DNA from: a virus
IMG/VR virus record: IMGVR_UViG_3300036830_000465
Coordinates: 1-63,641 of that record
DNA: 63,641 nt
Reading direction: 5' to 3' (one strand)
Shown: positions 1-63,641 of the stretch, in pieces
Numbering within the stretch: the first letter of the stretch is position 1
How the letters are laid out: each line of letters starts with the position of its first letter
Notes under the pieces: model-generated
Seen by the model: the letters and a program-made list of their open reading frames with translations, nothing else
Told to the model about the DNA's origin: nothing
Database searches by the model: none
Position numbers and translations under genes: made by a program

Positions 1-7
1 TGTCATT
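1..7. repeat. Terminal 7-bp direct overlap (circular join)
   Basis: The window begins with TGTCATT and ends (63635-63641) with the same seven bases. If the two ends are merged, the stop codon of the gene at 21-779 is followed by CGGAG, nine bases, and then the ATG of the gene whose start is at 63640, which is a textbook Shine-Dalgarno spacing. Without merging, the distance is too long. The overlap is short enough to occur by chance, but spacing and gene order make a circular or circularly permuted molecule the best reading. Confidence 0.6.
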
Positions 8-20
8 ACTGGGTTCTCCG

Positions 21-779
21 TTATTTCTCGATTGATTTGACGGCGCGCTGCGCTTTCCATCCTGAGTCTCGCAGGTCGGTCCATTCCTTGATCAGCGTCC
101 GCATTCCTTCAACGTTACCATCCATCGACATGTAACGCTTCCCAAGCTGGACGTTTCGGTCGTGATTCGGATTGCCCTCTTCGGTTTCGTGCGAGCGCGG
201 ATGAAACAGGTGGTACACATTCCCATGGACGCGCTCGTTCGCGCCGCGCAATGTTTGCGGGGCTATTCTAAGGGCCCAATCATCTACGCCCCAGTAGTAC
301 AGGCGCTCGTCCAGCCACCCGATCTCATCGAATAGGTCTCGCCGGAACGCCTGGCAATTTGAAAATGTCGGGCCATAGGAACCATACGGAGGTTCGAGTA
401 AGTCGTCGGCCGGTTTCTCCGGAAGCCGCAGCGTGCCAGCCAGCAGCGCATCGGTTGCCGCGCCGTTTAAGGCATAGCGCCAGTCGTGACAATAGACCAT
501 TCTGCCCGTGTCTGCCGCGATCTGGAGGCCTTGCCGGACCTGCAGCACGCCTTGCATGATCACGTCAGAATCGATGATCAGGCAGAGTTCCCAGTTGCCA
601 GCATCGCGCGCCGCGTCATTGACCGCTTCGGCACGGGAGAATCCCCCGATGTTGTGGTGACCTTCGAAAATCTCGAGGTCTGGAAAGTAGTGTTCCCACC
701 AATCGCGGCAGAATCCCCAGAGGCGATCACGGCGGCCGCTGTCTTTGCGGCGGGGAACGAGGATGACGGTTTTCATCAT
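21..779 (-). CDS. GT-A family glycosyltransferase
   Basis: A 252-residue soluble protein with a family-2-like nucleotide-sugar transferase fold. A DxD-type metal/nucleotide-sugar motif is visible as IIDSDV near residue 70. An F/WxxxDDWALR-type segment near residue 165 resembles the ED-containing acceptor loop of GT-A enzymes. There is no signal peptide or membrane segment, so it should act in the cytoplasm. It belongs to the large minus-strand glycosyltransferase cluster, and across the circular join it is followed by the genes at 63401 and 62571. The sugar and acceptor cannot be told from sequence; a virion protein or a host surface glycan is possible. Confidence 0.75.
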   Translation of the reverse strand: MMKTVILVPRRKDSGRRDRLWGFCRDWWEHYFPDLEIFEGHHNIGGFSRAEAVNDAARDAGNWELCLIIDSDVIMQGVLQVRQGLQIAADTGRMVYCHDWRYALNGAATDALLAGTLRLPEKPADDLLEPPYGSYGPTFSNCQAFRRDLFDEIGWLDERLYYWGVDDWALRIAPQTLRGANERVHGNVYHLFHPRSHETEEGNPNHDRNVQLGKRYMSMDGNVEGMRTLIKEWTDLRDSGWKAQRAVKSIEK

Positions 780-949
780 CGGATTGTCATGGGCGGCGCC
801 GGAGGCGGCGCTGGCTTCAGATATAGCGGTGGGGCCGGTATCCGGTCGTTGCCAAACCTCGGCGGTGGAGGAGGATTTGGAGCTTTAACCGGCGGCCATG
901 ATTTTCGATTTCGAATTCCGGGACAGTATGAGCAGTAGAACAGGCGCAT
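776..949 (-). CDS. Proline-rich micro-protein
   Basis: A 57-residue frame fills the gap between the methyltransferase-glycosyltransferase gene and the next glycosyltransferase, and its stop overlaps that gene's ATG (ATGA-type). The C-terminal half is a PPPPP/APPP run. The putative GAAGG Shine-Dalgarno directly abuts the ATG, which is poor spacing. The tight packing supports a real gene. The biased composition could equally be a leftover of low-complexity DNA. No function is recognised. Confidence 0.3.
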   Translation of the reverse strand: MRLFYCSYCPGIRNRKSWPPVKAPNPPPPPRFGNDRIPAPPLYLKPAPPPAPPMTIR

Positions 950-986
950 CCTTCGATGGAAAATCAAATGAATGATTCTGGGCAGG

Positions 987-2288
987 CTAATATCCACTTC
1001 CAGTCCTTTCGATTCCGATATGTGTAACCCGAGGCCCGTCGCTTCGCTTCCCCAGAAACGCACACCGGTAGCCCTGATCCCACAACCGCGGCCCAAACTT
1101 CCCCTCTGATCCCGGAGCTTCCGGCCAGCCCATTCTCGCGATGCGGATGGGATACATACTGGGATTCGTCGAAAAGAACGCCCGGTGCGTCAGGTAATCT
1201 ACCCCGCCCCAGGACTCGTCCTTATAAAGGTCGGGCCACTGCGCAATGAACCCACCATCCGCTGGCTCCGCGCCCCACGGCTGGCGGCGCAAGCACACCT
1301 GCGCAAGGTCCGGATGGCTCTCCAGCAGGTTAAACGTTTCGTTCAAGTCCCACGGCTGATTGAGCAGAAAATCGTCTTCGCAGTGAACGATATATTCCGC
1401 GTGCGGCGGAATCAGCGCCCAGCCCTTTTGAATCGCGCCGGCGAAACCCAGGCGCCCCTGACTGTGGAAGATCGTAAACTCCGGAAACGCCGCGTCCAGC
1501 CATGCGGCATACTCCGGGCTCTGCGAGTCGTCGACCATGACATGGGAATTGCAGCGGGCCCGCACGCTGGCAAAGGAAGCCATCGTCCGCTCCATGCACT
1601 GCCGCCGCCCATCGGTAAGAACCAGCATGGCAATGTGACGGTCTTTGGCCCGGAAGATATCCGGGTGCACACGATCAGCGACGAACTGACGCTCGAACTG
1701 TGGCGGCAGCGTAATATCCGCCGTGATGTCTTCACGAATGTAGAGCATCCAGTTCTGGCGGTACCAGGGCGGAATCGCGGCCACATCCCAGAACTTGGAT
1801 TGAATAAACGGATGCGCCCAGAATTTCCGCTGATAGAAACGCTCGGCCCACCAGGACTGCCATTTTTCCGTCTGATGCCCTTCGCCGCCCTGGCCGGGGA
1901 TCGCCGCGGAGAACAAGACCATCGGCGCCATGTTGCACAGGTCGGCAACCAGCCGCTCTGCAGCGGCCGCGCTCAGGTGCTCAGCCACTTCCAGGCAGAT
2001 CGCCAACTCGCGCATTTTCCCGGCGATGTAACGGGACGATTCGAAGTTGTGGCGCCTGTACTCACCGACCGCGATCTCCATGCGCCGGTCCGCCCATTCG
2101 TGCCCGTCCACACCGTACACTTCGGCGGCGCCGCAGCGTTTGGCTTCGGCGAGAAAGTGACCCTCGCCACAGCCAATATCGATAATGGATTGCGGGTTGA
2201 ATAGGTCCATCAGCCAGGGAATCACCTGCGCTGCCGCAGCCTGACAGCCCGGACGAATGCTGTTGTAGAAGGCCTGATCGTAGCTCAC
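987..2288 (-). CDS. Methyltransferase-glycosyltransferase fusion
   Basis: 433 residues with two catalytic modules. Residues about 30-170 form a class I SAM-dependent methyltransferase with the glycine-rich motif I IIDIGCGEG and an acidic motif II (VDGHEW). Residues about 215-430 look like a GT-A glycosyltransferase: IAMLVLTDGR opens the fold, DDSQS follows, and HCEDDF is the metal-binding acidic motif. Its start overlaps the stop of the methyltransferase gene at 2285 by four bases (ATGA), so the two are translationally coupled. A sugar-transferring enzyme with a built-in methyltransferase suggests that O-methylated sugars are made or capped. Substrates are unknown. Confidence 0.75.
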   Translation of the reverse strand: MSYDQAFYNSIRPGCQAAAAQVIPWLMDLFNPQSIIDIGCGEGHFLAEAKRCGAAEVYGVDGHEWADRRMEIAVGEYRRHNFESSRYIAGKMRELAICLEVAEHLSAAAAERLVADLCNMAPMVLFSAAIPGQGGEGHQTEKWQSWWAERFYQRKFWAHPFIQSKFWDVAAIPPWYRQNWMLYIREDITADITLPPQFERQFVADRVHPDIFRAKDRHIAMLVLTDGRRQCMERTMASFASVRARCNSHVMVDDSQSPEYAAWLDAAFPEFTIFHSQGRLGFAGAIQKGWALIPPHAEYIVHCEDDFLLNQPWDLNETFNLLESHPDLAQVCLRRQPWGAEPADGGFIAQWPDLYKDESWGGVDYLTHRAFFSTNPSMYPIRIARMGWPEAPGSEGKFGPRLWDQGYRCAFLGKRSDGPRVTHIGIERTGSGY

Positions 2289-2827
2289 CGCGTGACCTTC
2301 AGGACAATTTCAATGCCGTGCTCGATTTCCCCGGCGCCGTGGCGGATGACTTCTTTGGTGAACGCGCATCCGGCGGCGCGAATGATATCGGTGAATTCAG
2401 TCTCGTTGAACGACAGGTCGGGTACCTCCGCGTGATTGAAGTGAATCCGGATGTCCCGGGTCGGACCATCATGCAACGGAGTGAATAAAACGATGAATAA
2501 TTTATTGCGGAACGAGGCCAGCGCGTTCTGGAGGATGGCCTTCCATTCGTAGTTATGCTCAAAAACATGGCGGATAAAAAGTGCCGGCACATCCGATCGG
2601 TAGGTTTCCAGATCGACAATCGCATCGACGTTCGGGCTTTTCGATCCATCGATGCCACGGTACTGGATTCCGCGTGGCAGCAGCCCCTTAAACCATCCAG
2701 GTCCGCAACCCCACTCCTCGATGAACGTTTGGTCCGCCAGCCAGACCGCGCCCATGTGATAGGTGGTGGTCACGCCATACGGGAAAACGGTTTCATGGTA
2801 TTTGTCCCACTTGCCCACATTGCTCAA
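2285..2827 (-). CDS. SAM-dependent methyltransferase
   Basis: About 180 residues. The degenerate motif I reads EEWGCGPGW and is followed by IDGSKS (motif II) and DVPALFIRHVFEHN, a typical motif IV/post-I arrangement. The frame is open up to 2986, but no ATG exists in that part. A TTG at 2827 overlaps the upstream TGA stop (TTGA) and has AGGA five bases before it, so it is the preferred start; a GTG at 2818 is the alternative. It lies between glycosyltransferase genes and probably modifies a sugar or its carrier. Confidence 0.65.
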   Translation of the reverse strand: MSNVGKWDKYHETVFPYGVTTTYHMGAVWLADQTFIEEWGCGPGWFKGLLPRGIQYRGIDGSKSPNVDAIVDLETYRSDVPALFIRHVFEHNYEWKAILQNALASFRNKLFIVLFTPLHDGPTRDIRIHFNHAEVPDLSFNETEFTDIIRAAGCAFTKEVIRHGAGEIEHGIEIVLKVTR

Positions 2828-3453
2828 ATCAATCCTGCTTTCTGCGCGAGCGGCGTGTAGCGATCGCGAATTTGACCACAGATCTCCTGATATTGGCGAT
2901 GTTCCAGCTGGTTTCTCGATTGGGGGCGCCAGTTCTGGCGGTAGATCGAGCGCGGCGCAAAGCCGATCGAGGCGCCGGCTGTCCACGATTTCAAATAGAA
3001 AGCCCAGTCCTCGCAGATTCTCCAGTCGTCAAAGCCGCCCAGCCTCAGGAACAACTCTCGCCGGATGAACGCGCCGACGACAATGTAGTTGCCGGTCAGG
3101 AGTGGCCGCGGTTCGATCTCGAATGGTTCCGGCATCGGCGTTTCGTTTGGGCCTTCCGAGAGCACGCGCACCCGGGGCCGCCGAATGTCTCCGGTAGCCT
3201 CCAGCATCCCCTCGATATATTCCGGCTCCAGCTCGTCATCGCCGTCCAGGAAGCATAGCCAGTCGCATTCGGTCATGGCGGCTGCCGCGTTACGGGATTC
3301 CTGAAGCGTGCCGCGGTGAATGCGCAGTATTTCGTCGGGCTGGTGAGTCTGGGTTTGCAGCGAACCCACAGCGCGCCGGGCAAACTCATTCCATATGGAA
3401 CGGTCGCCGAATGTACAGATGAGCACGGCGGTGGTCTCAGAAGCAGATGCCAT
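2824..3453 (-). CDS. GT2 family glycosyltransferase
   Basis: 209 residues from the ATG at 3453 (MASASETTAVLICTFG). The N-terminal strand TAVLICTFGDRS, the basic RGTLQESRNAA segment and FLDGDDE (the DxD metal site) are characteristic of inverting GT-A family 2 enzymes. ICEDWAFYLK matches the conserved ED acceptor-side motif. An in-frame start at 3507 exists, but it would overlap the upstream gene by 71 bases. The gene overlaps both neighbours, as expected in a translationally coupled glycosylation operon. Confidence 0.8.
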   Translation of the reverse strand: MASASETTAVLICTFGDRSIWNEFARRAVGSLQTQTHQPDEILRIHRGTLQESRNAAAAMTECDWLCFLDGDDELEPEYIEGMLEATGDIRRPRVRVLSEGPNETPMPEPFEIEPRPLLTGNYIVVGAFIRRELFLRLGGFDDWRICEDWAFYLKSWTAGASIGFAPRSIYRQNWRPQSRNQLEHRQYQEICGQIRDRYTPLAQKAGLI

Positions 3454-4024
3454 ACTTTTCTTTGTAAAGCGCCCAGCCGCGATTAAGCCAATAGGTCTTG
3501 TAAACAATCACCTCGACCGTGTCGTCTTCCGGGCTCTGATGCGTGATTGGCAGGGAGACCGGCGTCACGTCGAAGCCAGCATTTTCTGTTCGTAACTCGA
3601 AGTCGGTTTCCTCGAAGCTCCAGTGGAACCGGCAATCGAACATGTCCAGGCGCTCGAACCATTCCCGCCGGACGAACATCGCGGCCCCACAGACCCAGTT
3701 CTTCAGGCCCCACAGCTCAATAATTTCGCGGTTTTTCCCAAAGCTTTCGCCGCACACCATCGTCTTCGGCAGTCCGGCAAAGCACCGCTCCACCGCCTCC
3801 AGCGATCCGCTGACGACGGCATCCGGGTTGATGAATCCGAGAATGTCGGCGCGGGCTTGCAGCGCGCCCAGGTTGCAGGCCTTGGCGAAACCACGATTGT
3901 CGATGCGGTTGTCGATGACGATGAAATTGCCAATGCAGGGATCCGCCGCGAGAATCGGACGCAGCGCTTCGGCCTGGTCGTGGGTTTTTTCGTTATAGAC
4001 CACCGTCACCACGTCAATGCTCAT
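3437..4024 (-). CDS. GT2 glycosyltransferase, rhamnosyltransferase-like
   Basis: 195 residues beginning MSIDVVTVVYNE, the classic first strand of family 2 transferases. NRGFAKACNLG and FINPDAVV (donor and metal site) follow, then CGAAMFVRREWFERLDMFD and WSFEETDFELR, the combination seen in rhamnosyltransferase-type GT2 proteins. It has no membrane anchor. It is shorter than full-length family members and ends just after the catalytic domain. Start and stop overlap both neighbours by four and 17 bases. Confidence 0.8.
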   Translation of the reverse strand: MSIDVVTVVYNEKTHDQAEALRPILAADPCIGNFIVIDNRIDNRGFAKACNLGALQARADILGFINPDAVVSGSLEAVERCFAGLPKTMVCGESFGKNREIIELWGLKNWVCGAAMFVRREWFERLDMFDCRFHWSFEETDFELRTENAGFDVTPVSLPITHQSPEDDTVEVIVYKTYWLNRGWALYKEKYGICF

Positions 4025-4368
4025 ACCGCTTTGACCACAACCCAGATGTCCGGCGCCGACGTCGAGGGGTAGGGATGCGTGCCGTCTCCATCGGCGACAA
4101 ACCAGCGCGCACGATACGGGGAAAGATCGGCTGAGAGATCGTCGGCGTCGCGATTGAATCGCGCCTTACTGAGCGCCTCGTCTTCCCAGACGACCTTGCC
4201 GCTGGTCACGACGGCCACACCGTCGCAGCCGCACAATTCCAGGGAAATGGTTTTCCCGGTGGCGTCAAACGGCGCCGGATCGTCAAAGGAATCAAACGCG
4301 CGGTTTTTCAACTGAACGATGACGGGCTCGTCAATGCTTTCGATAATGGAATCCAGCGTCAGGCTCAT
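4021..4368 (-). CDS. Ig-like/BppU-type small structural protein
   Basis: 115 residues. The pattern of an N-terminal linear-term strand, KVVWEDEALSKARFN, ADDL and Y-x-ARWFVADGDG resembles the small immunoglobulin-like baseplate domain (BppU N-terminal type) that many siphophages encode beside appendage genes. The match is by pattern memory only. The stop overlaps the start of the downstream glycosyltransferase and the ATG abuts the upstream TGA. Confidence 0.4.
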   Translation of the reverse strand: MSLTLDSIIESIDEPVIVQLKNRAFDSFDDPAPFDATGKTISLELCGCDGVAVVTSGKVVWEDEALSKARFNRDADDLSADLSPYRARWFVADGDGTHPYPSTSAPDIWVVVKAV

Positions 4369-4629
4369 TCACTCCACCTTTCCAACGGTTCGGACAAGCG
4401 CCGCGGGAATACTCGAGCGCTCGATTGCTGCGTTGTGGCCCGACCGGACCATGGCCGCCGGCATGGCGCTCCCGAGATCGCGGGCATCGACGGTCGAGCG
4501 GTAAACCATATCCGGCAGGAAGTAGGACGTGAGGCGCGCGGCCACATGGGTAATGTTGTCGCCGAGATCTTCGACGACGGCCGGCGTCTGCCCCAAAGAG
4601 AATCGCCCGATCGGTGCTCCTCCAAACAT
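4369..4629 (-). CDS. Hypothetical protein
   Basis: 86 residues starting MFGGAPIGRFSLG. A longer frame is open to 4788, but that part overlaps the well-supported gene at 4637-5320, so the ATG at 4629 is chosen. Soluble, mixed composition, no known motif. The stop TGA directly abuts the ATG of the next gene (TGAATG on the coding strand). Its place among appendage and sugar-transfer genes suggests an accessory tail protein, but nothing in the sequence proves it. Confidence 0.5.
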   Translation of the reverse strand: MFGGAPIGRFSLGQTPAVVEDLGDNITHVAARLTSYFLPDMVYRSTVDARDLGSAMPAAMVRSGHNAAIERSSIPAALVRTVGKVE

Positions 4630-4636
4630 CGCTCCC

Positions 4637-5320
4637 TCAATCCAGATAGCTTCGCCATTCGGCGTCGTAAGTCTGCGGCGGCCCAATGCCGGGCAGGCCT
4701 TCAGTGAAATGCACCAGCGCGGGATCGATGTCCGGATTCGAATGGCCGGACAGCCAGTTCCAGGCTTCCGGCAGAAATCCGATTTCATGGTCCGGCAGCC
4801 AGCAAAACCGGTGCAGATCCCGGCCGGGTAACAAATTCAGCAAGTCGAGTGTCAGCCGCTGATGTGACGGGTGAGACAGATTCCAGAGCAGGACGCTGCT
4901 CCAGTTTTTGCGCGGATACGCGGTCTGAACATGGACGCCTTTCTTCACTGCCGCCGCCGGCTCGTAATGATGGGGAACCGCCATGACGGCAAACTGATGA
5001 TCCGCCAGCGCGAACAGCTGCTGAATGTCGGCGCGAAACAACACGTCTCCATCCACGAACAGCACCCAGGGGCAATCATCAATCTGCGGGATGAAGAAGC
5101 GCGCAATCGCATGTGCGGTGCTCATCGGCGCCTGAGAGATATCGTCCCAGGCTCGGCCATCACGAACGCTGGTCGCTCTCGTATAAAGCTGGTGCGCCAG
5201 ATGATGCCGGGAGATCCACCGGATATCGACGGGAGCGGTGGCGTGCCGGCGCAGCGATGCCGTCGCCACGCGCACCGCGTCCTGCTCGTCCGGATCCCAG
5301 CCGATGTACACGCGATTCAT
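4637..5320 (-). CDS. Glycosyltransferase, GT8-like
   Basis: 227 residues. The opening MNRVYIGWDPDEQDAVRVA, the segment SRFxIP-like AIARFFIPQI and WVLFVDGDVLF (the DxD site) resemble retaining GT-A enzymes of the family 8 type. HEIGFLPEAWNW and FTEG near the C-terminus match the family's late conserved blocks. There is no signal or membrane segment. It is one of eight glycosyltransferase modules in this phage and lies upstream of the small gene at 4369. Confidence 0.75.
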   Translation of the reverse strand: MNRVYIGWDPDEQDAVRVATASLRRHATAPVDIRWISRHHLAHQLYTRATSVRDGRAWDDISQAPMSTAHAIARFFIPQIDDCPWVLFVDGDVLFRADIQQLFALADHQFAVMAVPHHYEPAAAVKKGVHVQTAYPRKNWSSVLLWNLSHPSHQRLTLDLLNLLPGRDLHRFCWLPDHEIGFLPEAWNWLSGHSNPDIDPALVHFTEGLPGIGPPQTYDAEWRSYLD

Positions 5321-5328
5321 GGCTGAAA

Positions 5329-5583
5329 TCAGGCAGCCTCTCCGGAGCCGGACCCGGCTTTCGAATCTTCGGTATCGACTGAAAATGGGACGCCGGCAAA
5401 CATCTTCTCCTTGAGGCTGCGCACCTCGGTCTTCAGGGCTTCAACCTGCGATTGCAGGACCGCCTTTTCGGCTGCGTCTGCGGTGGCCGTGATGGTCTTT
5501 CGGATCTCGGCGATCTTGACCCGGATTTCATCGACGCGGCGGACATAGAGTTGCTTGTTCTGTTTCTGTGGATTATTAGCCAT
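5329..5583 (-). CDS. Small coiled-coil protein
   Basis: 84 residues, mostly helical. The segment from about residue 15 to 62 shows a heptad pattern rich in E, K, R and A (VDEIRVKIAEIRK, LQSQVEALKTEVRSLKEKM) that ends in a Gly/Ser-rich tail. It probably oligomerises. Eight bases separate it from the downstream glycosyltransferase gene. No family recognised. Confidence 0.55.
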   Translation of the reverse strand: MANNPQKQNKQLYVRRVDEIRVKIAEIRKTITATADAAEKAVLQSQVEALKTEVRSLKEKMFAGVPFSVDTEDSKAGSGSGEAA

Positions 5584-5595
5584 GGCGGATTCTCC

Positions 5596-6927
5596 TTATT
5601 TGCGTTTGGGTTTCGGACCGACGACGACGCGAAGCTCGCTCCCGGCTTCGACAATTTTCCGGATCTGAAAATGGCGTTCGAGTTTGGTTTCCCACCACTC
5701 CCGGCACTTCTGGATCAGATGGGTGTTGCGGCCGTCCGGCAGCGTCTTCTGTGCCGGGCGCATGCTGATGGTGAAGTAGCCGGCCTTGAGGACGCACCGG
5801 CGCAAATCGTCCAACACCAGATCGATGAATTCCGGCTCGATGTGTTCGAGCACGTCCGTACAGACGACGATATCGGCGGGCTTTGGACACTCGGTCTTGC
5901 CGGGAATCGCCGGGTCGTATTCCGCGATTGCCCAGGGGATGTTTTTACCGAGATGCCCCTTACCGCAGCCGTAGTCGAGAATGTTCTTGGTTTTCAGGAG
6001 TTCTGAAAAATGAATTACGATCGCTGCGTGCCGCGCGCCGCCCACGCCATAAGCCAGATTCTCGCGGTGCAACTGCTCGTTCATCGAGCGGTATTCCACC
6101 GACAGCAGTTCGGGTTTCTTCGATGCCATCGCCGGCATCCCGTTCTTATGGGTTTTCCGGACATAGCGTTTGGCCATCGCCTGGACCAGGCCTTCACCGT
6201 GGAACGTGGCGGTCACATCCGGCAGCTGATCCAGTTCGTGCCAGGTCTCTTTCGCGCACTGCAGCATGGCCGTTGTGGTGCGGTAGGACACCCCCTCGTA
6301 GTCGATGACGCTGAAATCCTGCGGCTGGTTCGGATGCGCCGCCGCGTGCTTGCCGAACGGCCCCTCGCAGCCGTCCATTCCAAAGACATGCAAATTGGTG
6401 TAGCCGAGAAAACGGGCGATGGTCATGGCGCGCAAGCCAACATTGGATCCGCCGGTGATTGCCCATTCGCCGCGTGGCTGCAGGCGCAGCAGCTCAAGCT
6501 CGTTGGTGAACACGTGCCAGAGCCGGACGTCAAAGCCTTCCAGGTGATCAAACAGCTTGGGATGACAGGCCGAGGCAATCAGGTATTCCACGCCCGCGTG
6601 CGGCAGTCCCAGTAGCGCCACCTTGTGTTCCCGCGGATCGACCTCGACGTGATGCGTGGGAATGATGCCGCGATCGATCAGGAATTTGTGGCTGCCCGAG
6701 CAGCTGATAATGGTTTTATAGGACCGGATCTCTTCCCAGGTTTCATTGAGGCTCGGCCCGTAGCAGACGATCGCCGCCGGCTGCGATTGCAGCCGGCCTT
6801 CCTGGATCCGCCCGCGCACGCGAGCGGTCGAGAGCCGGACCTGTTCGTCCCGAAGCCAGAGCGGAATGCAGTATTCGACTTTCAGTTGTTCATCGATGTG
6901 AAGCGTCCGGGGCTCCATCACGCCCAT
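5596..6927 (-). CDS. DUF115 (MptE/MAF-like) glycosyltransferase fused to methyltransferase
   Basis: 443 residues. The N-terminal half carries AAIVCYGPSLNETWEEI, the signature opening of DUF115 proteins (6-hydroxymethylpterin pyrophosphokinase-like fold shared with motility accessory factors that glycosylate flagellins). HVEVDPREHK and VFGMDGCEG are further conserved blocks. The C-terminal about 160 residues form a class I methyltransferase with ILDYGCGKG (motif I) and DIVVCTDVLEH (motif IV). The ATG at 6927 or the second ATG at 6918, which overlaps the upstream stop, is the likely start. The DUF115 relationship makes a protein-glycosylation role plausible, perhaps on virion proteins. Confidence 0.65.
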   Translation of the reverse strand: MGVMEPRTLHIDEQLKVEYCIPLWLRDEQVRLSTARVRGRIQEGRLQSQPAAIVCYGPSLNETWEEIRSYKTIISCSGSHKFLIDRGIIPTHHVEVDPREHKVALLGLPHAGVEYLIASACHPKLFDHLEGFDVRLWHVFTNELELLRLQPRGEWAITGGSNVGLRAMTIARFLGYTNLHVFGMDGCEGPFGKHAAAHPNQPQDFSVIDYEGVSYRTTTAMLQCAKETWHELDQLPDVTATFHGEGLVQAMAKRYVRKTHKNGMPAMASKKPELLSVEYRSMNEQLHRENLAYGVGGARHAAIVIHFSELLKTKNILDYGCGKGHLGKNIPWAIAEYDPAIPGKTECPKPADIVVCTDVLEHIEPEFIDLVLDDLRRCVLKAGYFTISMRPAQKTLPDGRNTHLIQKCREWWETKLERHFQIRKIVEAGSELRVVVGPKPKRK

Positions 6928-7535
6928 AAATCGATCCTTCCCACGCCGGTATAGTCGCGAACGATGACGTCGGTGATTTCCACGTCGCCGATTGCGCCCG
7001 GCGGCTGCACCATGAGGCCCACCTGTCCTTTGCCGCTGGCAATATTGGTGTCCGTGGCTTTGGTGATCAGGACGCCATTCTGATAAACGAAAATACTGCT
7101 GCCGATGGCGACGGCTGTATAGATATCGCCGACAGTCATCGTGATCGTCGGTGGGGTATTGATCGCCGTTTCCACGCCGGCGACCAGCGCCCACATCTCG
7201 GCGCGCTGACTGCTGCCACTGGCATTCATGACGAAAAATATTTCGTAGCCGTTGTTGCCGGCCACATCCGCACGCAGGAACAGAATCACCGAAGTCACGC
7301 CAGGGTTTGCCGGATTGAGCGTGGCCAGTCGGCAGCTCACCATCTGATCCGGCGTTGGCGTGAATCCGCCGAAGATTCCGGTGTTGTAGGGGCCCGGGTT
7401 CACCAGAGCTGAGGACCGGACCTTGTTGCCCACCACCTTCAGGGGGACTCCGGTGGTGCCCACGCTCCACTTGCCGCCGCTCGATAGCGGATTCTCGTCG
7501 GCCTGCGGGAAGCTGTCCTTGTAGTACTGGATCAT
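6918..7535 (-). CDS. LamG-like virion appendage protein
   Basis: 205 residues with the strand pattern of a concanavalin/laminin-G lectin sandwich: YYKDSFPQ, GKWSVGT, NGYEIFFVM, GVLITKATDTNIASGKGQVGLMV and the closing DVIVRDY. Such domains recur in phage tail appendages and bind glycans. It starts four bases inside the end of the long fibre gene, so it is likely translated with it and may form the fibre's partner or tip. No signal peptide. Confidence 0.6.
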   Translation of the reverse strand: MIQYYKDSFPQADENPLSSGGKWSVGTTGVPLKVVGNKVRSSALVNPGPYNTGIFGGFTPTPDQMVSCRLATLNPANPGVTSVILFLRADVAGNNGYEIFFVMNASGSSQRAEMWALVAGVETAINTPPTITMTVGDIYTAVAIGSSIFVYQNGVLITKATDTNIASGKGQVGLMVQPPGAIGDVEITDVIVRDYTGVGRIDLWA

Positions 7536-10500
7536 GCGATTTTAAACACCTGAATGTAGGACCCGGCTTCAATGGTGATCGCCGCCGTGGTGGTGCTGGC
7601 TTTGGCCTGCAGCTGAATGACGCCCGTGGTGCTGACCACAAACAATCCGGTATAGGTCACAAACGCGCTGATCTGGGTTGCGGAAATCGTCGACACAATC
7701 ACCGAGCCCGACGCCGCGTCTCCGTCGAAGGGAACGTGCTGGCCGACTACGGAAATGGTCTGGAATCCCTGGAGAGCCGAACCCGAGGCATAAACCTTGC
7801 CGCGCGCCCGAACCATAGCCGGGAAGGTCAGCCCGAACCCATAAGGCTGGGCCGCCGCACCGCGCAGCGTGTAGAGAAATGCCTGTAGCTGATAGATGCC
7901 GCCCGCCACCACGGCAGCGCTCAGTCCCGCAATATTGGTCAGCGACGTCGCCGAAATCACCACCGGCGATGCGAGAACTCTTGTGATTGGCCCCTTGACC
8001 ACGGCAGAAAGTACCGATACCTGTTGGCTGAGCACAGAAACGTCCTGGGATACGGCATTAACAGCCGAGGCGCGGACGCTCGCTTCGTTGCTGAGAACGG
8101 TGGAAATCACGCTCGCCTGCTGGCTGATGACAGACAGCCCTTGAGATAATGCGTTCACGGCAGAAACACGGTTCGCTGTTTCTGCGCTCAGGGCATTACT
8201 GACGATCGAGGCGGCGTTCGATGCGGCATTGACTCCCGAAATTCGATTGCTCGTCTCATTGCTCAAGGCATTGCTGACCACGGACACACCTTGAGAGAGA
8301 ACCGAAATCTGCTGGCTCAGGATGGAAACCGAATTCAGCAGCGCCGCTGCTGCCGACACCCGGTTCGAGGTTTCATTCGACAGCGCATTACTCACCACGT
8401 CAATCGCGCTTTTCGCCTGGGCGCTGACCGCGGACAGCTCATCGCTCGTCACGGATCCCGTCCCGGCCGCGACCGCGCTGTTTGCCGAGACTCGATTCGA
8501 AAGCACATTGTGCGCTGAAGTGAGATTGGAGACCTGAGCCGTCAAGACGCTGATCTGCTGGCTCAGGACCGATGCCGCTTGACTTAGGGTGTCATCTTTT
8601 GAAATTCGCGCCGCGGTCTCAACGCTTAACGCCTGAGACACGATGGATGCTGCGCTTGAAGCCGCGTTCGCTACCGAGAGGGCATTCGATGCCGCCGTCG
8701 AGACGATCGACACGGCCTGGCTCACAATGCTTGCCGCGTTGCTGGCGGCGTTGACGCCCGATATCCGGTTACTGGTTTCGTTGCTGAGCGCGTTGGCGGC
8801 AACAGAAACCGATTGCGAGGCCACACTGACCGCCTGGGATAGCAGGGATACCTGCTGGCTCAAGATCGATACGGAATTGGAAAGCGCGTTGTGCGCGGAC
8901 TGCCGATTGGAGATCTCATTCGAAAGGCCCTGCGACGCCACCGACACACCCTGGCTCAAAGTGGAAGCCTGTTGACTCAGCACCGAGGCCGCCTGGCTCA
9001 CCACGTTCACCGCAGACGCGCGATTCGATGCCTCGTTCGAGAGGCCCTGAGACAGTAGCGAGAGCGCCTGGCTCAGCGTGGACACCTGCTGGGAAAGCAC
9101 CGAAATCCCCTGCGACAGAGTGTCATCTTTCGCCACCCGGGCGGCCGATTCCACGCTCAGGGCCTGGGAAATAATCGACGCGGCATTGCTGACGACGTTG
9201 ATCGCCGAGGCCGCTTTCGCCGACACCGCCGAGAGTTCATTGCTCGTCACGCTGCCGCTTCCGCCACCGGCCGATACCAGATTGCTGACCGTGTTCGACA
9301 GCGTATTATGTGAGGCCGCCAGCGCGGACAGTGAATTGGACAGCGCGGCATCAGCCGAGGTGCGATTGCTGGTTTCGTTACTCAGGCCTTGCGATAAAAC
9401 GGATGCTGCTTGACTGACCGCGTTGACGGCTGAGGTTCGGACCGAGATTTCATTGGAAAGTGCGCCGCTTAGAATGGACGCCGCCTGGCTGAGAACCGAG
9501 GCTTGCTGCGACAGCACGGACGTGGCGTTCGACAGCAGGTCGTTCTTAGCAATCCGCGCTGCGGTTTCTACGCTGAGTCCCTGGCTGACCACACTGGCAG
9601 CATTACTTGCCGCATCGGCAACGCTTTTGACGTTCGAGAGTTCGGTGCTGGTGACACTCCCGGAGCCGCCACCGGCGGCGCTGTTGGCGGAAACGCGGTT
9701 ACTCAGGACGTCGTGCGCAGAAGCCAGATTGCTGAGCGTGTTCGATACCTGCCCGATGGCCGAGCCGCGGTTCGACGTTTCGTTGCTGAGGGCCTGGCTG
9801 ATAACGGAAGCACTTTGCGACAGGGAGTCCACGGCTGCCACTCGAACCGACTGCTCGTTCGACAGCGCACCGGAAACGCGGTTGACCGCGGAACTGCGAT
9901 TGGACGTTTCATTGGAAAGCGCCTGGGAGATCACCGAAGCGGACTGGGATACCGCGTCCACCTGCCCCTGCCGGGCGACGGCTTCGGTCGATACGAGACC
10001 GGACACCAGCGCCAGCCCCACGGCGATCGCGCTGATGGCATTGGAGGCCAGCGCGATCGCGGCGGTAAAGACGCCATCCACTGATGTGCGGGCGGCGGAT
10101 TCGACGCTCAACTGCTGGGAGACGGCCGAGATCCCGCTGGCCAGCTGCACGTCCACCGACGCGCGCGACGCGGATTCTGCGGCAATGCTCTCTGACAGAA
10201 CTGAAACGGCGGCGCTCAAGGCATCGTCGCCGGCTACTCGCGCGCTGGTTTCATTCGATGCCGCCTGTCCCAATCCTGCGGTTTCGGCGGCAAGCACGGA
10301 AACTGCAGCGCTCAGGGATTCGCGGGCGGCGCTTTCGGAATCGAATGCGCTTTCAATGTCGTCGAAATCTTTGGCTGTGGCCGCCCGGGCAATGTTGTCA
10401 TTGGCGCCAATCGCCAGCGCGGCGGTACCTTCTTGCGCCCTGGCATCGAGCGTCAGGACATCGCCGGCGCGATTCGACACCCGGACAATTTCCGCGCTTC

Positions 10501-10684
10501 CGTTCAGCGGAAACGAATCGGCAGCTGGCCAGACAATCAAGTTGTACCAGGTGGACGGATCGGCAAGTACGGCGAGAGGAAACCGGGCCCCATGCCCGGA
10601 CTGCAGGGTGAGGCTCAGTCCCGATAAGGCAGGGCTCGGTGCGGCGAGAACCGTCGAGTAGGCCAGATTCGTTCTCGGGTCCAT
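7532..10684 (-). CDS. Long repetitive tail fibre
   Basis: 1,050 residues. Residues 1-110 are a globular N-terminus that probably attaches to the tail. Residues about 112-897 are a low-complexity shaft built from variations of LSNETSNRxSAVNxVSQ and AASVLSQ units. They are almost free of aromatic and charged residues other than scattered E/R/D, as expected for a trimeric coiled-coil or fibrous stalk. Three spacer segments read GGGSGSVTS or AGTGSVTS. The last 153 residues (from GPITRVLASP) are a beta-rich head domain that likely contacts the receptor or caps the trimer. The Ser/Thr/Asn richness and the flanking sugar-transferase genes make glycosylation conceivable. Confidence 0.7.
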   Translation of the reverse strand: MDPRTNLAYSTVLAAPSPALSGLSLTLQSGHGARFPLAVLADPSTWYNLIVWPAADSFPLNGSAEIVRVSNRAGDVLTLDARAQEGTAALAIGANDNIARAATAKDFDDIESAFDSESAARESLSAAVSVLAAETAGLGQAASNETSARVAGDDALSAAVSVLSESIAAESASRASVDVQLASGISAVSQQLSVESAARTSVDGVFTAAIALASNAISAIAVGLALVSGLVSTEAVARQGQVDAVSQSASVISQALSNETSNRSSAVNRVSGALSNEQSVRVAAVDSLSQSASVISQALSNETSNRGSAIGQVSNTLSNLASAHDVLSNRVSANSAAGGGSGSVTSTELSNVKSVADAASNAASVVSQGLSVETAARIAKNDLLSNATSVLSQQASVLSQAASILSGALSNEISVRTSAVNAVSQAASVLSQGLSNETSNRTSADAALSNSLSALAASHNTLSNTVSNLVSAGGGSGSVTSNELSAVSAKAASAINVVSNAASIISQALSVESAARVAKDDTLSQGISVLSQQVSTLSQALSLLSQGLSNEASNRASAVNVVSQAASVLSQQASTLSQGVSVASQGLSNEISNRQSAHNALSNSVSILSQQVSLLSQAVSVASQSVSVAANALSNETSNRISGVNAASNAASIVSQAVSIVSTAASNALSVANAASSAASIVSQALSVETAARISKDDTLSQAASVLSQQISVLTAQVSNLTSAHNVLSNRVSANSAVAAGTGSVTSDELSAVSAQAKSAIDVVSNALSNETSNRVSAAAALLNSVSILSQQISVLSQGVSVVSNALSNETSNRISGVNAASNAASIVSNALSAETANRVSAVNALSQGLSVISQQASVISTVLSNEASVRASAVNAVSQDVSVLSQQVSVLSAVVKGPITRVLASPVVISATSLTNIAGLSAAVVAGGIYQLQAFLYTLRGAAAQPYGFGLTFPAMVRARGKVYASGSALQGFQTISVVGQHVPFDGDAASGSVIVSTISATQISAFVTYTGLFVVSTTGVIQLQAKASTTTAAITIEAGSYIQVFKIA
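7994..10351 (-). repeat. Degenerate in-frame tandem repeats of fibre shaft
   Basis: About 2.3 kb of imperfect repeats inside the fibre gene. The recurring encoded unit is ALSNETSNR or ALSVETAAR followed by xSAVNxxSxAASVLSQ. Unit lengths are irregular and include larger blocks that restart with GSVTSxELSxV. The opposite strand stays open over long stretches because stop-complement codons are rare here. Such an array can expand and contract by recombination, which would change fibre length. Confidence 0.75.
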
Positions 10685-11383
10685 TTACTCCACCCGCGAA
10701 ATGACATGACAACCCTGATTGGAATTGACCGCGCCTGCCGCATCCAGCCGCAGATGCGCACACCGCCGGTCCGGCACCGAGACCACTTTCAAGCCGGCGC
10801 GAATCGCCGAGAGCGTGAAGAACCCGTCGTGCCCGCCATACTCGAAACTGTTAGGAACCAAATCGAGAAACGGCTTCGGTGTCGCGCTGCCCGGATGACG
10901 CATGCCGGGGGCCAGATCCGTGCGGAACCACGGGTCCGGTAGAACCTCAAAAACGGACCGCTTAATTAACATGCAGCCGGTGCCCAGCGTGTGCAGTTCG
11001 CCATCTAGTGTCCGGATTTCCGAGTTCCGGTTCGGCCCGCCCACTTTCAGGTTGTAGTTGATCGCGGCAACGTCGGCGTCCATGGCCAGCATTTGCGGAA
11101 TGGCGTCGAGGGGCGCCACAACATCCTCTTCGAGAATCCAGGCGTAATCGATCGGCGATTGCAGGAACTCCCGAACCAGCACATTGAAGCTGTCGGGAAT
11201 CGGCAACTCCCATTGCCGGAATTGCCGCACGCGGGACTGAATGCACTCGCTATCGATCGCAACCGACAATGCGAAATCGATCGAGTCCGCAGACTCCGAA
11301 AACTCCAGCCCGCGCGTCGGGCGCAGCACGGCCAGCGAAGGAGGCCCTCCAGCCGCACCGGCCCGATCGCGCAGGATCTCCAT
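10685..11383 (-). CDS. GT-A glycosyltransferase, paralogue of the gene at 17114
   Basis: 232 residues. WILEEDVVAP is the acidic metal-binding motif, EYGGHDGFF the acceptor-side block, and HLRLDAAGAVNSNQGCHV the C-terminal signature. The same three blocks (YIEEDIVVP, QYGGQDISF, HLRVRHMGQAHSNHGCHT) occur in the same order in the gene at 17114-17722, so the two are paralogues. It sits exactly between the fibre and tail-tube genes with one-base spacing, an unusual place for an accessory gene and one that hints at co-expression with its target. Confidence 0.7.
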   Translation of the reverse strand: MEILRDRAGAAGGPPSLAVLRPTRGLEFSESADSIDFALSVAIDSECIQSRVRQFRQWELPIPDSFNVLVREFLQSPIDYAWILEEDVVAPLDAIPQMLAMDADVAAINYNLKVGGPNRNSEIRTLDGELHTLGTGCMLIKRSVFEVLPDPWFRTDLAPGMRHPGSATPKPFLDLVPNSFEYGGHDGFFTLSAIRAGLKVVSVPDRRCAHLRLDAAGAVNSNQGCHVISRVE

Positions 11384-12439
11384 TTACGCGGCCACCAGCA
11401 ATTCAGAGGTATCCACCGCGCAGCGCACCGCCCAGGTCAGGTACGGATCGGAAACACCTTTCAGGATCGTGTCTTCGGAGAGCGTGAAGGTATAGGCGGT
11501 CTGCATGTCGATTTCCGAAAACGCTTCGGCGGAAATCTTCACATGCGGGAACGTCAGCTGGACCTGGTTGTAATAACCGGTCGATCCAATCTGATCGCCC
11601 ACGAAAGTCACACGCAGCTCGCATTCGGTATCGTTTAAAAACAGGTTACGCCGGGCGCTGTCGATGAAGCACACCAGCGAACCGCTGGCCGCCTGATCGC
11701 CAATCAGCGCCTTGCTCAGCAGGTTCTCTTCTCCGGATGCGGCGCCGGGCAGCCACCAGCCCTTGGCGTTCTGGGTGATGTTGAAGCTCATGGACAGCAC
11801 GTCGGTCGAGATGCGCGTGGCGTAGGAGCCACCCGATGCGGCGAACCGGATGTCGGCCTTCAGTAATTTGAAAAACGACTGCGAGGCCGCAAGCGACGGC
11901 ATGGATGTGGCATTGCTGGCCATCTTCCGGGCGAACCCTTCCCAGGCTAAAACGACATGATCGTTACGCTCGGCCTTGACGCTGTAGCTGTTGATGACCG
12001 CGCCGCTGATCAGGTTCTGATATTCACCGCCCATCTTTTCGATGAAGCTGGTGTTGATGCAGTTCGGGTTCGATGACGGCGACTGGAACGTGAACGAATG
12101 GTCATAGACGCTCGGCGCACTGGCGCTGTTGGGCTGCGAGGACGCGAGGCTTCCCAGCACGTTGGCCGCGGCAAACAGCGCCGAAAGTTGCGTCATCGAA
12201 TACTCGCGCGAGGGAATCACCAGGCGCTGGTCGATGTTGTCTTTGAACGTGGCGAAGCTGTGGCCCTTGCCATACCAGGACCGGTCACTGACCTGATCGG
12301 GGAATTCCTGTGTGCTCGGGGTGAAGCCCCGCTGGGGCAGCATTTTGTTGATTTGGGACGCGGTGATTCCGGTCCCGATGGCGCTCTGCTTGTTCAAGGA
12401 GAACGCGAATTGCATCTCTCTGGCTCTTAAAACGGACAT
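11384..12439 (-). CDS. Major tail tube protein
   Basis: 351 residues, soluble and beta-rich. It lies directly after the tail-terminator and connector genes, where siphophage tail-tube genes sit. The N-terminus MSVLRAREMQFAFSLNKQSAIGTG and the alternation of short strands with a late immunoglobulin-like region (about residues 240-340) are what tube proteins of this size show. A Shine-Dalgarno GAGGA is present upstream of the ATG. Several hundred copies would stack on the tape measure to form the tail lumen. Confidence 0.7.
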   Translation of the reverse strand: MSVLRAREMQFAFSLNKQSAIGTGITASQINKMLPQRGFTPSTQEFPDQVSDRSWYGKGHSFATFKDNIDQRLVIPSREYSMTQLSALFAAANVLGSLASSQPNSASAPSVYDHSFTFQSPSSNPNCINTSFIEKMGGEYQNLISGAVINSYSVKAERNDHVVLAWEGFARKMASNATSMPSLAASQSFFKLLKADIRFAASGGSYATRISTDVLSMSFNITQNAKGWWLPGAASGEENLLSKALIGDQAASGSLVCFIDSARRNLFLNDTECELRVTFVGDQIGSTGYYNQVQLTFPHVKISAEAFSEIDMQTAYTFTLSEDTILKGVSDPYLTWAVRCAVDTSELLVAA

Positions 12440-12459
12440 GATTTCATCCTCCTCAAACG

Positions 12460-12882
12460 TTACAGATATTCACCGAACAGGATCGTGACTTCGATGGCGC
12501 CGTAGGCTCGCGTTTCCATCCCATAGCTGGGCGCGACCTTCACCACGTTGCCTTTCCACTCTTCCGCGTTCGCGGTGGCCGCCTTGATGGCGTCCTTGAT
12601 CAACTGCGCTTTCTCAATCAGCGTGACGGCGATGTTTTTGTTCGGCTCGGCCGGCACATAGAGCCAAACCTTGAACATCGTCCGGGCATTGAACGGCTCG
12701 ATCCATTTCAGATCTCCACCTACGATCTCCAGCGCCTCGTCATCCCAGATCAGATACATCGCCGGTATGGGCGATGTCGTGGGCGGCAAGGGAATCGGAT
12801 CGATCTTGGGCAGCGTCTCGATTCCATTGAGAACGTCCTCGATCTGTCCGTAGAGCCGTAACAGTCCGTTGCGTTCTGCCAT
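12460..12882 (-). CDS. Tail terminator-like protein
   Basis: 140 residues. It sits between the HK97 gp10-like gene and the tail tube, the usual place of the tail-completion/terminator protein, which stops tube growth and joins the tail to the head. Mixed alpha/beta composition with no membrane segment; no strong motif to confirm the family, so the call rests mainly on position and length. Confidence 0.5.
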   Translation of the reverse strand: MAERNGLLRLYGQIEDVLNGIETLPKIDPIPLPPTTSPIPAMYLIWDDEALEIVGGDLKWIEPFNARTMFKVWLYVPAEPNKNIAVTLIEKAQLIKDAIKAATANAEEWKGNVVKVAPSYGMETRAYGAIEVTILFGEYL

Positions 12883-13358
12883 CAGCTTCTCGTGACCCGG
12901 ATGACCCGGTCCTGAAAGCTGTTGCCGATGGCTTTGCTGAATTCGTTCTCCGCGGTATCCGTCATGTAAGGCACCGACTGATCGAGCCCCGGCTGGATGA
13001 ACGGCCGTGCGGCAAACGTTTTCGCGGGAATGTTGGCGCGGCGGCGGAAAATGAATTCACCGCCCACCGCAAACCGCAGGGCTTTGGCGCGAATCGGAAC
13101 GACCGTAAACGCCGGGCGTGTGAATCCCAGCTCCCAGCCCACGCCATAAACGACACTCGTGCCCACGGTAAAACTGTCGTTGGTTTCTGAGGCCTCGTCG
13201 GCAATCGAGCGCACCAGCGTTCCGGTGCGCCGCTTCAGGACCTGCCCGGCGAGGAACTTGTCGCGGATGGTGTTGACCACGTACAGGCGCGATTTCGCGA
13301 CCCACGTTTTCATCGCGCCCAGAATCGCGATGCCGACCGATGAAGTGGAATCGCTCAT
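12882..13358 (-). CDS. Head-tail connector, HK97 gp10-like
   Basis: 158 residues from the ATG at 13358, which overlaps the upstream stop by four bases. A further in-frame upstream start would overlap that gene by 124 bases. RRTGTLVRSI, TVGTSVVYGVGWELGF and PAKTFAARPFIQPGLDQ are the recurrent blocks of gp10-type proteins (a tyrosine-rich rim loop, then a proline-x-RPF-xP motif), which form a ring between connector and tail. Confidence 0.7.
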   Translation of the reverse strand: MSDSTSSVGIAILGAMKTWVAKSRLYVVNTIRDKFLAGQVLKRRTGTLVRSIADEASETNDSFTVGTSVVYGVGWELGFTRPAFTVVPIRAKALRFAVGGEFIFRRRANIPAKTFAARPFIQPGLDQSVPYMTDTAENEFSKAIGNSFQDRVIRVTRS

Positions 13359-14041
13359 CGCGTGGCGCTCGGGAACACGCCACGCTTGAGACCGCGCAGC
13401 ATGCCCAGCTCCTGTTTGGTTAAGTGACAGTCCAGATACGAAGTGGACATCCCGTCCATCGTGATCGAGGACACATTCCACTGGTTATTTTTGAACTGGT
13501 TGAAAATGCGGGCGGCCGCCATGAAGCAAACCGTCCGCATCAGATCGAGATCGCCCGATGCGGCCGCGAGGGTGGAATAGTTGGCCAGCATGTTCATGGT
13601 CCCGGCCGGGAAACCGTAATACGGCCACGCTTCGATCAGGATCCAATCGAGAATCCGGATGATGCCGGTGGCCAGCTCCACCGCGTACACGTTGGGTGGA
13701 ACCGTCGAGGTGGCCGTCACACTGCCATCGGTCGGGCTGCGTTCGGTGACAATGCGCAGGGACGCAAATGCCGACAACGGCGCGCGGCGCAGCATGAGGC
13801 TCCGGACCGGACGGATAATGATGTCGTCCTGGACCACCGGACGCGGGATGGAATATTCCTCGTTGGCAATGGTCAACGCCTCGCCCGTGGCGTTGCATTC
13901 GCGCTTCACCAGCGCTTCGACGGCACGAATGACGATCGATTCCCGGTCCACCTTGCCGCCGCCGAATGTGCCCGCTGCGGCAAAGCCCGCGCACATGGTG
14001 GCGTATTCGAGATTGGTGGCCAGGGTGCCGACGTCAGCCAT
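13355..14041 (-). CDS. Head-tail adaptor/connector protein
   Basis: 228 residues. The gene lies between capsid and gp10-like genes. The central part (PRPVVQDDIIIRPVRSLMLRRAPLSAFASLRIV, seen as short blocks) resembles the region of gp6-like adaptors that reports the joint between portal and tail. No catalytic motif. The call is positional with weak sequence support. Confidence 0.55.
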   Translation of the reverse strand: MADVGTLATNLEYATMCAGFAAAGTFGGGKVDRESIVIRAVEALVKRECNATGEALTIANEEYSIPRPVVQDDIIIRPVRSLMLRRAPLSAFASLRIVTERSPTDGSVTATSTVPPNVYAVELATGIIRILDWILIEAWPYYGFPAGTMNMLANYSTLAAASGDLDLMRTVCFMAAARIFNQFKNNQWNVSSITMDGMSTSYLDCHLTKQELGMLRGLKRGVFPSATR

Positions 14042-14582
14042 TCAACTCCTTGATGCGGTTTTCAATCGCGGCAATGACGCCAACGCGGCCGTTCTGAAAT
14101 TCCGGATGCGCTTTCTCTCCAGCCAGCAAGGCCTGGAGCGTGGGCACATCGTTGACGCCGGCAACCAGAGTTTTGGAGTCCGCACTGTTCAGGGAATGGG
14201 TTTCGGTGCCCGCGGCTGAAACTTGGACGGGCTCGGGAGCGGCGGCAACAAGATCGGCGAGCGCAAATTCCTGTCGCTGATCGCCCCAGACGCACAGGGC
14301 CTGGCATTCGGCAATGCGCTCGATCTTCATTTCCGGGCCGCCCGATTTCAGAACAACGGATTGTCCGGGCGCGAGAGCGGCGGGCGGAGGCGGGGCTGCC
14401 GGTGGAACGGCCGGCCGCTGCGCCACATGGGCGACGGCGCCGGTCAGAAGGCGTTCCTGGCGTTCGGTGACCTCCACATAGGGACGGCCTTCATTGTCAG
14501 GATCCCGTTTCATCTGGACGATTTCACCGCCGAGATTCAATTCCAGTTCGTACGCCGGCATGTAGATGCGCTTCAGGGCCAT
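14034..14582 (-). CDS. DUF2158 (YodC-like) domain protein in head operon
   Basis: 182 residues. Residues 1-55 are a beta-rich segment (YELELNLGGEIVQMKRD). A proline/alanine linker follows, then about residues 72-112 (PGQSVVLKSGGPEMKIERI ... CVWGDQRQEFALADL) match the YodC/DUF2158 fold, normally a 60-residue stand-alone protein. Two stand-alone copies lie at 23759 and 23949. The C-terminus is helical. Its place between the capsid and connector genes suggests a capsid-associated or decoration role. Confidence 0.5.
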   Translation of the reverse strand: MALKRIYMPAYELELNLGGEIVQMKRDPDNEGRPYVEVTERQERLLTGAVAHVAQRPAVPPAAPPPPAALAPGQSVVLKSGGPEMKIERIAECQALCVWGDQRQEFALADLVAAAPEPVQVSAAGTETHSLNSADSKTLVAGVNDVPTLQALLAGEKAHPEFQNGRVGVIAAIENRIKELNG

Positions 14583-14660
14583 AGAGATCTCCTTCGGAAA
14601 GTAATGCGGAAGCCGCCCGGTGAAGGACGGCTCCCGCGGATTGCATCGACTGGGCAGCGG

Positions 14661-15683
14661 TTAGGCTGTCGGGTTGATGACTGTGGTACGCGTGGCGATA
14701 TTCAGTCGCACCGTGTGATCCGAAAACGCATCCCCATCGAGAGCGCCAAACTGGATCGCCTTGTGCTTTTCGCTCAAGTCGGTTTCCTGTTTGAATTCGA
14801 CCACCTTCGGCTCCGGACCCACAGAACCGAGAACTTCAATGAATTCCCAGCGCAGCTTGTCCATGGAGACGATGAACGTCGGATAGGCATCCGGAGTTCC
14901 GGCCACTACCGAATTGAAGGGATCGGAAAACACCGGCAACCGGCCGGCCGCGGTGTCGAGATAGGTCACCGGCACGCCCTGAACCAGAGGATCGCTGGGC
15001 TGGATGTACACCATCTTCTCACCCATGATCTCCTGCTCTTGCCGGATGAAATCCGCGACCATCGCATTGGTCAGAATGTGCGTCGGACGCACGTTCTTGG
15101 CTGTGGTGTTGATCATCGTGATCACAGCCGCCCGGATAGCCTTGATGACCGACGTCGAAGCTGAAACCGAAGAACCGCTGCCGCAGAGAATCTTCAATCC
15201 GTCGAAGTCCAGCGGATCGCCCGACGACGTTCCGTTGTAGAACTTGTCGGTCCAGAGCTTCCGCATGGCAACGACCATGTCATTCAGATCCAGCTGTGTC
15301 AGATCGCCGTACTGCTGGCCCTGTTGCGCATAGACAGATCGTCCGTAGATTCCGAACGCCCGGTCGGAGGTCAGCGCCTTGATTTCCCGCGGTGTGCGGG
15401 CGGAGCGTGTCGCCGTAGTCGCCGAATAGTCGATGTTGTTCTTGTCGACCATCCGGGCGGCCCCGAAACCGGTCTGGACAAAGCCGGCCGTCCAGTCGCC
15501 AACGGCCTTGACCTTCTTGACCATTGCCCAGACGGGATACTCCCGCCTCAGGTCGTCGAAGATCACTGGCTCATACTCGTCGTGAATCAGGAAGCCCTCG
15601 CCATACGAAATGTTCGGCGGAACATTGGCGGCCCGCAGAGCGGCCTTCTGATGCGACATTGCGCGAATCGATGAGATATGCAT
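14661..15683 (-). CDS. Major capsid protein
   Basis: 340 residues, HK97-type. An N-terminal helical arm is followed by the P- and A-domain patterns; THILTNAMVADFIRQEQ is the spine-helix region common in this fold and ends with a beta-strand-rich A-domain. It directly follows the protease/scaffold gene, as in most HK97-like modules. A 78-bp spacer separates it from the next gene, with no hairpin that I can support. The start ATG lies close behind GGGGGTGAACTAACA. Confidence 0.8.
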   Translation of the reverse strand: MHISSIRAMSHQKAALRAANVPPNISYGEGFLIHDEYEPVIFDDLRREYPVWAMVKKVKAVGDWTAGFVQTGFGAARMVDKNNIDYSATTATRSARTPREIKALTSDRAFGIYGRSVYAQQGQQYGDLTQLDLNDMVVAMRKLWTDKFYNGTSSGDPLDFDGLKILCGSGSSVSASTSVIKAIRAAVITMINTTAKNVRPTHILTNAMVADFIRQEQEIMGEKMVYIQPSDPLVQGVPVTYLDTAAGRLPVFSDPFNSVVAGTPDAYPTFIVSMDKLRWEFIEVLGSVGPEPKVVEFKQETDLSEKHKAIQFGALDGDAFSDHTVRLNIATRTTVINPTA

Positions 15684-15685
15684 TG

Positions 15686-16201
15686 TTAGTTCACCCCCAT
15701 CAGTTCGCGTTCCAGGCGTTTCTTGATTGGGACGATGGAATCAAGCGCACGCTTGCGCTCATCCCCGGTCGTCGAAGCATTGATGTGGGCGATGGCCATA
15801 TTGAAGCCGTCGATTGTGGTTTCTTCTCCGACGACGGAATCCGGCGCCCACCGTTTGACGGTTGCCAAATCGGCGGCCGACAGCTTCATCAGTTCTGCGC
15901 CGGAAAGCGTTTTTCGTTTTCCGTTCTGTTCTTCGGCTCCCGCGCCAACTCCGGCAGTCTTCAGGCCAGCCGTTACCGCAGCGGTAACAGCCTCGGTGAT
16001 GGTTTTCGTCAGATCGGCGGCCGTCAGTGCGACTTCCGGCTTTTTGCCGTCCTCGGTCTTCTCCGGCGCTTTCTTGCCGGCGGCCTCCAGCGCGTCCAGG
16101 CGGGCACCGACTGCCTGTTGCGTGGTTTTCACCTCCGCAATACCGGCTGTCAACGGAGCCAGCAGGGTCGCCATGAGAGCCTTCAATTGCTCTTCATTCA
16201 T
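15686..16201 (-). CDS. Nested in-frame scaffolding protein
   Basis: 171 residues, identical to the C-terminal part of the protease gene. The ATG at 16201 (MNEEQLKALMATLLAP) is preceded by AAAAGGA with nine bases of spacing, a better ribosome site than most in the window, placed right where the proline/serine linker ends. The product is helical with an Ala/Lys/Glu-rich middle. This reproduces the lambda C/Nu3 arrangement, in which scaffold is made in excess from inside the protease gene. Confidence 0.7.
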   Translation of the reverse strand: MNEEQLKALMATLLAPLTAGIAEVKTTQQAVGARLDALEAAGKKAPEKTEDGKKPEVALTAADLTKTITEAVTAAVTAGLKTAGVGAGAEEQNGKRKTLSGAELMKLSAADLATVKRWAPDSVVGEETTIDGFNMAIAHINASTTGDERKRALDSIVPIKKRLERELMGVN

Positions 16202-17113
16202 GATCGTGTTTCCTTTTAAGGAAAGCTCGGGCTGCGTGCTGCGTGTGCTGGGTGCGCCATGAGCGGGTTGATGGTTTTCGAGATCCGCGGATGCTGCATT
16301 GGGAGGCGGCGGAGTCTCGAGCTTATTGGCGGCCAAATTGGTAAAGAAATAGGCGGCGGCTTCCCGGCGAAGGGCGGTTGCGCCGCGCCATTCGAAATCA
16401 TCCAGAATGAGAATCGTCTCGCCGGGAGCGACTTCAGAATCCAGGTGCGCTTTAAAATTCTTCAGGTCGTAACTGAACCCCAGTTCGCCACTGCGGGCCC
16501 GGTCGATGATTTTGGCAATCAGCGCCGGGTCGGATTTCTTATCCAGGAATCCCGAAGCGTAGACCTGATAGATTTCGGTTCCGGGAACCCGCTCACTGCG
16601 GGAATCGAGAAACTGGCCGATCTGCGCGGCATTGTCGTGACTGTCGAGTCCCTGGGCGGCGAAGACACTCTTACCGATCAGGCCAGCCACGCGCGCATTC
16701 ATCACTTCAACGGGAATCAATACGCGCAAGGGGCCGACGACTTTTCCGGCGTCATCCTTAATAAACTCGGTGCCACCGACACAGCCATCGCTGACATAGC
16801 CGGCACAGGTGACTGTCGCCAGAAACGGCTGTTTGGTCAGGTCGCTGGCGCCGGCCGTCAGCTGCAGCGGGATGTCGGCAAGCTGCAGACTCATCGTCAC
16901 TGGCACGCGAATGGCGCGGGCGGCGGCCCGGAGGCTATCGCCAGTGATGATCGTTTTCGGCAGCCAGCCTTTCCCGTTACAGCGGCCGCAGGCTTCCGGG
17001 ATGCCTTCCTTCAAAACGCGTCCGGATCCATGGCAGGTGCTGCAACTGACACAATCTTTGCAGTTGGGATACGGCCCATTCCAGTCCGGATTTCTGCAGC
17101 GCGCGCACGCCAC
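15686..17113 (-). CDS. Prohead protease-scaffold fusion with zinc-finger N-terminus
   Basis: 475 residues. Residues 3-46 hold five CxxC-type pairs resembling the DnaJ zinc region (CSTCHGSG, CGRCNGKG). About residues 95-265 look like a U9/S78-type prohead protease, with candidate catalytic His159 (GLDSHDNAAQIG) and Ser214 (GELGFSYDL). From residue 305 the chain is a helical Ala/Glu/Lys-rich scaffold. It matures the procapsid. A strong internal start lets the scaffold part be made on its own (see nested entry). A DnaJ-like zinc module on a prohead protease is unusual. Confidence 0.7.
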   Translation of the reverse strand: MACARCRNPDWNGPYPNCKDCVSCSTCHGSGRVLKEGIPEACGRCNGKGWLPKTIITGDSLRAAARAIRVPVTMSLQLADIPLQLTAGASDLTKQPFLATVTCAGYVSDGCVGGTEFIKDDAGKVVGPLRVLIPVEVMNARVAGLIGKSVFAAQGLDSHDNAAQIGQFLDSRSERVPGTEIYQVYASGFLDKKSDPALIAKIIDRARSGELGFSYDLKNFKAHLDSEVAPGETILILDDFEWRGATALRREAAAYFFTNLAANKLETPPPPNAASADLENHQPAHGAPSTRSTQPELSLKGNTIMNEEQLKALMATLLAPLTAGIAEVKTTQQAVGARLDALEAAGKKAPEKTEDGKKPEVALTAADLTKTITEAVTAAVTAGLKTAGVGAGAEEQNGKRKTLSGAELMKLSAADLATVKRWAPDSVVGEETTIDGFNMAIAHINASTTGDERKRALDSIVPIKKRLERELMGVN

Positions 17114-17722
17114 TTAGAGTGCCTCCACTGTGTGGCAGCCGTGATTGCTGTGTGCTTGGCCCATGTGGCGAACCCTCAAATGCTCGACTTCAATTCCGTC
17201 AATGCGGTGAATATCGATTCCTGCCTGCTGGAGCGCGTAGCAGAAGGAAATATCCTGACCACCGTATTGCGTTTCTCCGGCAGACGGCGCGAGCCGCTGA
17301 CGGACGCCATCGCGATCAATCGTGAAACTTCGAGTGGAGAACCAAGGCAAGGGGAGCGTTTGGAAGATCTGCGCAGCAACGAGCGTGCAACCGAGGCCGC
17401 AAAATAACACGCGGCCCGCCTTGTCCAGCGCTGTCGAGCGGCCTCCACCTTCCAAGGCATAGTCGACGCACTGAACCAATTGCGGCGATTGTACATGAGA
17501 AATCAAATCACGCGGAACAACAATGTCTTCCTCGATGTAAAGAATCGATTCACATCCCAGCGACAAGGCCCGCCTGGTGATTTCGTTCTGCGCGCCGGGA
17601 ATCGGTTGATCGTGGGTGAGTAGCAGCCGGGTCTCGATGGCCGTGGCCCGGCGCATTTCCTCGATGGCTTCCATGGTTCGGCTGTGGACAAGGCCGCGGG
17701 AACACAGGCAAATCGCGATCAT
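17114..17722 (-). CDS. GT-A glycosyltransferase, paralogue of the gene at 10685
   Basis: 202 residues. Opening IAICLCSRGLVHSRTMEAI, metal motif YIEEDIVVP, acceptor block QYGGQDISF and the C-terminal HLRVRHMGQAHSNHGCHT are shared with the 10685 protein. It lies immediately before the protease gene (one base apart), so a sugar transferase is embedded inside the head operon as well as beside the tail genes. No membrane segment. Confidence 0.7.
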   Translation of the reverse strand: MIAICLCSRGLVHSRTMEAIEEMRRATAIETRLLLTHDQPIPGAQNEITRRALSLGCESILYIEEDIVVPRDLISHVQSPQLVQCVDYALEGGGRSTALDKAGRVLFCGLGCTLVAAQIFQTLPLPWFSTRSFTIDRDGVRQRLAPSAGETQYGGQDISFCYALQQAGIDIHRIDGIEVEHLRVRHMGQAHSNHGCHTVEAL

Positions 17723-17916
17723 TTCGTGATGCGAATCACCGCGCCGGCTTCCGCCGATTCGTGCTCGGCGATCATGGCTTCCATGTCGTCGACGGCTTTT
17801 TGGTGGAGCGCGATCGCTTCTTTGTGCGCGGCAACGCAGGCTTTCATTTTGTTGAGGTTTTTCTTCGAGAGCGCTTTGCCGACAGCTTCGAGGCCTTCAT
17901 TCATTTCAATATCCAT
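17719..17916 (-). CDS. Small helical hypothetical protein
   Basis: 65 residues, predicted all-helical, Ala/Glu/Lys-rich, with several His (AAHKEAIALHQKA). The stop overlaps the ATG of the next gene. The ATG at 17904 directly after the upstream TGA is an alternative start. No family recognised. Confidence 0.5.
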   Translation of the reverse strand: MDIEMNEGLEAVGKALSKKNLNKMKACVAAHKEAIALHQKAVDDMEAMIAEHESAEAGAVIRITK

Positions 17917-18116
17917 CCCGTCAAAAGAGAAATTCCCAATGTGATCGCGCTACCGATCGCGAGCATCCGCAGGCAACTGGGACACAGGCACCGCGGCGGC
18001 TCGGAGCAGTTGACGCACCGGCTGAAATTGAATTTCACGAAACGAAATTGTCCGGAAGGAAGTGCAGCGTTTGGAGCGGAAGGTGGCCGGAGGTTTCGGG
18101 CGGCTGTTTCATTCAA
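17901..18116 (-). CDS. Small C4-zinc plus transmembrane protein
   Basis: 71 residues. A cysteine cluster CVNCSEPPRCLCPSC (four or five Cys, possible zinc knuckle) is followed at once by one membrane helix (MLAIGSAITLGISLLTGWIL). The start is TTG, overlapping the stop of the KH-domain gene (TTGA). Probably an inner-membrane protein with a metal-binding cytoplasmic end. Function unknown. Confidence 0.5.
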   Translation of the reverse strand: MNETAARNLRPPSAPNAALPSGQFRFVKFNFSRCVNCSEPPRCLCPSCLRMLAIGSAITLGISLLTGWILK

Positions 18117-18339
18117 TGATCTCCAGACGGAACCGCCGCTGATATTTCATGCCGCAGCAGTTGAGAATGTGCCGCAGGGCTTCGGCGGTTTTGCCGAGCT
18201 TGCCGATGACCTTACCGATGTCGTTCTTATGCGTCCGCACTTCGAAAATGGTATTTTCCTCGCCGACGATTTCCATGATTTGCACATCTTCGGGATGGTC
18301 GACCAGGGCCTTGACGTTATCTTCAACCAACTGCTTCAT
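18109..18339 (-). CDS. khpA-like: KH-domain RNA-binding protein, KhpA-like
   Basis: 76 residues. The start ATG (MKQLVEDNVKALVDHPEDV) has TCAGGAG nine bases upstream. The whole length matches bacterial KhpA: the N-terminal helix LVEDNVKALVDHPEDVQ, the strand EENTIFEVR and the type II KH core GKVIGKLGKTAEALRHIL with its GxxG loop. KhpA acts with KhpB as a broad RNA chaperone in many bacteria; no KhpB is visible here. It overlaps the end of the MuF gene region and lies in the head operon, so it is made late. It could redirect host RNA handling or stabilise phage transcripts. Confidence 0.8.
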   Translation of the reverse strand: MKQLVEDNVKALVDHPEDVQIMEIVGEENTIFEVRTHKNDIGKVIGKLGKTAEALRHILNCCGMKYQRRFRLEIIE

Positions 18340-18368
18340 ATTGAGTTTCTCCTGAGTTAGAGCTTGAG

Positions 18369-19973
18369 CTAGAGCCATTGATCCACCTCGTCGCTGGGGA
18401 CATATAACGCCGTACAGCGACAATTCTTCACGACCACACCATTGGCGATGTAATATCCTCTACGTGTTTCGAGGGTAAATACATGACCGCTAAAATCACT
18501 TCTTTCGACAGAGACGATCTTGTCCGTGCCCGTCAGGACAGACTCACGCTTGAGCAAATGGCAGAGCGCTTCGGCTGCAGCATTCCCCTTATATCGAAGC
18601 GCCTCGTAGAGTGGGATTTCGAACGAACGGGCGGGCGACTGAAATTTGATACCGCCGAGATCGTTGCGCGTTTCAAGCGTGGCGAATCGGTCAAGGCGAT
18701 CGCCGCGGCCTTGAATACGTCCAGAAACGTTATCGGCCGCCGACTTCACGAATCGCGCATCACGCCCCGCAATAGAAGCGAAGGCATGCTTCAGAGAATG
18801 GCGAATTCTACGGCTGAGGAGCGGAGCCGTTGGTCTGATGCCGCCCATGCTGCAGTTCGCGGGAACCGCCAGCATTTCATCCGTACGGCCCTTACAAGGA
18901 ATTGCAAGATCGGTCGGGGAGAACTGGACATGATTGGCTGGCTCGGTGAGCGCGGCATTGCCTGCGTTCCGCAGAAGCCGGTCCAGTCGTATGTAATCGA
19001 TATCGCCTGCGCCCCGGTCGCCGTAGAAATTTACGTTCTGATTAGCAATCCGATGACTTTCGTGAAGCGCCGAAACCGAGCGATAGAAATCATGAAATCC
19101 GGATGGAGCTTTATCGGCGTTTGGATTTCGCAGAGACACCCGGTCTTGATCGAAGCGGCCGCTGATCACGTGGTCGCCTTCATTCAGGAGTCCAAGGGCT
19201 TTCCAGCCGGAGAGCGTCAGTACCGGGTGATTCGGGGTTCCGGTGAGCTTTACGCCGCTGGCCGTTTGGATGGTGACCACCTGACCGACATATAGCTGCC
19301 GGAACAGGCCTGCAGCATCCGGCGATTCAAATTCAGTCTCACCGATAAAGCAGTTCGCTATTTCTTCGATCGGTCCATTGGGGTCCAGGGGATAAAGGAG
19401 TCCGTTGCTGAAGGTGTCATCCATGTCCACCGCCTCCCGGATCTGATGCGACTCCCGCACCTTCTCATCCTGAGAGTTCGACCAGATCTTCTGGAGGTCG
19501 AGACCGGTCGCCTTCGCATTGATGTAGTCGCCGCCACTGGCGGCAATGCCGGTTTCCACCTGAGCAATCAACTCCGAGCGCGACACGCTCATTTCGTCGA
19601 ACAGGTCGCGGATATCCTTCGCGGTCTCGACAATGCTGTTGCCGTTTTTGATGCCTTCGGCCACGCGCACCGAAACGCGCTTCAGTGTGGTCTCGGCGAT
19701 ATCGTCGGAGACTTTGGCAACGCGGGACTTGGCAAACGCCGTCGCCTGCTTATCGAACAATTTCAGGTCGATGTTGACGCCGAGGTCGTGCAGCCCGGCA
19801 TTGTTCTGCGTGCCGGTCAGCTTCATCGCGCCTTTGATTTTGACCTGCAGCAGCTTGTTCCATTCCTTCTGGGACTCCGATAACACCTCAGTCACGGCAA
19901 TGTCGATCGAGTGGCCATCGTTGAAATCGATCTGCCGGGAGGCCTCCAGGCCGGTAATGCGATCGGCAATCAT
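18369..19973 (-). CDS. MuF/SPP1 gp7-like head morphogenesis protein with intein
   Basis: 534 residues from the first ATG. Residues 1-207 and 518-534 are the extein. The junction rebuilds EEIAN-CRCTALYVP, the cysteine-rich C-terminus typical of MuF-type proteins, which assist portal and minor capsid assembly. Residues 208-517 are an intein (own entry). Coding potential continues 38 codons upstream of the ATG (TIEEYQQKRSAKLLAYERE and so on) with no ATG, GTG, TTG or CTG, then meets a stop at 20088-20090. The natural N-terminus is therefore either the weak ATG at 19973 (CAGGG four bases upstream) or a portal fusion made by -1 slippage at 20081-20089. Confidence 0.8.
   Translation of the reverse strand: MIADRITGLEASRQIDFNDGHSIDIAVTEVLSESQKEWNKLLQVKIKGAMKLTGTQNNAGLHDLGVNIDLKLFDKQATAFAKSRVAKVSDDIAETTLKRVSVRVAEGIKNGNSIVETAKDIRDLFDEMSVSRSELIAQVETGIAASGGDYINAKATGLDLQKIWSNSQDEKVRESHQIREAVDMDDTFSNGLLYPLDPNGPIEEIANCFIGETEFESPDAAGLFRQLYVGQVVTIQTASGVKLTGTPNHPVLTLSGWKALGLLNEGDHVISGRFDQDRVSLRNPNADKAPSGFHDFYRSVSALHESHRIANQNVNFYGDRGAGDIDYIRLDRLLRNAGNAALTEPANHVQFSPTDLAIPCKGRTDEMLAVPANCSMGGIRPTAPLLSRRIRHSLKHAFASIAGRDARFVKSAADNVSGRIQGRGDRLDRFATLETRNDLGGIKFQSPARSFEIPLYEALRYKGNAAAEALCHLLKRESVLTGTDKIVSVERSDFSGHVFTLETRRGYYIANGVVVKNCRCTALYVPSDEVDQWL
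18423..19352 (-). mobile_element. Intein in head morphogenesis protein
   Basis: 310 residues, Cys208 to Asn517 of the host protein. Block A is CFIGETEFES, block B GTPNHPVLT with the TxxH motif (T246, H249), and blocks F/G are HVFTLETRRGYYIANGVVVKN followed by Cys +1. The penultimate residue is Lys instead of the usual His, as tolerated in some inteins. The middle (HDFYRSVSALHES, NFYGDRGAGDIDYIRLDRLL) is not a LAGLIDADG endonuclease in this frame. It is a separate conserved-looking insert, and its complementary strand encodes the endonuclease-like protein at 18483-19295. Splicing should restore a 224-residue (or longer) extein. Confidence 0.85.
18483..19295 (+). CDS. Antisense homing-endonuclease-like protein inside the intein
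   Basis: 270 residues on the strand opposite the intein, entirely inside its boundaries. About residues 20-45 and 55-92 are two helix-turn-helix units (LTLEQMAERFGCSIPLISKR; VKAIAAALNTSRNVIGRRL). About residues 145-235 resemble Vsr/EDxHD-type nuclease folds: GRGELD, VPQKPVQSYVIDIA, VAVEIYV, FVKRRNRAIEIMKSGWSFIGVW, with E147, D173 and E182 as candidate catalytic acids. A GAGGG Shine-Dalgarno lies seven bases before the ATG. Codons lie exactly opposite intein codons, so each is the reverse complement of the other. A DNA cutter located in an intein is expected to drive homing, but expression needs a promoter against the late operon. Confidence 0.75.
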   Translation: MTAKITSFDRDDLVRARQDRLTLEQMAERFGCSIPLISKRLVEWDFERTGGRLKFDTAEIVARFKRGESVKAIAAALNTSRNVIGRRLHESRITPRNRSEGMLQRMANSTAEERSRWSDAAHAAVRGNRQHFIRTALTRNCKIGRGELDMIGWLGERGIACVPQKPVQSYVIDIACAPVAVEIYVLISNPMTFVKRRNRAIEIMKSGWSFIGVWISQRHPVLIEAAADHVVAFIQESKGFPAGERQYRVIRGSGELYAAGRLDGDHLTDI

Positions 19974-20074
19974 ACGGCCCTGCTTTCGGAATAATGGCTT
20001 GAGCTTCTTTGCGAACTCGCGCTCGTAAGCGAGGAGTTTGGCCGACCGCTTCTGCTGGTATTCTTCAATCGTTT

Positions 20075-21454
20075 TTACCGTTTTTTTTTACGGACGGCGG
20101 TTAATACCAAAGAACGGGAAGCGGAGGCGGATCCGGAATCACCGTCCCCCTCATCGGGCGGCGGCACGCCCAGCACGGCCTTGTACTGCGACACGAACTC
20201 GCTGTGGCTCATATCGTCGGTCCCATCACCGGCCGGAGCAAATCCCAGGGCGGCGCGGTATTCTCCGCGGCTGATGCCATCGGCGAGCCACTGCTTGGTG
20301 GCCAGGTCGGTCTGTTCTTTCTCGTCCCAGGGATCGATGTTCGTGTAGGTGTAAACCAGATCCAGAATCTTCGGATCATTGGCGAGTTTGGCAATGCGGG
20401 GAATCACACGCTCGGTAATCCGGTTGGCCAGCGCGATACCGTAGGGCCGGACCGACTCTTCGATGCTGGCCGCCTGGCTGACCTCACCCTGGCTGCGGTT
20501 CACATCGCGCTCGATATTGAAATCCTGAGCCTTGAGCCGGAACGAAAACGCAAACACGCGGATCAGGATTTCCCAGTACTTGAGATACATCCCGTCGTCG
20601 TCGAGCGCCTTCAGCTGCAGCGTTTCTGGCTTGCCCATGCCGCCGAAAATGCCGGGCTTGGCGCGGCCAGTCAGCGTCGATTCCCAGTAATTCTGAAACC
20701 GGTCGACCATCGTCTGGTCGGCGGCCTCTCCCAGGGAAACCAAAAACGCAGGGTAAGCATCGGAAGCGACGTTGGCCTGATAGTTGGACAGCTTCAAGTA
20801 GGCGTCCATAGTGCTCAGCGCGACTTCGAGTGGGGACACGCCATAGGCCGTCGACGAGCGCCGGCGCATGATGATCGCTTCAATCTGGGAATCCAGCAGC
20901 GGGACAGGTTTCGGGCCGCCCTGCTGGACCCAGCGCGGCTTTGTGGGATCGCCGGCCCAGAGTTCGGTGCGCTCCAGACACCAGCCGGGAATCGGGATCA
21001 GCGCCAGAATGTCGTTCGGTACCGGCGCCGGCGTGGGTTTTTCCACGTATTCAAAGACACCCATGTCGAACGTCAGCTGATCCTCGACAATCTGCCCGAC
21101 AAACGTGGGCCAGTCGCCATCGTCGATGTTCGGATTGTCGAGCACGCGGCGCACGGTATCGATCTGTTTGGAATAGTCCACGCTGTCGTCGATGTGTTCG
21201 GGCGACGGCTCGATGCTGTATTCCAGCGCCTTCACCTTGTCCGTGATGAGGGTAATGGCACGCGATGCAATGGGAGTTTCTGCAAGCTTGATCAGCGTGC
21301 GCCAGTCGCGCCGCAGCTTTCGGGATTCGCTGGAGCCTCTCGGCCGCGGAACGCCACCAAACCGCAGCTGGGCCGCGGGAATGGTCACCTGCTCGGCCGC
21401 CCGCAGTTCGGGTAACGGCTGGAGCAATCCAAACTTTTCGAGAAGCTCTCTCAA
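20075..21454 (-). CDS. Portal protein
   Basis: 459 residues. Start is TTG (TTGA overlap with the upstream stop). The order of blocks (SRAITLITDKVKALEYSI, FDMGVFEYVEKP, YGVSPLEVAL near 260, LKAQDFNIE and EVSQAASIEESVRPYG) matches HK97/SPP1-like portals. The dodecameric ring serves as DNA channel and packaging docking site. It is followed by the MuF-type gene and preceded by terminase. The last codons are CGT AAA AAA AAA CGG TAA: nine consecutive A residues before the stop give a -1 slippery run that leads into the MuF frame. Confidence 0.85.
   Translation of the reverse strand: MRELLEKFGLLQPLPELRAAEQVTIPAAQLRFGGVPRPRGSSESRKLRRDWRTLIKLAETPIASRAITLITDKVKALEYSIEPSPEHIDDSVDYSKQIDTVRRVLDNPNIDDGDWPTFVGQIVEDQLTFDMGVFEYVEKPTPAPVPNDILALIPIPGWCLERTELWAGDPTKPRWVQQGGPKPVPLLDSQIEAIIMRRRSSTAYGVSPLEVALSTMDAYLKLSNYQANVASDAYPAFLVSLGEAADQTMVDRFQNYWESTLTGRAKPGIFGGMGKPETLQLKALDDDGMYLKYWEILIRVFAFSFRLKAQDFNIERDVNRSQGEVSQAASIEESVRPYGIALANRITERVIPRIAKLANDPKILDLVYTYTNIDPWDEKEQTDLATKQWLADGISRGEYRAALGFAPAGDGTDDMSHSEFVSQYKAVLGVPPPDEGDGDSGSASASRSLVLTAVRKKKR
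20081..20089 (-). promoter_or_regulatory. Putative -1 frameshift site, portal to MuF
   Basis: Nine A residues on the coding strand, read as AAA AAA AAA in the portal frame, one codon before the final CGG TAA. The MuF frame is shifted by one base, is closed by TAA just upstream (20088-20090) and is open from 20087 onward, so tRNA slippage by -1 joins portal residues to MuF codons K K T V K T I E E Y. The open part before the first ATG contains no usual start codon. A sequencing homopolymer error is the main alternative. Confidence 0.5.
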
Positions 21455-21684
21455 TTAGCGTGTCCCTTTTTCAGGCGTTCGGCGAACGACGATCCCACTT
21501 TTCCAAACTGGGATGCCAGGACAAGTGCAGCTTCAACGAGGAGAACCAGCGGCCAAAAGAGCATGATCAAGCCGAGCGTGGTGGCCTGCTTCGGCGGCGC
21601 CATGGCCAGAATATAAGCGACCAGGAATATCGCGCCGGTCAAACAATACAGCAGAAGCAGCAATGCGGCGAAGGGTAATTGCAT
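21451..21684 (-). CDS. Two-helix membrane protein
   Basis: 77 residues with two hydrophobic helices (LPFAALLLLLYCLTGAIFLVAYILA and LGLIMLFWPLVLLVEAALVLA) and a basic tail (ERLKKGH). It resembles small holin-like or inner-membrane phage proteins, but it is placed between terminase and portal genes, far from the lysis cassette. The ATG at 21684 is chosen; a longer frame overlaps the terminase end. Confidence 0.55.
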   Translation of the reverse strand: MQLPFAALLLLLYCLTGAIFLVAYILAMAPPKQATTLGLIMLFWPLVLLVEAALVLASQFGKVGSSFAERLKKGHAN

Positions 21685-21712
21685 GGGACCTGAGCCTTTC
21701 TCCGGTGAACGG

Positions 21713-23092
21713 TTAAAACATGAAAACGAGTTTCTGTTTGCGCACCTGCTCCAACGCATAGCGAATGGAATCGATGACGTGATTCTGCTTGTCAACCGGC
21801 ACCGGCAGCACCAGGCCGGACTGCGGATCGACTTTCCACGAGTAATTGCGCAGCTCCCGCAGGGTGTTCACGCAGCGCGGGTGAACGACGACGTCATAGC
21901 TCTTGATGAACTCGATGCCGTCCTTGACCGAGTTCGCGCCTTTTTCCGCGGCGATCATCTTCGGGAAACCATGGCTCTTCATGTGCGCGATGGTTTCCGG
22001 CCGCGCCGAATCGGCCCGGATGGGCCAGTCCCGGGAGCCGGGAATTCCCGGACAGTCGCGCCACCGGTTCATGCCGTCCGACTCCCATGCCTCGACGTTC
22101 AAGCCGCGCAGCTGGCGGTCTGCGGTGCCACCGAACAGGAATGGCAGGTAGGCGATATCGCAATGCTGCGCATAGGCCTCGTAATCGATGTAGAGGGTTT
22201 TCTCTTCGATGAACGTGCGCACCAGCACACTCGGATCGACCGCATAGCCCCAGTCTCCGCCGAAGAAAAAATGAGTGCCTTCCTTCGGCTCCGGGAATTC
22301 TCCGGGCTTCGCCTCTCGAAAGTTTTTAAAGATCCGCGCCTCGGAATTGCGTTCGTAGCCGCCCATCCAGATGTGTTCGTACTTGTCGGAATCGCGCTTG
22401 CGGTCCCATTCCATATCGACACGCAACGATGACGGGAACCACGGATTGTCCCAGTAGTTCACCTGGCGGACGATGGCTTCCGGATGCAGCTCCCAGTTTT
22501 GCCCGGGCTTGCGCGGGCCGTTGCCGCGGAAGAAATCATCGACCGGATCGGAAGGGTTCGTGGGATTCCAGGAGAACCACAGTTCGGCACGTTCCGCCAG
22601 CTGCAGATCCATGACATCGGTGGATTCCGAATCTGTCGGCGCGCTGGCAGGCCGGTCTTTCCGGATGGTCGGCGTCAGCTTTTCGAAGCTGGCTTTCGAA
22701 ACCGTCTGCGCCTCTTCGACCCAGACGCGGTCGATGCCTTCCATGGATTTGATCGAGTTGATGCTGCTGCGCAGTCCGGCAAACACGAACAGGGAATTGT
22801 TTTTCCGGCCGCGGATTTCCGTGTCCGTCGATTCGAACAGATCCGACAGGCCAAGCGCGGCAATCTTGTCATCGAGCAGCAGCTTCACCGAATCTTTGAT
22901 CGATGCCTGAATCTCACGGCAGCAGAGCGTGCGGTACGGACGGCTGACACTGGTGGTAATCAGCGCCTCGGCGATGGAATGACTCTTTGCGGAACCGCGG
23001 CCGCCCCAGACGCCTTTGTAGCGCATCGGCTGATAGAGGAAATCGAAGACTTCCGGGATGTGCGATTTAACGTGGAGTGTCGGACTTGACAA
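21713..23092 (-). CDS. terL: Terminase large subunit
   Basis: 459 residues. Start is TTG. Walker A reads GGRGSAKS (residues about 31-38) and Walker B with its catalytic acid is DRVWVEEAQ. The C-terminal RNase H-like nuclease shows FFFGGDWGYAVDPS (first Asp) and later Asp blocks. This is the phage terminase/PBSX-XtmB type. It cuts concatemers and pumps DNA through the portal. It overlaps the end of the DUF5681 gene at 23067. Confidence 0.9.
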   Translation of the reverse strand: MSSPTLHVKSHIPEVFDFLYQPMRYKGVWGGRGSAKSHSIAEALITTSVSRPYRTLCCREIQASIKDSVKLLLDDKIAALGLSDLFESTDTEIRGRKNNSLFVFAGLRSSINSIKSMEGIDRVWVEEAQTVSKASFEKLTPTIRKDRPASAPTDSESTDVMDLQLAERAELWFSWNPTNPSDPVDDFFRGNGPRKPGQNWELHPEAIVRQVNYWDNPWFPSSLRVDMEWDRKRDSDKYEHIWMGGYERNSEARIFKNFREAKPGEFPEPKEGTHFFFGGDWGYAVDPSVLVRTFIEEKTLYIDYEAYAQHCDIAYLPFLFGGTADRQLRGLNVEAWESDGMNRWRDCPGIPGSRDWPIRADSARPETIAHMKSHGFPKMIAAEKGANSVKDGIEFIKSYDVVVHPRCVNTLRELRNYSWKVDPQSGLVLPVPVDKQNHVIDSIRYALEQVRKQKLVFMF

Positions 23093-23426
23093 ACGTGACC
23101 TCCACCTTGATTTCCTTCAGGCCTTCGATATCGGGCGCGACTTCGATCCGCTGTGTGGGCTTGCCTTCGACGCGATTGGCGATCTCGCGCAGGGCTTCCA
23201 CGTCGCCGTGAAGGGCGCGGCGCGCGAGTTGATCGGCCATCTTTTCAGCGACCGTCATCCTGCGCTTCCGGGGCTTCGCTGCGGTTTCGTCATCGTTGAG
23301 CCGGCGATCCAGCAGATCGCGCAATGCGTCGGAGATCGGCAATCGCTTCGGCCGCCCGCTGGGATTGCCGGATTGACCCTTCACCCAGGGAATTAAATTC
23401 TGGTGGCCCTTGTTGGTTGTGGACAT
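23067..23426 (-). CDS. DUF5681 protein, candidate terminase small subunit
   Basis: 119 residues. The N-terminal WVKGQSGNPSGRPK is the DUF5681 hallmark, and the rest is helical with a basic patch (KPRKRRMTVAEKMADQ). The gene is directly upstream of terL and overlaps it by 26 bases. DUF5681 proteins often stand where the small subunit is expected, so DNA recognition for packaging is likely but not proven. Confidence 0.6.
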   Translation of the reverse strand: MSTTNKGHQNLIPWVKGQSGNPSGRPKRLPISDALRDLLDRRLNDDETAAKPRKRRMTVAEKMADQLARRALHGDVEALREIANRVEGKPTQRIEVAPDIEGLKEIKVEVTFVKSDTPR

Positions 23427-23513
23427 GGCTCCTCACGGTGGAGATCGAGGAGCAGCTGAGCGCGGCGCGCCCGGAGTAGGAGGAAGAACGTGATTTGATT
23501 TTATGCCTGATGG

Positions 23514-23762
23514 TCAAGCGGGCCATTTCTGTTCCCGCTCCAGGCGTTCCTTTTCAAGCTTCTCCGCAAACAGCAGCAGATTTTCCCCGTAACCAATCTG
23601 CTGGAATGCCTCGCCCTTGACCTTGATGAAATTCAGGGCAGCATCCAGCGTCGGGAAATCCCGGTAGCCATTCGGAAGCACAAGTGTCTTGACCACGCCT
23701 TCAATGAATTCGTTCTTTTTGTTGTAGCTGCTGGGAAGCTGCTGCAGGTAGCGAACGATCAT
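23514..23762 (-). CDS. Hypothetical protein
   Basis: 82 residues, soluble, mostly helical with a charged C-terminus (LEKERLEREQKWPA). It overlaps the stop of the DUF2158 mini-gene (ATGA). An 87-bp gap after it up to the DUF5681 gene shows no feature I can support. No family recognised. Confidence 0.5.
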   Translation of the reverse strand: MIVRYLQQLPSSYNKKNEFIEGVVKTLVLPNGYRDFPTLDAALNFIKVKGEAFQQIGYGENLLLFAEKLEKERLEREQKWPA

Positions 23763-23938
23763 GAATCGGTTTTCTCCCCCACCGTCAACGCCCCCCTCTT
23801 GTAATTCTCCCGGTGCATCACCTTGTTTTCGTCAAACCAGATGCAGGCCACGGTGTCGCCGGACTGGTACTGCACGGTCATGCGGACGCCGGACTCGGAC
23901 GTCACGATGGTTCCGGACTTTAAGCGGTCATCAGGCAT
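23759..23938 (-). CDS. DUF2158/YodC-like mini-protein
   Basis: 59 residues, beginning MPDDRLKSGTIVTSESG. The pattern G-V-R-M-T-V ... VACIWFDENK ... GALTV matches the YodC fold, a five-strand mini-domain. AAAGGAG precedes the ATG by four to five bases. It is followed by a second copy of the family at 23949. Function of the family is not known. Confidence 0.65.
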   Translation of the reverse strand: MPDDRLKSGTIVTSESGVRMTVQYQSGDTVACIWFDENKVMHRENYKRGALTVGEKTDS

Positions 23939-23948
23939 AGGACTCCTT

Positions 23949-24128
23949 TCAATCTTGATTCTCAGTAACCACCGTCAGCGTCTTCGGATCGAACCCGCCG
24001 CGCTTGCGTGTCTTGCCCTCAAACCAGACGCAATTCACGCGGTCCTTCGTCACATGCTCGACGGTCATCGGGACAGTACTACCGGTCTGGGTCACCACGT
24101 CGCCAACGGTGAATTGTTGGTCAGACAT
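23949..24128 (-). CDS. DUF2158/YodC-like mini-protein
   Basis: 59 residues from the ATG at 24128 (MSDQQFTVGDVV), which follows AAGGAGAAACGTA. VPMTVEHV, RVNCVWFEGKT and FDPKTLTVV align with the neighbour at 23759 and with the DUF2158 part of the 14034 protein. The longer frame to 24212 overlaps the upstream gene and is not needed. Tandem duplication of this family is evident. Confidence 0.65.
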   Translation of the reverse strand: MSDQQFTVGDVVTQTGSTVPMTVEHVTKDRVNCVWFEGKTRKRGGFDPKTLTVVTENQD

Positions 24129-24492
24129 TACGTTTCTCCTTGACGCACAATTTTCGGGAAAACCAGCCACGGAAACCGACTGACGGCTTCGGCCTGATCG
24201 TCCATAGCGCATCCGCGTCGAGTTGCGGGTCTCTGTATGGTTCTGGCCTGATCGTATTCAGTGGGCTTGCATCGCGCCGCGGATCTCGGTGAGGCAGGCA
24301 GTAAACGTGACGGTCAAGCTTCGCCCAGAGTTGGACGATCTGATCTTCAATCTCGCGATGTGCCCGCTCCGCCGCGTGCGCCCTCTTGAATAAATCCTCG
24401 CATTCGGCGCTGACGCGGCGTTCTTCCGTCTGAAGTGTCCCGATCTCTTCCAATATTGCGAGCTTTTCCAGCCGGTCTTTCGTCTCTGCCAT
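24121..24492 (-). CDS. Coiled-coil hypothetical protein
   Basis: 123 residues. The first 60 are a helical coiled coil (LEKLAILEEIGTLQTEERRV, AERAHREIEDQIVQLWAKL); the rest is polar, with two related DPQLDADALWTIRP-like and DASPLNTIRPEP segments that look like a short internal duplication. It overlaps the start of the next gene. No family recognised. Confidence 0.5.
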   Translation of the reverse strand: MAETKDRLEKLAILEEIGTLQTEERRVSAECEDLFKRAHAAERAHREIEDQIVQLWAKLDRHVYCLPHRDPRRDASPLNTIRPEPYRDPQLDADALWTIRPKPSVGFRGWFSRKLCVKEKRNV

Positions 24493-24494
24493 AG

Positions 24495-25028
24495 CTATCC
24501 TTCCAAAATCGTGAATGGGCCACGCACACCAGCACTGAAACGCTCGGCCGCTTTCAGGGCAATCTCAATCCGTGGCCTTGGTTCAACGTGTGACGTCGCG
24601 AACATCGCGCCATTTGCAACTTGGTCACCGCAGCCACAGGCTGCGAATCCATCGGCGGCGGCCGCAACTTGGTAGTCGCTATCGACGTAATACAGTTTGC
24701 CGCGGTAGCCCAGCAGAAACGTTCCGCCGCGTTCTCTGCCATCGTGCGACGTTGCGAATCCCCCGGATTTCAGAATGTCGCGAACCGCATTGATGAACGT
24801 CGTCACAAGAAAGCGGTAATCATCCACGCCTTCGGCGCGGGACGGCGGACTAAAACTGAATCGAAGGAGCTGCCCCATGCGAAACGATGTCGTGAAGCCG
24901 AAAAGGAATTCGCCGTTCTTGAAAACCTTTTCGTCGGAGCGCACCGTTAAGTCCAGCCCGGAAACTCCGGCGCTGTCCCCTCCGATATATACTTTGCCGT
25001 TTTCGGCAATGCCGACAATGCAGGTCAT
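24495..25028 (-). CDS. Proteasome-like Ntn-hydrolase
   Basis: 177 residues. MTCIVGIAENGKVYIGGDSAG has the sequence pattern of proteasome beta/HslV proteins: the nucleophile Thr2 (or Cys3) is exposed by Met removal, followed by GGDS. FKNGEFLFGFTTS and GGTFLLGYRGKLYYVDSDYQV are the next conserved strands, and YQVAAAADGFAACGCGD matches the G-G-loop block. Such proteins appear in some phages, where they may self-cleave or process a virion protein. No ATPase partner is encoded nearby. The ATG overlaps the next gene's stop. Confidence 0.65.
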   Translation of the reverse strand: MTCIVGIAENGKVYIGGDSAGVSGLDLTVRSDEKVFKNGEFLFGFTTSFRMGQLLRFSFSPPSRAEGVDDYRFLVTTFINAVRDILKSGGFATSHDGRERGGTFLLGYRGKLYYVDSDYQVAAAADGFAACGCGDQVANGAMFATSHVEPRPRIEIALKAAERFSAGVRGPFTILEG

Positions 25029-25303
25029 GCTTGGCAGGCCCCGACGTGAACGGTGTCATCGCTGCGCATCGCAGCTAATGCACGGCCTATTGTTTTAAAT
25101 GCGCTGGTGGTGGTAGTACCGGGATTTGCATCGTCGCCATGGATGGGATCGACGTAGAAGTTGGTGCCATAAAAGACAGGCGCATTGTTCGACTCGAAAA
25201 GGATTCCTTCCGTTGCAGGCGCTGGCGCAGCTTCAGCCGCAGTGGGAACTGCAACTGCCAGCGGAATCCCCAGCAGTGACTTGAGTAAGTGTCTTCGGTT
25301 CAT
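25025..25303 (-). CDS. Exported DUF1565-like fragment
   Basis: 92 residues. MNRRHLLKSLLGIPLAVAVPTAAEAAPA looks like a Tat-type signal: twin Arg, a hydrophobic core, and an AxA cleavage site. The rest, NFYVDPIHGDDANPGTTTTSAFKTIGRALAAM, is the N-terminal motif of DUF1565/pectate-lyase-like exported proteins, but the beta helix that usually follows is missing. It may be a truncated relic or a small secreted protein in its own right. Confidence 0.5.
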   Translation of the reverse strand: MNRRHLLKSLLGIPLAVAVPTAAEAAPAPATEGILFESNNAPVFYGTNFYVDPIHGDDANPGTTTTSAFKTIGRALAAMRSDDTVHVGACQA

Positions 25304-25671
25304 ACGGTGCTTCCTTTCGGCCTGGCGACGGCAAGACGCAGGCGCTCAATACATTTATCGGTCAGGCGAATATTGCCGTCGTCCAGCAGTTCGGCAAATC
25401 CAGCCTCGGCTAGCTCCTCTGGACACGGCCCCAGGAATGGGTTCGTCAGTAGACTCTTCCAGTACTGGCTCTTTTCGCTGAGAGCCTTCAACACTGCAAT
25501 GATTTCACTGCCCATGATCGGGCGCCATACGTTGCCGCGCTCAGCCAAGGCCTGCACGATGCAGGCGGCGGTAAATTCAAGCTCCGTACGGCCAAGAGTT
25601 GCCGTTAGCGGGATACCGCAAATCTGAACATCGGCCGGATTGAAGTCTGGCGCTAGAGTTGTCTCGCTCAC
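25300..25671 (-). CDS. Hypothetical protein
   Basis: 123 residues, soluble, helical in the middle. Nothing recognised. The gene overlaps the start of the exported protein at 25025 by four bases, consistent with one co-translated unit of accessory genes. Confidence 0.5.
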   Translation of the reverse strand: MSETTLAPDFNPADVQICGIPLTATLGRTELEFTAACIVQALAERGNVWRPIMGSEIIAVLKALSEKSQYWKSLLTNPFLGPCPEELAEAGFAELLDDGNIRLTDKCIERLRLAVARPKGSTV

Positions 25672-25708
25672 TTGATGCCTCGCATTCTAATTAAGTCATC
25701 GCGGCCGG

Positions 25709-25879
25709 TTATTTAGTGCGAAAAGTCAGATGGCTTTCTGACCATACCTGAATGATGATTTCGCCATCCTCATACTCGACATCTTCAGCGATGCCGAGTG
25801 GTTCACCGTTGTTATAAAGGCGCACCTCGCAGTCGTCGCCCATATCTTGCATCGCGTCGATTAATTCGCGCTTCGTCAT
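25709..25879 (-). CDS. Small acidic hypothetical protein
   Basis: 56 residues, below the usual ORF size limit. MTKRELIDAMQDMGDDCEV and GIAEDVEYEDGEIIIQVW suggest a small alpha/beta fold, strongly acidic. The only open frame of this length in the 25.67-25.88 kb stretch. AG-rich sequence precedes the ATG. No family recognised. Confidence 0.45.
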   Translation of the reverse strand: MTKRELIDAMQDMGDDCEVRLYNNGEPLGIAEDVEYEDGEIIIQVWSESHLTFRTK

Positions 25880-26000
25880 AGCTCTCGCTTTCTATTTTGC
25901 GATGGCCGGATTTGCACCGGCCGCTTAACGGCTGCATCGGGGAAAGGATAAAGCCCGATTGCAATCTTCCGGCGCACCCGGGAAGAGCACCGCGCAATTC

Positions 26001-26315
26001 CTACTGATCCTCGACCGGCCCGGTCTGGATCGTGAAGCCCACAGCCTCGGCCGCAATCACCGTCACATCCAGCGTCCCGGTGATCGAGCGCACGCCTTCA
26101 CCGAGATCGGCATCGGCCGTCACGTTGACCTGAACGCTGCCCGGCGCGAGTCCGGAGATCACGCAGGATAGGCCGTCTGCTGCGGGAGACAGGGTCACCA
26201 CGCCATCGGCGGACACTGACCAGAGCGGACCGCCATCGACGGCGGCCGGATTGCCCTTGACGTCAACGGGCTGAATCGAGACATTGCACTTTTGAACGGC
26301 GGACAAACTGAGCAT
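26001..26315 (-). CDS. Immunoglobulin-like (Big2-type) protein
   Basis: 104 residues from the ATG at 26315, which has AAGGAG seven bases upstream. DVKGNPAAVDGGPLWSVSADGVVTLSP, LSCVISGLAPGSVQVNVTADADLGEG and ITGTLDVTVIA follow the strand order of a bacterial Ig-like domain, frequent in phage decoration proteins. The frame stays open to an ATG at 26435, which overlaps the upstream stop and adds a membrane helix (FDLILIAILFVLIVVLLHLG), so a second, membrane-anchored form is possible. Confidence 0.6.
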   Translation of the reverse strand: MLSLSAVQKCNVSIQPVDVKGNPAAVDGGPLWSVSADGVVTLSPAADGLSCVISGLAPGSVQVNVTADADLGEGVRSITGTLDVTVIAAEAVGFTIQTGPVEDQ

Positions 26316-26431
26316 GGAAATCTCCTTGTGATGAAAAATGAAACGAAATCCGGCGGCCGAACGCTTCGGCCCCAGATGCAACAGGACAACGATCAGGACG
26401 AAGAGAATCGCGATGAGGATTAAATCGAAAA

Positions 26432-26956
26432 TCATGCGGCGGGGGTTCCTTTCGCGGTGCCAGTGGATGTTTCTCTGAATTGAAAGAACTGGCAGCCGCG
26501 CGCCAAGCAATACCAGGGGAAGTCGAAGCGAAATATAGGGCGGCTGAAAGTCGTGATCTCGCCACACTTCGGACATGTGGCATCGTGGATAAACTCGTAT
26601 TGGCTAGGAACTTCGGTTGTGCTGGCGGTTCCTTTCCGCTCCGATTCCGCAGGCACGAACTTAAGATCCGCTCGGTTGTAGAGCGTTTGACATAGCTGTG
26701 CTGTACACCGGAAAAATGTATTACTGGCCCTAGGTCTGGTGAGGTCCGAGGGGATTCCACACTGCGGACACTTGCCGCCGCGTATTCTCTCTTCGTTGCC
26801 GAAAACCTCGACGATGATCGGAGAGTCTTTGGTGTCTGGCTTCAGCCCGTAAAGCTCCCGTATCGCCTCCAGTCCTGCAATCCCGCGGTCAATCAACTCG
26901 CGTTCGTGTTTGAGATCCGCCAGGGCTTCATCGAGTGTGGATGGGGCGAATTTCAT
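26432..26956 (-). CDS. Zinc-ribbon protein
   Basis: 174 residues. A helical N-terminus is followed by two zinc-ribbon-like knots: GGKCPQCGI ... RCTAQLCQTLY, and DATCPKCGEI ... CLARGCQFF. Both resemble the Ogr/Delta-type activators in spacing, but no family match is certain. It could bind DNA and control late transcription. The start overlaps the RusA stop by four bases. Confidence 0.5.
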   Translation of the reverse strand: MKFAPSTLDEALADLKHERELIDRGIAGLEAIRELYGLKPDTKDSPIIVEVFGNEERIRGGKCPQCGIPSDLTRPRASNTFFRCTAQLCQTLYNRADLKFVPAESERKGTASTTEVPSQYEFIHDATCPKCGEITTFSRPIFRFDFPWYCLARGCQFFQFRETSTGTAKGTPAA

Positions 26957-27414
26957 AAGAGTTCTCCGACTTGAATTTCCGCACGTTCCGGCAGGCCATA
27001 AAACTTTCGAACATAGATTTCGACAAACTGCGCGTCATCGGTCACGATCGTCCCGGTCAGCGAATCGAACACGGCGCGCAGCAACTTGTCTCCATCGGGC
27101 TTCACCGTCATCCCGGGCCGCGACTTCACCGACGCGCCCTTGGGACGTTCGAAGAAAAAATCCACAGCGATCGACACCGGCCGGTTCTTCCCGATCAACG
27201 GCGCACCCAATGCCATCGCGGTTTCGCTCAGCTGTTGGCGCCACGGTTTGAGATTTTTGTTGTCGCTCGTGATCACGGCGCGGCCGAGACTCTTGATGAA
27301 AAATGCGCGGGTGCTGCCCTGCGGCTGCGGTTTTCCAAACACGGTAAATTTCACCGACGTTGGCGACAGCGGGCTCGCCGGAGAATCGCTGAACAGTGGC
27401 GTTGCGGCGCTCAA
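26953..27414 (-). CDS. rusA-like: RusA family Holliday-junction resolvase
   Basis: 153 residues. FTVFGKPQPQGSTRAF (conserved opening), VDFFFERPKG, and PDGDKLLRAVFDSLTGTIVTDDAQFVEIYV with the metal-binding Asp residues of the RusA nuclease (PDxDxxxKxxxDxL pattern, then DDAQ). It resolves branched recombination intermediates and trims branches before packaging. It lies in the replication operon, overlapping both neighbours. Confidence 0.85.
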   Translation of the reverse strand: MSAATPLFSDSPASPLSPTSVKFTVFGKPQPQGSTRAFFIKSLGRAVITSDNKNLKPWRQQLSETAMALGAPLIGKNRPVSIAVDFFFERPKGASVKSRPGMTVKPDGDKLLRAVFDSLTGTIVTDDAQFVEIYVRKFYGLPERAEIQVGELL

Positions 27415-27677
27415 TTTGCCGCCGCCCGCTTCGCCGCCAGCATCTGCAGCGTCCGCTGTTGCAACCGTGGCAGCATCACGCAGTCACAGCAGAATTTCAC
27501 CGCGACCAGGCCGTCACCGGGATCTTGGCCGATCGAGGCAATCGTTCGCGCGTCGGCCATGAAGAGCGCGGCGTGCGCGGCATCCGGTATGCCGCAAATA
27601 ACGCACGGCCGGCGCTCGGCCCGGACTTCGGACATCCGCCGGGCGAGGTGGTCCTGCATGTTGAATTCAGGGCTCAT
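27411..27677 (-). CDS. Small cysteine/histidine zinc-binding protein
   Basis: 88 residues. CVICGIPDAAHAAL and CCDCVMLP supply four or more Cys/His metal ligands around a central loop. No family recognised. Overlaps RusA and the gene at 27674, within the replication operon. Confidence 0.5.
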   Translation of the reverse strand: MSPEFNMQDHLARRMSEVRAERRPCVICGIPDAAHAALFMADARTIASIGQDPGDGLVAVKFCCDCVMLPRLQQRTLQMLAAKRAAAN

Positions 27678-28393
27678 AATTTCTCTGTTAGCACTGGGGT
27701 TTTCGCCTGGATTTCTTCGAACTGGCGCTTTAGGAGAGCCTTCCGCTGCTCGAATTCTTCGGGGGTCTGTTCGTGGGGAATCCGGAGTTTTTTCTCCGGC
27801 GCTGGTGGGCGGGATTTCACTTCCGGCAGAGCCTTTTTATCACCCGCCATGGACTGGAGTTGCTTCAGGGTTTCTCCGGCCAGTTGCCGGCTGAGATACG
27901 TCTGGGCGCCGCCTTCGGCGGTGAACCGCTGGTGCGCGGCCAGGAAGTCCCGCCGGTTGAACGGCGCCGCGGTTTCCAACGGCGCGAATAAGGCCTGGAT
28001 GCCGCCGATTTGACGCAGTGCGTACTCGATCGCGGGTGTGATTTTCGCCTCGCCGCCGCCGTAAAACCCGACATCGGGATGCCAGTGATGCCGCGCAATC
28101 TGCTGCACGAGGTCCCAATCCTGCTCGGCCTGCAATTGCGGATTCTGGCCCGGGATCCTCGCGATAATGAAACTCAGCAACGGAAACATGCTGGGCTTAT
28201 CCCATTCGCGCAAGGTCCGGTTAAACGCTTCAGCCAACGCCGCTTCCGGGATGGACGCCAACTGCTCCAGGTAGACCGCCTGGGCTGTCTCCGTCAGATC
28301 CGCGTTCATCGCTGCCGAGATCTTCAGCATCCAGCCGAGCACATAGGCGCGCTGCGGCTTCGATATTTTTTTCGATTCGGGTTTTGGACTCAT
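27674..28393 (-). CDS. Candidate helicase loader/replication protein P-like
   Basis: 239 residues. VYLEQLASIPEAALAEAFNRTLREWDKPSMFPLLSFI is the pattern (VYxxxLxxIP... FFPxxxEI) of phage replication loader proteins. The remainder is helical with a basic C-terminus. It is overlapped for 164 bases by the end of the gene at 28230, so the true start may be a downstream ATG (28330 or 28309). Its role in handing a helicase to the origin is inferred from context. Confidence 0.5.
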   Translation of the reverse strand: MSPKPESKKISKPQRAYVLGWMLKISAAMNADLTETAQAVYLEQLASIPEAALAEAFNRTLREWDKPSMFPLLSFIIARIPGQNPQLQAEQDWDLVQQIARHHWHPDVGFYGGGEAKITPAIEYALRQIGGIQALFAPLETAAPFNRRDFLAAHQRFTAEGGAQTYLSRQLAGETLKQLQSMAGDKKALPEVKSRPPAPEKKLRIPHEQTPEEFEQRKALLKRQFEEIQAKTPVLTEKL

Positions 28394-29183
28394 GGGGCTT
28401 GGCTCCTGCGTGGTTTATGGGTTTTCCGTAGCGGTCAAGGGGTGAGTTTTTGAACGTGTCGAACTTCGAGACGAAGTGCTGGAGGCTGTATTCGTCGAAC
28501 GGGGACGCGAAATAGTTCTCGACCGCGGCTTCCCATCCGGGCGGGGTGGCTGTGGTTTCAATTCCCAGGCGCTTCCGGAGTTTCGCCAGCTGCGGAAAAT
28601 CCCCGGAACGCCAGCCGTAAGGGTTGCCCATTCGGAGTTTGTATGAAGCTGAAAACTGGTCAGCCGCCAAATCCGGCCTCCCGGCGCGTTTTTCAGCCGC
28701 CGGGGATTCCCCTTGCTTCTTTCCCATTTCCCCTTCTTTTGGAAATGGAGATGGAGAGGGAAATGGAGATGGAGATGGAGGGGTTGTCTTTTGCTTAACC
28801 CGGGTGGTTGGTTTTTGGTTAACCAAATTCGGGTTGCCGCCCAAGCTTCCCGCAGCCTTACGGATTTTCCGGAGAGCCTCATCGCGGACCATCCGGCGGT
28901 TCATAATGGCGCCATCCTCCCGGCGAGTTCCGGTACCACTGTCAAGAATGGCTATAATCGACTTACGGCACTGACTCATTGATAAACCTAGGTTATTTGC
29001 GATATCTCTCTCGGTCATCGGCCTGCCGTTGGGCAGCAACAGAACGCCGCGTTCGGGCGAATCGTGCATGATGCAGACCATGTCGAGCCATACACTTCGG
29101 TCGTGCCGCGGCATTGAAAGGACGGCATGATCGTTGCGCCAATCCTGCGGATAAAACTGGAAGGATGGGAACTTGTCATTCAC
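28230..29183 (-). CDS. Replication initiation protein, DUF1376-like
   Basis: 317 residues. FPSFQFYPQDWRNDHAVLSMPRHDRSVWLDMVCIMHD followed by ERDIANNLGLSMSQCRKSI is the winged-helix/DUF1376-type N-terminus common in phage replication initiators. A Ser/Pro/Phe linker (residues about 132-150) is coded by a GGAAAT/GGAGAT hexamer array. The C-terminal 60 residues lie in DNA that overlaps the next gene. It probably binds the origin and recruits the protein at 27674. Confidence 0.6.
   Translation of the reverse strand: MNDKFPSFQFYPQDWRNDHAVLSMPRHDRSVWLDMVCIMHDSPERGVLLLPNGRPMTERDIANNLGLSMSQCRKSIIAILDSGTGTRREDGAIMNRRMVRDEALRKIRKAAGSLGGNPNLVNQKPTTRVKQKTTPPSPSPFPSPSPFPKEGEMGKKQGESPAAEKRAGRPDLAADQFSASYKLRMGNPYGWRSGDFPQLAKLRKRLGIETTATPPGWEAAVENYFASPFDEYSLQHFVSKFDTFKNSPLDRYGKPINHAGAKPHESKTRIEKNIEAAARLCARLDAEDLGSDERGSDGDSPGGLPGAVGVHPGSGVG
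28739..28782 (-). repeat. Purine hexamer repeat in replication gene linker
   Basis: On the plus strand, units of GGAAAT, GGAGAT, GGAGAG follow each other with few changes over about 44 bases. On the coding strand this gives the SPFPSPSPF linker between the two parts of the replication protein. Slippage would lengthen or shorten the linker in-frame because the unit is two codons. Confidence 0.6.
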
Positions 29184-29191
29184 TGAAAATT

Positions 29192-29359
29192 TCAGCCGAA
29201 AATCTTCAGAAAAACTGTGACGGCCGCGAGTAAAAACAGCGCCCCGCCGAGCAGGATCCCCTCGGCCTGATGGAGACGCTTCTGTTCCTTGAGGTATGCC
29301 GGGTCGGCAAAATCCGCGCGCCGGTAGTTGAAATAGTGATTCGGTGTCGGGGTGTGCAT
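29192..29359 (-). CDS. Small transmembrane protein
   Basis: 55 residues from the ATG at 29359 (AAAGGA seven bases upstream); another ATG at 29374 would add five residues. A single helix GILLGGALFLLAAVTVFLKIFG at the C-terminus. It is the first gene of the minus-strand late/replication operon and diverges from the integrase across about 47 bases that must hold both promoters. Function unknown. Confidence 0.5.
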   Translation of the reverse strand: MHTPTPNHYFNYRRADFADPAYLKEQKRLHQAEGILLGGALFLLAAVTVFLKIFG

Positions 29360-29406
29360 GGTTTGTCCTTTCATGGGTTACAATGCCCGCCTTCAGAGGT
29401 GGCAGG

Positions 29407-30537
29407 ATGTCGCTGTATAAACGCGGGCTGGTCTGGTTCTACGATTTCAAATTTGGCGGCCGGCGCCACCGTGGCTCGACGAAAGTCCGCAACCAGGCTA
29501 AAGCGCGGCAGATTGAAGAAAAACTGAAAACCGATCTGGCGCTGGGCAGGGCCGGGTTGCTGCAGTTGAAGCCCGCGCCGCAATTCCGCGTCTTTGCCGG
29601 CGGGAAATTCACCGATCACATTGAGGTCCACCACGCGAACAAGCCGCAGACCGTCAAGTTCTACGCCGAGAAAATCCGCCGGCTGCTCGAGTTCGCGGCG
29701 CTCGCCGATGCCCACCTGAACCAGATTGATGCTGATTTGATCGAGCGCTATGTCCAGTTCCGGGCGAAGAAAGGCCGCAAGCCGGGCGCGATCAACAGGG
29801 AACTGGCGACACTGCGCAAAGGCTTGAATCTCGCCGCGGAATGGAAGCTGCTGGCCCGGCCGCCGAAAATCCGGCTGATGCCCGGGGAGACCGGCAGGGA
29901 TTTCGTTCTGACCTACGCCATGGAAAAGGCTTATCTGGCGGCGGCGCCGAACCCCTTGAATGACGTCGCGGTACTGGGTCTCGATACCGGGCTGCGCCTG
30001 GCTGAAGCCCTGGCGCTGCAGTGGACGGACTTGACGGCAAACCGGGACGGCGACTGGATTTATCTGACGGTGCGCTCGGGCAAGAGTGCCAACGCGCACC
30101 GATCGATTCCGCTGACCGACCGTGGCCGGGCGATGTTGACCGTACGCCGCGAGGTTTTTCCGGATGCGCTCTGGGTCTTTCCCGGGCAGCGGAAAGGGAA
30201 GCACCTGACGGTCTGGGCGCTGGACAATATCCACGCGCAGCTGCGCCGGACGGCGGTCGATGCCGATGGCAAGACCATCTTCCCGCCGGAGTTCGTGATA
30301 CACTCCCTGCGCCATACGTTCGGAACGCGGCTCGGGGAAACCGGCGCCAACCCGTACCAGATCATGAAGTTGATGGGCCACTCCAGCCTGACGGTGAGCC
30401 AGAAGTACGTGCACCCGACTGCGGGGGGATTGGAGGCCGTCATGCGAGGTCTGGAGGCGATGAATCGTTTGGTGGGTGGTGAAACCGTAGAATCTCATGC
30501 GGGTACCCCCACGGTCCGTTCCCGTCCTGGTTCATGA
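29407..30537 (+). CDS. int: Tyrosine-type integrase
   Basis: 376 residues from the ATG at 29407 (MSLYKRGLVWFYDF, the N-terminal arm-binding type). The core-binding domain runs to about residue 160. Catalytic motifs are TGLRLAEALAL (first Arg), HSLRHTFGT (His-x-x-Arg), MGHSS and QKYVHP (Tyr nucleophile). It integrates and, with an excisionase, excises the phage. The upstream ATG at 29344 gives a longer frame without the family pattern. Its 3' end overlaps the convergent HNH gene at 30495 by 43 bases. Confidence 0.9.
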   Translation: MSLYKRGLVWFYDFKFGGRRHRGSTKVRNQAKARQIEEKLKTDLALGRAGLLQLKPAPQFRVFAGGKFTDHIEVHHANKPQTVKFYAEKIRRLLEFAALADAHLNQIDADLIERYVQFRAKKGRKPGAINRELATLRKGLNLAAEWKLLARPPKIRLMPGETGRDFVLTYAMEKAYLAAAPNPLNDVAVLGLDTGLRLAEALALQWTDLTANRDGDWIYLTVRSGKSANAHRSIPLTDRGRAMLTVRREVFPDALWVFPGQRKGKHLTVWALDNIHAQLRRTAVDADGKTIFPPEFVIHSLRHTFGTRLGETGANPYQIMKLMGHSSLTVSQKYVHPTAGGLEAVMRGLEAMNRLVGGETVESHAGTPTVRSRPGS

Positions 30538-30869
30538 GTGGTTCGTCCCCGGCTGACCCGGTCGTCCGTGTTTTCCTGGGCTGTTCCAGCGCGAAGATGC
30601 GCGGGGTTGCAACAGGGCGGATTGTCGCAGGAGTGGAGGACGAGCATGCCGTCCGGTATCGGGCCGGATGATAAAATGTATGCCGCGCGATGGGCGGCAA
30701 CGTTATGATGGTGACCGTTATGGCGAACGGAGAAGAGGCCGTAGCCCTTTTGATTTCGGGAGGCTTTCCAGATCCAGCAACGATTGGAAGTCCGCTCGAC
30801 CTTAGCCCAGAATCGGTGGCGATGGGCGAGGAGAAGTTCGGGAGTAAGCAGCAGGCCGCAGTTCATCAT
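30495..30869 (-). CDS. HNH endonuclease
   Basis: 124 residues. FWAKVERTSNRCWIWKASRNQKGYGLF, VAAHRAAYIL and LHSCDNPPCCNPAHLRAGT form the HNH motif common to free-standing phage HNH homing nucleases (His of LHS, Asn of CCNP, His of HL). It is a paralogue of the N-terminal part of the 45854 protein. It lies convergent to and overlaps the end of int, a position that suggests recent invasion of the integration region. Confidence 0.8.
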   Translation of the reverse strand: MMNCGLLLTPELLLAHRHRFWAKVERTSNRCWIWKASRNQKGYGLFSVRHNGHHHNVAAHRAAYILSSGPIPDGMLVLHSCDNPPCCNPAHLRAGTAQENTDDRVSRGRTTHEPGRERTVGVPA

Positions 30870-30930
30870 GAACGGGTTGCCCTACCCCCATTTTTCACCC
30901 CATCGTGTTTTTTTGGTCTGTAAGTTATTG

Positions 30931-30994
30931 GCGCCCGTGGCGCAGATGGATAGCGCGACGGACTACGAAACCGATTTAGGGTTTTAGTGGGCGC
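30931..30994 (+). other. Truncated tRNA-Arg(ACG)-like element, possible attP core
   Basis: 64 nt. The acceptor arms GCGCCCG/TGGGCGC pair fully. The D arm GCGC/GCGC with an AGATGGATA loop is perfect. The anticodon loop CTACGAA (anticodon ACG) has a three-pair stem with two A-A mismatches. The T arm is missing, with only 13 nt left between anticodon arm and acceptor. It lies between int and the excisionase gene. The likely meaning is an attachment site carrying a piece of a host tRNA-Arg gene. Confidence 0.55.
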
Positions 30995-30996
30995 GG

Positions 30997-31263
30997 TCAT
31001 CGGTGGCTCACCACCGTCTTTTCAATGGTTTCCACGGGTACGGAAACCCCACCAGACTGCGCTTCCCCGCGTGGGGTACCCCCAGTTTTCACCCCATCCT
31101 TTTTCGAGGAATCCACGTATGCCCAGAGATCCACTTCATCGATGCGCACCAGGTTGCCCAGCTTCACGATCGGGATTTGATTTTCCCGGATCCGGAGCTT
31201 CAGGAAACTGATCGAGACCTGGAGAATCTCCGCCGCCTGTTCGCGCGTGAGAAGCTTTCTCAT
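30997..31263 (-). CDS. xis-like: Excisionase-like helix-turn-helix protein
   Basis: 88 residues. MRKLLTREQAAEILQVSISFLKLRIRENQIPIVKLGNLVRIDEVDLWAYV is the excisionase/AlpA-type winged helix-turn-helix. A polar tail follows. Its placement next to the tRNA-like element and int fits a directionality factor for excision. Its stop is at the edge of the tRNA-like element. Confidence 0.7.
   Translation of the reverse strand: MRKLLTREQAAEILQVSISFLKLRIRENQIPIVKLGNLVRIDEVDLWAYVDSSKKDGVKTGGTPRGEAQSGGVSVPVETIEKTVVSHR
31001..31022 (+). terminator. Possible intrinsic terminator
   Basis: CGGTGG-CTCA-CCACCG (6-bp stem, 4-base loop) followed by TCTTTT on the plus strand, seven bases after the tRNA-like element. 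It would end a transcript that leaves int rightward, and it overlaps the excisionase 3' end. The U-tract is short and interrupted. Confidence 0.4.
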
Positions 31264-31598
31264 GATTTCGTCATGTCCTCCAGTTGCTTGTTGCTCACCG
31301 GCCGCAGCAGAAAATCTTCCAGCATGAACGTCCCCGGATGCGTCACCGAAAAGTGACTGCCACAGGTGCAGCGGTACAGGACCGTCGTGCAGGAATGGCC
31401 GAGCAGGACCGGCGATACCGCCACCGGCGTGAGCTTGCCGGAATGGGTACAGTCGGGTTCGGGTGCGGGTGGTGGCGCTGGTGGTAGAGCGGCGGCCTCA
31501 ACCCGGCGTTTGCGAATCTGCCGTTGCGCGAGGACGGCCATGCAAAAGCAATAGCCGGAGATGATGCCGAAGGTGAGAAAGGCGGCGCGTTCAATCAC
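31260..31598 (-). CDS. Membrane-anchored cysteine/histidine protein
   Basis: 112 residues. One N-terminal membrane helix (FLTFGIISGYCFCMAVLA) is followed by a basic stretch and an Ala/Pro linker. A soluble tail with CTHSG and LYRCTCGSHFSVTHPG carries possible metal ligands. Start overlaps the small gene at 31591. Belongs to the block between excisionase and repressor, a typical moron location. Confidence 0.5.
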   Translation of the reverse strand: MIERAAFLTFGIISGYCFCMAVLAQRQIRKRRVEAAALPPAPPPAPEPDCTHSGKLTPVAVSPVLLGHSCTTVLYRCTCGSHFSVTHPGTFMLEDFLLRPVSNKQLEDMTKS

Positions 31599-31710
31599 CA
31601 GCCGCCCCGTTCTTCAGATTGGCGGCAATGGCATCAATCCACTCCAGCCATGTTGGCCAGAGTGTACCTTCGGCGTCGTGTTGTGCGGTCCGATCAATTG
31701 TATGTTCCAC
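31591..31710 (-). CDS. Micro-protein, tentative
   Basis: 39 residues from a GTG at 31710 with GAAGG seven bases upstream. Two Trp-rich turns (LWPTWLEWIDAIAANL) form one amphipathic helix. The longer frame reaching 31905 overlaps the YidD-like gene and is probably not read. The ribosome site is the only positive evidence. Confidence 0.35.
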   Translation of the reverse strand: MEHTIDRTAQHDAEGTLWPTWLEWIDAIAANLKNGAAGD

Positions 31711-31801
31711 CGAATTACCTTCGGTCGGAACGGGGCGGTAGCTTGCGAGGCTGGCGGCAGGTTCGCTGAAAATGAAAATTAAATCAAGAAATATTTTGCG
31801 G

Positions 31802-32017
31802 TCACGGCAGATCAATGCAGGACGCTGGGTTGTCCGGCCTACAGCGCAACAATCTTCCAATGCTTCGGCGGAGGCCGAGCGGCAATCCATATTTCTGAAT
31901 CGCAATCACGGCATACTCGGAACATGTCGGATGAAACCGGCAGCTGATTTTCCGCACAAGGCGCGGCGAAATCCGGCACTGATAAACGCGAATCAGCCAG
32001 AGCGTAAACCGCTTCAC
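31802..32017 (-). CDS. yidD-like: YidD-like membrane-insertion factor
   Basis: 71 residues from GTG at 32017, overlapping the upstream stop as GTGA. RFTLWLIRVYQCRISPRL, CRFHPTCSEYAVIAIQKYG and RCRPDN are the YidD/DUF37 signature blocks (LIxxYQ-x-ISP ... CRFxPTCSxYAxxAI). Bacterial YidD sits beside the YidC insertase and helps insert membrane proteins. A phage copy in the moron block beside other envelope proteins may help fold them in the host. Confidence 0.8.
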   Translation of the reverse strand: MKRFTLWLIRVYQCRISPRLVRKISCRFHPTCSEYAVIAIQKYGLPLGLRRSIGRLLRCRPDNPASCIDLP

Positions 32018-32391
32018 GTCGCTTGGTGTTCGACGATTTCTTTGGTGACCGCCCGCGATCCGCACTTCGGGCATTTATTCAAATCGATTGGCGTTTTCGT
32101 GGGGATAAAAACTGCGGGCAGGCATCCCGTACAGCACATCATGGCCTTGCCAGCATCTTGCATCGCATTGCCAGCCTCTCGAAGCGAATCCATCTTTCCA
32201 TAATGCCAGACGTTTCCACATGCGGCGCAGGTGCAGCGGGTTTCTTTAATCAGGCGCGGACCTGGGGCTAGTTCCTTGTGGCAATATCCGCAGATGACAG
32301 CGAAGTCTTTGATGGTTTTGCCGCAGAACGGGCAGACTTTCGTTTTTGGGGGCTCAGCGCTCAATTTCTTTCCATTCCGGACTGGAGGCAT
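32014..32391 (-). CDS. Multi zinc-ribbon protein
   Basis: 125 residues with three CxxC-type pairs: KVCPFCGKTIKDFAVICGYCHKEL (double), CTCAACGNVWHYG, and CPKCGSRAV, typical of treble-clef/zinc-ribbon modules. A hydrophobic cysteine-rich middle (AMMCCTGCLPAVFIPT) resembles a short membrane segment. A TTG at 32364 is an alternative start because the first 38 bases overlap the lipoprotein gene. Function unknown; moron context. Confidence 0.55.
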   Translation of the reverse strand: MPPVRNGKKLSAEPPKTKVCPFCGKTIKDFAVICGYCHKELAPGPRLIKETRCTCAACGNVWHYGKMDSLREAGNAMQDAGKAMMCCTGCLPAVFIPTKTPIDLNKCPKCGSRAVTKEIVEHQAT

Positions 32392-32893
32392 CGGCGATTT
32401 TTCCGGTTTCCCATCGAATCGTTCCGTCTTTCGATGAAACGTAAAGCGATGGGTCGTCGGGCCGCAGCGGTATCGCTCTTACGAAATAATCCCTAGCGTC
32501 GGCAGCTGCTTCCATCTGGAATTTGTATCCTTGGCTGTCCGATAGGTAAAGCTCCGGCTTGCAGTAAGCGGGGAGTTCGATAAAACTCTTTGCAAAAAGT
32601 CCCCGATTCTCTGCGAGGTATGTCACTTGACATGTCATTAAGGTGTTCAGCATAGCCCGGACCAATTTCCGTCTCGATTTCGTTCTCTCCGTCGCAATGC
32701 TAAGGCTGGCATTGGCTTCTGTCGCGACGGCGGTTGAAGGATATTTATCAACGACGGTCTTTAGGAGAGCCTCGGATTCCGCTTGATTCCCGGCCCGCTC
32801 CGCAGCCAGCGCCTGATTGAATGCAGTCCGCGCCTTCTCTTCGTTGCTTGTGCAGCCGAAGATCAAGAGCGCGAGAAGTAAGAATATCGCCAT
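32354..32893 (-). CDS. Lipoprotein with pilin-like C-terminus
   Basis: 179 residues. MAIFLLLALLIFGCTSNE is a lipoprotein signal with lipobox LIFGC (Cys at about 14). A helical repeat region (FNQALAAERAGNQAESEALLKTVVDKYP) looks TPR-like. The middle CQVTYLAENRGLFAKSFIELPAY matches the pseudopilin/type IV pilin pattern (xYxxxNGxYAxSLxEL). It is likely an outer-membrane-anchored periplasmic protein expressed from the prophage and could alter host surface or secretion. Confidence 0.6.
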   Translation of the reverse strand: MAIFLLLALLIFGCTSNEEKARTAFNQALAAERAGNQAESEALLKTVVDKYPSTAVATEANASLSIATERTKSRRKLVRAMLNTLMTCQVTYLAENRGLFAKSFIELPAYCKPELYLSDSQGYKFQMEAAADARDYFVRAIPLRPDDPSLYVSSKDGTIRWETGKIADASSPEWKEIER

Positions 32894-32909
32894 GGGGCTC
32901 CTTCCGCAT

Positions 32910-33464
32910 TTACCGGAATCCGATAGCGATTCCGATCTTGATTTCCAGTATCGATCTTCCGACGATTCCCCGTAGAAACCATTTCGATTTTGGGGTTCGA
33001 AACCGGTCTATATATCCGGCGGTGACATATGGGCAAGGATCATCGTCGATGCGATAGCCGCCGCCAACCATCATGCCGGTCGACGGGATTATAGCGCTCG
33101 CGTCAATCATTCCAGCCATCCTGACGGTCCCCGCGCCGCCGCATGATCCGTCGCTTGCAAATTGTCCAGTGTTGAGATTTCGGCAGCGAGTCTGGCCGTT
33201 CGACAGATGGTCCGTGGCAAACCCCGACGGTGCCGAGCCGCGAAGATTGTAGGCGTCGAATGCGGCTGTTGCGAAGAAACCCTGGCCCAACAATAGCGAC
33301 GCCCCAAGATTGCCGCCCGTAGAATTGTTCTTGCTCATCTGCCCTACTTGAGTGAATCCGATATCGAGAAGAAATCCCGGAGTCACGTGCTGGGCCCGCA
33401 ATTGGACGGAAACAGAAAGCATGGCGAGTGCAACCAGGGCCATGCGCGTTTTCCAAATTAACAC
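32910..33464 (-). CDS. Outer-membrane beta-barrel protein
   Basis: 184 residues from a GTG at 33464 (or the ATG at 33443). The signal peptide ends VSVQLRAQ. The mature part alternates short aromatic strands and polar turns (GFLLDIGFTQVGQM, ATAAFDAYNLRG, GGGYRIDDDPCPYVTAGYIDRF) and ends IAIGFR with the terminal aromatic that outer-membrane barrels need for assembly. An eight-strand barrel is plausible. It is probably a lysogenic-conversion factor. Confidence 0.6.
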   Translation of the reverse strand: MLIWKTRMALVALAMLSVSVQLRAQHVTPGFLLDIGFTQVGQMSKNNSTGGNLGASLLLGQGFFATAAFDAYNLRGSAPSGFATDHLSNGQTRCRNLNTGQFASDGSCGGAGTVRMAGMIDASAIIPSTGMMVGGGYRIDDDPCPYVTAGYIDRFRTPKSKWFLRGIVGRSILEIKIGIAIGFR

Positions 33465-33577
33465 CTTCGATCCTTAATCCCTCCCGAAAGAGCCATTCAT
33501 CGAAACGTCGCTTCAATGCAAAATTGTTTTGGGTTGGGAAGCCTACGGCGCGCGGGGCTTATTTACGGCTCCCGCCT
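33465..33577. other. Intergenic gap between barrel gene and repressor
   Basis: 113 bases. Reads AT-richer than its surroundings, with no ORF on either strand that is not a shadow. It contains an unpaired TTATTTACGGCTC tract that could include a promoter for the moron genes. I could not match -35/-10 boxes with confidence. Confidence 0.3.
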
Positions 33578-34036
33578 TTAGCCAGTCTGCAATTTGGACG
33601 ACGCGCGCCGTTTTCCCTGTACCTCAGCGGTCCTTCCCTTTTCGTTCGCGGCAATGTTTCCGACCTGCTCTTTGCTTTCGGCCGGAGGTTCCATGTCATT
33701 AAAGGCGGCCGTCAGATAGCGCTTCACGTCACGTTCAAACGCTTCATCGTTTAAAAGTAGATCTAGCCACCGGTGCAGTTTTGCGTTCCTCTCTCTAATT
33801 TCCGGCAGGGATATGCATTCCTCAACTCTGTAGTCTCCGAGTTCCACGATCCGCTCGAATAGCTCCATTGACGGTTTAGTGCTCCCGTTTTCGAGATGGG
33901 ATATTGCGCTCTGGAAGTTTTCCTTATCGCCTCCCAGTTGAAGCGCGGCACCAAACTCGGTCTGGGTCATCTTTTTCTTTGCGCGAATGTCGCGCACTAA
34001 GTTCTTTAATTTCACCGCATAGGAAGTAAACCCCAA
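33578..34036 (-). CDS. XRE-family repressor, CI-like
   Basis: 152 residues from TTG at 34036 (alternative GTG at 34015). KKKMTQTEFGAALQLGGDKENFQSAISHLENGSTKPSMELF is the XRE helix-turn-helix. A longer C-terminal part with helical heptads (LHRWLDLLLNDEAFERDVKRYLTAAF) suits dimerisation. It is divergent from the Cro-like gene at 34115 and presumably keeps lysogeny by repressing its promoter. It lacks the Ser-Lys autoprotease part of lambda CI. Confidence 0.65.
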   Translation of the reverse strand: MGFTSYAVKLKNLVRDIRAKKKMTQTEFGAALQLGGDKENFQSAISHLENGSTKPSMELFERIVELGDYRVEECISLPEIRERNAKLHRWLDLLLNDEAFERDVKRYLTAAFNDMEPPAESKEQVGNIAANEKGRTAEVQGKRRASSKLQTG

Positions 34037-34075
34037 ATCGGATTGGAATTAGATGGGAAATCAATATACTTCTGC

Positions 34076-34104
34076 TTGACATATAATTCAGTTACATGTA
34101 TGTT
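34076..34104 (+). promoter_or_regulatory. Early (PR-like) promoter
   Basis: TTGACA at 34076-34081, 17-base spacer, TATGTT at 34099-34104. Transcription would begin near 34111, only four bases before the ATG at 34115, giving a leaderless message for the Cro-like gene and the start of the plus-strand early operon. The intergenic region is 78 bases and should also hold the divergent repressor promoter, which I cannot place. Confidence 0.5.
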
Positions 34105-34114
34105 TCCATTCGAA

Positions 34115-34330
34115 ATGAGACTGGATGCGAGAAAGTTAATCAATGCGAGACATCGAAAGATGATGAGCCAGGCCGAGCTTGCGGACGCGTGCGGCCTCAC
34201 CAGGCAGACAGTTTGGAATGCAGAGCACGGCGAGGTTCTTTCAACCGGAACTGCAAAATCATTGGTTCGATTTCTGGAACTGGACCCGGACGACGTGGTG
34301 CTTCCCATGGAGGGTGGCGATGCAGCGTGA
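34115..34330 (+). CDS. XRE-family regulator, Cro-like
   Basis: 71 residues from the ATG at 34115. LINARHRKMMSQAELADACGLTRQTVWNAEHGEVLSTGTAKSLVRFL is the helix-turn-helix, length typical for Cro proteins. It is divergent from the repressor. The upstream ATG at 34100 lies in the promoter, so the shorter start is chosen. The early genes follow it without a break. Confidence 0.7.
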   Translation: MRLDARKLINARHRKMMSQAELADACGLTRQTVWNAEHGEVLSTGTAKSLVRFLELDPDDVVLPMEGGDAA

Positions 34331-34580
34331 GACAACGATTGTCATTTCGAATAAGCCGCGGTGCCTGTGGCCGCGGTGTCCGAACGAGGGAACGAGTCGC
34401 GGCAACTGCAATAACCATTATCAGGTTTATAAGCGCGGCGTAGAAATCACGAAGGAATGGACATGGGAAGAATTGGAATATGAAGGACTGACCATTCCAA
34501 AACAGCGGAACGCCCGCGCGTTCATCCTTCAGAGGCTCGGCAAGAAAATAGCGGCAGAGCCGGTCGGTATAGGCCGGTAA
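34320..34580 (+). CDS. Small zinc-knuckle protein
   Basis: 86 residues from the ATG at 34320 (MQRETTIVISNK). CLWPRCPNEGTSRGNCNNHYQVYKRG offers four Cys/His ligands (CxxxxCx8CxxH), a pattern found in other early phage proteins. The C-terminal part is helical and basic. The start overlaps the Cro-like stop. Confidence 0.5.
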   Translation: MQRETTIVISNKPRCLWPRCPNEGTSRGNCNNHYQVYKRGVEITKEWTWEELEYEGLTIPKQRNARAFILQRLGKKIAAEPVGIGR

Positions 34581-34679
34581 ACATTTAACACGTCGGAACT
34601 GTGGCGGAGCTTGCGAGGCACCCCATATATCGACAAAACGGCAGTTCGAACTTACGGGAGAGCTGCGTTCGGAGGAACA

Positions 34680-35327
34680 GTGGACAAGTTACGCGCCTTT
34701 CACGGCGATGAATCAATCAAGAGCGAGTGGATTCATCTTCTGGAAACTCGCCAAGAGAAAGGCCTGATAGTCCGGCGTCACGGACTGGATGGCATCTATG
34801 GTCAGCCGGTCGACTACGTGCGCAATCTGGTTTTACCGGCGTCCTTCGAGCCAATTGAGCTCGCCCTGTTTGAAAACCTCCCGGATCCGGCGTGGGAGCG
34901 CTTCCCATTGTTGTTTCTGGAGGCGGTACCGGTTGGCGCGGATCTGTCGCGGGTAACGGCAAAATTCATGCACTGGATCTTAACCGGCCCAGATTCCCGG
35001 CTGGCTCAAATCCACGAAGCCGTAGCGCCACTGTTTTTCGGTCTACCGGCTATTGATGGAGTTGCGGAGGCGCTACATCGAACTCTCGGCGGCGAGATCG
35101 TCCCTTCGGAGGAATGGGAAACCCTGAGAGCGAAGACCGATACCTCCGGTGCATTCGCGCTTCCCGCCGCATGGATGGCCGCCGCGATGCAGGGCAACCC
35201 CGAACATGCGGGGCAGGCCATTCGTGAGACCGCCAGAATCCTCGGCGAATCCCACGTGCCCGCGCTGGCGGACAAATTGCTGGAGCTGCTGGCCGCGGCG
35301 CCGGTGGTGGAGGGCGAGCAATCATGA
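34680..35327 (+). CDS. Hypothetical protein
   Basis: 215 residues from a GTG at 34680 with GGAGG four to five bases upstream. The frame opens 69 bases earlier at a TTG, but without a ribosome site. Soluble, Ala/Glu/Pro-rich, mostly helical; WMAAAMQGNPEHAGQAIRETARIL is amphipathic. No family recognised. It overlaps the start of the next gene. Confidence 0.5.
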   Translation: MDKLRAFHGDESIKSEWIHLLETRQEKGLIVRRHGLDGIYGQPVDYVRNLVLPASFEPIELALFENLPDPAWERFPLLFLEAVPVGADLSRVTAKFMHWILTGPDSRLAQIHEAVAPLFFGLPAIDGVAEALHRTLGGEIVPSEEWETLRAKTDTSGAFALPAAWMAAAMQGNPEHAGQAIRETARILGESHVPALADKLLELLAAAPVVEGEQS

Positions 35328-35566
35328 CTCTCCCCGAACTTTGGACGCGCTTCAATCGGCATCACGACGCGATTCGCTGCAAGCGATGTCCCATCGTTTT
35401 CCACGTGGACGCCACGCGAGAGTCCCTGGAATCGCACTGGATGGAGCGGCATGACCCGTCGATTGAGCAGCGGAGTTTCTCGATTCCACGGACGGAGTTT
35501 GGCGTGGGCGAGGACAGGCTGCAGGCGGCGGACAACAGTTATTTCAAAATGTGGGGGATGCGATGA
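35324..35566 (+). CDS. Zinc-finger protein
   Basis: 80 residues. CKRCPIVFHVDATRESLESHWMERH has a C2H2-like spacing (CxxC, then HxxxxH) with intervening helix and could bind nucleic acid. A polar tail follows. It is overlapped by the start of the Cas4-like gene. Confidence 0.55.
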   Translation: MTLPELWTRFNRHHDAIRCKRCPIVFHVDATRESLESHWMERHDPSIEQRSFSIPRTEFGVGEDRLQAADNSYFKMWGMR

Positions 35567-36396
35567 GCGAAGCGACCCGCCCGCAGCTTCATTTTTCGGC
35601 GCTGGAGAAACTCTGGGCCTGCGGCGTCGCTTTCGCGCGCCGGTATCTGAACAAGGAGCGCGGGATCGCTCCCAGCTATATCCATGTGGGAAAGGCCGTC
35701 GATCACGCGGCCAACACCAACCTGCAACACAAAATCGATAGCGATTCCCTGCTGCCGGTCGAGCAGGTGGTCGACGAAGCCCGCGACGTTGTCACGCGCA
35801 GCATGGAAGACGAGGGGCTGCAGCTCGAGCCCGCCGATCGCGTCATCGGTGAGAAAGCCGCCAAGGCTGCGGTGGTCGATAAGACTGTTCGCGTCTGCAA
35901 GGCCCACGCCATGACTCTGGCGCCCCGGTTGAAACCAAAACGTGTTCAGGCGAAATGGTCGCTGGAAATTCCGGGAATGCCGTTTGACCTGGTGGGCACG
36001 CGCGACTTGGATGAAACCGACGATTCCGTCGCGGACCTGAAAACTTCAAAGCAATCGCCGAATAAAAATCAGGCCGTCACCAGCGATCAGCTCACCACCT
36101 ACGCCCTGTCGGTTCACGTAATCGGTAAAGTCCCGGTCCCGGTAAAAGTCCACCTCGACTACATCGTCGATTTGAAGACCGGAACGAAGGTGGCCGACCG
36201 GCTGACATCCACTCGCGGGAAAGATGATTTTGGCGTCCTGCTGCGCCGCCTGGAAAACGCATCGACCATTCTGCAGAAGGGCGCTTTTACCCCGGCCAAT
36301 CAGGGCCGCGACTGGTGGTGCAGCGTCCAGTACTGCGAGTTCGCCACAACCTGTCCCTATTTTCGAATGTCTCTGGCCGAATCAGAAGGAGAGTAA
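35563..36396 (+). CDS. Cas4-like PD-(D/E)xK nuclease with Fe-S cysteines
   Basis: 277 residues from the ATG at 35563. The first cysteine is in LWACGVAFARRYL; the last three are WWCSVQYCEFATTCPYF, together a likely 4Fe-4S ligand set. Between them lies the RecB-like nuclease core, with SLEIPGMPFDLVGTRDLDETDDSVADLKTSK (Asp and Asp-Leu-Lys of motifs II/III) and SDQLTTYALSV. It acts as an exonuclease that trims 5' ends for the RecT annealer encoded next. Confidence 0.75.
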   Translation: MSEATRPQLHFSALEKLWACGVAFARRYLNKERGIAPSYIHVGKAVDHAANTNLQHKIDSDSLLPVEQVVDEARDVVTRSMEDEGLQLEPADRVIGEKAAKAAVVDKTVRVCKAHAMTLAPRLKPKRVQAKWSLEIPGMPFDLVGTRDLDETDDSVADLKTSKQSPNKNQAVTSDQLTTYALSVHVIGKVPVPVKVHLDYIVDLKTGTKVADRLTSTRGKDDFGVLLRRLENASTILQKGAFTPANQGRDWWCSVQYCEFATTCPYFRMSLAESEGE

Positions 36397-36398
36397 AC

Positions 36399-37646
36399 AT
36401 GTCCACAGAAGTCGCGAAGGTCGATCAGGTAAAAATCGAATTATTAAAACCCATCAACGATGAGAACAATGTCCGCGCATTACTGGCTCAGTACCGCAAG
36501 GCATTCGAAGTCGCCGCAGTCAAGCACCTCGACGTCGACCGGCTGCTTCGCGTCGCGCTGATGACAGTATCCCGCAGTTCCGCATTGTTGGAGTGCACCG
36601 CAGCCAGCCTCCTTGGTTCAGTGATGCTGTCGGCCCAATTGGGCCTGGACATTGCGGCCCGCGAAGCATATTTGGTGCCCTTCAAAAACAAATACGGGAA
36701 GCGCGAGTGTCAGCTGATCCCGGATTATCGCGGGATCATGAAGCTGGTCCGGCAGAGCGGAATGGTTTCAAATTTCCGCGCGCGCTGCGTCTACAGGCAA
36801 GACAAGCTCGACATCGAAGAGGGCCTCAACCCGAGATTGGTGCACGTTCAATCCTATGAGCACGACTTCAAGGACGAAGACCTGATCGGCGTGTACACGG
36901 TCGCCGATTTCTGCGGTCCTGATGGTGCCCCTAGCGGCCTGAAGGATTTTCAATTCATGCCAATCGGTGCGATTAAAAGAATTCGCGCACGCAGCAAGGC
37001 CAGTAATGACGGACCGTGGGTGACCGACTTCGCGGAAATGGCGATGAAGACCGGCATCAAGCACCATGCGAAAACGCTGCCGCAGAATATTCAGATTGCC
37101 ACCGCGCTGCAGCTGGACGACCGGGCGACGATGGCACGGCCTCAGAAAATACAGATGTTTGAAGAAAATGGATTGACCACGATCGGCATTGATCCGGTTG
37201 AAGACCGCGACGATGCTCCGGAACGTGCCCGCGGCGTTGTCGACATCAATTCCCTGAAAGCGGGCTCCGAAGAAAACCGCGGCCACGGCAACGACAACCT
37301 CGATCAGGTTGGCAAGGACGCCGGCAAACCTGAGACGAAAACCGATAAAACTGAGACGCTCGACCAGAAACGCGCACGCCAGACCGCCGAAGCTGAGACG
37401 AAGAAGACCTCCCCTGAGAAGGCGGCCGCCTCTGACGGCGCCGATCCGGAAGCCGCGCTAACTCAGGAACAGCAGGAACAGCTGGAGACGGTCCGTCTCA
37501 ACCAGAACGTCGAGCCGCGCACCTGGAATACGTGGATCCGCAAAGCCTTCGATATCAAGTTGAGTTCCCATCTGCGGCAAAAACATTTCCCCCGCTGCCT
37601 CGCCTGGTGCGAAGCGGGAGGTCAGGAGCAACAGGATGCGCAGTAA
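36399..37646 (+). CDS. recT-like: RecT-family single-strand annealing protein
   Basis: 415 residues from the ATG at 36399 (AAGGAGAG upstream). LMTVSRSSALLECTAASLLGSVMLSAQLGLDIAAREAYLVPFKN and LIPDYRGIMKLVRQSG are the RecT hallmark blocks, followed by the WVTDFAEMAMKTGIKHHAKTLP segment. It anneals complementary single strands in phage recombination. The last about 110 residues are a charged, K/E-rich tail, which is not part of the conserved fold and may bind partners. Confidence 0.85.
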   Translation: MSTEVAKVDQVKIELLKPINDENNVRALLAQYRKAFEVAAVKHLDVDRLLRVALMTVSRSSALLECTAASLLGSVMLSAQLGLDIAAREAYLVPFKNKYGKRECQLIPDYRGIMKLVRQSGMVSNFRARCVYRQDKLDIEEGLNPRLVHVQSYEHDFKDEDLIGVYTVADFCGPDGAPSGLKDFQFMPIGAIKRIRARSKASNDGPWVTDFAEMAMKTGIKHHAKTLPQNIQIATALQLDDRATMARPQKIQMFEENGLTTIGIDPVEDRDDAPERARGVVDINSLKAGSEENRGHGNDNLDQVGKDAGKPETKTDKTETLDQKRARQTAEAETKKTSPEKAAASDGADPEAALTQEQQEQLETVRLNQNVEPRTWNTWIRKAFDIKLSSHLRQKHFPRCLAWCEAGGQEQQDAQ

Positions 37647-39036
37647 CAACGATCGGCCGGCGGTTCATGTGACCGCCCTCCGCATACACAACTTCATGGG
37701 TCTTTCGGATTTCGAGATCAAGCCCGGCAAAGTAACTCTCGTCCGGGGTTCCAACGGCGTCGGAAAGACATCGATCCTCGAAGCATTCAAAGCCGTTTTG
37801 AAAGGAGGTCATGATGCGAGTTTAATCCGGAAGGGCGAGGACGGCGCCGAGCTCGGCCTCGTCCTTTCCGATGGCGCGGACATTCAGAAGCGCATCCGCC
37901 AGGGTGATTCCAAAACGCAGGTCGACCACCCGGACTTCGGGCGGCTGCCCTCATCGGCGAAGTACCTGGGGAGTCTCTGCGATGCGTTCGCCGTCAATCC
38001 GGTGGAGTTCCTGACGGCCAAACCGGACAAGCGCGTGGAGCTGCTGCTGTCGGCGATTCCCATGACGGTGGCGGCTGTCGATCTGGCCGGAATACTCGAG
38101 CTGTGCTCGTCAAAGCCAGACCTGTCCCGGCACGCGCTGCAGGTGATCGCCGGTATCGAGAAAGACCTGTACGACCAGCGCACCGGGGTGAATCGGGCGG
38201 CGAAGGAGAAGCGGGCGACGATCAGCGAAATGCGGCGCGCGTTGCCGAAAGAGTCCGGAAACGCCGAAGAGACTGAACTGGTCAACACCGAGCGCGAATA
38301 TCGAGACATTCAGGCCAGCTGGGAAAAACGTAAAACGGAAGTCATCGAAATTCGCGCCAATGAGATCGGCCTGATCAAGGATGAAGGCCGCGCGTTTGCG
38401 GCGAAACACTTCGCAGAACGTGATCGTGAAATCGAGGCGATCCGCAAAAAGTATCAGGCCGAGGTGGATGCATATGCAGAATCCAAACAGGCCGAGGCCG
38501 CAGCGCTCAATTCAAAGTCGGATGAAAGCCTTCAGGAACTCGCCGAGGAGCGCACTTCACAAACCCAGGAATTTGAATCTCGAATTGCCAGGTTGCGCGC
38601 GGATAGAGACGCATTCGTTCGCTCCAGGGACGCCCGTATCGCCGTCGCCAAAATGGAAAGCGGCGCCGCCACGCTGGAATCCGATTCCTCCGCCTTCTCC
38701 GAAGCGCTGAAGATGCTCGACGACGTGCGCGGCAACCTGACCGAGCAGCTGCCCATCAAAGGCGTGACGCTCCGCGACGGCGACATCTACGTTGACGGGA
38801 TTCCGTTTGACCGCGTGAATGAGTCCCGGCGCATGCGGCTGGCGATTGAGATCGCCATGCTCCGCTCCGGAAACCTTCCGTTCATTGTGGTCGACGGCGC
38901 CGAAGCGCTGGATGCGAACAACCTGGAATTGCTGGCGGACACGGCCGTGGAGATGGGCGTCCAGATGGTTCTCGGTCTGGTGGCGGATGGGCCGAACGGG
39001 GAGCCGCGGCCGCTGGAAATAAAACAGATTGCATGA
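37636..39036 (+). CDS. SMC/RecF-like ATPase
   Basis: 466 residues. Walker A is GSNGVGKTSI, near the N-terminus after a strand VTALRIHNFMGLSDFEI (the RecF/SbcC-type start). Then come a long coiled coil (EREYRDIQASWEKRKTEVIEIRANEIGLIKDEGRAFAAKHF, shown in part) and the ABC-like C-terminus LPFIVVDGAEALDANNLELL with Walker B. It likely works with the Cas4-like nuclease and RecT in recombination, like SbcC or Gam-type complexes. It overlaps RecT by 11 bases. Confidence 0.75.
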   Translation: MRSNNDRPAVHVTALRIHNFMGLSDFEIKPGKVTLVRGSNGVGKTSILEAFKAVLKGGHDASLIRKGEDGAELGLVLSDGADIQKRIRQGDSKTQVDHPDFGRLPSSAKYLGSLCDAFAVNPVEFLTAKPDKRVELLLSAIPMTVAAVDLAGILELCSSKPDLSRHALQVIAGIEKDLYDQRTGVNRAAKEKRATISEMRRALPKESGNAEETELVNTEREYRDIQASWEKRKTEVIEIRANEIGLIKDEGRAFAAKHFAERDREIEAIRKKYQAEVDAYAESKQAEAAALNSKSDESLQELAEERTSQTQEFESRIARLRADRDAFVRSRDARIAVAKMESGAATLESDSSAFSEALKMLDDVRGNLTEQLPIKGVTLRDGDIYVDGIPFDRVNESRRMRLAIEIAMLRSGNLPFIVVDGAEALDANNLELLADTAVEMGVQMVLGLVADGPNGEPRPLEIKQIA

Positions 39037-39037
39037 G

Positions 39038-39053
39038 ATTGCCTTCGGGCAAT
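39038..39053 (+). promoter_or_regulatory. UUCG hairpin after the ATPase gene
   Basis: ATTGCC-TTCG-GGCAAT, a 6-bp stem closing a very stable UUCG tetraloop, one base after the stop of the ATPase gene. There is no T-tract, so it is not an intrinsic terminator. It may protect the 3' end of a processed early transcript or be a transcriptional pause. A second helix (GGCGGCGG at 39091-39098 with CCGCCGCC at 39121-39128) follows. Confidence 0.5.
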
Positions 39054-39141
39054 TGCGGCCTCGGCACTCAGGGGCGTTAAGGAGGATGCGGGCGGCGGTC
39101 ATAGCGAGAGCCGTTGCGGGCCGCCGCCGCACTCTGGAGGA

Positions 39142-39327
39142 ATGATGGCAGACAACACTCACTGCGAGACGTGCGATGACACTGGAATCATCGAAATACT
39201 TGTTGAATGCAGCAAGCCTGATTGCGATTCCATCGCGCCGACAACAAAAAGCCCAAGGTCTCATTATTTCGATGTTCCGTGTCCGTGTTGCAAATCGAAA
39301 CTCCTTGCAGGGATACGAATCCAATGA
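39142..39327 (+). CDS. Zinc-binding hypothetical protein
   Basis: 61 residues. HCETCDDTGIIEIL, ECSKPDCD and CPCCKSK give three CxxC/CxC-type pairs, a zinc-ribbon pattern. The start is ATG ATG after GGAGGA. Immediately upstream is a 105-base gap after the ATPase gene. It overlaps the next gene. Confidence 0.5.
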   Translation: MMADNTHCETCDDTGIIEILVECSKPDCDSIAPTTKSPRSHYFDVPCPCCKSKLLAGIRIQ

Positions 39328-39557
39328 CCAAGCGTGAACTTCTCAAGGCTCTGGAGCACACCCCAGACGATACCGTTATCGGTTTCGATGAGGCCGCACG
39401 GTTCGCTGTGGAACGCGTTGAGAATCGCCGGTACGCGCTTCACGCTGGGGCGTGCGCCATCTATAAATTTGAAGGCCCTGCAACATACGAGAACGAGGCT
39501 GCGCGTGTGTCTGTAGAGATCATGGCTGCAATCCAAAAACTGGAAAGCGGGGAGTAA
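39324..39557 (+). CDS. Hypothetical protein
   Basis: 77 residues from the ATG at 39324 (MTKRELLKALEHTPDDTVIGF), overlapping the preceding stop by four bases. Alpha/beta composition with YALHAGACAIYKF; no motif known. The long frame back to 39222 is inside the previous gene. Confidence 0.5.
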   Translation: MTKRELLKALEHTPDDTVIGFDEAARFAVERVENRRYALHAGACAIYKFEGPATYENEAARVSVEIMAAIQKLESGE

Positions 39558-39725
39558 GTGTACGAACAACTCGGAATCATCTACATCGTCGTCGCCTTCA
39601 TCACGTTCACCGTGGGCATCGGGTATTTCGCGATTCGCGGCGTGCTGGAACATCAGCGTCTCATCAATGAGGGCCGGAAGCGGGATCGCGAAGTGGAGCA
39701 GCTGGAGAGGATCATCAAGCCGTGA
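39558..39725 (+). CDS. Small transmembrane protein
   Basis: 55 residues from a GTG at 39558. A single membrane helix (LGIIYIVVAFITFTVGIGYFAI) is followed by a charged coiled-coil tail (KRDREVEQLERIIKP). The stop overlaps the start of the DUF3310 gene (GTGA). Confidence 0.5.
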   Translation: MYEQLGIIYIVVAFITFTVGIGYFAIRGVLEHQRLINEGRKRDREVEQLERIIKP

Positions 39726-39973
39726 GCGACGCGGTAAACCATCCGGCGCACTACAACGCCGGAAAGCTGGAGCCCATCGAGGTTATTGAGGATTGGAAAC
39801 TTGGCTTCAGTCTCGGAAACGCCGTCAAATATATCGCCCGCGCTCCCTATAAAGGCTCAGAGCTGGAAGACCTGAAAAAGGCGCGCTGGTACATCGACCG
39901 ACATATTCAGCAATTGGAAAGGCAGGCGGATGCAACTCGTAGAACCGTACGCAAAAATCCTAAACGTTCCTGA
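39722..39973 (+). CDS. DUF3310 protein
   Basis: 83 residues from GTG at 39722. NHPAHYNAGKLEPIEVIEDW, GNAVKYIARA and LEDLKKARWYIDRHI are the conserved blocks of the DUF3310/SaV family seen in early phage regions, often near nucleotide-metabolism genes. It lies right before thyX and overlaps it by 44 bases. Confidence 0.8.
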   Translation: MSDAVNHPAHYNAGKLEPIEVIEDWKLGFSLGNAVKYIARAPYKGSELEDLKKARWYIDRHIQQLERQADATRRTVRKNPKRS

Positions 39974-40604
39974 TCTGGCGGCTGGAATCCGGCTACTGCG
40001 CAATGTCGAGTATTACGCCCGCGTGTCGCACCGATCCGAAGAGTCCGCCACCGATGATTCCTGGGAGCGCTTCATTCGCGCCGTCGTCTTGGGCCATGGC
40101 GATTTTTCCGTGATCGAGCATGAGGTCGTCAACGTCGAGATGCTGGTGGATCGCGGGATCACCCATGAGATCGTCCGGCACCGGCTGGCCAGCTACACGC
40201 AGGAAAGCACCCGGTTCGTGAATTACCAGAAGAAGGGCGGCGAAGCGAAGTTCGTTTGCCCATTCACGGATGACGGCACCCTCGATAGCTACGATTGCGC
40301 CGAACAATGGAAGCTCGCGATGCAGATGGCGGAAAAGTCGTACATGTACATGATCGACCGTGGCGTGAAACCCCAGATCGCGCGCAGTGTTTTTCCGAAT
40401 GCGCTGGCCTCGAAAATCATTTGCACGATGAACCTCCGGACGTGGAGGCATTTCTTCCTGATGCGCACCAGCGCTGAAGCGCACCCCCAGATGAAACAGG
40501 TCACGGTTCCGCTCTTGGCGCAATTCCAGCAACGCATTCCGGTTCTGTACGAAGACATCGTGCCCGGTAATCGACAGATCGAAAACATGAGGCTGGCGCG
40601 TTGA
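39930..40604 (+). CDS. thyX: Flavin-dependent thymidylate synthase
   Basis: 224 residues. The ThyX signature RHRLASYTQESTR is intact, together with HGDFSVIEHEVV and SVFPNALASKIICTMNLRTWRHFFLMRTSAEAHPQMK (in part), which contain the FAD, dUMP and substrate-binding residues. It makes dTMP from dUMP with methylene-tetrahydrofolate and NADPH and feeds phage DNA synthesis. The ATG lies within the DUF3310 gene end. Confidence 0.9.
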   Translation: MQLVEPYAKILNVPDLAAGIRLLRNVEYYARVSHRSEESATDDSWERFIRAVVLGHGDFSVIEHEVVNVEMLVDRGITHEIVRHRLASYTQESTRFVNYQKKGGEAKFVCPFTDDGTLDSYDCAEQWKLAMQMAEKSYMYMIDRGVKPQIARSVFPNALASKIICTMNLRTWRHFFLMRTSAEAHPQMKQVTVPLLAQFQQRIPVLYEDIVPGNRQIENMRLAR

Positions 40605-40834
40605 CCGAATTTTCACCTGAAGACGAGTCCCGCGCCCGCGCCGCCGTTCGCGCTGTCGCCTCCATCAAAGCCAAGCTCGAATCCGGGGCCGAGTTCCGGC
40701 AACCCACTGCGGCGGATTTCTACGCGCGCATGCGGGATGCCACGGCGAAGTATGGGACGCGGACGTTTGTGAGCGAGGGGCAACTCAGCTGGTTAACCAG
40801 TATCGACGAACGTTTGAAAGGAAAGAAAAAGTGA
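40601..40834 (+). CDS. Hypothetical protein
   Basis: 77 residues from a TTG start that overlaps the thyX stop (TTGA). Helical and basic at the C-terminus (WLTSIDERLKGKKK). No family recognised; the tight overlap is the main evidence. Confidence 0.5.
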   Translation: MTEFSPEDESRARAAVRAVASIKAKLESGAEFRQPTAADFYARMRDATAKYGTRTFVSEGQLSWLTSIDERLKGKKK

Positions 40835-41028
40835 GCTGTAAAGCGTGCGAAGCGTTTCAGCGCTCTGCCTATACCGCGTTCTTCCGCTGGAGAAACGCCA
40901 CCATCGAAGTCCGCGCCTGCGATGAGCATCGCGCCGAAGTCTTTGACGCGCTACGAAAAGCCCTTCCCTACGATACATCGATTCCTTACGAAGTTGTCGA
41001 TAGAGCGCCAGAGGTCTCCGGTGAATGA
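40831..41028 (+). CDS. Small cysteine-containing hypothetical protein
   Basis: 65 residues from a GTG at 40831. CKACEAFQ and CDEH supply metal ligands (CxxC, CxxH). The rest is helical. It overlaps its neighbours on both sides by four bases. Confidence 0.5.
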   Translation: MSCKACEAFQRSAYTAFFRWRNATIEVRACDEHRAEVFDALRKALPYDTSIPYEVVDRAPEVSGE

Positions 41029-41219
41029 TCTCCAAATATCCCGGCAAATGCCGAATCTGCGGCAAGCCTTACAGGGTGGGCGATGAAATCAATTGGAGTA
41101 AAGAAGATGGTGCCAGCCACCCGGCATGCCGCCCCGCCGAACAGGGAGAGCTTCTCGCCGAGTCCGAAGCCGAGGAGCTGGCGGAGAGACTCGGATTCAG
41201 GAAGCATGATGAGTTTTGA
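41025..41219 (+). CDS. Small zinc-binding protein
   Basis: 64 residues. CRICGKPYRVGDEINWSKEDGASHPACRP fits a PARP/WhiB-like small zinc pattern (CxxC ... HxxC). The C-terminus is an acidic helix (LLAESEAEELAERLGF). Function unknown. Confidence 0.55.
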   Translation: MISKYPGKCRICGKPYRVGDEINWSKEDGASHPACRPAEQGELLAESEAEELAERLGFRKHDEF

Positions 41220-41331
41220 ACGCACCGGCCTTTGCTTCTATTGCCATGAGCCACTGGAAAGCCTCCAGCCCGGCGGTACAGGAACGCGGCATGTGGGGAC
41301 GAAGGTGCCTTACGGGAGTTGCCGCCCATGA
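41206..41331 (+). CDS. Micro-protein with CxxC
   Basis: 41 residues from an ATG at 41206 (MMSFERTGLCFYCHEPL). CFYCHEPL has two Cys and one His, and a further Cys is at the C-terminus. Overlaps both neighbours. Typical of the cysteine-rich mini-genes in this operon; function unknown. Confidence 0.4.
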   Translation: MMSFERTGLCFYCHEPLESLQPGGTGTRHVGTKVPYGSCRP

Positions 41332-41347
41332 CTCTGAGCGAGCAGTT

Positions 41348-42031
41348 ATGAGCCGCAAGGTTTGGTCTGCCAGTGACGACGATACTTTGCGACGCCTGTA
41401 TCCGAATGAACCAACATCGACGATTGCGGCCCAATTGGGACGGACGATGGGGTCCATCTACGGGCGGGCATTTACGTTCGGGCTCAAGAAGAGCGCTGCC
41501 TATAACGCCAGTCCGGCGGCATGCCGTCTGCGTCGCGGTGATGCCGTTGGCAAATCGTTTCGGTTTCTCCCGGGTCACGTTCCGGCGAACAAGGGATTGC
41601 GGCGCCCCGGATATGCGCCTGGTCGAATGAAGGAAACGCAGTTCAGGCCGAATGAGCGGCGCGGCGTTGCCGTAAAGCTTTACAAGCCGGTCGGCACGCA
41701 GCGGATCAGTAAGGACGGATATCTCGAACGCAAAGTGAACGACGACATGCCGCTGCAGCGGCGGTGGCGCGCGGAGCATCTCATCATGTGGGAGGCAGCG
41801 AACGGGCCGCTTCCCGCCGGGCATGCTGTCGTGTTCCTGAATGGCGACAAGCGGGATATCCGGCTCGACAATTTAGGACTCATCACGCGCGCCGATCTCA
41901 TGCGCCGCAACACGATCCACAACCTGTATCCGGAACTGAAGGAAACGATCCAGCTCAAAGGCAGGGTTAACCGGGCAATCAAGAAAAGGATGAAATCAGA
42001 TGCCGAAAAATCGTCTCGAAGATCTGCGTGA
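41348..42031 (+). CDS. HNH endonuclease with Myb/SANT-like N-terminus
   Basis: 227 residues from the ATG at 41348. SASDDDTLRRLYPNEPTSTIAAQLGRTMGSIYGRAFTFGL is a three-helix SANT-like DNA-binding unit. The centre has YLERKVNDDMP (HNH-adjacent block), EHLIMWEAANGPLPAGHAVVFLNGDKRDIRLDNLGLITR with the conserved His/Asn residues of the phage HNH family. It is likely a free-standing homing nuclease. Confidence 0.75.
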   Translation: MSRKVWSASDDDTLRRLYPNEPTSTIAAQLGRTMGSIYGRAFTFGLKKSAAYNASPAACRLRRGDAVGKSFRFLPGHVPANKGLRRPGYAPGRMKETQFRPNERRGVAVKLYKPVGTQRISKDGYLERKVNDDMPLQRRWRAEHLIMWEAANGPLPAGHAVVFLNGDKRDIRLDNLGLITRADLMRRNTIHNLYPELKETIQLKGRVNRAIKKRMKSDAEKSSRRSA

Positions 42032-42248
42032 CCACCTGTTTGAAACGTTGGAGGCGCTCCGGGACAAAGAGGAGCCGATGGACATTGAGCGGGCGCGGGC
42101 CGTCGCCGAAGTCTCAGGGGTACTCATTGAGTCGGCCAAAGTGGAACTGAAATTTCTCGAGTTGACGGGACAGGAATCACAGAGCAAGTTTCTGAATCCG
42201 AAACCAGAGGCGGCGGAATTACCAGCAAAGACCCCTCAGGGAAAATGA
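42000..42248 (+). CDS. Helical hypothetical protein
   Basis: 82 residues, beginning inside the end of the HNH gene. The helix-rich segment LEDLRDHLFETLEALRDKEEPMDIERARAVAEVSGVLIESAKVE (in part) recurs in phage proteins beside replication genes. No function known. Confidence 0.5.
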   Translation: MPKNRLEDLRDHLFETLEALRDKEEPMDIERARAVAEVSGVLIESAKVELKFLELTGQESQSKFLNPKPEAAELPAKTPQGK

Positions 42249-42388
42249 CGCTCAGCACTGCCGCCCCCGCTTCCCCCAAACCCCACGGCACCCGCCTGCG
42301 GTACATGACCGGTTGCCGCTGCACGCCCTGCCGCTCGGCAAACTCGCGGTATGCCAGCAGCCGCCTGGAGAGGTTGTTACAGTCATGA
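42245..42388 (+). CDS. Cys-rich mini-protein, HGT-CRCxxC type
   Basis: 47 residues, overlapping both neighbours by four bases (ATGA). HGTRLRYMTGCRCTPCRSANSRY follows the pattern HGTxxxYxxxCRCxxCxxAxxxY. The gene at 47136 is a diverged copy of this family in the same phage. A WhiB-like or other metal-binding role is possible. Confidence 0.6.
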   Translation: MTLSTAAPASPKPHGTRLRYMTGCRCTPCRSANSRYASSRLERLLQS

Positions 42389-43569
42389 TTCCATCAAATA
42401 CGTTTACCTTGCGCCCCTACCAGCGCGAAGCCTCCGAGGCTTCAGTGCGATTCCTCACGTCGCATTCCCGCAAACACGGACTGCTGGTGCTTCCGACCGG
42501 ATCAGGGAAGAGTCTCGTGATTGCCGACATCGTCGAAAAGCTGCAGGCTCCGACGCTCGTGTTTCAGCCATCGCGCGAAATCCTAAAGCAGAACTTCGCG
42601 AAACTGATGAAGTACGGGTTTCGGCCGGCCGTCTATTCCGCATCGCTGGGCCGCAAGCAGATCAGTCTCGCGGTCACCCTGGCGACGATTGGCAGCGTCG
42701 CCAAAAACGCGTCCGATTTCGATCATGTGAAATACATCATCATTGATGAATGTCACGGCGTGAACGCGAAAAGCGGTATGTACGCCGCGTTTTTCCAGCA
42801 GTTGGAATCCCAGGGAATCCGCATCCTCGGACTGACCGCAACGCCGTACCGACTGGTGTCCACGATGGATGGCCCAATCCTGAAGTTTCTGACGCGCACG
42901 CGGCCGCGCGTCTTCGATGAACTGGTTTACTACGTTCAGAACGGTCAGCTCTTCCGCGACGGGCATCTGGCGAAACTCCAATATTTCCCAATCAAAGGAT
43001 TCGACCGTTCGAAACTGCAGGCCAATTCCACTGGCGCCGACTATACCGATAAGTCGGTGCAGCTGCATTTCCGGGAATTGGGATTCTCCGGGAAACTCCA
43101 GCGCGTTGTCGAGCGCCTGGTGGAGATCAAGCGCCGCGGCGTTCTCGTATTCACGCGCTTCGTCGAAGAAAGTAAATATCTCGTGGACCGCATCCCCGGA
43201 GCGGCGATGGTCTCCGCCGAGACCGCAGACGCGGAACGCGATCGCATTCTCAAGGAATTTCAGGCGGGCACGATTCGCGTGGTCTGTAACGTGGGAGTGC
43301 TGACGACGGGGTTTGACTATCCCGAGCTCGATACGGTGGTCCTTGCACGGCCCACAATGTCCCTGGCCCTCTTCTATCAAATGGTCGGACGCTGTGTCCG
43401 GCCGCATCCCAACAAGGTTTACGGCATGGTTGTCGATATGGTCGGGCTGACCGAGCAGTTCGGCCGCGTCGAAGACCTGCGTATCGAGACCGGCCCCAAC
43501 AAACTGCATTACGTCGCCAGTGGCGGGAGACAGCTAACGAATATCGTTTTTAACGGGAGAGGAAGATGA
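42385..43569 (+). CDS. Superfamily II DEAD/DECH helicase
   Basis: 394 residues from the ATG at 42385. LRPYQREASEASVRF (Q-like motif), LPTGSGKSLVIADI (Walker A), IIIDECHGV (DECH Walker B), LGLTATPYRL (motif III) and GVLTTGFDYP plus YQMVGRCVRP (motifs V, VI) are complete. It resembles restriction-type or RadD-like DNA helicases rather than replicative ones, and lies downstream of the recombination module. Confidence 0.85.
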   Translation: MIPSNTFTLRPYQREASEASVRFLTSHSRKHGLLVLPTGSGKSLVIADIVEKLQAPTLVFQPSREILKQNFAKLMKYGFRPAVYSASLGRKQISLAVTLATIGSVAKNASDFDHVKYIIIDECHGVNAKSGMYAAFFQQLESQGIRILGLTATPYRLVSTMDGPILKFLTRTRPRVFDELVYYVQNGQLFRDGHLAKLQYFPIKGFDRSKLQANSTGADYTDKSVQLHFRELGFSGKLQRVVERLVEIKRRGVLVFTRFVEESKYLVDRIPGAAMVSAETADAERDRILKEFQAGTIRVVCNVGVLTTGFDYPELDTVVLARPTMSLALFYQMVGRCVRPHPNKVYGMVVDMVGLTEQFGRVEDLRIETGPNKLHYVASGGRQLTNIVFNGRGR

Positions 43570-44159
43570 CTAGAACTGTGCATGCCTATACCTGCAAACA
43601 ATGCGGCAAACGTAGCGGAAATATAAGAAAAGGCCGCGTGTTTTGCGGGATGCCGTGCTTCGTTGAATTCAATCGCCAGCGCAAAGGGCCGCGCAGCAAC
43701 CTATTCAAGCACGGGCACGCTGGCTACAGGGATAGCCCTGAATATGTGGCATGGCTGGCAATGAAGCAGCGCTGCTTTTATCGGCGAGGCAAATCATACA
43801 AGGACTACGGCGCTCGCGGAATTACGGTCAGCCCGGAATGGCTGGGCGACGGCGGCTTCGAGCGATTCCTTTCCCATATTGGCCCGAAGCCGACGAAGAG
43901 TCACACGATCGAGCGAATCAGGAACGACGGGAACTACGAACCTGGCAACGTGAAATGGGCCACGCGGATGGAACAGTCTTGCAACAAGAGACCGAATAAA
44001 TCCGAAACGCATTGCCGTCGAGGCGGCCATGAATTCACGCCGGAAAACACAATCTGGGAACTCGGGAAGTATCGACGCTGCCGAATCTGCCGCGATGCCA
44101 GCCGCGATAAATACCGCACAAATCAAAACAATTCACAGTCACAACCCGAAAGGAACTAA
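43566..44159 (+). CDS. HNH/AP2-like homing endonuclease
   Basis: 197 residues. CKQCGKRSGNIRKGRVFCGMPCF is a CxxC-CxxC zinc ribbon. SPEYVAWLAMKQRCFYRRGKSYKDYGARGITVSPEW, IERIRNDGNYEPGNVKWATRMEQSCNKRPNK is the GYRD/AP2-linked HNH pattern of phage endonucleases. The C-terminus adds a second CxxC ribbon. It is a probable homing element between the helicase and the 44163 gene. Confidence 0.75.
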   Translation: MTRTVHAYTCKQCGKRSGNIRKGRVFCGMPCFVEFNRQRKGPRSNLFKHGHAGYRDSPEYVAWLAMKQRCFYRRGKSYKDYGARGITVSPEWLGDGGFERFLSHIGPKPTKSHTIERIRNDGNYEPGNVKWATRMEQSCNKRPNKSETHCRRGGHEFTPENTIWELGKYRRCRICRDASRDKYRTNQNNSQSQPERN

Positions 44160-44162
44160 CCG

Positions 44163-44813
44163 ATGTTTAAATCCGAGCGCGTCCCCTGTTACCTCAATTC
44201 CTTCAGCGGTCATGGCGATGATCCGGACAACAAAGAACTGAAGCTGGTGTTTCACGTCTTCACCATCACGCCGGAACTGGCGACTGAGATTTCGCCGTTC
44301 ATCGCGGATCGGCTCTTCCGCAACGTCGACGGTGAAATGACGCAGGCGCGCGAACTCTCGAAGGCCAGCTTCGCCAGCATTCAGGTGCCGATGCAAAACC
44401 TGACGCTCTATCCATATCCGGAAGCCCAGCCCCGGGAAGGCGCGGCCATGATTCCCGGCGCCGCGATCTCCAATCTGCGGTCTGTTCGCGATCCATCGAG
44501 CATCCGGCTGGAGTTCGATGTGGTGATTCCCATGGACAGCCTGACGATGGACCTGGTCGAGAAGTATTACAAGGCCACCTGCTTTATCACCATGGAAGCG
44601 ATTCAGCGCGAGATCGAAATGACGGACGAAGAATCCGATGCGGATGAGCAGGGCCTTCTCCAGGACGCCGCGGACGCGGAACCGGAAATGGTCGGCGTCG
44701 GGGCGGCGGATGGGAAGTCGGCGGCGGCTGGGCGCGATGATGATGCCAGCGATACCAGCCACATCAACCGGCCGAAGGGCGGTAAAACGAAGCGGAAGGA
44801 AGCGGTGCATTGA
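44163..44813 (+). CDS. Hypothetical protein, acidic tail
   Basis: 216 residues. A mixed alpha/beta N-terminal domain (KLVFHVFTITPELATEISPFI) is followed by a long acidic tail (DEESDADEQGLLQDAADAEPEM) and a basic end. No family recognised; the acidic tail resembles those of single-strand-binding proteins, but no OB-fold evidence is visible. Confidence 0.5.
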   Translation: MFKSERVPCYLNSFSGHGDDPDNKELKLVFHVFTITPELATEISPFIADRLFRNVDGEMTQARELSKASFASIQVPMQNLTLYPYPEAQPREGAAMIPGAAISNLRSVRDPSSIRLEFDVVIPMDSLTMDLVEKYYKATCFITMEAIQREIEMTDEESDADEQGLLQDAADAEPEMVGVGAADGKSAAAGRDDDASDTSHINRPKGGKTKRKEAVH

Positions 44814-45220
44814 TGAGCGAATCCTGCAGCTCCTGCGCGTTCCGTCCGGGATGCGCGACCTATGACAAGGAAGCGTGGAACCGCCTGCGGTCCACGATTT
44901 CCGCGCTCTCCGGGCGGCCGTTCTTTTGTCACAAAGGCCTGAATTGGCGGAAGCCGATGGCCGTCAAGAATGGAATCGTTGTCGATACGGAAGGGAACTC
45001 CCGGAGGCTGAAGGTTTGCCAGGGATGGAAAAATGAAGTCGTCAAGCATGTCCGGCCGGGGATTGAGCATCGCGCCGAAAGAATCCGGCGGCGGCGCTAT
45101 GGGTCGATGGCAATGGAATGGCTCCAGCTCTGGCTGGACGAAAAGAATCCGCACTTCAAGGCCCGGCTTCAGCGGCGGCTCAATGTCCTGATGCGATTGC
45201 TTCGATGGAGGCAGCGATGA
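44813..45220 (+). CDS. Cysteine-rich hypothetical protein
   Basis: 135 residues. SCSSCAFRPGCATYDKE, FFCHKGLNW and VCQGWKNEVV give five or six Cys that could bind a metal cluster. The C-terminal half is basic and helical. Start is ATG at 44813, overlapping the preceding stop (TGATG). Confidence 0.5.
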   Translation: MSESCSSCAFRPGCATYDKEAWNRLRSTISALSGRPFFCHKGLNWRKPMAVKNGIVVDTEGNSRRLKVCQGWKNEVVKHVRPGIEHRAERIRRRRYGSMAMEWLQLWLDEKNPHFKARLQRRLNVLMRLLRWRQR

Positions 45221-45426
45221 AAGCGCCTCCCAGCAACCTGCGCTACCGCGTCACGGTCACGCGTATGCACGACGATCCCAGCCGGGACGCGGAATTCGAT
45301 CCTCTCTATGAAGGTGAATTCAACGCGAACGAAAACACTGCGGATGAGATTGCCGAGATGTCCGCCAATTGTATCGAAGAAGCAATCAGCTGCGATGTGA
45401 CAGCCAGAATGGACGGCCAGCAATGA
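45217..45426 (+). CDS. Hypothetical protein
   Basis: 69 residues from the ATG at 45217, overlapping its upstream neighbour by four bases. Acidic with an alpha/beta pattern (YRVTVTRMHDDPSRDAEFD, TADEIAEMSANCIEE). No family recognised. Confidence 0.5.
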   Translation: MKAPPSNLRYRVTVTRMHDDPSRDAEFDPLYEGEFNANENTADEIAEMSANCIEEAISCDVTARMDGQQ

Positions 45427-45854
45427 CCAATGACGGCACCGTGCGCGGCCGAGCAAGCGAGCGGCCCACCGGCATTATTCGAACGTTACCGAGCCTCTAC
45501 GGCCAGCGGGCGGCCTTTGCCGCATCCGTGAATTCGCGCGAAGAATCCATCGGTGCCAAACGGTACCGGCAGTCGATGAAGCTGCTGGAGGCTGGAAAGC
45601 TGGAGGCTATTTATATCGCGCTGCAGGCCATCCCACGCTTCGACGTGCTGCATCTGTACCTTCTCATTGATGGCCGGATTGATGCGCGGCTGAACATTGC
45701 AGGTTACGAACCCGGCGACTCCCGGAAGTGCTGGGACGAAACCATCCGCAAGCCGAAATACTGGGCGGTCTGCACGACTCCCGTTAGCCGGCCGCCCGAG
45801 CCACTCCTGCGGCGCGGGTTTCAGGGAATGCGTTATACCGAGGATCTTTGGTAA
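45423..45854 (+). CDS. Conserved-type hypothetical protein
   Basis: 143 residues from the ATG at 45423. AGKLEAIYIALQAIPRFDVLHLYLLIDGRI, KYWAVCTTPVSRPPEPLLRRGFQGMRYTEDLW: the closing block is of a kind recurrent in phage early proteins. The stop overlaps the HNH start. Confidence 0.5.
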   Translation: MTNDGTVRGRASERPTGIIRTLPSLYGQRAAFAASVNSREESIGAKRYRQSMKLLEAGKLEAIYIALQAIPRFDVLHLYLLIDGRIDARLNIAGYEPGDSRKCWDETIRKPKYWAVCTTPVSRPPEPLLRRGFQGMRYTEDLW

Positions 45855-46354
45855 TGAGCGACGAATCGAAAATTGAATGGACGGAAATTCTAATTGAACG
45901 GTTCTGGTCTTATGTAGACCAGCGCGGTCCTGACGAATGCTGGCCGTGGAAGGCTGCCCGTTTTGAAAAAGGATATGGCCAATTTCGGGCCGGAAAACGA
46001 AAAGTGAAGGCCCATCGTTGCGCGCTGGAACTAACCATTGGTCCTTTGCCGGAAGGATTTCTATCACTCCACAAATGCGATAACCCGCCGTGCTGCAACC
46101 CGGGCCATCTTTTTTCTGGTACCACCAAAGCCAATGCAGAAGACAGAGAGCGTAAAGGTCGAGGATCAAAAGCGGCTCGCCCATCACTTCCAGGAGAGAG
46201 CAATCCAGCAGCGCGATTGGCGGAAAGCGACGTCATCGAAATTCGCAGGCAGTTGGGGATAAAGCATTGCAAGGAAGTCGCAGCGCTATTCAATGTGTCG
46301 CCATCAACGATCCGAGGAATTTGGAAGGGGGAAACGTGGGCATCAGTTCAATAG
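45854..46354 (+). CDS. HNH endonuclease with DUF5131-like N-terminus and HTH tail
   Basis: 166 residues. LHKCDNPPCCNPGHLFSGTTKANAEDRERKGRG is the HNH core, a paralogue of the gene at 30495. The tail LAESDVIEIRRQLGIKHCKEVAALFNVSPSTIRGIWKGETW is a helix-turn-helix usual in HNH nucleases. Unusually, its first residues MSDESKIEWTE match the normal N-terminus of DUF5131 proteins, and the DUF5131 gene follows directly. The gene appears to have been inserted into that gene near its start. Confidence 0.8.
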   Translation: MSDESKIEWTEILIERFWSYVDQRGPDECWPWKAARFEKGYGQFRAGKRKVKAHRCALELTIGPLPEGFLSLHKCDNPPCCNPGHLFSGTTKANAEDRERKGRGSKAARPSLPGESNPAARLAESDVIEIRRQLGIKHCKEVAALFNVSPSTIRGIWKGETWASVQ

Positions 46355-47139
46355 AGTGGACCGACGTCGTTTGGAATTGCATTCGCGGCTGCGTCAAGGT
46401 CAGTCCGGGATGCAAAAACTGTTACGCCGAAACCTTCGCCGAGCGTTGGCGTGGCGTTCCCGGACATCCCTACGAGCAAGGCTTTGACCTGCGTTTGGTG
46501 CCGGAGAAATACGATGAACCGCGCAAATGGAAAAAGCCGCGAAAGATTTTCGTCAATTCGATGAGCGACCTGTTTCAGGACGATGTTCCCGAAATTGCAA
46601 TCTATCGAGTACTCGGAACAATTCAGGCGACACCGCAACATACCTATCAAATCCTAACGAAGAGGCCTGAACGTGCCCTTCGAATCTTTCAATCAATAAA
46701 ATGGGCTGGCTGGCCATTGCCGAACCTATGGTTGGGAGTGAGCGCGGAAAATCAGGAATGGGCCGACAAGCGCATCCCGCTGCTGCTGCAGACTCCGGCG
46801 GCCGTCAGGTTCGTGAGCTATGAGCCTGCGCTGGGGCCGGTGGATTTTAGAGCATGGCTTCTGCCTTACTTCTGCCCAACATGCGAAGCGAGAAATCTGA
46901 ATCGGCCATGTGCGGTATGTGGAAGAGAATGCTATTCCATTCCACGACTGAATCAAATAATTGTCGGCGGTGAATCCGGGCCTGGAGCCCGTTCCATAAA
47001 TCCCGAATGGGCAACCTCCGTTCGCGATCAGTGCGTTGACGCGAAGGTGCCGTTTTTCTTCAAGCAGTGGGGCGGAGTGCAAAAGAAAAAGGCGGGGCGA
47101 TTGTTGGAAGGCCGCGAATGGAATGAGTTTCCCGCATGA
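46336..47139 (+). CDS. DUF5131 (phage Gp37-like) protein
   Basis: 267 residues from a GTG at 46336 with AGGGGGA nearby. SSIEWTDVVWNCIRGCVKVSPGCKNCYAETFAERW contains the Cx7CxxC triad that suggests a Fe-S cluster, and VSAENQEWADKRIPLLLQTPAAVRFVSYEPALGPVDF, GGESGPGARSINPEW, FFFKQWGG follow the family order. A zinc-ribbon-like insert (CPTCEARNLNRPCAVCGREC) is extra. It is a radical-SAM-like family of unknown role. The 5' end of the gene has been taken over by the HNH gene. Confidence 0.8.
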   Translation: MGISSIEWTDVVWNCIRGCVKVSPGCKNCYAETFAERWRGVPGHPYEQGFDLRLVPEKYDEPRKWKKPRKIFVNSMSDLFQDDVPEIAIYRVLGTIQATPQHTYQILTKRPERALRIFQSIKWAGWPLPNLWLGVSAENQEWADKRIPLLLQTPAAVRFVSYEPALGPVDFRAWLLPYFCPTCEARNLNRPCAVCGRECYSIPRLNQIIVGGESGPGARSINPEWATSVRDQCVDAKVPFFFKQWGGVQKKKAGRLLEGREWNEFPA

Positions 47140-47312
47140 CCCACGGCACACTCACCGGCTACATCAACCACTACTGCAGGTGCGGGCTCTGCTGCAGTGC
47201 GCATTCCAAATATCAGGCCATGCGCTACCAGTTGCGCAAGCGGGGCAAGGTCAAGCTCGATGCGGTAAGGTTGTTTGTGTGGCTGGGGCAACAACTACGG
47301 GCCTCAAAATAA
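47136..47312 (+). CDS. Cys-rich mini-protein, HGT-CRCxxC type
   Basis: 58 residues, overlapping the DUF5131 stop (ATGA). HGTLTGYINHYCRCGLCCSAHSKY matches the HGTxxxY...CRCxxC pattern of the gene at 42245. The C-terminus is basic and helical. Paralogous to it and likely metal-binding. Confidence 0.6.
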   Translation: MTHGTLTGYINHYCRCGLCCSAHSKYQAMRYQLRKRGKVKLDAVRLFVWLGQQLRASK

Positions 47313-47336
47313 ATCCACGTCACGTTGCTTTTTATA

Positions 47337-47365
47337 TTGACACCGCAGCGTTTCCGATTTAAACT
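47337..47365 (+). promoter_or_regulatory. Sigma-70 promoter
   Basis: TTGACA at 47337-47342, 17 bases, TAAACT at 47360-47365. It is one of the cleanest -35/-10 pairs in the window and lies in the 86-base gap after the mini-protein gene. It should drive the last three plus-strand genes from a start near 47372, giving a short leader with GAGGAG before the ATG at 47399. Confidence 0.65.
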
Positions 47366-47398
47366 CCTCTCATGATCGCAATTGAGGAGCGCAAAGCA

Positions 47399-47683
47399 AT
47401 GACAATCACAATCACAACGGAGCGTCACGGATCGATGACGTTGACTACTGAGCATGCGGCCTCCAGTTACCAGCAGTTGGTTGCCGTAAAGGACGGCCAG
47501 GCGTTCGGCCCTGCCGACGTATGGCAGGAGACAGTTTTTGGCGTAGAGACGGCGGCCAGGTTTGCAGCAGACATGTTCGGGATTTCCGGCCTGAGCCGTG
47601 GACAGCTACCGATGGATCAATTTGAGGCGCTGCGCAGATTTTGCGGTGAGCACATGCCTACGGCGTGGGCGGCAAATGTCTAA
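47399..47683 (+). CDS. Hypothetical protein
   Basis: 94 residues from the ATG at 47399 (GAGGAG nine bases upstream). Alpha/beta, no motif known (MTITITTERHGSMTLTT, then a helical end). First gene behind the promoter at 47337, so expressed apart from the main early operon. Confidence 0.5.
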   Translation: MTITITTERHGSMTLTTEHAASSYQQLVAVKDGQAFGPADVWQETVFGVETAARFAADMFGISGLSRGQLPMDQFEALRRFCGEHMPTAWAANV

Positions 47684-47714
47684 TTCCACGATGGCAATCA
47701 CAGGGGAGAACGCA

Positions 47715-48125
47715 ATGAAGAATACGACGACGCTCTACAGTAACGGCAATATCACGATGGGGATGGAGGGCGCGGTGACGGTGTCGCAAAAACCGTCCGA
47801 GACGGCCGTCTACAAAAACGGTCAGCGAATCGCAATGCCACGGCCGCGATATGCGCTGTCGGCCGACCAGCCGCTCTCCGGTCAGCCGGGACGCGCAGAA
47901 TTTGAATCCGACCTGAGGAGCGTCCTCGCCGGTGCGTGCGGCCGGGAATATGCGGCCCAGCTGATCGCCGACACCTACAACAATCAGGACGGCGTGAGTC
48001 CGTACAGGCCCTCGGATGACATTGCCGATGGCGACTATCAGTATCTGCGGTCGCTCGGCGGGGACACCGGCGAGTTGGAACGGATTTATCGTGCTGCGTT
48101 TAACGCTGCCGTGGAGGCCGCGTAA
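47715..48125 (+). CDS. Hypothetical protein
   Basis: 136 residues from the ATG at 47715 (GGGGAG six bases upstream); an ATG at 47676 is possible but lacks a ribosome site. YSNGNITMGMEGAVTVSQKPSETAVYKNG suggests a beta sheet. No family recognised. Confidence 0.5.
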   Translation: MKNTTTLYSNGNITMGMEGAVTVSQKPSETAVYKNGQRIAMPRPRYALSADQPLSGQPGRAEFESDLRSVLAGACGREYAAQLIADTYNNQDGVSPYRPSDDIADGDYQYLRSLGGDTGELERIYRAAFNAAVEAA

Positions 48126-48130
48126 ATTCG

Positions 48131-48328
48131 ATGACCCGCCAGCAATATAAGGCCCTCCGCAAATCACTTGCCCTCTCACAGCGGGAGATGGGCGAACGGG
48201 TGGGCGTGGCGAAAAATACCATCCAGCGGCGCGAGGCTGGGGAGTTGCCGATTCCGCGGGAAGCCGAACTGGCTATTAAGTGCGTGGCGGAACACGGGCG
48301 ACGTAAGCCGCCGGCCGAATCGAACTAA
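48131..48328 (+). CDS. XRE-type DNA-binding protein
   Basis: 65 residues. YKALRKSLALSQREMGERVGVAKNTIQRREAGELPIPREAEL is a compact XRE/plasmid-antitoxin-like helix-turn-helix. The gene's 3' end overlaps the minus-strand gene at 48325 by four bases, a convergent meeting of early and late transcription. Confidence 0.65.
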   Translation: MTRQQYKALRKSLALSQREMGERVGVAKNTIQRREAGELPIPREAELAIKCVAEHGRRKPPAESN

Positions 48329-48528
48329 CTAATCGGCTCCTCCGGCAAGAGTTTCGCGAGGTCCATAGGCTGCCCGGTCTGGCTCTGGTACCCCTCCGCA
48401 ACCGCTCGCGCAATCGCTTCCAATCCTTGAATCATCGCCACGTCTTTTTCCGCTCCGGTTCCGGTGGCGGCCGTCCGCGCCAGCCCGGTAACCAATTCCA
48501 GTATCAGTAGAATAGCTTCCATGTTCAT
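48325..48528 (-). CDS. Small hydrophobic hypothetical protein
   Basis: 67 residues. MNMEAILLILELVTGLARTAATGTGAEKD begins with a mostly hydrophobic helix; the rest is soluble (GYQSQTGQPMDLAKLLPEE). Last gene of the late operon, overlapping the start of nothing else. No family recognised. Confidence 0.45.
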   Translation of the reverse strand: MNMEAILLILELVTGLARTAATGTGAEKDVAMIQGLEAIARAVAEGYQSQTGQPMDLAKLLPEEPIS

Positions 48529-48713
48529 GATTTCTCTCCTTTATCAATGAAGTCCGCAACCTTGTCTTGCGCCTGAGAAAGCAGATTGATGGCATCCGTC
48601 AACAGCACATCGCATCCGGCTTCTTCAACAACGCGAATCGCCTCGCGAATTGCCAGTTCTGCTGGAGTCATCGAGTAGACCTGATTGCGGCGTGGGACAT
48701 CCCCCTCACTCAC
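48525..48713 (-). CDS. Hypothetical protein
   Basis: 62 residues. Helical (AELAIREAIRVVEEAGCDVLLTDAINLLSQAQDKV). Overlaps the start of the next gene by four bases, so part of the lysis operon. Confidence 0.5.
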   Translation of the reverse strand: MSEGDVPRRNQVYSMTPAELAIREAIRVVEEAGCDVLLTDAINLLSQAQDKVADFIDKGEKS

Positions 48714-49066
48714 GGCCTGACTCCTTTGAATGCGGCAATCGCTTTGTTGAGCGCGGCCACAGCGGCGTTTAGTTTGGCGAGTTGCTGGTCCGCGGGCAAT
48801 CCCGCATGAATCGCCTTGTCGTATTCCTGCAGTGCTGGCGCCGCGATGTTGTAGGACGTGACAATCGCGTTCATTGCCGGTTTGAGTGTGGCCGGTAGCA
48901 CGCCCGAGGCAAACTGGTCGCGACTCACATCAATGAGCGTCTTAGCCCCGCTGATGGCATCGTAGGTGGTGGACTCAAACTGATTCGCCGCGCCGGGATG
49001 AATCACGTACCCATGGCAGGCGGTGAGGGACAGAGCGAGGCAGACTGACATGATAAACAGTTTCAT
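48710..49066 (-). CDS. Lipoprotein, candidate spanin subunit
   Basis: 118 residues from the ATG at 49066. MKLFIMSVCLALSLTACHGY is a lipoprotein signal with lipobox LTAC. The mature chain is helical (LPATLKPAMNAIVTSYNIAAPALQEYD ... LNAAVAALNKAIAAFK). In the lysis cassette an outer-membrane lipoprotein of this size may be a spanin. It overlaps the two-helix protein upstream. Confidence 0.5.
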   Translation of the reverse strand: MKLFIMSVCLALSLTACHGYVIHPGAANQFESTTYDAISGAKTLIDVSRDQFASGVLPATLKPAMNAIVTSYNIAAPALQEYDKAIHAGLPADQQLAKLNAAVAALNKAIAAFKGVRP

Positions 49067-49308
49067 GGTTTTTTCTCCGGTGGTGGTGTCGTGGAGACGG
49101 TTTCCGTGACCGAGCCATTCGGCAACGGCCGCTTCAGGGAATTGATGAGTGTGGTCATGGCGACGATGACCGCGCCAATCGTGTTCATGGCCCACGTCGA
49201 GGCCGTGTTGTCGTGCCAGTGGATGAAGAACAGCAGGCAGATCATCAGCGCCAGCAGGATGACGAGCAAAAGTAGTTCGGCGAAATTGGTTTGAATGAAA
49301 TCCTTCAT
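49063..49308 (-). CDS. Holin-like two-helix protein
   Basis: 81 residues. LLLLVILLALMICLLFFIHW and AMNTIGAVIVAMTTLI are two membrane helices with a basic/proline C-terminus (PPPEKKP). It is placed next to the muralytic gene at 49305, so a holin is likely. ATGA overlap with the lipoprotein start. Confidence 0.6.
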   Translation of the reverse strand: MKDFIQTNFAELLLLVILLALMICLLFFIHWHDNTASTWAMNTIGAVIVAMTTLINSLKRPLPNGSVTETVSTTPPPEKKP

Positions 49309-49703
49309 GTGAGCCTTTCTCCCGGTGTTTCGGCAACGACCTGCAGGCGGTTGTCGCCCGCCTTTGCCAGCGAGTCCACGTGTTCGCGTACAACACGGCT
49401 TTGAACGATGCAGCCCTTCGAGGCCATTCCCATGTGCTGCGCAGAGTCGCCGTGCATGCGGAATTCCGAGCGTCCAAACATTTCATTGGAGGCGTCTGGC
49501 GTGAGATTCATCGTCACAGGCCCGAGCGTTGGATGTTCATAAGCCGGACCGATGGTGTACCAGCCGCACGGCAACGGGCCAGTCTCGTGAACCGACTGCA
49601 TGTCCGGATTGTTCTTTCCGGTGTAGCGGCCAGCGTAACCGGAGCCGACAAGAAATCCGTTGTGGAGCAGGGAGCCGGTGCGTTGCACGTAAGTCCATGT
49701 CAT
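49305..49703 (-). CDS. L,D-transpeptidase-like (DUF2778/tlde1-type) muralytic protein
   Basis: 132 residues. GRSEFRMHGDSAQHMGMASKGCIVQSR contains the HGD ... ASxGCI signature of the YkuD/DUF2778 fold (catalytic Cys in SKGC, His in MHGD). DUF2778 proteins cleave or exchange bonds in peptidoglycan. Its place in the lysis cassette and the absence of any other endolysin in the window make it the likely endolysin. No signal peptide, so export depends on the holin. Confidence 0.65.
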   Translation of the reverse strand: MTWTYVQRTGSLLHNGFLVGSGYAGRYTGKNNPDMQSVHETGPLPCGWYTIGPAYEHPTLGPVTMNLTPDASNEMFGRSEFRMHGDSAQHMGMASKGCIVQSRVVREHVDSLAKAGDNRLQVVAETPGERLT

Positions 49704-50060
49704 TTATTCGTACCTATCCTCACCCCTGCCGCGCTTCTGCTTCTTGAACCATCCCGCAAACTGCAATCCCAGCGAGCTAAAAATCCCCGCGCCAATCATG
49801 CGCAGCAGCCATGTATCGCTTTCAGCGAGATTCTCCAGCGACGTGATGCGCTGGTTCGAACTGAATCGGTAGTCCTGTAGGTCTCGAATCTCGCGCTCGG
49901 AATTGGCGATGTGCGTGTCAATGCGATCAGCCAGCACTTCGGTTGAGGGCACGTAGTGGTAGTCGTTCTGCGCAAAGACGGCGATATCCCGTCCGAGGCA
50001 ATACAGCATGACGATGAGACAGGCGGCCAGTACGGGCCCGCGCATTTTCATTTCAATCAC
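49704..50060 (-). CDS. Membrane protein with coiled coil, candidate i-spanin/pinholin
   Basis: 118 residues. PVLAACLIVMLYCLGRDIAVFA is an N-terminal helix anchor, followed by a coiled-coil segment (ADRIDTHIANSEREIRDLQDYRFSSNQRITSLENLA, shown in part) and a second hydrophobic helix (LLRMIGAGIFSSLGLQFAGWF). The charge pattern fits an inner-membrane lysis partner. Overlaps its neighbours. Confidence 0.5.
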   Translation of the reverse strand: MIEMKMRGPVLAACLIVMLYCLGRDIAVFAQNDYHYVPSTEVLADRIDTHIANSEREIRDLQDYRFSSNQRITSLENLAESDTWLLRMIGAGIFSSLGLQFAGWFKKQKRGRGEDRYE

Positions 50061-50277
50061 CGCCCCGGTGGATGGTCAGTGGACTATTGAATCGCTGCAG
50101 CATGGCGACGGTCAGCAGGACCACGAGGACAATTGCGACATAGCGGATGATGTCCTTGGTTCGGGCGCTAAGCGGTAGCAGCGGGAGCCATACCGCCAGA
50201 GTCCCGCCGGACAAAAGCCAGATGGTCAGAATCGACATAATGAGGTAGCCATACCCCGGCTGAAAAATGTTGCGCAT
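50053..50277 (-). CDS. Two-helix membrane protein
   Basis: 74 residues with LIMSILTIWLLSGGTLAVWLPLLPL and IIRYVAIVLVVLLTVAML as membrane helices. It heads the lysis cassette behind the fibre gene. It may be a holin; the gene at 49063 competes for this role. Confidence 0.5.
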   Translation of the reverse strand: MRNIFQPGYGYLIMSILTIWLLSGGTLAVWLPLLPLSARTKDIIRYVAIVLVVLLTVAMLQRFNSPLTIHRGGD

Positions 50278-50291
50278 GAGACCTCCAATCG

Positions 50292-52907
50292 TTAAGGCGT
50301 TTGCGTCACTGTGGCAGCCAGTCGTCCGGCCACCGTCCCGTCAATCGTGGCATCCTGCCCAGCGGTAAAGATTTTGTTGACGTCCGGCCCCCACAGCAGG
50401 AAATGCCCGCCGCTGGAGCCGTCCCAGAGCGCCAGCTGCGTCACGGTGACCGCGGGCATGGAATCGAATTCCACCAGTGCTTGATAGTCGAGGGAGAAGA
50501 GTGTGTTGCCCAGCAGCAGCGTCCCTGTGTCCGCCCAATCCGCAATGGTGGCAATCTGGCGCGCGTAGGAACCGCCAGCGACTTCATTGCCGCCGGTGTC
50601 GTCCTTCGCTCCTGTGTGCAATGCCCAATAACAGGGCGCGCTGGTAAAGCCGGTAGCCTTGAAAATGTATTCGAGTAATTTGTTGGCCAGGTACACGCTG
50701 AAGTTTGCCGAGAGCTTGACGACGAGCGAGCCCACGTCGAAAAACGGCGCTTTCCCGGCCTTCAGGGTCACCGGGTAATTCAGGGTGACGCCCATCAGGA
50801 ACGTTCCACCGCTGGAGGAATCCCAGAACCCCACATCCGTGATGGTGGTCAGCGGTGTCGCCGTGAACTGGATCAGCGTCCGGTTTGCAATTTGACGATT
50901 GGCTGCCGTACCCCAAAAGGAAGCGTTTGCCGCAAACCGCCCGTAGCTGCCGCCGGTGACCTCGTTTGCGCCAGTGAGTCCGGTACGCCCCGTATGCAGC
51001 GAAATGTAAATCGGCGACACCAGAAAATCGATGTCCTTGAGCACCTTGTCCAGTAGCGATTGCGCAAACGAATCCGGAGGCGGTGGTGGTGGAGGCGGTG
51101 AACCCGAGAGCGGGATCCCGATCGCGCCCACATAGAACGAGCCGCCGGTGTCGCCGTCCGAAATGCTGATCGCGTTGATGCTCGTGGTCCCGGCCAGCAT
51201 GTCCATCCAGGAGGAGAACGTGACGCCGGCATCAATGGAGACCCGGTACTGGCCAGCATGGCCGGCGGCATCCAGTTGCAGGCGAGTGTCGTATGGCATA
51301 TCCGGAACGTAATCGCCCAGATCGATGAAGCTGGAGGCGCCGTAGTCGAACGCCTGGATCTTGCCGCCCGGTCCGAGGCGCACGGCCGCGCGGTCGCTGG
51401 CATCGAGCGAACCGCCCGACTGCAGCAGAAACGCCATGCTGCTGGTCGGGGTGTTGTAATCGGCCTGCAGAATGACAATCACGGTGCCCGTATCGAATGG
51501 CGCGCAGAATCGGCGCGCTCCGGAGAATGTGGTCGGTGTGCACTTCGCCGCGTTGCCGGCATCGCCGCCGGCCGGTGCGGTGACCACCGTTACCGGCTGG
51601 TCGCCCTGGTCTTCCCAGTCGCCCACCCAGTTGGTCCCGCCGCTGTTGCCGGCCAGCGGAGCGCTCGTGGTGTAGGCAAAATCCTCGATCGGCGGATCCC
51701 CGGAAGGAGGCGGCGCGGAGCCATCGAACTCGAACGCACCACGAGACGGAGGGCTTGAAAACAGCAAACCATCGGCATCGAGCGCAACCCCAACATCGAC
51801 GCCAGCGCCAATGCAGGGGCTCCCGGACTGGAGATGGAAATCCTCGGCGGACGGATCGACAAACAGCGGGTCACCGTCCGAATCGACCCAGTTGTGGGAT
51901 AGCGTGGTGCCGACACCGTTGTCTGTGATGCCCGCCCCGTTGCCCACCGCAATACAGTTTTTGGCAGCGCAATCGATTTCGGCGGATCCGAAAATGAGAA
52001 TCGCGTCGAGCTGGTTGCCGTACAGAACGCAATTGAGAAGTTGCGCCAGAGTCTCAGAATTACTGAGCTGCACCCCAGGCCCGGAATTGTTGTAGATGAG
52101 GCAGCAATAGACGAGATTCCGGTCGCCCGACTGCAGAACAAGGCCACCCGCGCCACCGTTTTCCACGAGGTCGTTGTCGTGGATTCGCACGTACCGCAGG
52201 ATGCAATCGTTAATGACGCCGCCATGCCCCTGATCATTGAATTGGATTCCGTAGCCGTGCGGGGCGTGGTCGTACTCGCCGCCATCGATCAGCAGGTACG
52301 ATCCGACGTTCCAGTACAGGTTATGGTTCTGATTCGTGTCGTTGCCGTTGTGGTGGCCATGGCAGTTGATCAGCTCGATGTAGTCGCCGCCCAGCAAGGC
52401 CCCCTGGTTGAACGCGCCCGTCCACTCCACGTTAACGAATCGGAAGTGATTCATCCCGGCGCCGCTGGCTTGAATGGCGCAATTTAGCTGAGCGGTACCG
52501 CGCCCGGCCGGAATGTTGTACGTCGGGTCGCCCGGGTCAAGGAAGCCGTTCGAGCCGGTGGAATCAAATTTGATGTCCTGAACGATGACGTAATCGCCAT
52601 TGAACATCGCGCAACCGATCGGATCGGTGGAAGTGGCGACGACGGTTTCGCCGGGATATGCGGAGATCTTGACCGGCGCGGACCAGTCGGTGCCGGAGGG
52701 GTAATCCCAGGCATCGAAACTCGGACCCATGCCAAAGATGTATCCAGCATTGGGATGCGTTCCAGCGAGAGTTCCCTCGCGAATCCAAAGCGTCTCGCCG
52801 GGCCCGCGGTCCAGAACGGCAGTCTTCAGATCATTGAATGGCGCACCTATCGACCCATCGCCACCGCCAGCCGCGCCAACGTCGAGGAAGAATTCCGTGA
52901 CTGGCAT
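50292..52907 (-). CDS. Beta-helix tail fibre/tailspike with duplicated tip domain
   Basis: 871 residues. Residues about 1-400 are a right-handed parallel beta helix (pectate-lyase type: repeated N-x-x-V-x-N turns such as VIVQDIKFDSTGSNGF and LVYCCLIYNNSGPGVQLSNS). The part around 410-620 is a separate, glycine-rich beta domain (possibly LamG). Residues about 625-870 hold two tandem copies of a phage fibre domain (LLDKVLKDIDF ... SLHTGR ... GSYGRF ... DSSSGG; then LLEYIFKATGF ... ALHTGA ... GSYARQ ... DGSSGG). It may degrade or bind host glycans. Confidence 0.7.
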   Translation of the reverse strand: MPVTEFFLDVGAAGGGDGSIGAPFNDLKTAVLDRGPGETLWIREGTLAGTHPNAGYIFGMGPSFDAWDYPSGTDWSAPVKISAYPGETVVATSTDPIGCAMFNGDYVIVQDIKFDSTGSNGFLDPGDPTYNIPAGRGTAQLNCAIQASGAGMNHFRFVNVEWTGAFNQGALLGGDYIELINCHGHHNGNDTNQNHNLYWNVGSYLLIDGGEYDHAPHGYGIQFNDQGHGGVINDCILRYVRIHDNDLVENGGAGGLVLQSGDRNLVYCCLIYNNSGPGVQLSNSETLAQLLNCVLYGNQLDAILIFGSAEIDCAAKNCIAVGNGAGITDNGVGTTLSHNWVDSDGDPLFVDPSAEDFHLQSGSPCIGAGVDVGVALDADGLLFSSPPSRGAFEFDGSAPPPSGDPPIEDFAYTTSAPLAGNSGGTNWVGDWEDQGDQPVTVVTAPAGGDAGNAAKCTPTTFSGARRFCAPFDTGTVIVILQADYNTPTSSMAFLLQSGGSLDASDRAAVRLGPGGKIQAFDYGASSFIDLGDYVPDMPYDTRLQLDAAGHAGQYRVSIDAGVTFSSWMDMLAGTTSINAISISDGDTGGSFYVGAIGIPLSGSPPPPPPPPDSFAQSLLDKVLKDIDFLVSPIYISLHTGRTGLTGANEVTGGSYGRFAANASFWGTAANRQIANRTLIQFTATPLTTITDVGFWDSSSGGTFLMGVTLNYPVTLKAGKAPFFDVGSLVVKLSANFSVYLANKLLEYIFKATGFTSAPCYWALHTGAKDDTGGNEVAGGSYARQIATIADWADTGTLLLGNTLFSLDYQALVEFDSMPAVTVTQLALWDGSSGGHFLLWGPDVNKIFTAGQDATIDGTVAGRLAATVTQTP

Positions 52908-53194
52908 CAGGCTTCACCCGCCAGAATCTTCAGCCGCTGGATTTCTGCCGCGTCGGCTTTTGCCTTTGCGGCATCCGCTTTCGCGCGCGCCTCTGCCTGA
53001 GCCAGAATCCTGCGGATATCGCAATCGCGGTTCATCAGGTACTTGTCATGCAATCGCAGGTGATGGTTATCGACGCGCAACTCACCAATGGCGATATAGG
53101 CCTTCTGTAGTTCTTCGCGCAGGACGGTCTCGGTGGGCCGGGCGTGAATCGCCGTCAAGATTTCTGGATGAAGCGGCTGGAATCGCACTCTCAT
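52907..53194 (-). CDS. Small coiled-coil tail protein
   Basis: 95 residues from the ATG at 53194. Helical with strong heptads and an Ala/Lys-rich C-terminus (AEARAKADAAKAKADAAEIQRLKIL, shown in part). It overlaps the stops of both neighbouring tail genes by one to four bases. May tie fibre and tail tip together. Confidence 0.5.
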   Translation of the reverse strand: MRVRFQPLHPEILTAIHARPTETVLREELQKAYIAIGELRVDNHHLRLHDKYLMNRDCDIRRILAQAEARAKADAAKAKADAAEIQRLKILAGEA

Positions 53195-55401
53195 GCCGCC
53201 TCGATGTCTTCGACGGTCAAACCACCGCCGATAGAAAACGTTGCCGAGAGGCCCGGCGAGGTGTCCGGTAGAACCGGTTCCACATAGCCAGAGAGAATCA
53301 ATTGCGCGGTTTTCGGCGAAGGAGTCAGCCGCGTTTCCAGAATCACGATGCGCGTTGACACAAAGCCGGAATCGCCAATCCCCTCGATGTGCGTAACCGC
53401 GCAAATGTCGCCCAGATCAATACTGTCGAAATTCTCGATATCGGTTTCCAGTTCGGCCTGGTTGCCGTTTTCGCGCCGCAGTGACAGGTAAAGCGCTCCA
53501 AGGCTGTAGGGAACACTCGGATCCCCGTCGAGCGATCGCGCAAACCACAGACTCAGATTGTCCGGGATATCGTTTTTGAGATTGACCTTTTCCGCTTCGC
53601 TGACAATGTCCGGGGTGTGCCCAAAATATTCATTGCCCGGACTCGCATAGTTGTAGTCGTAATTGACCTGGAGTCGGGAGGCGAAGTCGGCGGAACTATA
53701 GCCGCGCTGCTTAAACGTGCCCTTGATGATGCCGCGGCCTTCAGACACCGTCAGCGCCGGGGTTTTCGTCAGGCCGATGAAATCGAGCGCCCACAGGCCA
53801 TTCCGTTTTCGGAACATCCGCAGGCCCCAGCTCTTGAGGAATCGCCCGATGATATCGCTCAAGGCAAAATCGGCCTTCGTGACAATCAGCGTGCCGCTAT
53901 AACCGCGATCATCGAACTCGGTTTTGACCCGGTCCCAGGACACCGCGTCGAATTCCGAACCATCGGCGGCAAAGCCTGCCCGGGTTTTGAGGAAATATTC
54001 AAACAGGTAAATCGGCCGGCTCTCGTAAGCCATGCCGCCCGCCAGCACGCCATCCCCGGACCAGGTGACCTCGGTTTCATCGGTCGTGTGTACCGTAAAG
54101 TCCCGCGGATCCGCCGCGAATGTGATGATGGTAAAAACCTCGCCACCGGTCGCTGTAAACGTGTCGAGCGTGTAATCGGTCGTGATGGTTTTCAGTTTGC
54201 CGTAGACGTAGACACTGGACACCGTGACCGCTTCATGCGCCGCCACATAGATAAAGTTCACCGGATCAATGCAGAAAGCGGGAAGCTGCCCGGCGTTGTC
54301 GCCCGAGCTCGAGGGCTGAACGCGGCCACCGACCCAGGGGATGAGATACCCCTGCATGTAATTGGGCGTCGCGTTGGGATAGCCGCCGGACACCAGACGT
54401 TTAAGGTATTTGGTAGCGGGCGCCTTGAACCGATCGAGCGAATCATCGGAAACCTCGACCTGAAATTCATCATTGGCGGCAATCCAGTCGCTGATAACGC
54501 CGGTGAATGTCTCCGAAAACGAACTGGCGCCGTCGTTGGGATCGCCCTGTAGTGTGCGCACCGTGCGCCCGCGCCATGCCTGATCCGCCCGCAGGCGCGA
54601 GAAAGACTGATCGCTGTTTTGGAATGTGATGATGACGCTGCCCACACTGAACAGGCCGCACAATCTGGGAATCTGCCGGACGATCGAGCCAATCGAGAGA
54701 ACCCGCTTTTCGTAGAACTTCGCCGGGGTCTCCGAGCCATCCATGGCAAACAGGCGCGTCGCGTCGTCGAACTCCATCTCCACCAGCGGAATGAATTGCC
54801 GGACGTTCGGATCCACGCTGGCCGGGGCGGCCGCTTCCAGAAGATCCAGATTCTCGGAATATCCGGAGGCATCATTGCCGGTCCCCACGCTGTCGTTGTA
54901 GCCGGCCATCACTGCGATATACCGGAATGATGTGGCGGTCACCGTGATCGAGAGCGTTTTGATCAGCACCGTGCGCGCCGCATCGGTATAGACCTTGCAG
55001 CTGAGGGTATTGCCCGAACGCTCCAGCACGCAGTAGTACGGCGTATCGAGCGACATGCTCATCGTGTCGTTGGTGCCGCCGGTGGTTTCCAGCGCCAGCG
55101 TGCGCGCGCTCGAATATGCATAGAGCGCGTGGTAGGCGCCATCGACGTCGGCGGCCCGGAAGTCACCCGCGGCATTCGAGGCCAGCCAGTAGGCGAGCGT
55201 CGCCACGCCGCTGGCGCTGTGCAGATAAATAGTGATCAGGTGCCGGAAGTCTCCGGCCAAATGTCCGGCGCCCAGATCCACCTGAACGCTGCCATTATCA
55301 TTGCGGGTTTCGAAGGCCGCCGCGGTGACGCGGGAGGCGGCAACGGTGAGGGCACTCCCGGCGTCGGTTTCAATGTAGCTGCTGAAATTCTCGATGCTCA
55401 T
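53191..55401 (-). CDS. Tail tip protein
   Basis: 736 residues. Residues about 1-190 are a LamG-like domain. The remainder (PLVEMEFDDATRLFAMDGSETP, DSLDRFKAPATKYLKRLVSGGYPN, ALDFIGLTKTPALTVSEG) resembles phage tip/baseplate hub proteins placed after distal tail genes. It likely holds the receptor-binding part of the tip. Size and place match a tail-associated hub. Confidence 0.6.
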   Translation of the reverse strand: MSIENFSSYIETDAGSALTVAASRVTAAAFETRNDNGSVQVDLGAGHLAGDFRHLITIYLHSASGVATLAYWLASNAAGDFRAADVDGAYHALYAYSSARTLALETTGGTNDTMSMSLDTPYYCVLERSGNTLSCKVYTDAARTVLIKTLSITVTATSFRYIAVMAGYNDSVGTGNDASGYSENLDLLEAAAPASVDPNVRQFIPLVEMEFDDATRLFAMDGSETPAKFYEKRVLSIGSIVRQIPRLCGLFSVGSVIITFQNSDQSFSRLRADQAWRGRTVRTLQGDPNDGASSFSETFTGVISDWIAANDEFQVEVSDDSLDRFKAPATKYLKRLVSGGYPNATPNYMQGYLIPWVGGRVQPSSSGDNAGQLPAFCIDPVNFIYVAAHEAVTVSSVYVYGKLKTITTDYTLDTFTATGGEVFTIITFAADPRDFTVHTTDETEVTWSGDGVLAGGMAYESRPIYLFEYFLKTRAGFAADGSEFDAVSWDRVKTEFDDRGYSGTLIVTKADFALSDIIGRFLKSWGLRMFRKRNGLWALDFIGLTKTPALTVSEGRGIIKGTFKQRGYSSADFASRLQVNYDYNYASPGNEYFGHTPDIVSEAEKVNLKNDIPDNLSLWFARSLDGDPSVPYSLGALYLSLRRENGNQAELETDIENFDSIDLGDICAVTHIEGIGDSGFVSTRIVILETRLTPSPKTAQLILSGYVEPVLPDTSPGLSATFSIGGGLTVEDIEAA

Positions 55402-56189
55402 GCCGCCATCCTCACGCCGCGGGACTCTTCGGTGAGGACAAGATCGGCAACGGTGATCCGGCGGTTAACGACCTCTTCGACCGTCGAGGAACTCAAGGTC
55501 ACCACATAGCCCTTGTACACGGCCGGATCCGGAATCAGGAACAGGTAGATCGCATCACCATTGAGCGAGTCTGTGAAATCGGTTAAGGTCTGCGCCTGCG
55601 CGTCGGTCATTTCCTCGAAGGTGAACACGAACTCGAAATATTTCCGGATCTTGTTGACGCTGCGCGCGCCCAGTTCGCTGCGCTTCGAGTTGTTCTCCTG
55701 CACGTGGCGGCGGCGCCAGTCGTAACTGAAGTTGTTATCCAGCGTGACGGCCAGGCCAATCATCAGACGCCCGATGGAATAGGCGTGCGAGGCAGTAATT
55801 GCGTCGACGATGCCGATGGTCAGGTAGCGATCGGTGCGCGTGGAGGCCGTCCGGAAGTACGCATCGATCTCCCGGTACGTCATCGTGTCGGTGTGGTCGA
55901 TCACGCCGGACGTGGTGCCGCTTTTAATGGTGATGACGACGCTCGGATCGAAATCGTGATTGACGAGCATGATCTGGTTCCACGGTGTCGGCGCGCCCAG
56001 ATCGACGGTAATGAGGTTGTTGTAGCCGCCGGTAACGTTCGTCGTGGTATACCGCTGCGAGATGTCGGTGGTCTGCAGGTTGAGCTGCGAACTGCCCGGC
56101 GCCGCGCTGTAGTTCACGCCCCAATTGGTGGCATTGCTCAGCGGCTGAAACAAATCGTCGGTGGATCGCAGGAAGGTGAAGAAGCTCAT
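55398..56189 (-). CDS. Distal tail-like protein
   Basis: 263 residues. IDHTDTMTYREIDAYFRTASTRTDRYLTIGIVDA, KRSELGARSVNKIRKYFEFVFTFEEMTDAQAQTLTDF and the closing YLFLIPDPAVYKGYVV are patterns seen in DUF2460-like or distal-tail proteins. Located between tape measure and tip genes. Overlaps both. Confidence 0.55.
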   Translation of the reverse strand: MSFFTFLRSTDDLFQPLSNATNWGVNYSAAPGSSQLNLQTTDISQRYTTTNVTGGYNNLITVDLGAPTPWNQIMLVNHDFDPSVVITIKSGTTSGVIDHTDTMTYREIDAYFRTASTRTDRYLTIGIVDAITASHAYSIGRLMIGLAVTLDNNFSYDWRRRHVQENNSKRSELGARSVNKIRKYFEFVFTFEEMTDAQAQTLTDFTDSLNGDAIYLFLIPDPAVYKGYVVTLSSSTVEEVVNRRITVADLVLTEESRGVRMAA

Positions 56190-59100
56190 ACGCGCGCGGC
56201 GCTCCCGGCGCGGTTCACGGCTTCCTTGAGCCTGCCATCGGTTTGCAGTCCGCGGATGATTTCTTCTCTGATCTTTCGGCCGGTATCTGCCGGTGAGTCG
56301 GTTGCCGTTCCGTAAACGTGAATGTCGCCAACGGTGATATTGCTTCGGCCGCTATCTCTCGACGATCCCCGGTTCTGCGCCGCCGTGGTGACCCGCTCCC
56401 CCTGGTGCAGGAAATACGCGCCATCCCAAGGCACCCACGGCGTCCCCATCGCGTATTGGGTCAGCGGCGTGCCGACTTCGGTACCATAGCTGACCGTGCC
56501 GTAACCCGGCGAGTAGGTGTTGACGAGGTTTGTGTTGGAGGTATCCGGCGCGACCGTGCGCACGATGCTGTCAATCCAGTTGAGCCAGTTGTTGACAAAC
56601 GGACTTTCTGTAGCGAAGAACTGATCGCCGACCTGCTTGCGGTCGCTGCTGTTGCCCTCCCAGCGGATAACCGCGCCGGTGACATCGCTCCACGCCTGAT
56701 ACATGGCCTGCTGCGCATTGGTGGCCTCGTAGGGCTGAATGGTTCCGGCATCGACGCCGGTGGTCACGGCATTGATGATTCCGGCGAATTGCTGATCGAA
56801 CGGATTCTGGAAGTTTTTAACCAGATCGTTGGCTTCAAAATGCGCCATGGATTTGATCAGGCCGGTGATACCCAGAACCGAACCGGCAACGGCCAGCGTG
56901 ATCGGATTGGTGGCAAAGGCGCCGATGGAAGCAAGAGTTCCGCCGCCAGCAGTTCCGGCGGTAGCCGCGGCGGCGCTCCCAGCACCAACGACGTTATCGG
57001 CGCTGAATCCGGCCTTCGCCAGGGCCGCGCTGTAACCCCCATCTCCACCCAAAGCGTCGAGGAATCCGGCGGTCAATGATGTCAATTTCTCCCGCAGCGG
57101 TCCCAGCGCCGCATCAATGATGGAATTCAGGGTCTTATTGAAAAACGTCTCGAACTCGTTTTGGATCGGCCCGATGAACCAGCCCGCGATTTTCTCTCCG
57201 GCATCTTTCGCGACATTGCCCATCGTGAGGGCGCCCTGATGAAAGTGATCGAAGAAGGTGTCTGTGATGTTGCCCCACGTCAGGGCCTCGCCGTGCAGCG
57301 TGGCGCTGATGCCTTCGATGCTGGTATTGACCGATGCGACGTGCGCCTCATACTGTTTTTGCGCCGCGTCGAGGGCCGCCGTACGCTTCTTCTCGTCCGA
57401 TTCATACTGCGCCGTGGTGACCTGATCGAGCGAGGCCTGGAAGCCCGCGATGAGTTTGTCCTCACCTACCAGAAAGGCAGCATTGGACGCCGACAGGTTT
57501 TTTGAGGCATCGGCAACAGCCTGCATTCCGCTGGTAATCAATTTGGTTTCGTCGTCGAAGAATTTCTCCAGCGAGGCGGCGCTGGTTTTCGCGAGACCGG
57601 TATTGATCTCGCTGATCATGTGGGACCAATCGTTGATCTGCTTGGTGTTGTTATCGAGGAAGGTCTTAAAATCGAACGAACTCGCCAGTGCCTGAACGCT
57701 GGCATTGACCGTGATTCCGGCCGCATGAAATTTGCTCGCCATGTCGGAGGCCTGCTTGCCCATTTCCGGCAGCAGCTGATTCAGCGTTAGTCCGCGGCCT
57801 TGAAGCAAAAGAATCGCGCCGGCCAGGTCTTTTTCCGCGGCCGTGGTGGGAATGACCGACGCGGTAAGACTGGCGACCGCGTCGGCATGCCTTTTCGCCT
57901 CCTCTTCCGCCTGCTTCAATGCGAGAGTAACTTTATCGATTACCGGCGGAACGATGCCATGGGCCTTTATGAAATCCTGAATTTTTGCGGTGTTGTCGCC
58001 AATGCCATCGGAATTCGTCAGTAGGGCATTGCGCATATCCCACAGGTTTGCGGAGGTCTTTAAGATGGAATTTCCGGCATCGGTCAACGTCTTTCCGAGC
58101 CCGGTCTGACCGAGAGCCGTTGCCAGCGTGCCCGCGCCTTGTCCCAGGGCGCCAAGATAGAAAATCAAATCCGCCGTGACACCCAGAACACCAGCAGCCA
58201 AAACATCCTTGTAATGGAGGGCCGCAGTGGTCAGGCCAACGAACGCGAGAATGGAGAGACTGATCGGGTTCGCATCCATTACGAGATTGAGGGCCACCCA
58301 TGCGGTTTTCAGATTCGCAATTCCAACAATCAAACCGCCAGTCCCTAGCAGAACCGCGCCTACTTCGACCGCCGCTCGCGATATATCCAGAAGGGAGGTC
58401 ACGACGTCCGGGTTTTCCTTCGCCCAGTCTTTTACCTGGACAATGGCGTCGGTCGCCGAAGTGATCCATTTCTCCAGAATCGGATAAGCCTCTTCGCCAA
58501 TCGCATGCGACAGGCCCGTAAAACTGAGATGTAAATTGTCGAGCGTGTCTTCGAACTGATTGGCCTTGTCTGCGGCTTCCTTGTCGAAAACAATTCCCAG
58601 CCGGTGCGCCTGATCCGCGAGTTCGGAAATGCCGTCACGCCCGAGATTCAATACGGGAATCATGGCCAACCCGCCGCGGCCAAAGAGTTCGACGGCAAGT
58701 GCGGATTTTTCCGCACCGTCCGCCATGTGAGAAAACTTATCGGCGACGTCCAGAAGAACATCCTGCGTGGGGCGCAGCTGGCCGTTAGCAGAGGTGGCGC
58801 TGATGCCGAGTTTCAGGAACGTATCAGCGGCCGCGCCTCCCTTCGTCTGGGCGTCTTCCATGTGCGTCGCGAGAATCCGCAGCCCGGAGGTCATGGCATC
58901 AAGGGAAGTGCCTTGCTGGCTGGCAACGTAGCCCCACTCGGAAAGCGCAGTCGCGGAAAGACCGGTGCTCTGGTAAAGCGTGTAAATCTGAGACCCGGCC
59001 TTTGATGTCGAGTCCGCCATTTCAAGGAGCGTCCCAATGATCGTCACGCCAGCCCCGGCAATGGCGGCCCCGGACAAAGCGAATGTCGAGCCGACCTGTG

Positions 59101-59254
59101 TCCAACTGACTTCCATCTCCTTTGCCGCGTCGCCAGACTTTTCGCCTAAGTCCTCCGCAGCGTCAGAAGTGCGCTCAATGCCCTGCGCAATCTTCTCGAA
59201 TGTCGAGATGACGCCTTCTTCGTTGATCTTGGTGATGAATTGGATGGTTGGCAA
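56186..59254 (-). CDS. Tape measure protein
   Basis: 1,022 residues. MPTIQFITKINEEGVISTFEKIAQGIERTSDAAEDLG is the classic tape-measure opening. Long helices and hydrophobic segments (AVEVGAVLLGTGGLIVGIANL; AATAGTAGGGTLASIGAFATNPITLAVAGSVLG, in part) occupy the middle. Its length fixes tail length: at about 1.5 angstrom per residue this predicts a tail of roughly 150 nm. The C-terminus ends with a basic, RS-rich stretch. Confidence 0.85.
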   Translation of the reverse strand: MPTIQFITKINEEGVISTFEKIAQGIERTSDAAEDLGEKSGDAAKEMEVSWTQVGSTFALSGAAIAGAGVTIIGTLLEMADSTSKAGSQIYTLYQSTGLSATALSEWGYVASQQGTSLDAMTSGLRILATHMEDAQTKGGAAADTFLKLGISATSANGQLRPTQDVLLDVADKFSHMADGAEKSALAVELFGRGGLAMIPVLNLGRDGISELADQAHRLGIVFDKEAADKANQFEDTLDNLHLSFTGLSHAIGEEAYPILEKWITSATDAIVQVKDWAKENPDVVTSLLDISRAAVEVGAVLLGTGGLIVGIANLKTAWVALNLVMDANPISLSILAFVGLTTAALHYKDVLAAGVLGVTADLIFYLGALGQGAGTLATALGQTGLGKTLTDAGNSILKTSANLWDMRNALLTNSDGIGDNTAKIQDFIKAHGIVPPVIDKVTLALKQAEEEAKRHADAVASLTASVIPTTAAEKDLAGAILLLQGRGLTLNQLLPEMGKQASDMASKFHAAGITVNASVQALASSFDFKTFLDNNTKQINDWSHMISEINTGLAKTSAASLEKFFDDETKLITSGMQAVADASKNLSASNAAFLVGEDKLIAGFQASLDQVTTAQYESDEKKRTAALDAAQKQYEAHVASVNTSIEGISATLHGEALTWGNITDTFFDHFHQGALTMGNVAKDAGEKIAGWFIGPIQNEFETFFNKTLNSIIDAALGPLREKLTSLTAGFLDALGGDGGYSAALAKAGFSADNVVGAGSAAAATAGTAGGGTLASIGAFATNPITLAVAGSVLGITGLIKSMAHFEANDLVKNFQNPFDQQFAGIINAVTTGVDAGTIQPYEATNAQQAMYQAWSDVTGAVIRWEGNSSDRKQVGDQFFATESPFVNNWLNWIDSIVRTVAPDTSNTNLVNTYSPGYGTVSYGTEVGTPLTQYAMGTPWVPWDGAYFLHQGERVTTAAQNRGSSRDSGRSNITVGDIHVYGTATDSPADTGRKIREEIIRGLQTDGRLKEAVNRAGSAARV

Positions 59255-59692
59255 TTATGCGCCCCTCGACTGCCGTTCCCACTCCCAGGCAAATGCGCTG
59301 AGATGTTGAAATTCGGTTTCCCGTAAATCCGAAATCGTGAGAAGTCCAAGTCGAGCGGCGTGATAGAAACGCTGAGCGAGGTCGATGTCCGGCCAGTATA
59401 GTTCGATTAACTTTTCGTCGTCCTGTTTTTCTTCCGTCTTCTCCTTGCCCCGGGGGTTATCCGGGCATCCGTAACAGGCGTGCGGCGACATGCTGAGTTT
59501 GCCGCATTCCAGCTTTGGTTTCAGATTGAAGAGCCATTCCGCGGCCGCCTGCTTGTCGCTGTCGCTGGCATCGGGCTTCGGCAGTTTCGGAAAGATGTCT
59601 CTCCATTGTGGCTCCCATTGGCATGTTCCCGAAGATCCCCGCAGGTGCGCGGCAACCGCAGTGCGGAATTCTTCGAGAGCTACACGTTTTTT
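59255..59692 (-). CDS. Tail assembly chaperone T-part, reached by -1 frameshift
   Basis: The open frame that follows the slip site. It continues from RKKRVALEEFRTAVAAHLRG through PHACYGCPDNPRGKEKTEEK to the stop at 59255, about 145 residues. A stand-alone start at 59491 exists, but no ribosome site supports it. In siphophages the fused GT protein recruits tail tube and tape measure. The cysteines and helices in the C-terminal half are usual for this extension. Confidence 0.75.
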   Translation of the reverse strand, partial: KKRVALEEFRTAVAAHLRGSSGTCQWEPQWRDIFPKLPKPDASDSDKQAAAEWLFNLKPKLECGKLSMSPHACYGCPDNPRGKEKTEEKQDDEKLIELYWPDIDLAQRFYHAARLGLLTISDLRETEFQHLSAFAWEWERQSRGA

Positions 59693-60453
59693 CTCTGCGC
59701 CTCCTGAAACAACTGTTCAATCGCGTTGATCTTCCATTGAAAGGGAAGTGTGCGAACGACGTCGGCGCGATCGCCGATAACACCATCCACATGGTGAATC
59801 ATGGCGTCGTAGAGCTTTCCCAGTTCTTTGTAATTGACCACCACCTTGCGCGCGCCACCGTCGAGCGTGCGGAACTTCTGCGAACGCTGATACGTGGTGG
59901 CCTGTTGCGCGGTCGGCAATTCGAAGTGATGCACGAGGCATAATTCCTGCTCGACGTTGTTATCGTCGGCCAGCAACATGCGCTGCTCGACGCTGGGCAG
60001 ATCCTCCAGCAACTCATCGAGTGTCGGCGCCGCGCGTTCTGCCGCCTTCGGCGTTCCGACCGTCAGTAGACCCTGAAGCACGGTATGCAGCCTTAGATTG
60101 TTGATGCGGTCCAGCCGGTCGAATTGTTCGGGCGAGAGTTCGGTTCCCTGATAGGCCACGGCAATCCGGTGATCATCGAAGAAGCGAGCGATCGCGTCGA
60201 TCGAGCCAGGCTCGTGATCGGTGCCGCCGTCTTTGTCCGGAGAAGCGACGGAATACCCGTTGCGTTCGCGCAAGATGGCCATGGTGCGCTCGGCAGTGGC
60301 GGGCTTCAGGTGACAGAAGAATTCCAGTTTTTGGCCGGCGCGTTTGATCGTCAGGGCGACACAGAGACGCTCGCCGGAAAGATCGTATTGGGGAATCGGT
60401 GACTGACTGAGGTCGGTGGAATTGAGGAGGACGAGGACATTCTTACCTTGCAT
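59680..60453 (-). CDS. Tail assembly chaperone G-part
   Basis: 257 residues ending ...EAQRKNV. It lies just upstream of the tape measure in transcription, the place of lambda gpG. The C-terminus contains the slip sequence A AAA AAC, and most ribosomes should stop at the TAG two codons later. Mixed alpha/beta; DLSQSPIPQYDLSGERLC opens the fold. Start ATG follows a weak AGGTAAG-type site. Confidence 0.75.
   Translation of the reverse strand: MQGKNVLVLLNSTDLSQSPIPQYDLSGERLCVALTIKRAGQKLEFFCHLKPATAERTMAILRERNGYSVASPDKDGGTDHEPGSIDAIARFFDDHRIAVAYQGTELSPEQFDRLDRINNLRLHTVLQGLLTVGTPKAAERAAPTLDELLEDLPSVEQRMLLADDNNVEQELCLVHHFELPTAQQATTYQRSQKFRTLDGGARKVVVNYKELGKLYDAMIHHVDGVIGDRADVVRTLPFQWKINAIEQLFQEAQRKNV
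59686..59692 (-). promoter_or_regulatory. -1 ribosomal frameshift site A AAA AAC
   Basis: The coding strand reads CAG AGA AAA AAC GTG TAG in the G frame, and the canonical heptamer A AAA AAC sits in it. Slipping back one base opens the frame of the downstream ORF, which is shifted by exactly -1. This is the standard way siphophages make gpGT. Confidence 0.8.
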
Positions 60454-60516
60454 TGTCTTGATCTCCGTCCCGGCTCAGCTGGAGATACGCGACAATGCCG
60501 GGTTGAAAAATGTTAG

Positions 60517-60810
60517 TTACAGTGGGCGATCCGGACAGCCGGTGCACCCGTCGGGATTCAGCGCAATCAAAGAACACGCTGGCTTCAACGCGGCTATCTT
60601 CTCAGAATTACCCGCCGCCCGCAATACCAACTCGAATCGATGACGTTCCGGACACTGACTGTCGGCCAGAAGCCTGAAGTCGAACACTTTCAGGTGGAGC
60701 GCCCTTCTCTTGCCATCGTACTCGATCGATGCGGAATCCACTTCAATGCGGTGGCCGTTATATTCGATCTCGATCGCATGGCGATTCTTGTCCAGTCTGG
60801 CGGTGATCAT
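60517..60810 (-). CDS. Hypothetical protein with Cys cluster
   Basis: 97 residues. EIEYNGHRIEVDSASIEYDGKRRALHLKVF suggests a small beta sheet. The C-terminal ACSLIALNPDGCTGCPDRP has a Cys triplet. It overlaps the XRE gene at 60807 and precedes the chaperone gene by a 63-base gap. Confidence 0.5.
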   Translation of the reverse strand: MITARLDKNRHAIEIEYNGHRIEVDSASIEYDGKRRALHLKVFDFRLLADSQCPERHRFELVLRAAGNSEKIAALKPACSLIALNPDGCTGCPDRPL

Positions 60811-61070
60811 TTTCTCAATCGTACGCCAGGACCGCCGCCATTCTTCTCAATAAAAATCACTCCAGCTTTTGTGAGCGCCGCACAGATCCGCTCCATTGTG
60901 CCGGATCGCTGGTTTGCCCCTGCGGCTTCAATCATGACGAGAGTTCGCAGTGATACCCCGCACTCTTCCGCCAGTCTATCGCGCGACCAATTCAGAAGTG
61001 CACGCGCCGCCCTGATCTGAGAGGCCGTAATTTCAGTTGCATGTTTTGTGCAATATTCTCTTGACTGCAT
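60807..61070 (-). CDS. XRE-family regulator (autorepressor type)
   Basis: 87 residues from the ATG at 61070. ASQIRAARALLNWSRDRLAEECGVSLRTLVMIEAAG is a helix-turn-helix with a short C-terminal strand part (AGVIFIEKNGGG). It is divergent from the gene at 61136. Its ATG lies at the very start of its predicted transcript, so the message would be leaderless. Likely controls both directions through the palindromes at 61073-61097. Confidence 0.65.
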   Translation of the reverse strand: MQSREYCTKHATEITASQIRAARALLNWSRDRLAEECGVSLRTLVMIEAAGANQRSGTMERICAALTKAGVIFIEKNGGGPGVRLRK

Positions 61071-61072
61071 CG

Positions 61073-61105
61073 CGTGCAGTATTGCACGATTCGTGCATCT
61101 GTCAA
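61073..61105 (-). promoter_or_regulatory. Operator with two overlapping palindromes and minus promoter
   Basis: TGCACGA-T-TCGTGCA (61083-61097) is a perfect 15-base palindrome. CGTGCA-GTAT-TGCACG (61073-61088) overlaps it. A minus-strand promoter (TTGACA at 61105-61100, 16 bases, AATACT at 61083-61078) runs straight through the operator, with the start site near the ATG at 61070. A related half-site TTGTGCAATATT lies at about 61047-61056. Repressor binding would block both directions. Confidence 0.55.
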
Positions 61106-61135
61106 ACGACAGAAAAACACACCAAGGAGAATGCA

Positions 61136-61798
61136 ATGGCAACTACGAAGACCTCGGAAACAAAGTCGGTGGCAATTCCAGCGCCGAGATTCGGAAGGGC
61201 TGAATTCCTGATTGAGGGCACCGCCCCGCTCGTCATCCATCGGTTTTCAGCGAAGACAAAAGAGCAGATGAAACAAAAGATGGAGACCGGCAAGGCCGCC
61301 GGGAGCCGCAAAAACCGTGAGGCCAAACAGACCGATGATCTTTACAAAGAAGCGCGCTATATCAGCAAGGAAGGCTGGGACGGGTTTCACGCCGGAGCCG
61401 TGCGCAACGCTCTCATTTCAGCGTGCCGCCTTGTCGGCTTCAAAATGACGCTCGCTAAACTCTCGCTATTCGTCGAGGCCGATGGGCGCGATGCGGAAGA
61501 GCCCCAGATTCCACTCGTTCGAATCATCGGAAAATGCGTCAAGCAGGAAGATATGGCCAGGGTCGAAACCGGACAGCCTTACGTCACAGTTCGGGCGGCG
61601 TTCCATGAATGGAAGGCTAAGATCCGGCTGCGCTGGGACGAGGATCAGTTCACACTACAAGACGTTACCAATCTTCTCTCGCGAGTTGGAATGCAGGTCG
61701 GCCTGTGTGAGGGGCGCCCCGATTCTCCGAATTCTGCAGGAATGGGATGGGGCTTGTTTGAGATTTCCAAAACCGAACCAAGAAAGGCGACAGCGTGA
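61136..61798 (+). CDS. Hypothetical phage protein
   Basis: 220 residues from the ATG at 61136 (AAGGAG upstream). FGRAEFLIEGTAPLVIHRFSAKT, ISKEGWDGFHAGAVRNALISACRLVGF, EDMARVETGQPYVTVRAAFHEWKAKIRLRWDE and the closing GLCEGRPDSPNSAGMGWGLFEI follow a pattern I associate with a widespread, uncharacterised phage protein often found near recombination genes. Here it is the first gene of a divergent two-gene unit. Confidence 0.6.
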   Translation: MATTKTSETKSVAIPAPRFGRAEFLIEGTAPLVIHRFSAKTKEQMKQKMETGKAAGSRKNREAKQTDDLYKEARYISKEGWDGFHAGAVRNALISACRLVGFKMTLAKLSLFVEADGRDAEEPQIPLVRIIGKCVKQEDMARVETGQPYVTVRAAFHEWKAKIRLRWDEDQFTLQDVTNLLSRVGMQVGLCEGRPDSPNSAGMGWGLFEISKTEPRKATA

Positions 61799-62235
61799 CA
61801 AATCAGAAAATCATTTCGGAGCTTCGGCGCATCGCGAAAAAGCACGATGGCCTATTGAATCCATCGGACGTTGTCGAAGAGGCTCGCTCGAAATCTTCGC
61901 CGCTGCATGGAAAGTTCGAGTGGGACGATTCCGCGGCTGCGGAGCGTTACCGGCTCTGGCAGGCCCGTCAGCTTATCTCGGTTACCGTCGAATATGTCGG
62001 CGGCAATAAGGACGGCGTTCTTTCCAGAGTATTCGTAAGCCTCAGTTCGGACCGCAAAGAAGAGGGTGGCTACCGGACGATTGAAGCTGTCATGTCGAGG
62101 CAGGGAAGCCGCGAACGATTGCTTCAGGATGCGCTGGACGATATGCAGACATTCAGGGATCGTTATTCGGCGCTCAAGGAATTGGCCGGCGTCTTTGCGG
62201 CGATGCGCAAAGTCAGGGGCAAAGCAGCGGCATAG
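61795..62235 (+). CDS. Hypothetical phage protein
   Basis: 146 residues. RIAKKHDGLLNPSDVVEEARSKSSPLHGKFEWDDSAAAERYRLWQARQLI has the order of a commonly seen phage protein (SPLHxxFEWDDxxAAxxYR). It overlaps the stop of the gene at 61136 and is followed by the pentamer-repeat tract. Unknown function. Confidence 0.6.
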   Translation: MTNQKIISELRRIAKKHDGLLNPSDVVEEARSKSSPLHGKFEWDDSAAAERYRLWQARQLISVTVEYVGGNKDGVLSRVFVSLSSDRKEEGGYRTIEAVMSRQGSRERLLQDALDDMQTFRDRYSALKELAGVFAAMRKVRGKAAA

Positions 62236-62239
62236 AGAC

Positions 62240-62575
62240 TCTTTGGCGTGGATGGGCAGGTGGGGTCGTGCACGAAATGGCCTGTGGCGGCTGGGAGAGC
62301 TAAGGATGGGAATGGCTCTGCAGGTTAGGCGAGTCGGGTCAATGTCGGGACGGGAGTGTTCTGGTGTGGATTGTTAAGGCGCGGCAGGTCAGGTCAGGAA
62401 TGTTCAGGTGCGGCCGGGGTAGGCTGGTGAGGCCTGGGGTGGCAGGACAGGCGAGGTACGGATTGGACTGGATGGCCCAGGAGTGGAAAGTTTCTGTAGG
62501 GCAGGCAAGGTGCGGTATGGAAAGTCGGGGCGGGAAGCGTCGCGGGTAGGTAAGACGCGGCAGGCAAGTCTTAGC
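62240..62575 (+). repeat. Degenerate G-rich pentamer repeat tract, gene-free
   Basis: About 330 bases between the 61795 gene and the glycosyltransferase. The plus strand is G-rich and C-poor and follows a roughly five-base period of the type NNNGG (for example CAGGT CAGGT CAGGA, CTGGT GAGGC, GACTG GATGG), strongest from about 62380 to 62470. Short ORFs on either strand are shadows with repetitive Gly/Arg/Trp-type residues. Candidate roles are a non-coding RNA, a recombination or pairing site, or a replication signal. Confidence 0.6.
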
Positions 62576-63404
62576 TTCCGAGAATGGGGACTGGATCAAG
62601 CACCAGCTCCCCCATTCTGTCCTCGCGAAAATAGAAGTAACGCTCGAACCAATCGCGCAAGGCGGGCTCACCGCCGCGTTCGTAGGCCGCATAGTAGCTT
62701 CGCCAGTGCGCCCCCTCGTGTTCTGGAAGATTCGCCACCCGGTAAGCCAATCCGCCGTTGATCGATTTTTTTATGAAATGCTCGGCGCTTCTGTAGGGAA
62801 AGTGTGCGATGCGCAGCGCCGTCGTTTTCTTCGTTTGAAGAAGGCTCCCATCCGCATTCAGCGCGCTGTGATTGCCTTGCTGGACGGTCATCCCTGGGCT
62901 TGCGCGGAATATAACTTTCGGTAACACGTTCGGCGGCTTGTGCCGATGCTGGATGCGGAGGAAGGGATTCGCGTTCTCCTTGTCCATGTGACAAGGAAAG
63001 TAGTTGGCCATCGGAATTTCGAAACCGCGAACGTCGTCTTCCATTTCGAAGGACCGGAGATAGTCGCTGAAGGTTTCGCCGGTGTTGCAGATTAATAACT
63101 CGTCGGCATCGAATGGCACCAGCCAGGGGCGCTCGACGCCGGATAACTCGATTGCCCTGCCCACGAGAGATGTCATCTTCTGGCTCTGGTAGTAGCCCCG
63201 CTCCGGATCGTCGATAAGAATGATTGGGATGCCCGCCGATTTCTGAATGGTGGAAATCTGATAGCGCGTGCTGTCGGATGAGGCATTATCCGCAATGATG
63301 ATGCCGTCCACGCCGGAGGCGATGAGATGGAGTAGGGTGAAGGAAATGATGTCGGCTTCGTCCTTTACCATTCCAACAGCCCAGACCTGCGGAGCCTTGC
63401 TCAC
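62571..63404 (-). CDS. GT2/GT92-like glycosyltransferase
   Basis: 277 residues. AVGMVKDEADIISFTLLHLIASGVDGIIIADNASSDST is the GT2_4/GT92-type opening, and LVPFDADELLIC the DxD metal site. RFEI-like RGFEIPMANYF and LRIAHFPYRSAEHFIKKS follow. It is one of the cluster that continues across the circular join to 21-5320. No membrane segment; cytoplasmic. Confidence 0.75.
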   Translation of the reverse strand: MSKAPQVWAVGMVKDEADIISFTLLHLIASGVDGIIIADNASSDSTRYQISTIQKSAGIPIILIDDPERGYYQSQKMTSLVGRAIELSGVERPWLVPFDADELLICNTGETFSDYLRSFEMEDDVRGFEIPMANYFPCHMDKENANPFLRIQHRHKPPNVLPKVIFRASPGMTVQQGNHSALNADGSLLQTKKTTALRIAHFPYRSAEHFIKKSINGGLAYRVANLPEHEGAHWRSYYAAYERGGEPALRDWFERYFYFREDRMGELVLDPVPILGS

Positions 63405-63640
63405 TGCGCGAATGCCGAGCGCTCGGCCAGCATCAGTCTTTCAACCGTGGCATCGTGAAGAAGTCGCGCCCCATCGAGAGTTATCGAGCACTCGTAGCTT
63501 TGCTGAAATCCGGAGCTGTCCTTAATCTCGACCGCCCATGCGCCATGCAGCTGGTGATACCACGTCTCGACTTTCTGGCCATTATCGAGCGTCGTGATTC
63601 GTGATCCGTCCGGCCACTGCCTCTCGTTGACGATTGTCAT
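63401..63640 (-). CDS. Small hypothetical protein
   Basis: 79 residues. MTIVNERQWPDGSRITTLDNGQKVETWYHQLHG begins in a beta-rich pattern; the rest is helical (VERLMLAERSAFA). The ATG at 63640 only gains a proper Shine-Dalgarno (GGAG, nine bases) when the window ends are joined. It overlaps the glycosyltransferase ATG by four bases. Confidence 0.5.
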   Translation of the reverse strand: MTIVNERQWPDGSRITTLDNGQKVETWYHQLHGAWAVEIKDSSGFQQSYECSITLDGARLLHDATVERLMLAERSAFAQ

Positions 63641-63641
63641 T

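Follow-up and report, generated by a model that had tools for sequence, protein, structure and literature searches.

A MuF-type head gene in the virus sequence examined here contains an intein, and the complementary strand of the intein DNA carries a gene for a protein that looks like a homing endonuclease. The window, that is the whole stretch of DNA analysed, comprises 63,641 nucleotides of IMG/VR record IMGVR_UViG_3300036830_000465. The arrangement is best explained as that of a mobile intein in which the DNA strand opposite the intein frame encodes the homing endonuclease; a probability of roughly 0.9 is assigned to this reading. An initial reading of the window from its letters alone (the sequence-only reading) had proposed that the intein outsources homing to the opposite strand, and this is supported by the conserved register of the two frames, nuclease homology and signs of mobility. 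The antisense gene and the selection acting upon it are supported as well as sequence allows, while the mobility signs and homology point to homing by the nuclease.

The host gene is a single unbroken open reading frame (ORF) of 534 amino acids (18369-19973, minus strand) with matches to Pfam Phage_Mu_F (1.3e-8) and to head morphogenesis in PHROG, adjoined by the portal and terminase genes. The intein of 310 residues extends from Cys208 to Asn517 of the ORF (Cys1 to Asn310, with Cys at position +1; 18423-19352, minus strand) and separates an N-extein (19353-19973, minus strand) from a C-extein (18369-18422, minus strand, stop included). These limits, the block B sequence GTPNHP and the C-terminal end GVVVKN/C were as first read, and the insert matched Pfam Intein_splicing (4.4e-9). 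Splicing blocks A, B, F and G are present (Cys1, TxxH, the terminal Asn and the +1 Cys, from Pfam and sequence) and C1, T39, H42 and N310 are kept in homologues. The penultimate residue is Lys, where His is usual before the terminal Asn. In the structural model, an N-terminal Hint half (intein residues 1-66, blocks A and B; 19155-19352, minus strand; pLDDT mostly >90) and a C-terminal Hint half (residues 270-310, blocks F and G; 18423-18545, minus strand; pLDDT ≥90) are accompanied by a middle predicted to be disordered (sense residues 126-268, 143 residues; 18549-18977, minus strand; pLDDT <50; w_sense 0.54). The closest structural matches of the model were mini-inteins, that of Mtu RecA being the best (Z 13.0, 106 residues, rmsd 1.8). 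By its blocks and profile match the insert is a Hint-type Cys1 intein, the splicing of which we infer. Directly downstream of the MuF gene lies a gene for a KhpA/KhpB-type KH-domain RNA-binding protein (18109-18354, minus strand; Pfam KH_KhpA-B 4.2e-21), a normally cellular protein that is here found within a phage structural module.

As the sequence-only reading had remarked, the intein frame holds no recognisable nuclease: Pfam and other profile searches of the sense frame returned no match to LAGLIDADG or HNH. An in-frame endonuclease between blocks B and F, the mark of a canonical endonuclease-bearing intein, was not found. The sense-frame middle was rejected as the endonuclease, having neither a family match nor a predicted fold, and a split intein or fractured gene was rejected on account of the unbroken MuF ORF.

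The antisense gene (18483-19295, plus strand) encodes 270 amino acids, lies wholly inside the intein and is in exact codon-on-codon register with the intein frame; its length, position and register in the window were all borne out. AlphaFold, supplied with 47 sequences, yielded a model of the antisense protein with a mean pLDDT of 88.9, in which two helix-turn-helix (HTH) units and a long helix are accompanied by an alpha/beta nuclease core and, at the C-terminus, a hairpin. The first HTH (residues 10-43; 18510-18611, plus strand) was located from the AlphaFold helices and is missing from a Salmonella phage group; the second (residues 57-90; 18651-18752, plus strand) was located from the model and a match to Pfam HTH_23 (3.9e-5). 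The Vsr/EDxHD-like core occupies residues 145-239 (18915-19199, plus strand), with putative catalytic residues E147 (18921-18923), D173 (18999-19001) and E182 (19026-19028), all on the plus strand. The C-terminal beta hairpin (residues 246-261; 19218-19265, plus strand) includes YRVIRG (residues 247-252), which lies opposite intein TPNHPV (19221-19238).

The two HTH units and Vsr/EDxHD-like core named by the sequence-only reading were recovered by the model and by profile searches. The family profile matched the solved structures 3hrl (1.5e-8) and I-Bth0305I (3r3p; 1.4e-6), and family members matched REase_MTES_1575, DUF559 and Vsr, Pfam families of the Vsr clan. Foldseek placed Vsr (1cw0), 3hrl and 3r3p at the top ranks, with weak E-values of 0.07-0.09. 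E147 is nearly invariant. The HD residues of the EDxHD motif showed no clear conservation in alignments A1 and A5 or in the profile alignment, which makes the protein a candidate member of the EDxHD family in the strict sense. On these sequence matches and the model, the antisense protein resembles a Vsr/EDxHD-type homing endonuclease, nearest to Vsr and I-Bth0305I. A gene of Burkholderia phage BcepSaruman (29993-30463) annotated as a GIY-YIG homing endonuclease also matched the HTH-bearing N-terminal part of a family member, which suggests that DNA-binding modules have been swapped between endonuclease families.

The start signals of the antisense gene are overprinted on block F. The ATG (18483-18485, plus strand) is the complement of the block F His290 codon CAT, and it is preceded by a Shine-Dalgarno-like GAGGG (18471-18475, plus strand) ending seven bases before it, exactly as first noticed; the GAG of this site complements CTC, the codon for Leu294 of block F. 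Across the family the ribosome site, GAGG, arises as the complement of the block F Leu codon (CTC) together with its preceding codon, and nearly all copies have the ATG approximately 20 codons away from the end of the intein. Among 92 non-redundant inteins selected by the sense frame, 84 have a Shine-Dalgarno-like site, 76 use CAT for the block F His (compared with 39% in exteins; P 1e-17) and 71 use CTC for the block F Leu (compared with 24% in exteins; P 6e-27), P values that overstate independence because the copies share ancestry. The CTC bias was also seen in 47 of 58 homologues. This synonymous choice is demanded by the antisense start and not by the amino acids. No sigma-70-like promoter was found in the window between 18050 and 19400.

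The arrangement is real and is no peculiarity of this phage; it belongs to a large conserved family that, from sequence comparison, encompasses hundreds of phage sequences and many bacterial phyla. A tblastn search with the antisense protein matched 115 phage records (best E 3e-39 over 97% of the length) from hosts including Gordonia, Klebsiella, Salmonella, Pseudomonas, Vibrio, Idiomarinaceae, Edwardsiella and Cronobacter, and the matches listed lay mostly beneath genes annotated as head or hypothetical proteins. Scanning for exact peptides of the window protein brought up no relative, and alignments A1 and A7 were too divergent for some pattern scans. In a set of 88 loci made up of the window, annotated phages and viral contigs, some of them near-identical, the intein was on the opposite strand of the nuclease in 87, with the same register in 87 of 87. 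Because these loci were partly found using the antisense protein, two further samples were drawn by the intein frame only. The antisense nuclease was present in 80 of 80 viral loci selected by intein block F and in 35 of 35 full-length intein matches in bacterial genome contigs, one of them shortened, so that the question of whether other MuF inteins of this type keep an antisense ORF in this register, raised by the sequence-only reading, was answered positively. Block F matched 395 viral sequences, which puts the viral copies at roughly 400. Six short genome matches around block B were other inteins with no antisense gene. The 35 genome contigs were labelled Pseudomonadota, Bacteroidota, Actinomycetota, Chloroflexota, Bacillota, Planctomycetota, Gemmatimonadota, Spirochaetota, Campylobacterota, Chlamydia-like and candidate-phylum bins.

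All host genes tested among the family members encode minor head proteins (MuF, Phage_min_cap2 or VG15), standing alone or fused to the portal protein. Among the records read, annotators nearly always list the head protein only. An exception is Salmonella phage PK2 (L215:1504-2313), whose record gives the antisense frame an entry of its own, as hypothetical protein XRA40007.1. In Salmonella phages NBSal007, ZCSE7 and vB_SenS_TUMS_E4 the head gene is annotated NAD+--asparagine ADP-ribosyltransferase, probably a misannotated MuF protein.

Evidence of mobility was obtained from related genes in which the element is present (LSPA1 and NCTh5) or absent (K1ind2 and SETP3) at one site. The N-exteins of LSPA1 and NCTh5 are 69.0% identical, whereas their inteins are 98.3% identical. 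The exteins of LSPA1 are 87% identical to those of intein-less K1ind2, and those of NCTh5 are 89% identical to those of intein-less SETP3; both intein-less genes have the clean empty site PPAHPN/CRS, and the absence of the intein from K1ind2 has been reported (PMC6776784). The contrast between extein and intein identities, together with the empty sites, therefore indicates that the intein DNA moved between diverged genes. The N-extein of LSPA1 matches 493 phage records and the intein 63 Salmonella records.

Association of nuclease and intein is not absolute, since one free-standing and one shortened nuclease were found. At L046:563-1306 a free-standing family nuclease is convergent with an intein-less MuF gene, with a four-base overlap at the gene end, and that MuF gene contains 15 antisense stops. 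This nuclease probably escaped from an intein, since it clusters with intein-embedded copies (98% SH-aLRT in an unrooted tree) and retains part of the hairpin that faces block B in embedded copies; on the same grounds, an ancestral free-standing state is less likely. At L193:3006-3435 the nuclease has lost its N-terminal part while the intein is complete, a possible stage of decay. A further MuF gene, at L109:1324-4182, contains two tandem inteins, each opposite its own antisense family frame.

A real nuclease might alternatively serve mainly to damage intein-less competitor phages, or other host or phage DNA, with spread of the intein as a by-product. A co-infecting phage would be harmed if its intein-less MuF gene were cut, and the gene is intact almost always, which goes beyond the usual picture of homing endonucleases, in which decay follows fixation (PMC1654191). 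Mobility between diverged genes is nevertheless visible and the tight tie to one class of insertion site fits homing, making a mainly destructive role improbable; the two roles are not mutually exclusive.

Selection on the two frames was estimated with an overlap-aware test on 18 pairs of related inteins, in which single-base changes within codons were classified by their consequence in each frame, opportunities were counted, stop-making changes were excluded and pairs were bootstrapped; the resulting values are pairwise counts allowing one change per codon and no tree model. The exteins gave w_sense 0.09 and w_anti 0.92 (0.67-1.47), as expected for a single coding frame, and the final 20 codons of the intein, which the antisense gene does not cover, gave 0.14 and 1.52. 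In the block F region, where the antisense gene starts, the values were 0.33 and 0.43. The intein core gave w_sense 0.54, which may reflect bias or weak constraint, and w_anti 0.13 (0.10-0.19). From intein residue 62 past DFHGD the values were 0.26 and 0.11, and in blocks A and B 0.16 and 0.32. Constraint on the antisense frame therefore sets in where its start codon lies; at the ends selection restrains both frames, and the middle is the antisense gene's own. Around blocks A/B and DFHGD both frames are under purifying selection, with w well below 1, and the antisense frame is dominant in the core. The overlapping-gene selection check suggested by the sequence-only reading thus came out in favour of the antisense frame. 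The nuclease gene is not confined to spare intein sequence: it begins across from block F, its C-terminal hairpin faces block B, and in both places both frames are under selection.

These values also bear upon the suggestion that a decayed or domesticated endonuclease has been kept for another function, for example DNA binding or regulation of MuF by antisense RNA. Antisense RNA over MuF could indeed be regulatory, and L193 combines a shortened copy with a complete intein. Against this stand a w_anti of 0.13 in recent pairs, the lack of any variation at D173 and E182 across 46-47 diverse copies and the intactness of nearly all copies, and such a change of role is accordingly very improbable.

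The site-by-site pattern of change is that of an antisense gene. In the core, changes at sense codon positions 1, 2 and 3 numbered 900, 384 and 551, position 1 being the antisense silent position; in the exteins they numbered 620, 439 and 1314, with position 3 highest. Antisense Y170, D173 and E182 are invariant in 46 embedded copies, with Val/Ile, Val/Ile and Phe/Leu respectively as the opposite sense residues. In block B it is the sense His and Thr that are invariant in 46 copies and the antisense residues that vary (Val/Met; Gly/Cys/Arg). These per-residue and codon-position counts, with homology to unrelated nucleases, led to rejection of the antisense frame as a shadow of a conserved intein frame. 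Expected numbers of antisense stops were computed from the exteins of the same genes, using non-redundant copies with G+C contents from 36 to 71%. In the two sense-selected sets the intein cores contained 1 stop against 271 expected and 2 against 120 expected, or 3 against approximately 391 when pooled. Homologous inteins with antisense stops and no nuclease-like matches, which the sequence-only reading held would make the ORF a chance opening, did not occur. In the window alone the open frame is weak evidence, because antisense-stop codons make up 0.94% of codons in its genes and a 270-codon opening has a chance of approximately 8% at local codon usage; the comparative evidence is decisive. 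That the ORF is a chance or shadow frame arising from intein composition and conservation is refuted and retains next to no probability: such an opening is not very unlikely in the window alone and codon-on-codon register does transmit conservation between frames, but the deficit of stops, the shift of changes from position 3 in the exteins to position 1 in the core, the free-standing homologue at L046 and the fact that the antisense protein, not the sense middle, has a predicted fold and matches unrelated nucleases all stand against it.

Under the preferred reading of a mobile intein with a complementary-strand endonuclease, translation of the MuF strand would run through the insert, the two Hint halves would join around the disordered loop and the intein would splice out to leave an intact head protein. 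On the other strand, the ribosome site and the ATG complementary to block F would start translation of the HTH-HTH-Vsr/EDxHD-like nuclease, which would cut intein-less MuF genes at or near the N/C insertion site; repair from an intein-bearing copy would then insert intein and nuclease gene together. Of these steps we infer splicing, antisense transcription, cleavage and the cleavage site. A RecT-family recombinase gene is present in the window (36315-37646, plus strand; 8.8e-35) and is followed by an AAA/SMC-like ATPase gene, the pair spanning 36315-39036 (plus strand). This RecT could serve in repair or recombination during homing.

Canonical inteins with an in-frame LAGLIDADG or HNH endonuclease are alike in their Hint splicing domain and in occupying a conserved site of a conserved gene, and canonical mobile inteins also in their sporadic distribution with empty sites and in an endonuclease carried by the intein DNA. 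They differ in that the endonuclease is an in-frame domain, whereas here it is a separate complementary-strand gene, the sense middle is disordered filler, and blocks B and F are double coding. The 'fractured genes' of Dassa and colleagues (2009) are reportedly split inteins with a nearby EDxHD-type endonuclease gene. They are alike in tying an EDxHD-type nuclease to an intein; there, host gene and intein are split with the nuclease between the halves, whereas here the MuF ORF is unbroken. I-Bth0305I is an intron-encoded prototype on the usual strand. It and the EDxHD family (3r3p; PMC3943268) share with the antisense protein a Vsr-like core, phage origin and an elongated protein with DNA-binding modules; here, by contrast, the HD residues are not clearly conserved and there are two N-terminal HTH units.

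Nuclear group I introns are already known to carry homing endonuclease genes in antisense orientation, and one of these, I-DsqI, is an active enzyme (PMC9548176). I-DsqI is alike in that its gene lies within a self-splicing element and runs antisense to the host gene, but the element is an RNA intron in myxomycete rDNA, the enzyme is of the His-Cys box family and no translated sense frame runs through the gene, hence there is no double coding. In phage ShiLan an out-of-frame HNH endonuclease lies in a methylase insertion on the same strand, with no intein or intron (PMC11855218). It too is a phage endonuclease hidden in another frame of an insertion that is open in the host frame, differing in strand and family, in the lack of an intein or intron and in having no detectable ribosome site. 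For inteins, no description of an antisense endonuclease was found in the literature searched, which did not cover the preprint of Gosselin et al. 2025 (10.1101/2025.01.02.630785); this preprint concerns actinobacteriophage inteins, has 'Non-Canonical Architecture' in its title and might describe Gordonia or Mycobacterium members.

It is likely that the family represents a widespread, old and previously undescribed class of mobile head-gene inteins, characterised by a codon-on-codon antisense homing endonuclease with start signals from the complement of block F and a hairpin overprinted on block B. Inteins are known to carry their endonuclease as a domain in frame; in this family a gene of the other strand encodes it, and hundreds of phage sequences retain the pair. 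The finding accounts for sequence annotated merely as the middle of a head protein. With approximately 270 codons that code on both strands and hundreds of natural replicates, the family provides a test bed for overlapping-gene theory and for the origin of new protein segments by overprinting. Homing, interference and splicing are separately testable, because changes altering one frame only can be chosen. A selfish element can part splicing from mobility within one DNA footprint and, if the proposed account is true, a single DNA segment carries the instructions for splicing on one strand and for homing on the other.

What the first reader, a model, noticed from the sequence alone, without database searches (positions are those of the whole stretch)
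62240..62575. G-rich degenerate pentanucleotide tract next to two conserved phage genes
About 330 bases with no convincing gene but a strong five-base periodicity of NNNGG and plus-strand G over C skew. Translations of this tract give repetitive RQARYG-like peptides that I remember seeing as short hypothetical ORFs beside similar gene pairs in other phages. If position and period are conserved while sequence is not, this is a functional non-coding element.
Basis: partly seen in the sequence, partly recalled or inferred. Interest (0 to 1): 0.7.

Follow-up and report, generated by a model that had tools for sequence, protein, structure and literature searches.

The report
Guide-RNA array of phage VIPR system
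The odd G-rich five-base repeat next to two phage genes is almost certainly a set of guide RNAs that a small CRISPR-related phage protein uses to find and silence the DNA of rival phages, a kind of system first reported in 2026.

Summary
Window 62243-62571 (+) has period 5: autocorrelation 1.09, maximum 0.375 in 5000 shuffles. A model trained on 30 homologous loci gives the unit as YNNGG with free NN. The upstream gene (61136-61798) is a Cas7/Csm3-fold RAMP whose family profile matches the solved "SUSP1 Vipr protein" (36pp, E 5.5e-8). A 2026 preprint (PMC13142463) describes such loci as VIPR: Vipr, an accessory protein, and vrRNAs of YNNGG repeats whose NN pair with DNA, skipping one base per dinucleotide. 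All 30 loci carry the tract on the coding strand (L007's is cut by its contig end); of 126 other viral loci, two have short ones. The model blindly found SUSP1's four vrRNAs. Here guides are not separate tailed RNAs: a 4-nt unit, CAGG, punctuates one array, and whole modules turn over. In relatives some guides decode into Vipr or integrase gene sequence; no target was found for the window's guides. Verdict: new member of a known kind.

The parts
61136..61798 (+). vipr homologue, 220 aa, RAMP (Cas7/Csm3-like) protein; phrog_4652
   Evidence: Profile hit to PDB 36pp 'SUSP1 Vipr protein' E 5.5e-8; AlphaFold2 pLDDT 83.8; Foldseek Csm/Cmr subunits E 2.4e-4, VIA Z up to 10.4, rmsd 3.3, 135 aligned; PHROG E 7.1e-12
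61795..62235 (+). accessory gene in the vap position, 146 aa, phrog_15946; overlaps the end of vipr by 4 bases; possibly winged-helix DNA-binding
   Evidence: PHROG E 1.8e-23; homologue in 16 of 24 whole records; pLDDT 91.2; only weak winged-helix matches, Z up to 5.7, and no Foldseek E below 0.4 in PDB
62243..62571 (+). vrRNA (guide) array of YNNGG units
62247..62256 (+). leader: two YNNGG units before the first CAGG
   Evidence: Segmentation
62261..62320 (+). guide module 1, 12 units
62325..62384 (+). guide module 2, 12 units
62389..62442 (+). guide module 3, 7 units + CTGG + 3 units
62447..62501 (+). guide module 4, 11 units
62506..62560 (+). guide module 5, 11 units
62257..62260 (+). CAGG punctuation 1; others at 62321, 62385, 62443, 62502, 62561
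   Evidence: 177 of 241 four-nt units in 27 loci are CAGG
62581..62618 (+). stem-loop just after the array, possible RNA 3' end; overlaps the 3' end of the minus-strand gene at 62571-63404
   Evidence: MFE -21.2 kcal/mol for 62572-62630, z -2.89; no T-run, so not called as a terminator

Best explanation
The tract is the guide-RNA array of a phage-encoded VIPR system. Inferred working: the vipr-vap-array unit is transcribed rightwards; Vipr subunits line up on the RNA, each holding one GGY and exposing one NN dinucleotide; the NN of a module pair with double-stranded DNA as NNxNNx..., skipping one target base per unit, usually a codon's wobble base. Bound RNP blocks transcription of genes of competing phages or prophages. 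In this lineage the RNA is one continuous array in which a 4-nt unit (CAGG, in context GGCAGGC) replaces a 5-nt unit about every 8-12 units and marks the edge of each guide; whole modules are gained, lost or swapped. Shown here by computation: the repeat, its conservation, the RAMP homology, the punctuation, module turnover, and decodable guides in relatives. Inferred, or taken from the preprint's experiments on SUSP1: transcription, RNP assembly, DNA binding, repression.
For: Vipr homology by sequence and RAMP fold. Tract beside the gene in 30 of 30 homologous loci, same strand; 2 short tracts in 126 unrelated viral loci, 1.11 Mb. The independently learned unit equals the preprint's YNNGG. 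The same model finds SUSP1's four vrRNAs, one upstream and three downstream as the preprint reports. Two guides of the small L016 array match vipr genes at 19 of 22 and 16 of 18 bases with 1-nt skip, in codon frame; the other skips reach at most 15 of 22 and 14 of 18. An 18-unit array in L012 decodes antisense into an integrase C-terminal box (BLOSUM 79, five shuffles 44-49; DNA 25 of 36, other skips 20 or less there; integrase PF00589 E 5.6e-14). Whole-module insertion/deletion between phages.
Against: No target was found for the window's guides: six 8-unit cores covering four of five guides, scanned through IMG/VR, gave only hits whose extensions looked like chance, and no self-target lies in the window. 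Across 188 guides against 3.2 million letters, no hit had E below 0.01 at any skip, and skip 1 was only slightly ahead of shuffled guides. In the vipr-only test skip 1 gave 5 of 188 at the permutation floor, but skip 2 gave 3 and skip 0 gave 1. No per-guide 3' tail like SUSP1's is seen. The accessory gene is not detectably related to SUSP1's vap. No RNA data.
Confidence: 0.93

Rival explanations
1. It is VIPR, but the array mainly regulates the phage's own genes (vipr, integrase) rather than rivals.
For: L016's guides also match its own vipr at 15 of 22 and 15 of 18; L012's integrase guide matches the phage's own integrase next door at 25 of 36.
Against: The first L016 guide fits other phages' vipr better (19 of 22), and the own matches carry several mismatches. 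The four full-length window guides have no match in the window above 17 of 24. The preprint finds satellites and prophages as targets.
Confidence: 0.12
2. A DNA element (packaging, recombination or ssDNA-annealing-protein loading site) or a G-quadruplex former, with G-pairs every five bases.
For: GG spacing would suit such folds; the phage encodes a RecT-like protein at 36315-37643. That RecT binds about 5 nt per monomer is recalled.
Against: It tracks the vipr gene and strand in very different phages, has a pyrimidine position and CAGG punctuation, and some NN strings decode into gene sequence. None of these is expected from a G-quadruplex. No G-quadruplex predictor was run.
Confidence: 0.03
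3. A real but fast-evolving repetitive protein-coding gene.
For: Phage annotators called such ORFs (UmaThurman gp40, Donkeykong gp48).
Against: In the window all three + frames carry stops; 4-nt units shift the frame; the period is 5, not 3. Long open stretches are expected from NNGGY repeats, which contain few stop codons (reasoning).
Confidence: 0.01

Closest known systems
VIPR systems (Vipr + vap + vrRNA), preprint PMC13142463, best studied in Escherichia phage SUSP1 (type II)
   Same: RAMP homologue, adjacent small accessory gene, YNNGG repeats in flanking intergenic DNA on the coding strand, hypervariable NN, phage origin; 1-nt-skip decoding seen in relatives
   Different: SUSP1 vrRNAs are separate, each followed by its own tail sequence; here one continuous array with CAGG punctuation and no tail between guides; accessory protein unrelated by profile. 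[quoted passage not shown] S18, not readable here), which may be this form
Class 1 CRISPR-Cas (Csm3/Cas7 backbone on crRNA)
   Same: RAMP fold; array of modules with turnover
   Different: No CRISPR repeat-spacer array, and no other cas gene seen among the families hit in the window proteins searched (not an exhaustive search); guide is a gapped 5-nt code instead of contiguous spacers

Membership tests
VIPR system | Vipr, a RAMP homologue outside the CRISPR RAMPs | tested here: met
   36pp SUSP1 Vipr E 5.5e-8; SUSP1 vipr scores 35.7 bits with the family profile; Csm3-like fold Z 10. No tree against CRISPR RAMPs was built
VIPR system | G-loop and thumb elements of RAMPs | tested here: inconclusive
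   Fold met and a conserved GMGWG near the C-terminus; thumb not examined
VIPR system | Accessory vap gene next to vipr | tested here: inconclusive
   A conserved second gene is present, in 16 of 24 whole records, but it is unlike SUSP1 vap, and the vap1-6 sequences could not be read
VIPR system | vrRNA of YNNGG tandem repeats (GGY fixed, NN variable) in intergenic DNA | tested here: met
   30 of 30 loci
VIPR system | 9-16 repeats per vrRNA | tested here: met
   Window modules of 12, 12, 7+3, 11, 11 units; in 27 loci 112 of 177 CAGG-ended runs are 8-12 units, so some are shorter
VIPR system | NN pair with DNA by the 1-nt skip rule | tested here: inconclusive
   Supported in relatives L016 and L012; no target for the window's guides
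VIPR system | vrRNA expressed and bound by Vipr | not testable with these tools
   Needs sRNA-seq and pull-down
VIPR type II (SUSP1-like) | Each vrRNA ends in its own conserved 3' tail | tested here: not met
   No tail between modules; NN variability continues close to CAGG. Hence not filed as type II
VIPR hammerhead-interspersed arrays | Hammerhead ribozymes between guides | tested here: inconclusive
   No Rfam hammerhead hit in window 61000-63641 (E up to 1) or, at gathering scores, in 19 of 29 related loci searched
CRISPR array | Identical repeats separated by unique spacers | tested here: not met
   The only fixed elements are the GGY scaffold of each 5-nt unit and the 4-nt CAGG

The most novel reading that the evidence does not exclude
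In this lineage of VIPR the guides are cassettes of one tail-less transcript, delimited by a 4-nt stutter unit (GGCAGGC) that serves as the boundary signal for processing or for the first and last Vipr subunit. Whole cassettes are exchanged between phages like CRISPR spacers, and the guides include ones aimed at rivals' vipr and integrase genes. Because a guide interleaves target bases with GGY, cassettes cannot be made by simply copying target DNA, so an unknown encoding route or slow selection must create them.
Probability: 0.4. Interest if true: 0.72.

Novelty: new member of a known kind. Interest (0 to 1): 0.5.

Why it matters
VIPR is a months-old discovery argued to be the ancestor of CRISPR. 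This locus and its 29 relatives, from uncultivated, actinobacterial and cyanobacterial phages, add a lineage with a readable array grammar: where one guide ends and the next begins, and that guides turn over as units. That makes the next open question, how new guides arise in a gapped code, directly testable by comparing arrays of close phages. It also explains a class of repetitive 'hypothetical proteins' in actinophage annotations as misread guide arrays.

Tried and rejected
Rejected readings: protein-coding repeat (stops in all + frames); Rfam RNA (only two sub-threshold hits in window 61000-63641, neither in the tract; none at gathering in 19 related loci); known defence gene (no convincing PADLOC or NCBIfam hit: best E 0.012 and 0.011, both far from family scores).

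Target searches that led nowhere: modules 2 and 5 (two 8-unit cores each) and modules 1 and 4 (one core each) scanned through viral contigs; hits extended at about chance. The 62 hits of one core of module 5 share a common peptide pattern and sit in varied proteins; extension counts were 4:4, 3:10, 2:31, 1:14, 0:3 of 6 bases. Module 3 (7+3 units) was not scanned. Mycobacteriophage guides against Che8, Brocalys and BobaPhett: nothing. All guides against each other's flanks: at shuffle level. Decoded guides padded as short proteins against PHROGs: no hits, but the positive controls also failed, so this test is uninformative. Codon-phase test: NN composition fits codon positions 1-2 best (mean log-likelihood -2.757 against -2.864 and -2.938 for the other sense phases), yet hardly better than uniform (-2.773), so I treat it as weak; within-guide strand coherence was not significant for positions 1-2 (80 of 1000 permutations reached it) and was stronger for positions 2-3 (14 of 1000), which does not favour my reading. 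The top protein-level hit list also held a low-complexity false array (L110/L111, CA-rich), which I did not count as evidence. A fifth skip-1 vipr hit (L116 guide, 15 of 18) was not followed up. The L013/L014 guide hitting the vipr C-terminus counts as one guide, though it appears twice.

In the VIA-align list for gene 2 all matches are weak (Z up to 5.7), so winged helix is only suggested. Entry 36pp did not appear in the fold search, whose library stops at April 2026.

Full report
Observation. The tract 62243-62571 starts 8 bases after the stop of the 146-aa gene and ends at the stop of the minus-strand glycosyltransferase-like gene at 62571-63404. G autocorrelation peaks at lags 5, 10 and 14-15 and drifts to multiples of about 4.9. 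The combined statistic exceeds all 5000 dinucleotide shuffles, and the tract holds the best 250-base windows of the record. Strict Fourier power at exactly 5 did not exceed all shuffles; phase slips explain that.

Conservation. tblastn against 50,697 phage records found each gene in 33 records, with the same make-up for both: 27 Mycobacterium, 5 Gordonia, 1 cyanophage. IMG/VR gave 22 loci and genome contigs 2. I examined these 24, five of the phage records and the window: 30 loci, of which L010/L011, L013/L014 and L017/L018 are near-duplicates. A six-state HMM started from NNNGG and trained by EM converged on Y-N-N-G-G and marked tracts of 60 nt or more in 29 of 30 loci. The thirtieth, L007, has 53 nt running into its contig end. 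Every locus has its tract on the coding strand; three loci (L013, L014, L016) also show opposite-strand stretches. In 126 viral loci fetched for other reasons (1.11 Mb) the model marked 2 stretches, of 64 and 87 nt. Tracts lie upstream of gene 1 (e.g. L024, L027), between the genes (e.g. L023, L025, L026) or downstream of gene 2 (the window and most).

Protein. Gene 1 has no significant Pfam, PADLOC or NCBIfam hit. Its alignment profile finds one significant PDB sequence, 36pp 'SUSP1 Vipr protein'. The predicted structure matches Csm/Cmr subunits and Cas7 proteins by Foldseek and VIA-align. A fragment of SUSP1 Vipr finds Mycobacterium (28) and Gordonia (8) phage records among 160 by tblastn at E up to 1. 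Gene 2 is conserved and weakly winged-helix-like; 8 of 24 whole records lack it at E 0.001, two of them (G007, G013) with the contig ending near the gene pair.

What it is. I read the main text (parts 1-3 of 4, and the section of figure legends) of PMC13142463, not the supplement. It describes Vipr, vap and vrRNAs of 9-16 YNNGG repeats, the 1-nt skip rule, RNP co-purification, in vitro binding, repression and plaque protection, and seven types with variable arrays. The match in protein, repeat and layout is specific. As a control I ran my model on SUSP1: it marked four tracts, at L207 1946-2012, 3210-3290, 3358-3433 and 3514-3564, agreeing with the one upstream and three downstream vrRNAs of the preprint.

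Array grammar. In 27 non-redundant loci, 2072 units were segmented. Of 241 four-base units 177 are CAGG, and 112 of those 177 end runs of 8-12 full units. The base before CAGG is G in 99% of 151 contexts. In the window CAGG falls at 62257, 62321, 62385, 62443, 62502 and 62561, i.e. 64, 64, 58, 59 and 59 bases apart. No fixed tail separates modules, unlike SUSP1. In four Cheoctovirus phages the array ends are identical, but Donkeykong has 113 extra bases, matching two modules of 59 and 54 bases, that Brocalys lacks; Saal and BobaPhett carry a different module in the same place. I infer that CAGG marks guide edges. The main text of the preprint does not contain 'CAGG' or 'punctuat'; its 'staggered arrays' may be the same thing.

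Targets. In L016 a small array between the two genes has two guides. Read as NNxNNx they spell A[DE]T[FL][KN][DE]SRY[IM][RS] and G[IM]G[CW]G[CW][FL][DE][FL]; Vipr proteins of relatives read DDTFNEGRYIS or DQTFKEARYIS, and GMGWGLFEI. A guide of L013/L014 also fits the GMGWG site. A lone 18-unit array in L012 decodes antisense to the C-terminal box of that phage's own integrase. Against vipr genes, 5 of 188 guides reached the permutation floor at skip 1, with 1, 3 and 0 at skips 0, 2 and 3; the five include one guide counted twice and one not followed up. The broad scan at DNA level gave no hit with E below 0.01 for any skip. So the rule is supported by specific, in-frame cases, not by mass statistics. 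For the window's own guides no target was found.

Conclusion. The finding is a VIPR guide array, a new member of a known kind. Type could not be assigned; it is not SUSP1-like in array form or accessory gene. The punctuated array, its module turnover and rival-vipr guides are the parts that may add to what is printed; the library searches for this were made, and the preprint itself already reports vrRNAs aimed at other VIPR systems.

Noticed in passing
L024 2438-2824, L026 3583-3906: Annotated 'hypothetical proteins' (Donkeykong gp48, UmaThurman gp40) are guide arrays read as ORFs.
   Followed up: yes
L012 2375-2908 and 4202-5025; L016 4360-5300: Very long arrays of 530-940 nt, many guides per phage.
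   Followed up: partly
L012 5949-6042: A lone 18-unit array without CAGG, next to the integrase gene whose conserved C-terminal box it decodes (antisense).
   Followed up: partly
L003, L004, L008, L010, L011, L019: The accessory gene homologue is missing beside vipr at E 0.001; other ORFs sit in its place, so accessory genes may be exchanged.
   Followed up: no
window 36315-37643 and 37636-39033: RecT-like annealing protein followed by a conserved phage gene of unknown function (phrog_1499), with a weak SbcC-like N-terminal match.
   Followed up: no
window 29344-30534: Integrase gene (phrog_1, E 3.5e-49): the phage is probably temperate.
   Followed up: no
window 60807-61142: HTH regulator divergent from vipr, with a sigma-70-like site at 61105-61078 on the minus strand; no + strand promoter-like site was found.
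   Followed up: no
window 987-2285 and 62571-63404: Glycosyltransferase-like genes at both ends of the record.
   Followed up: no
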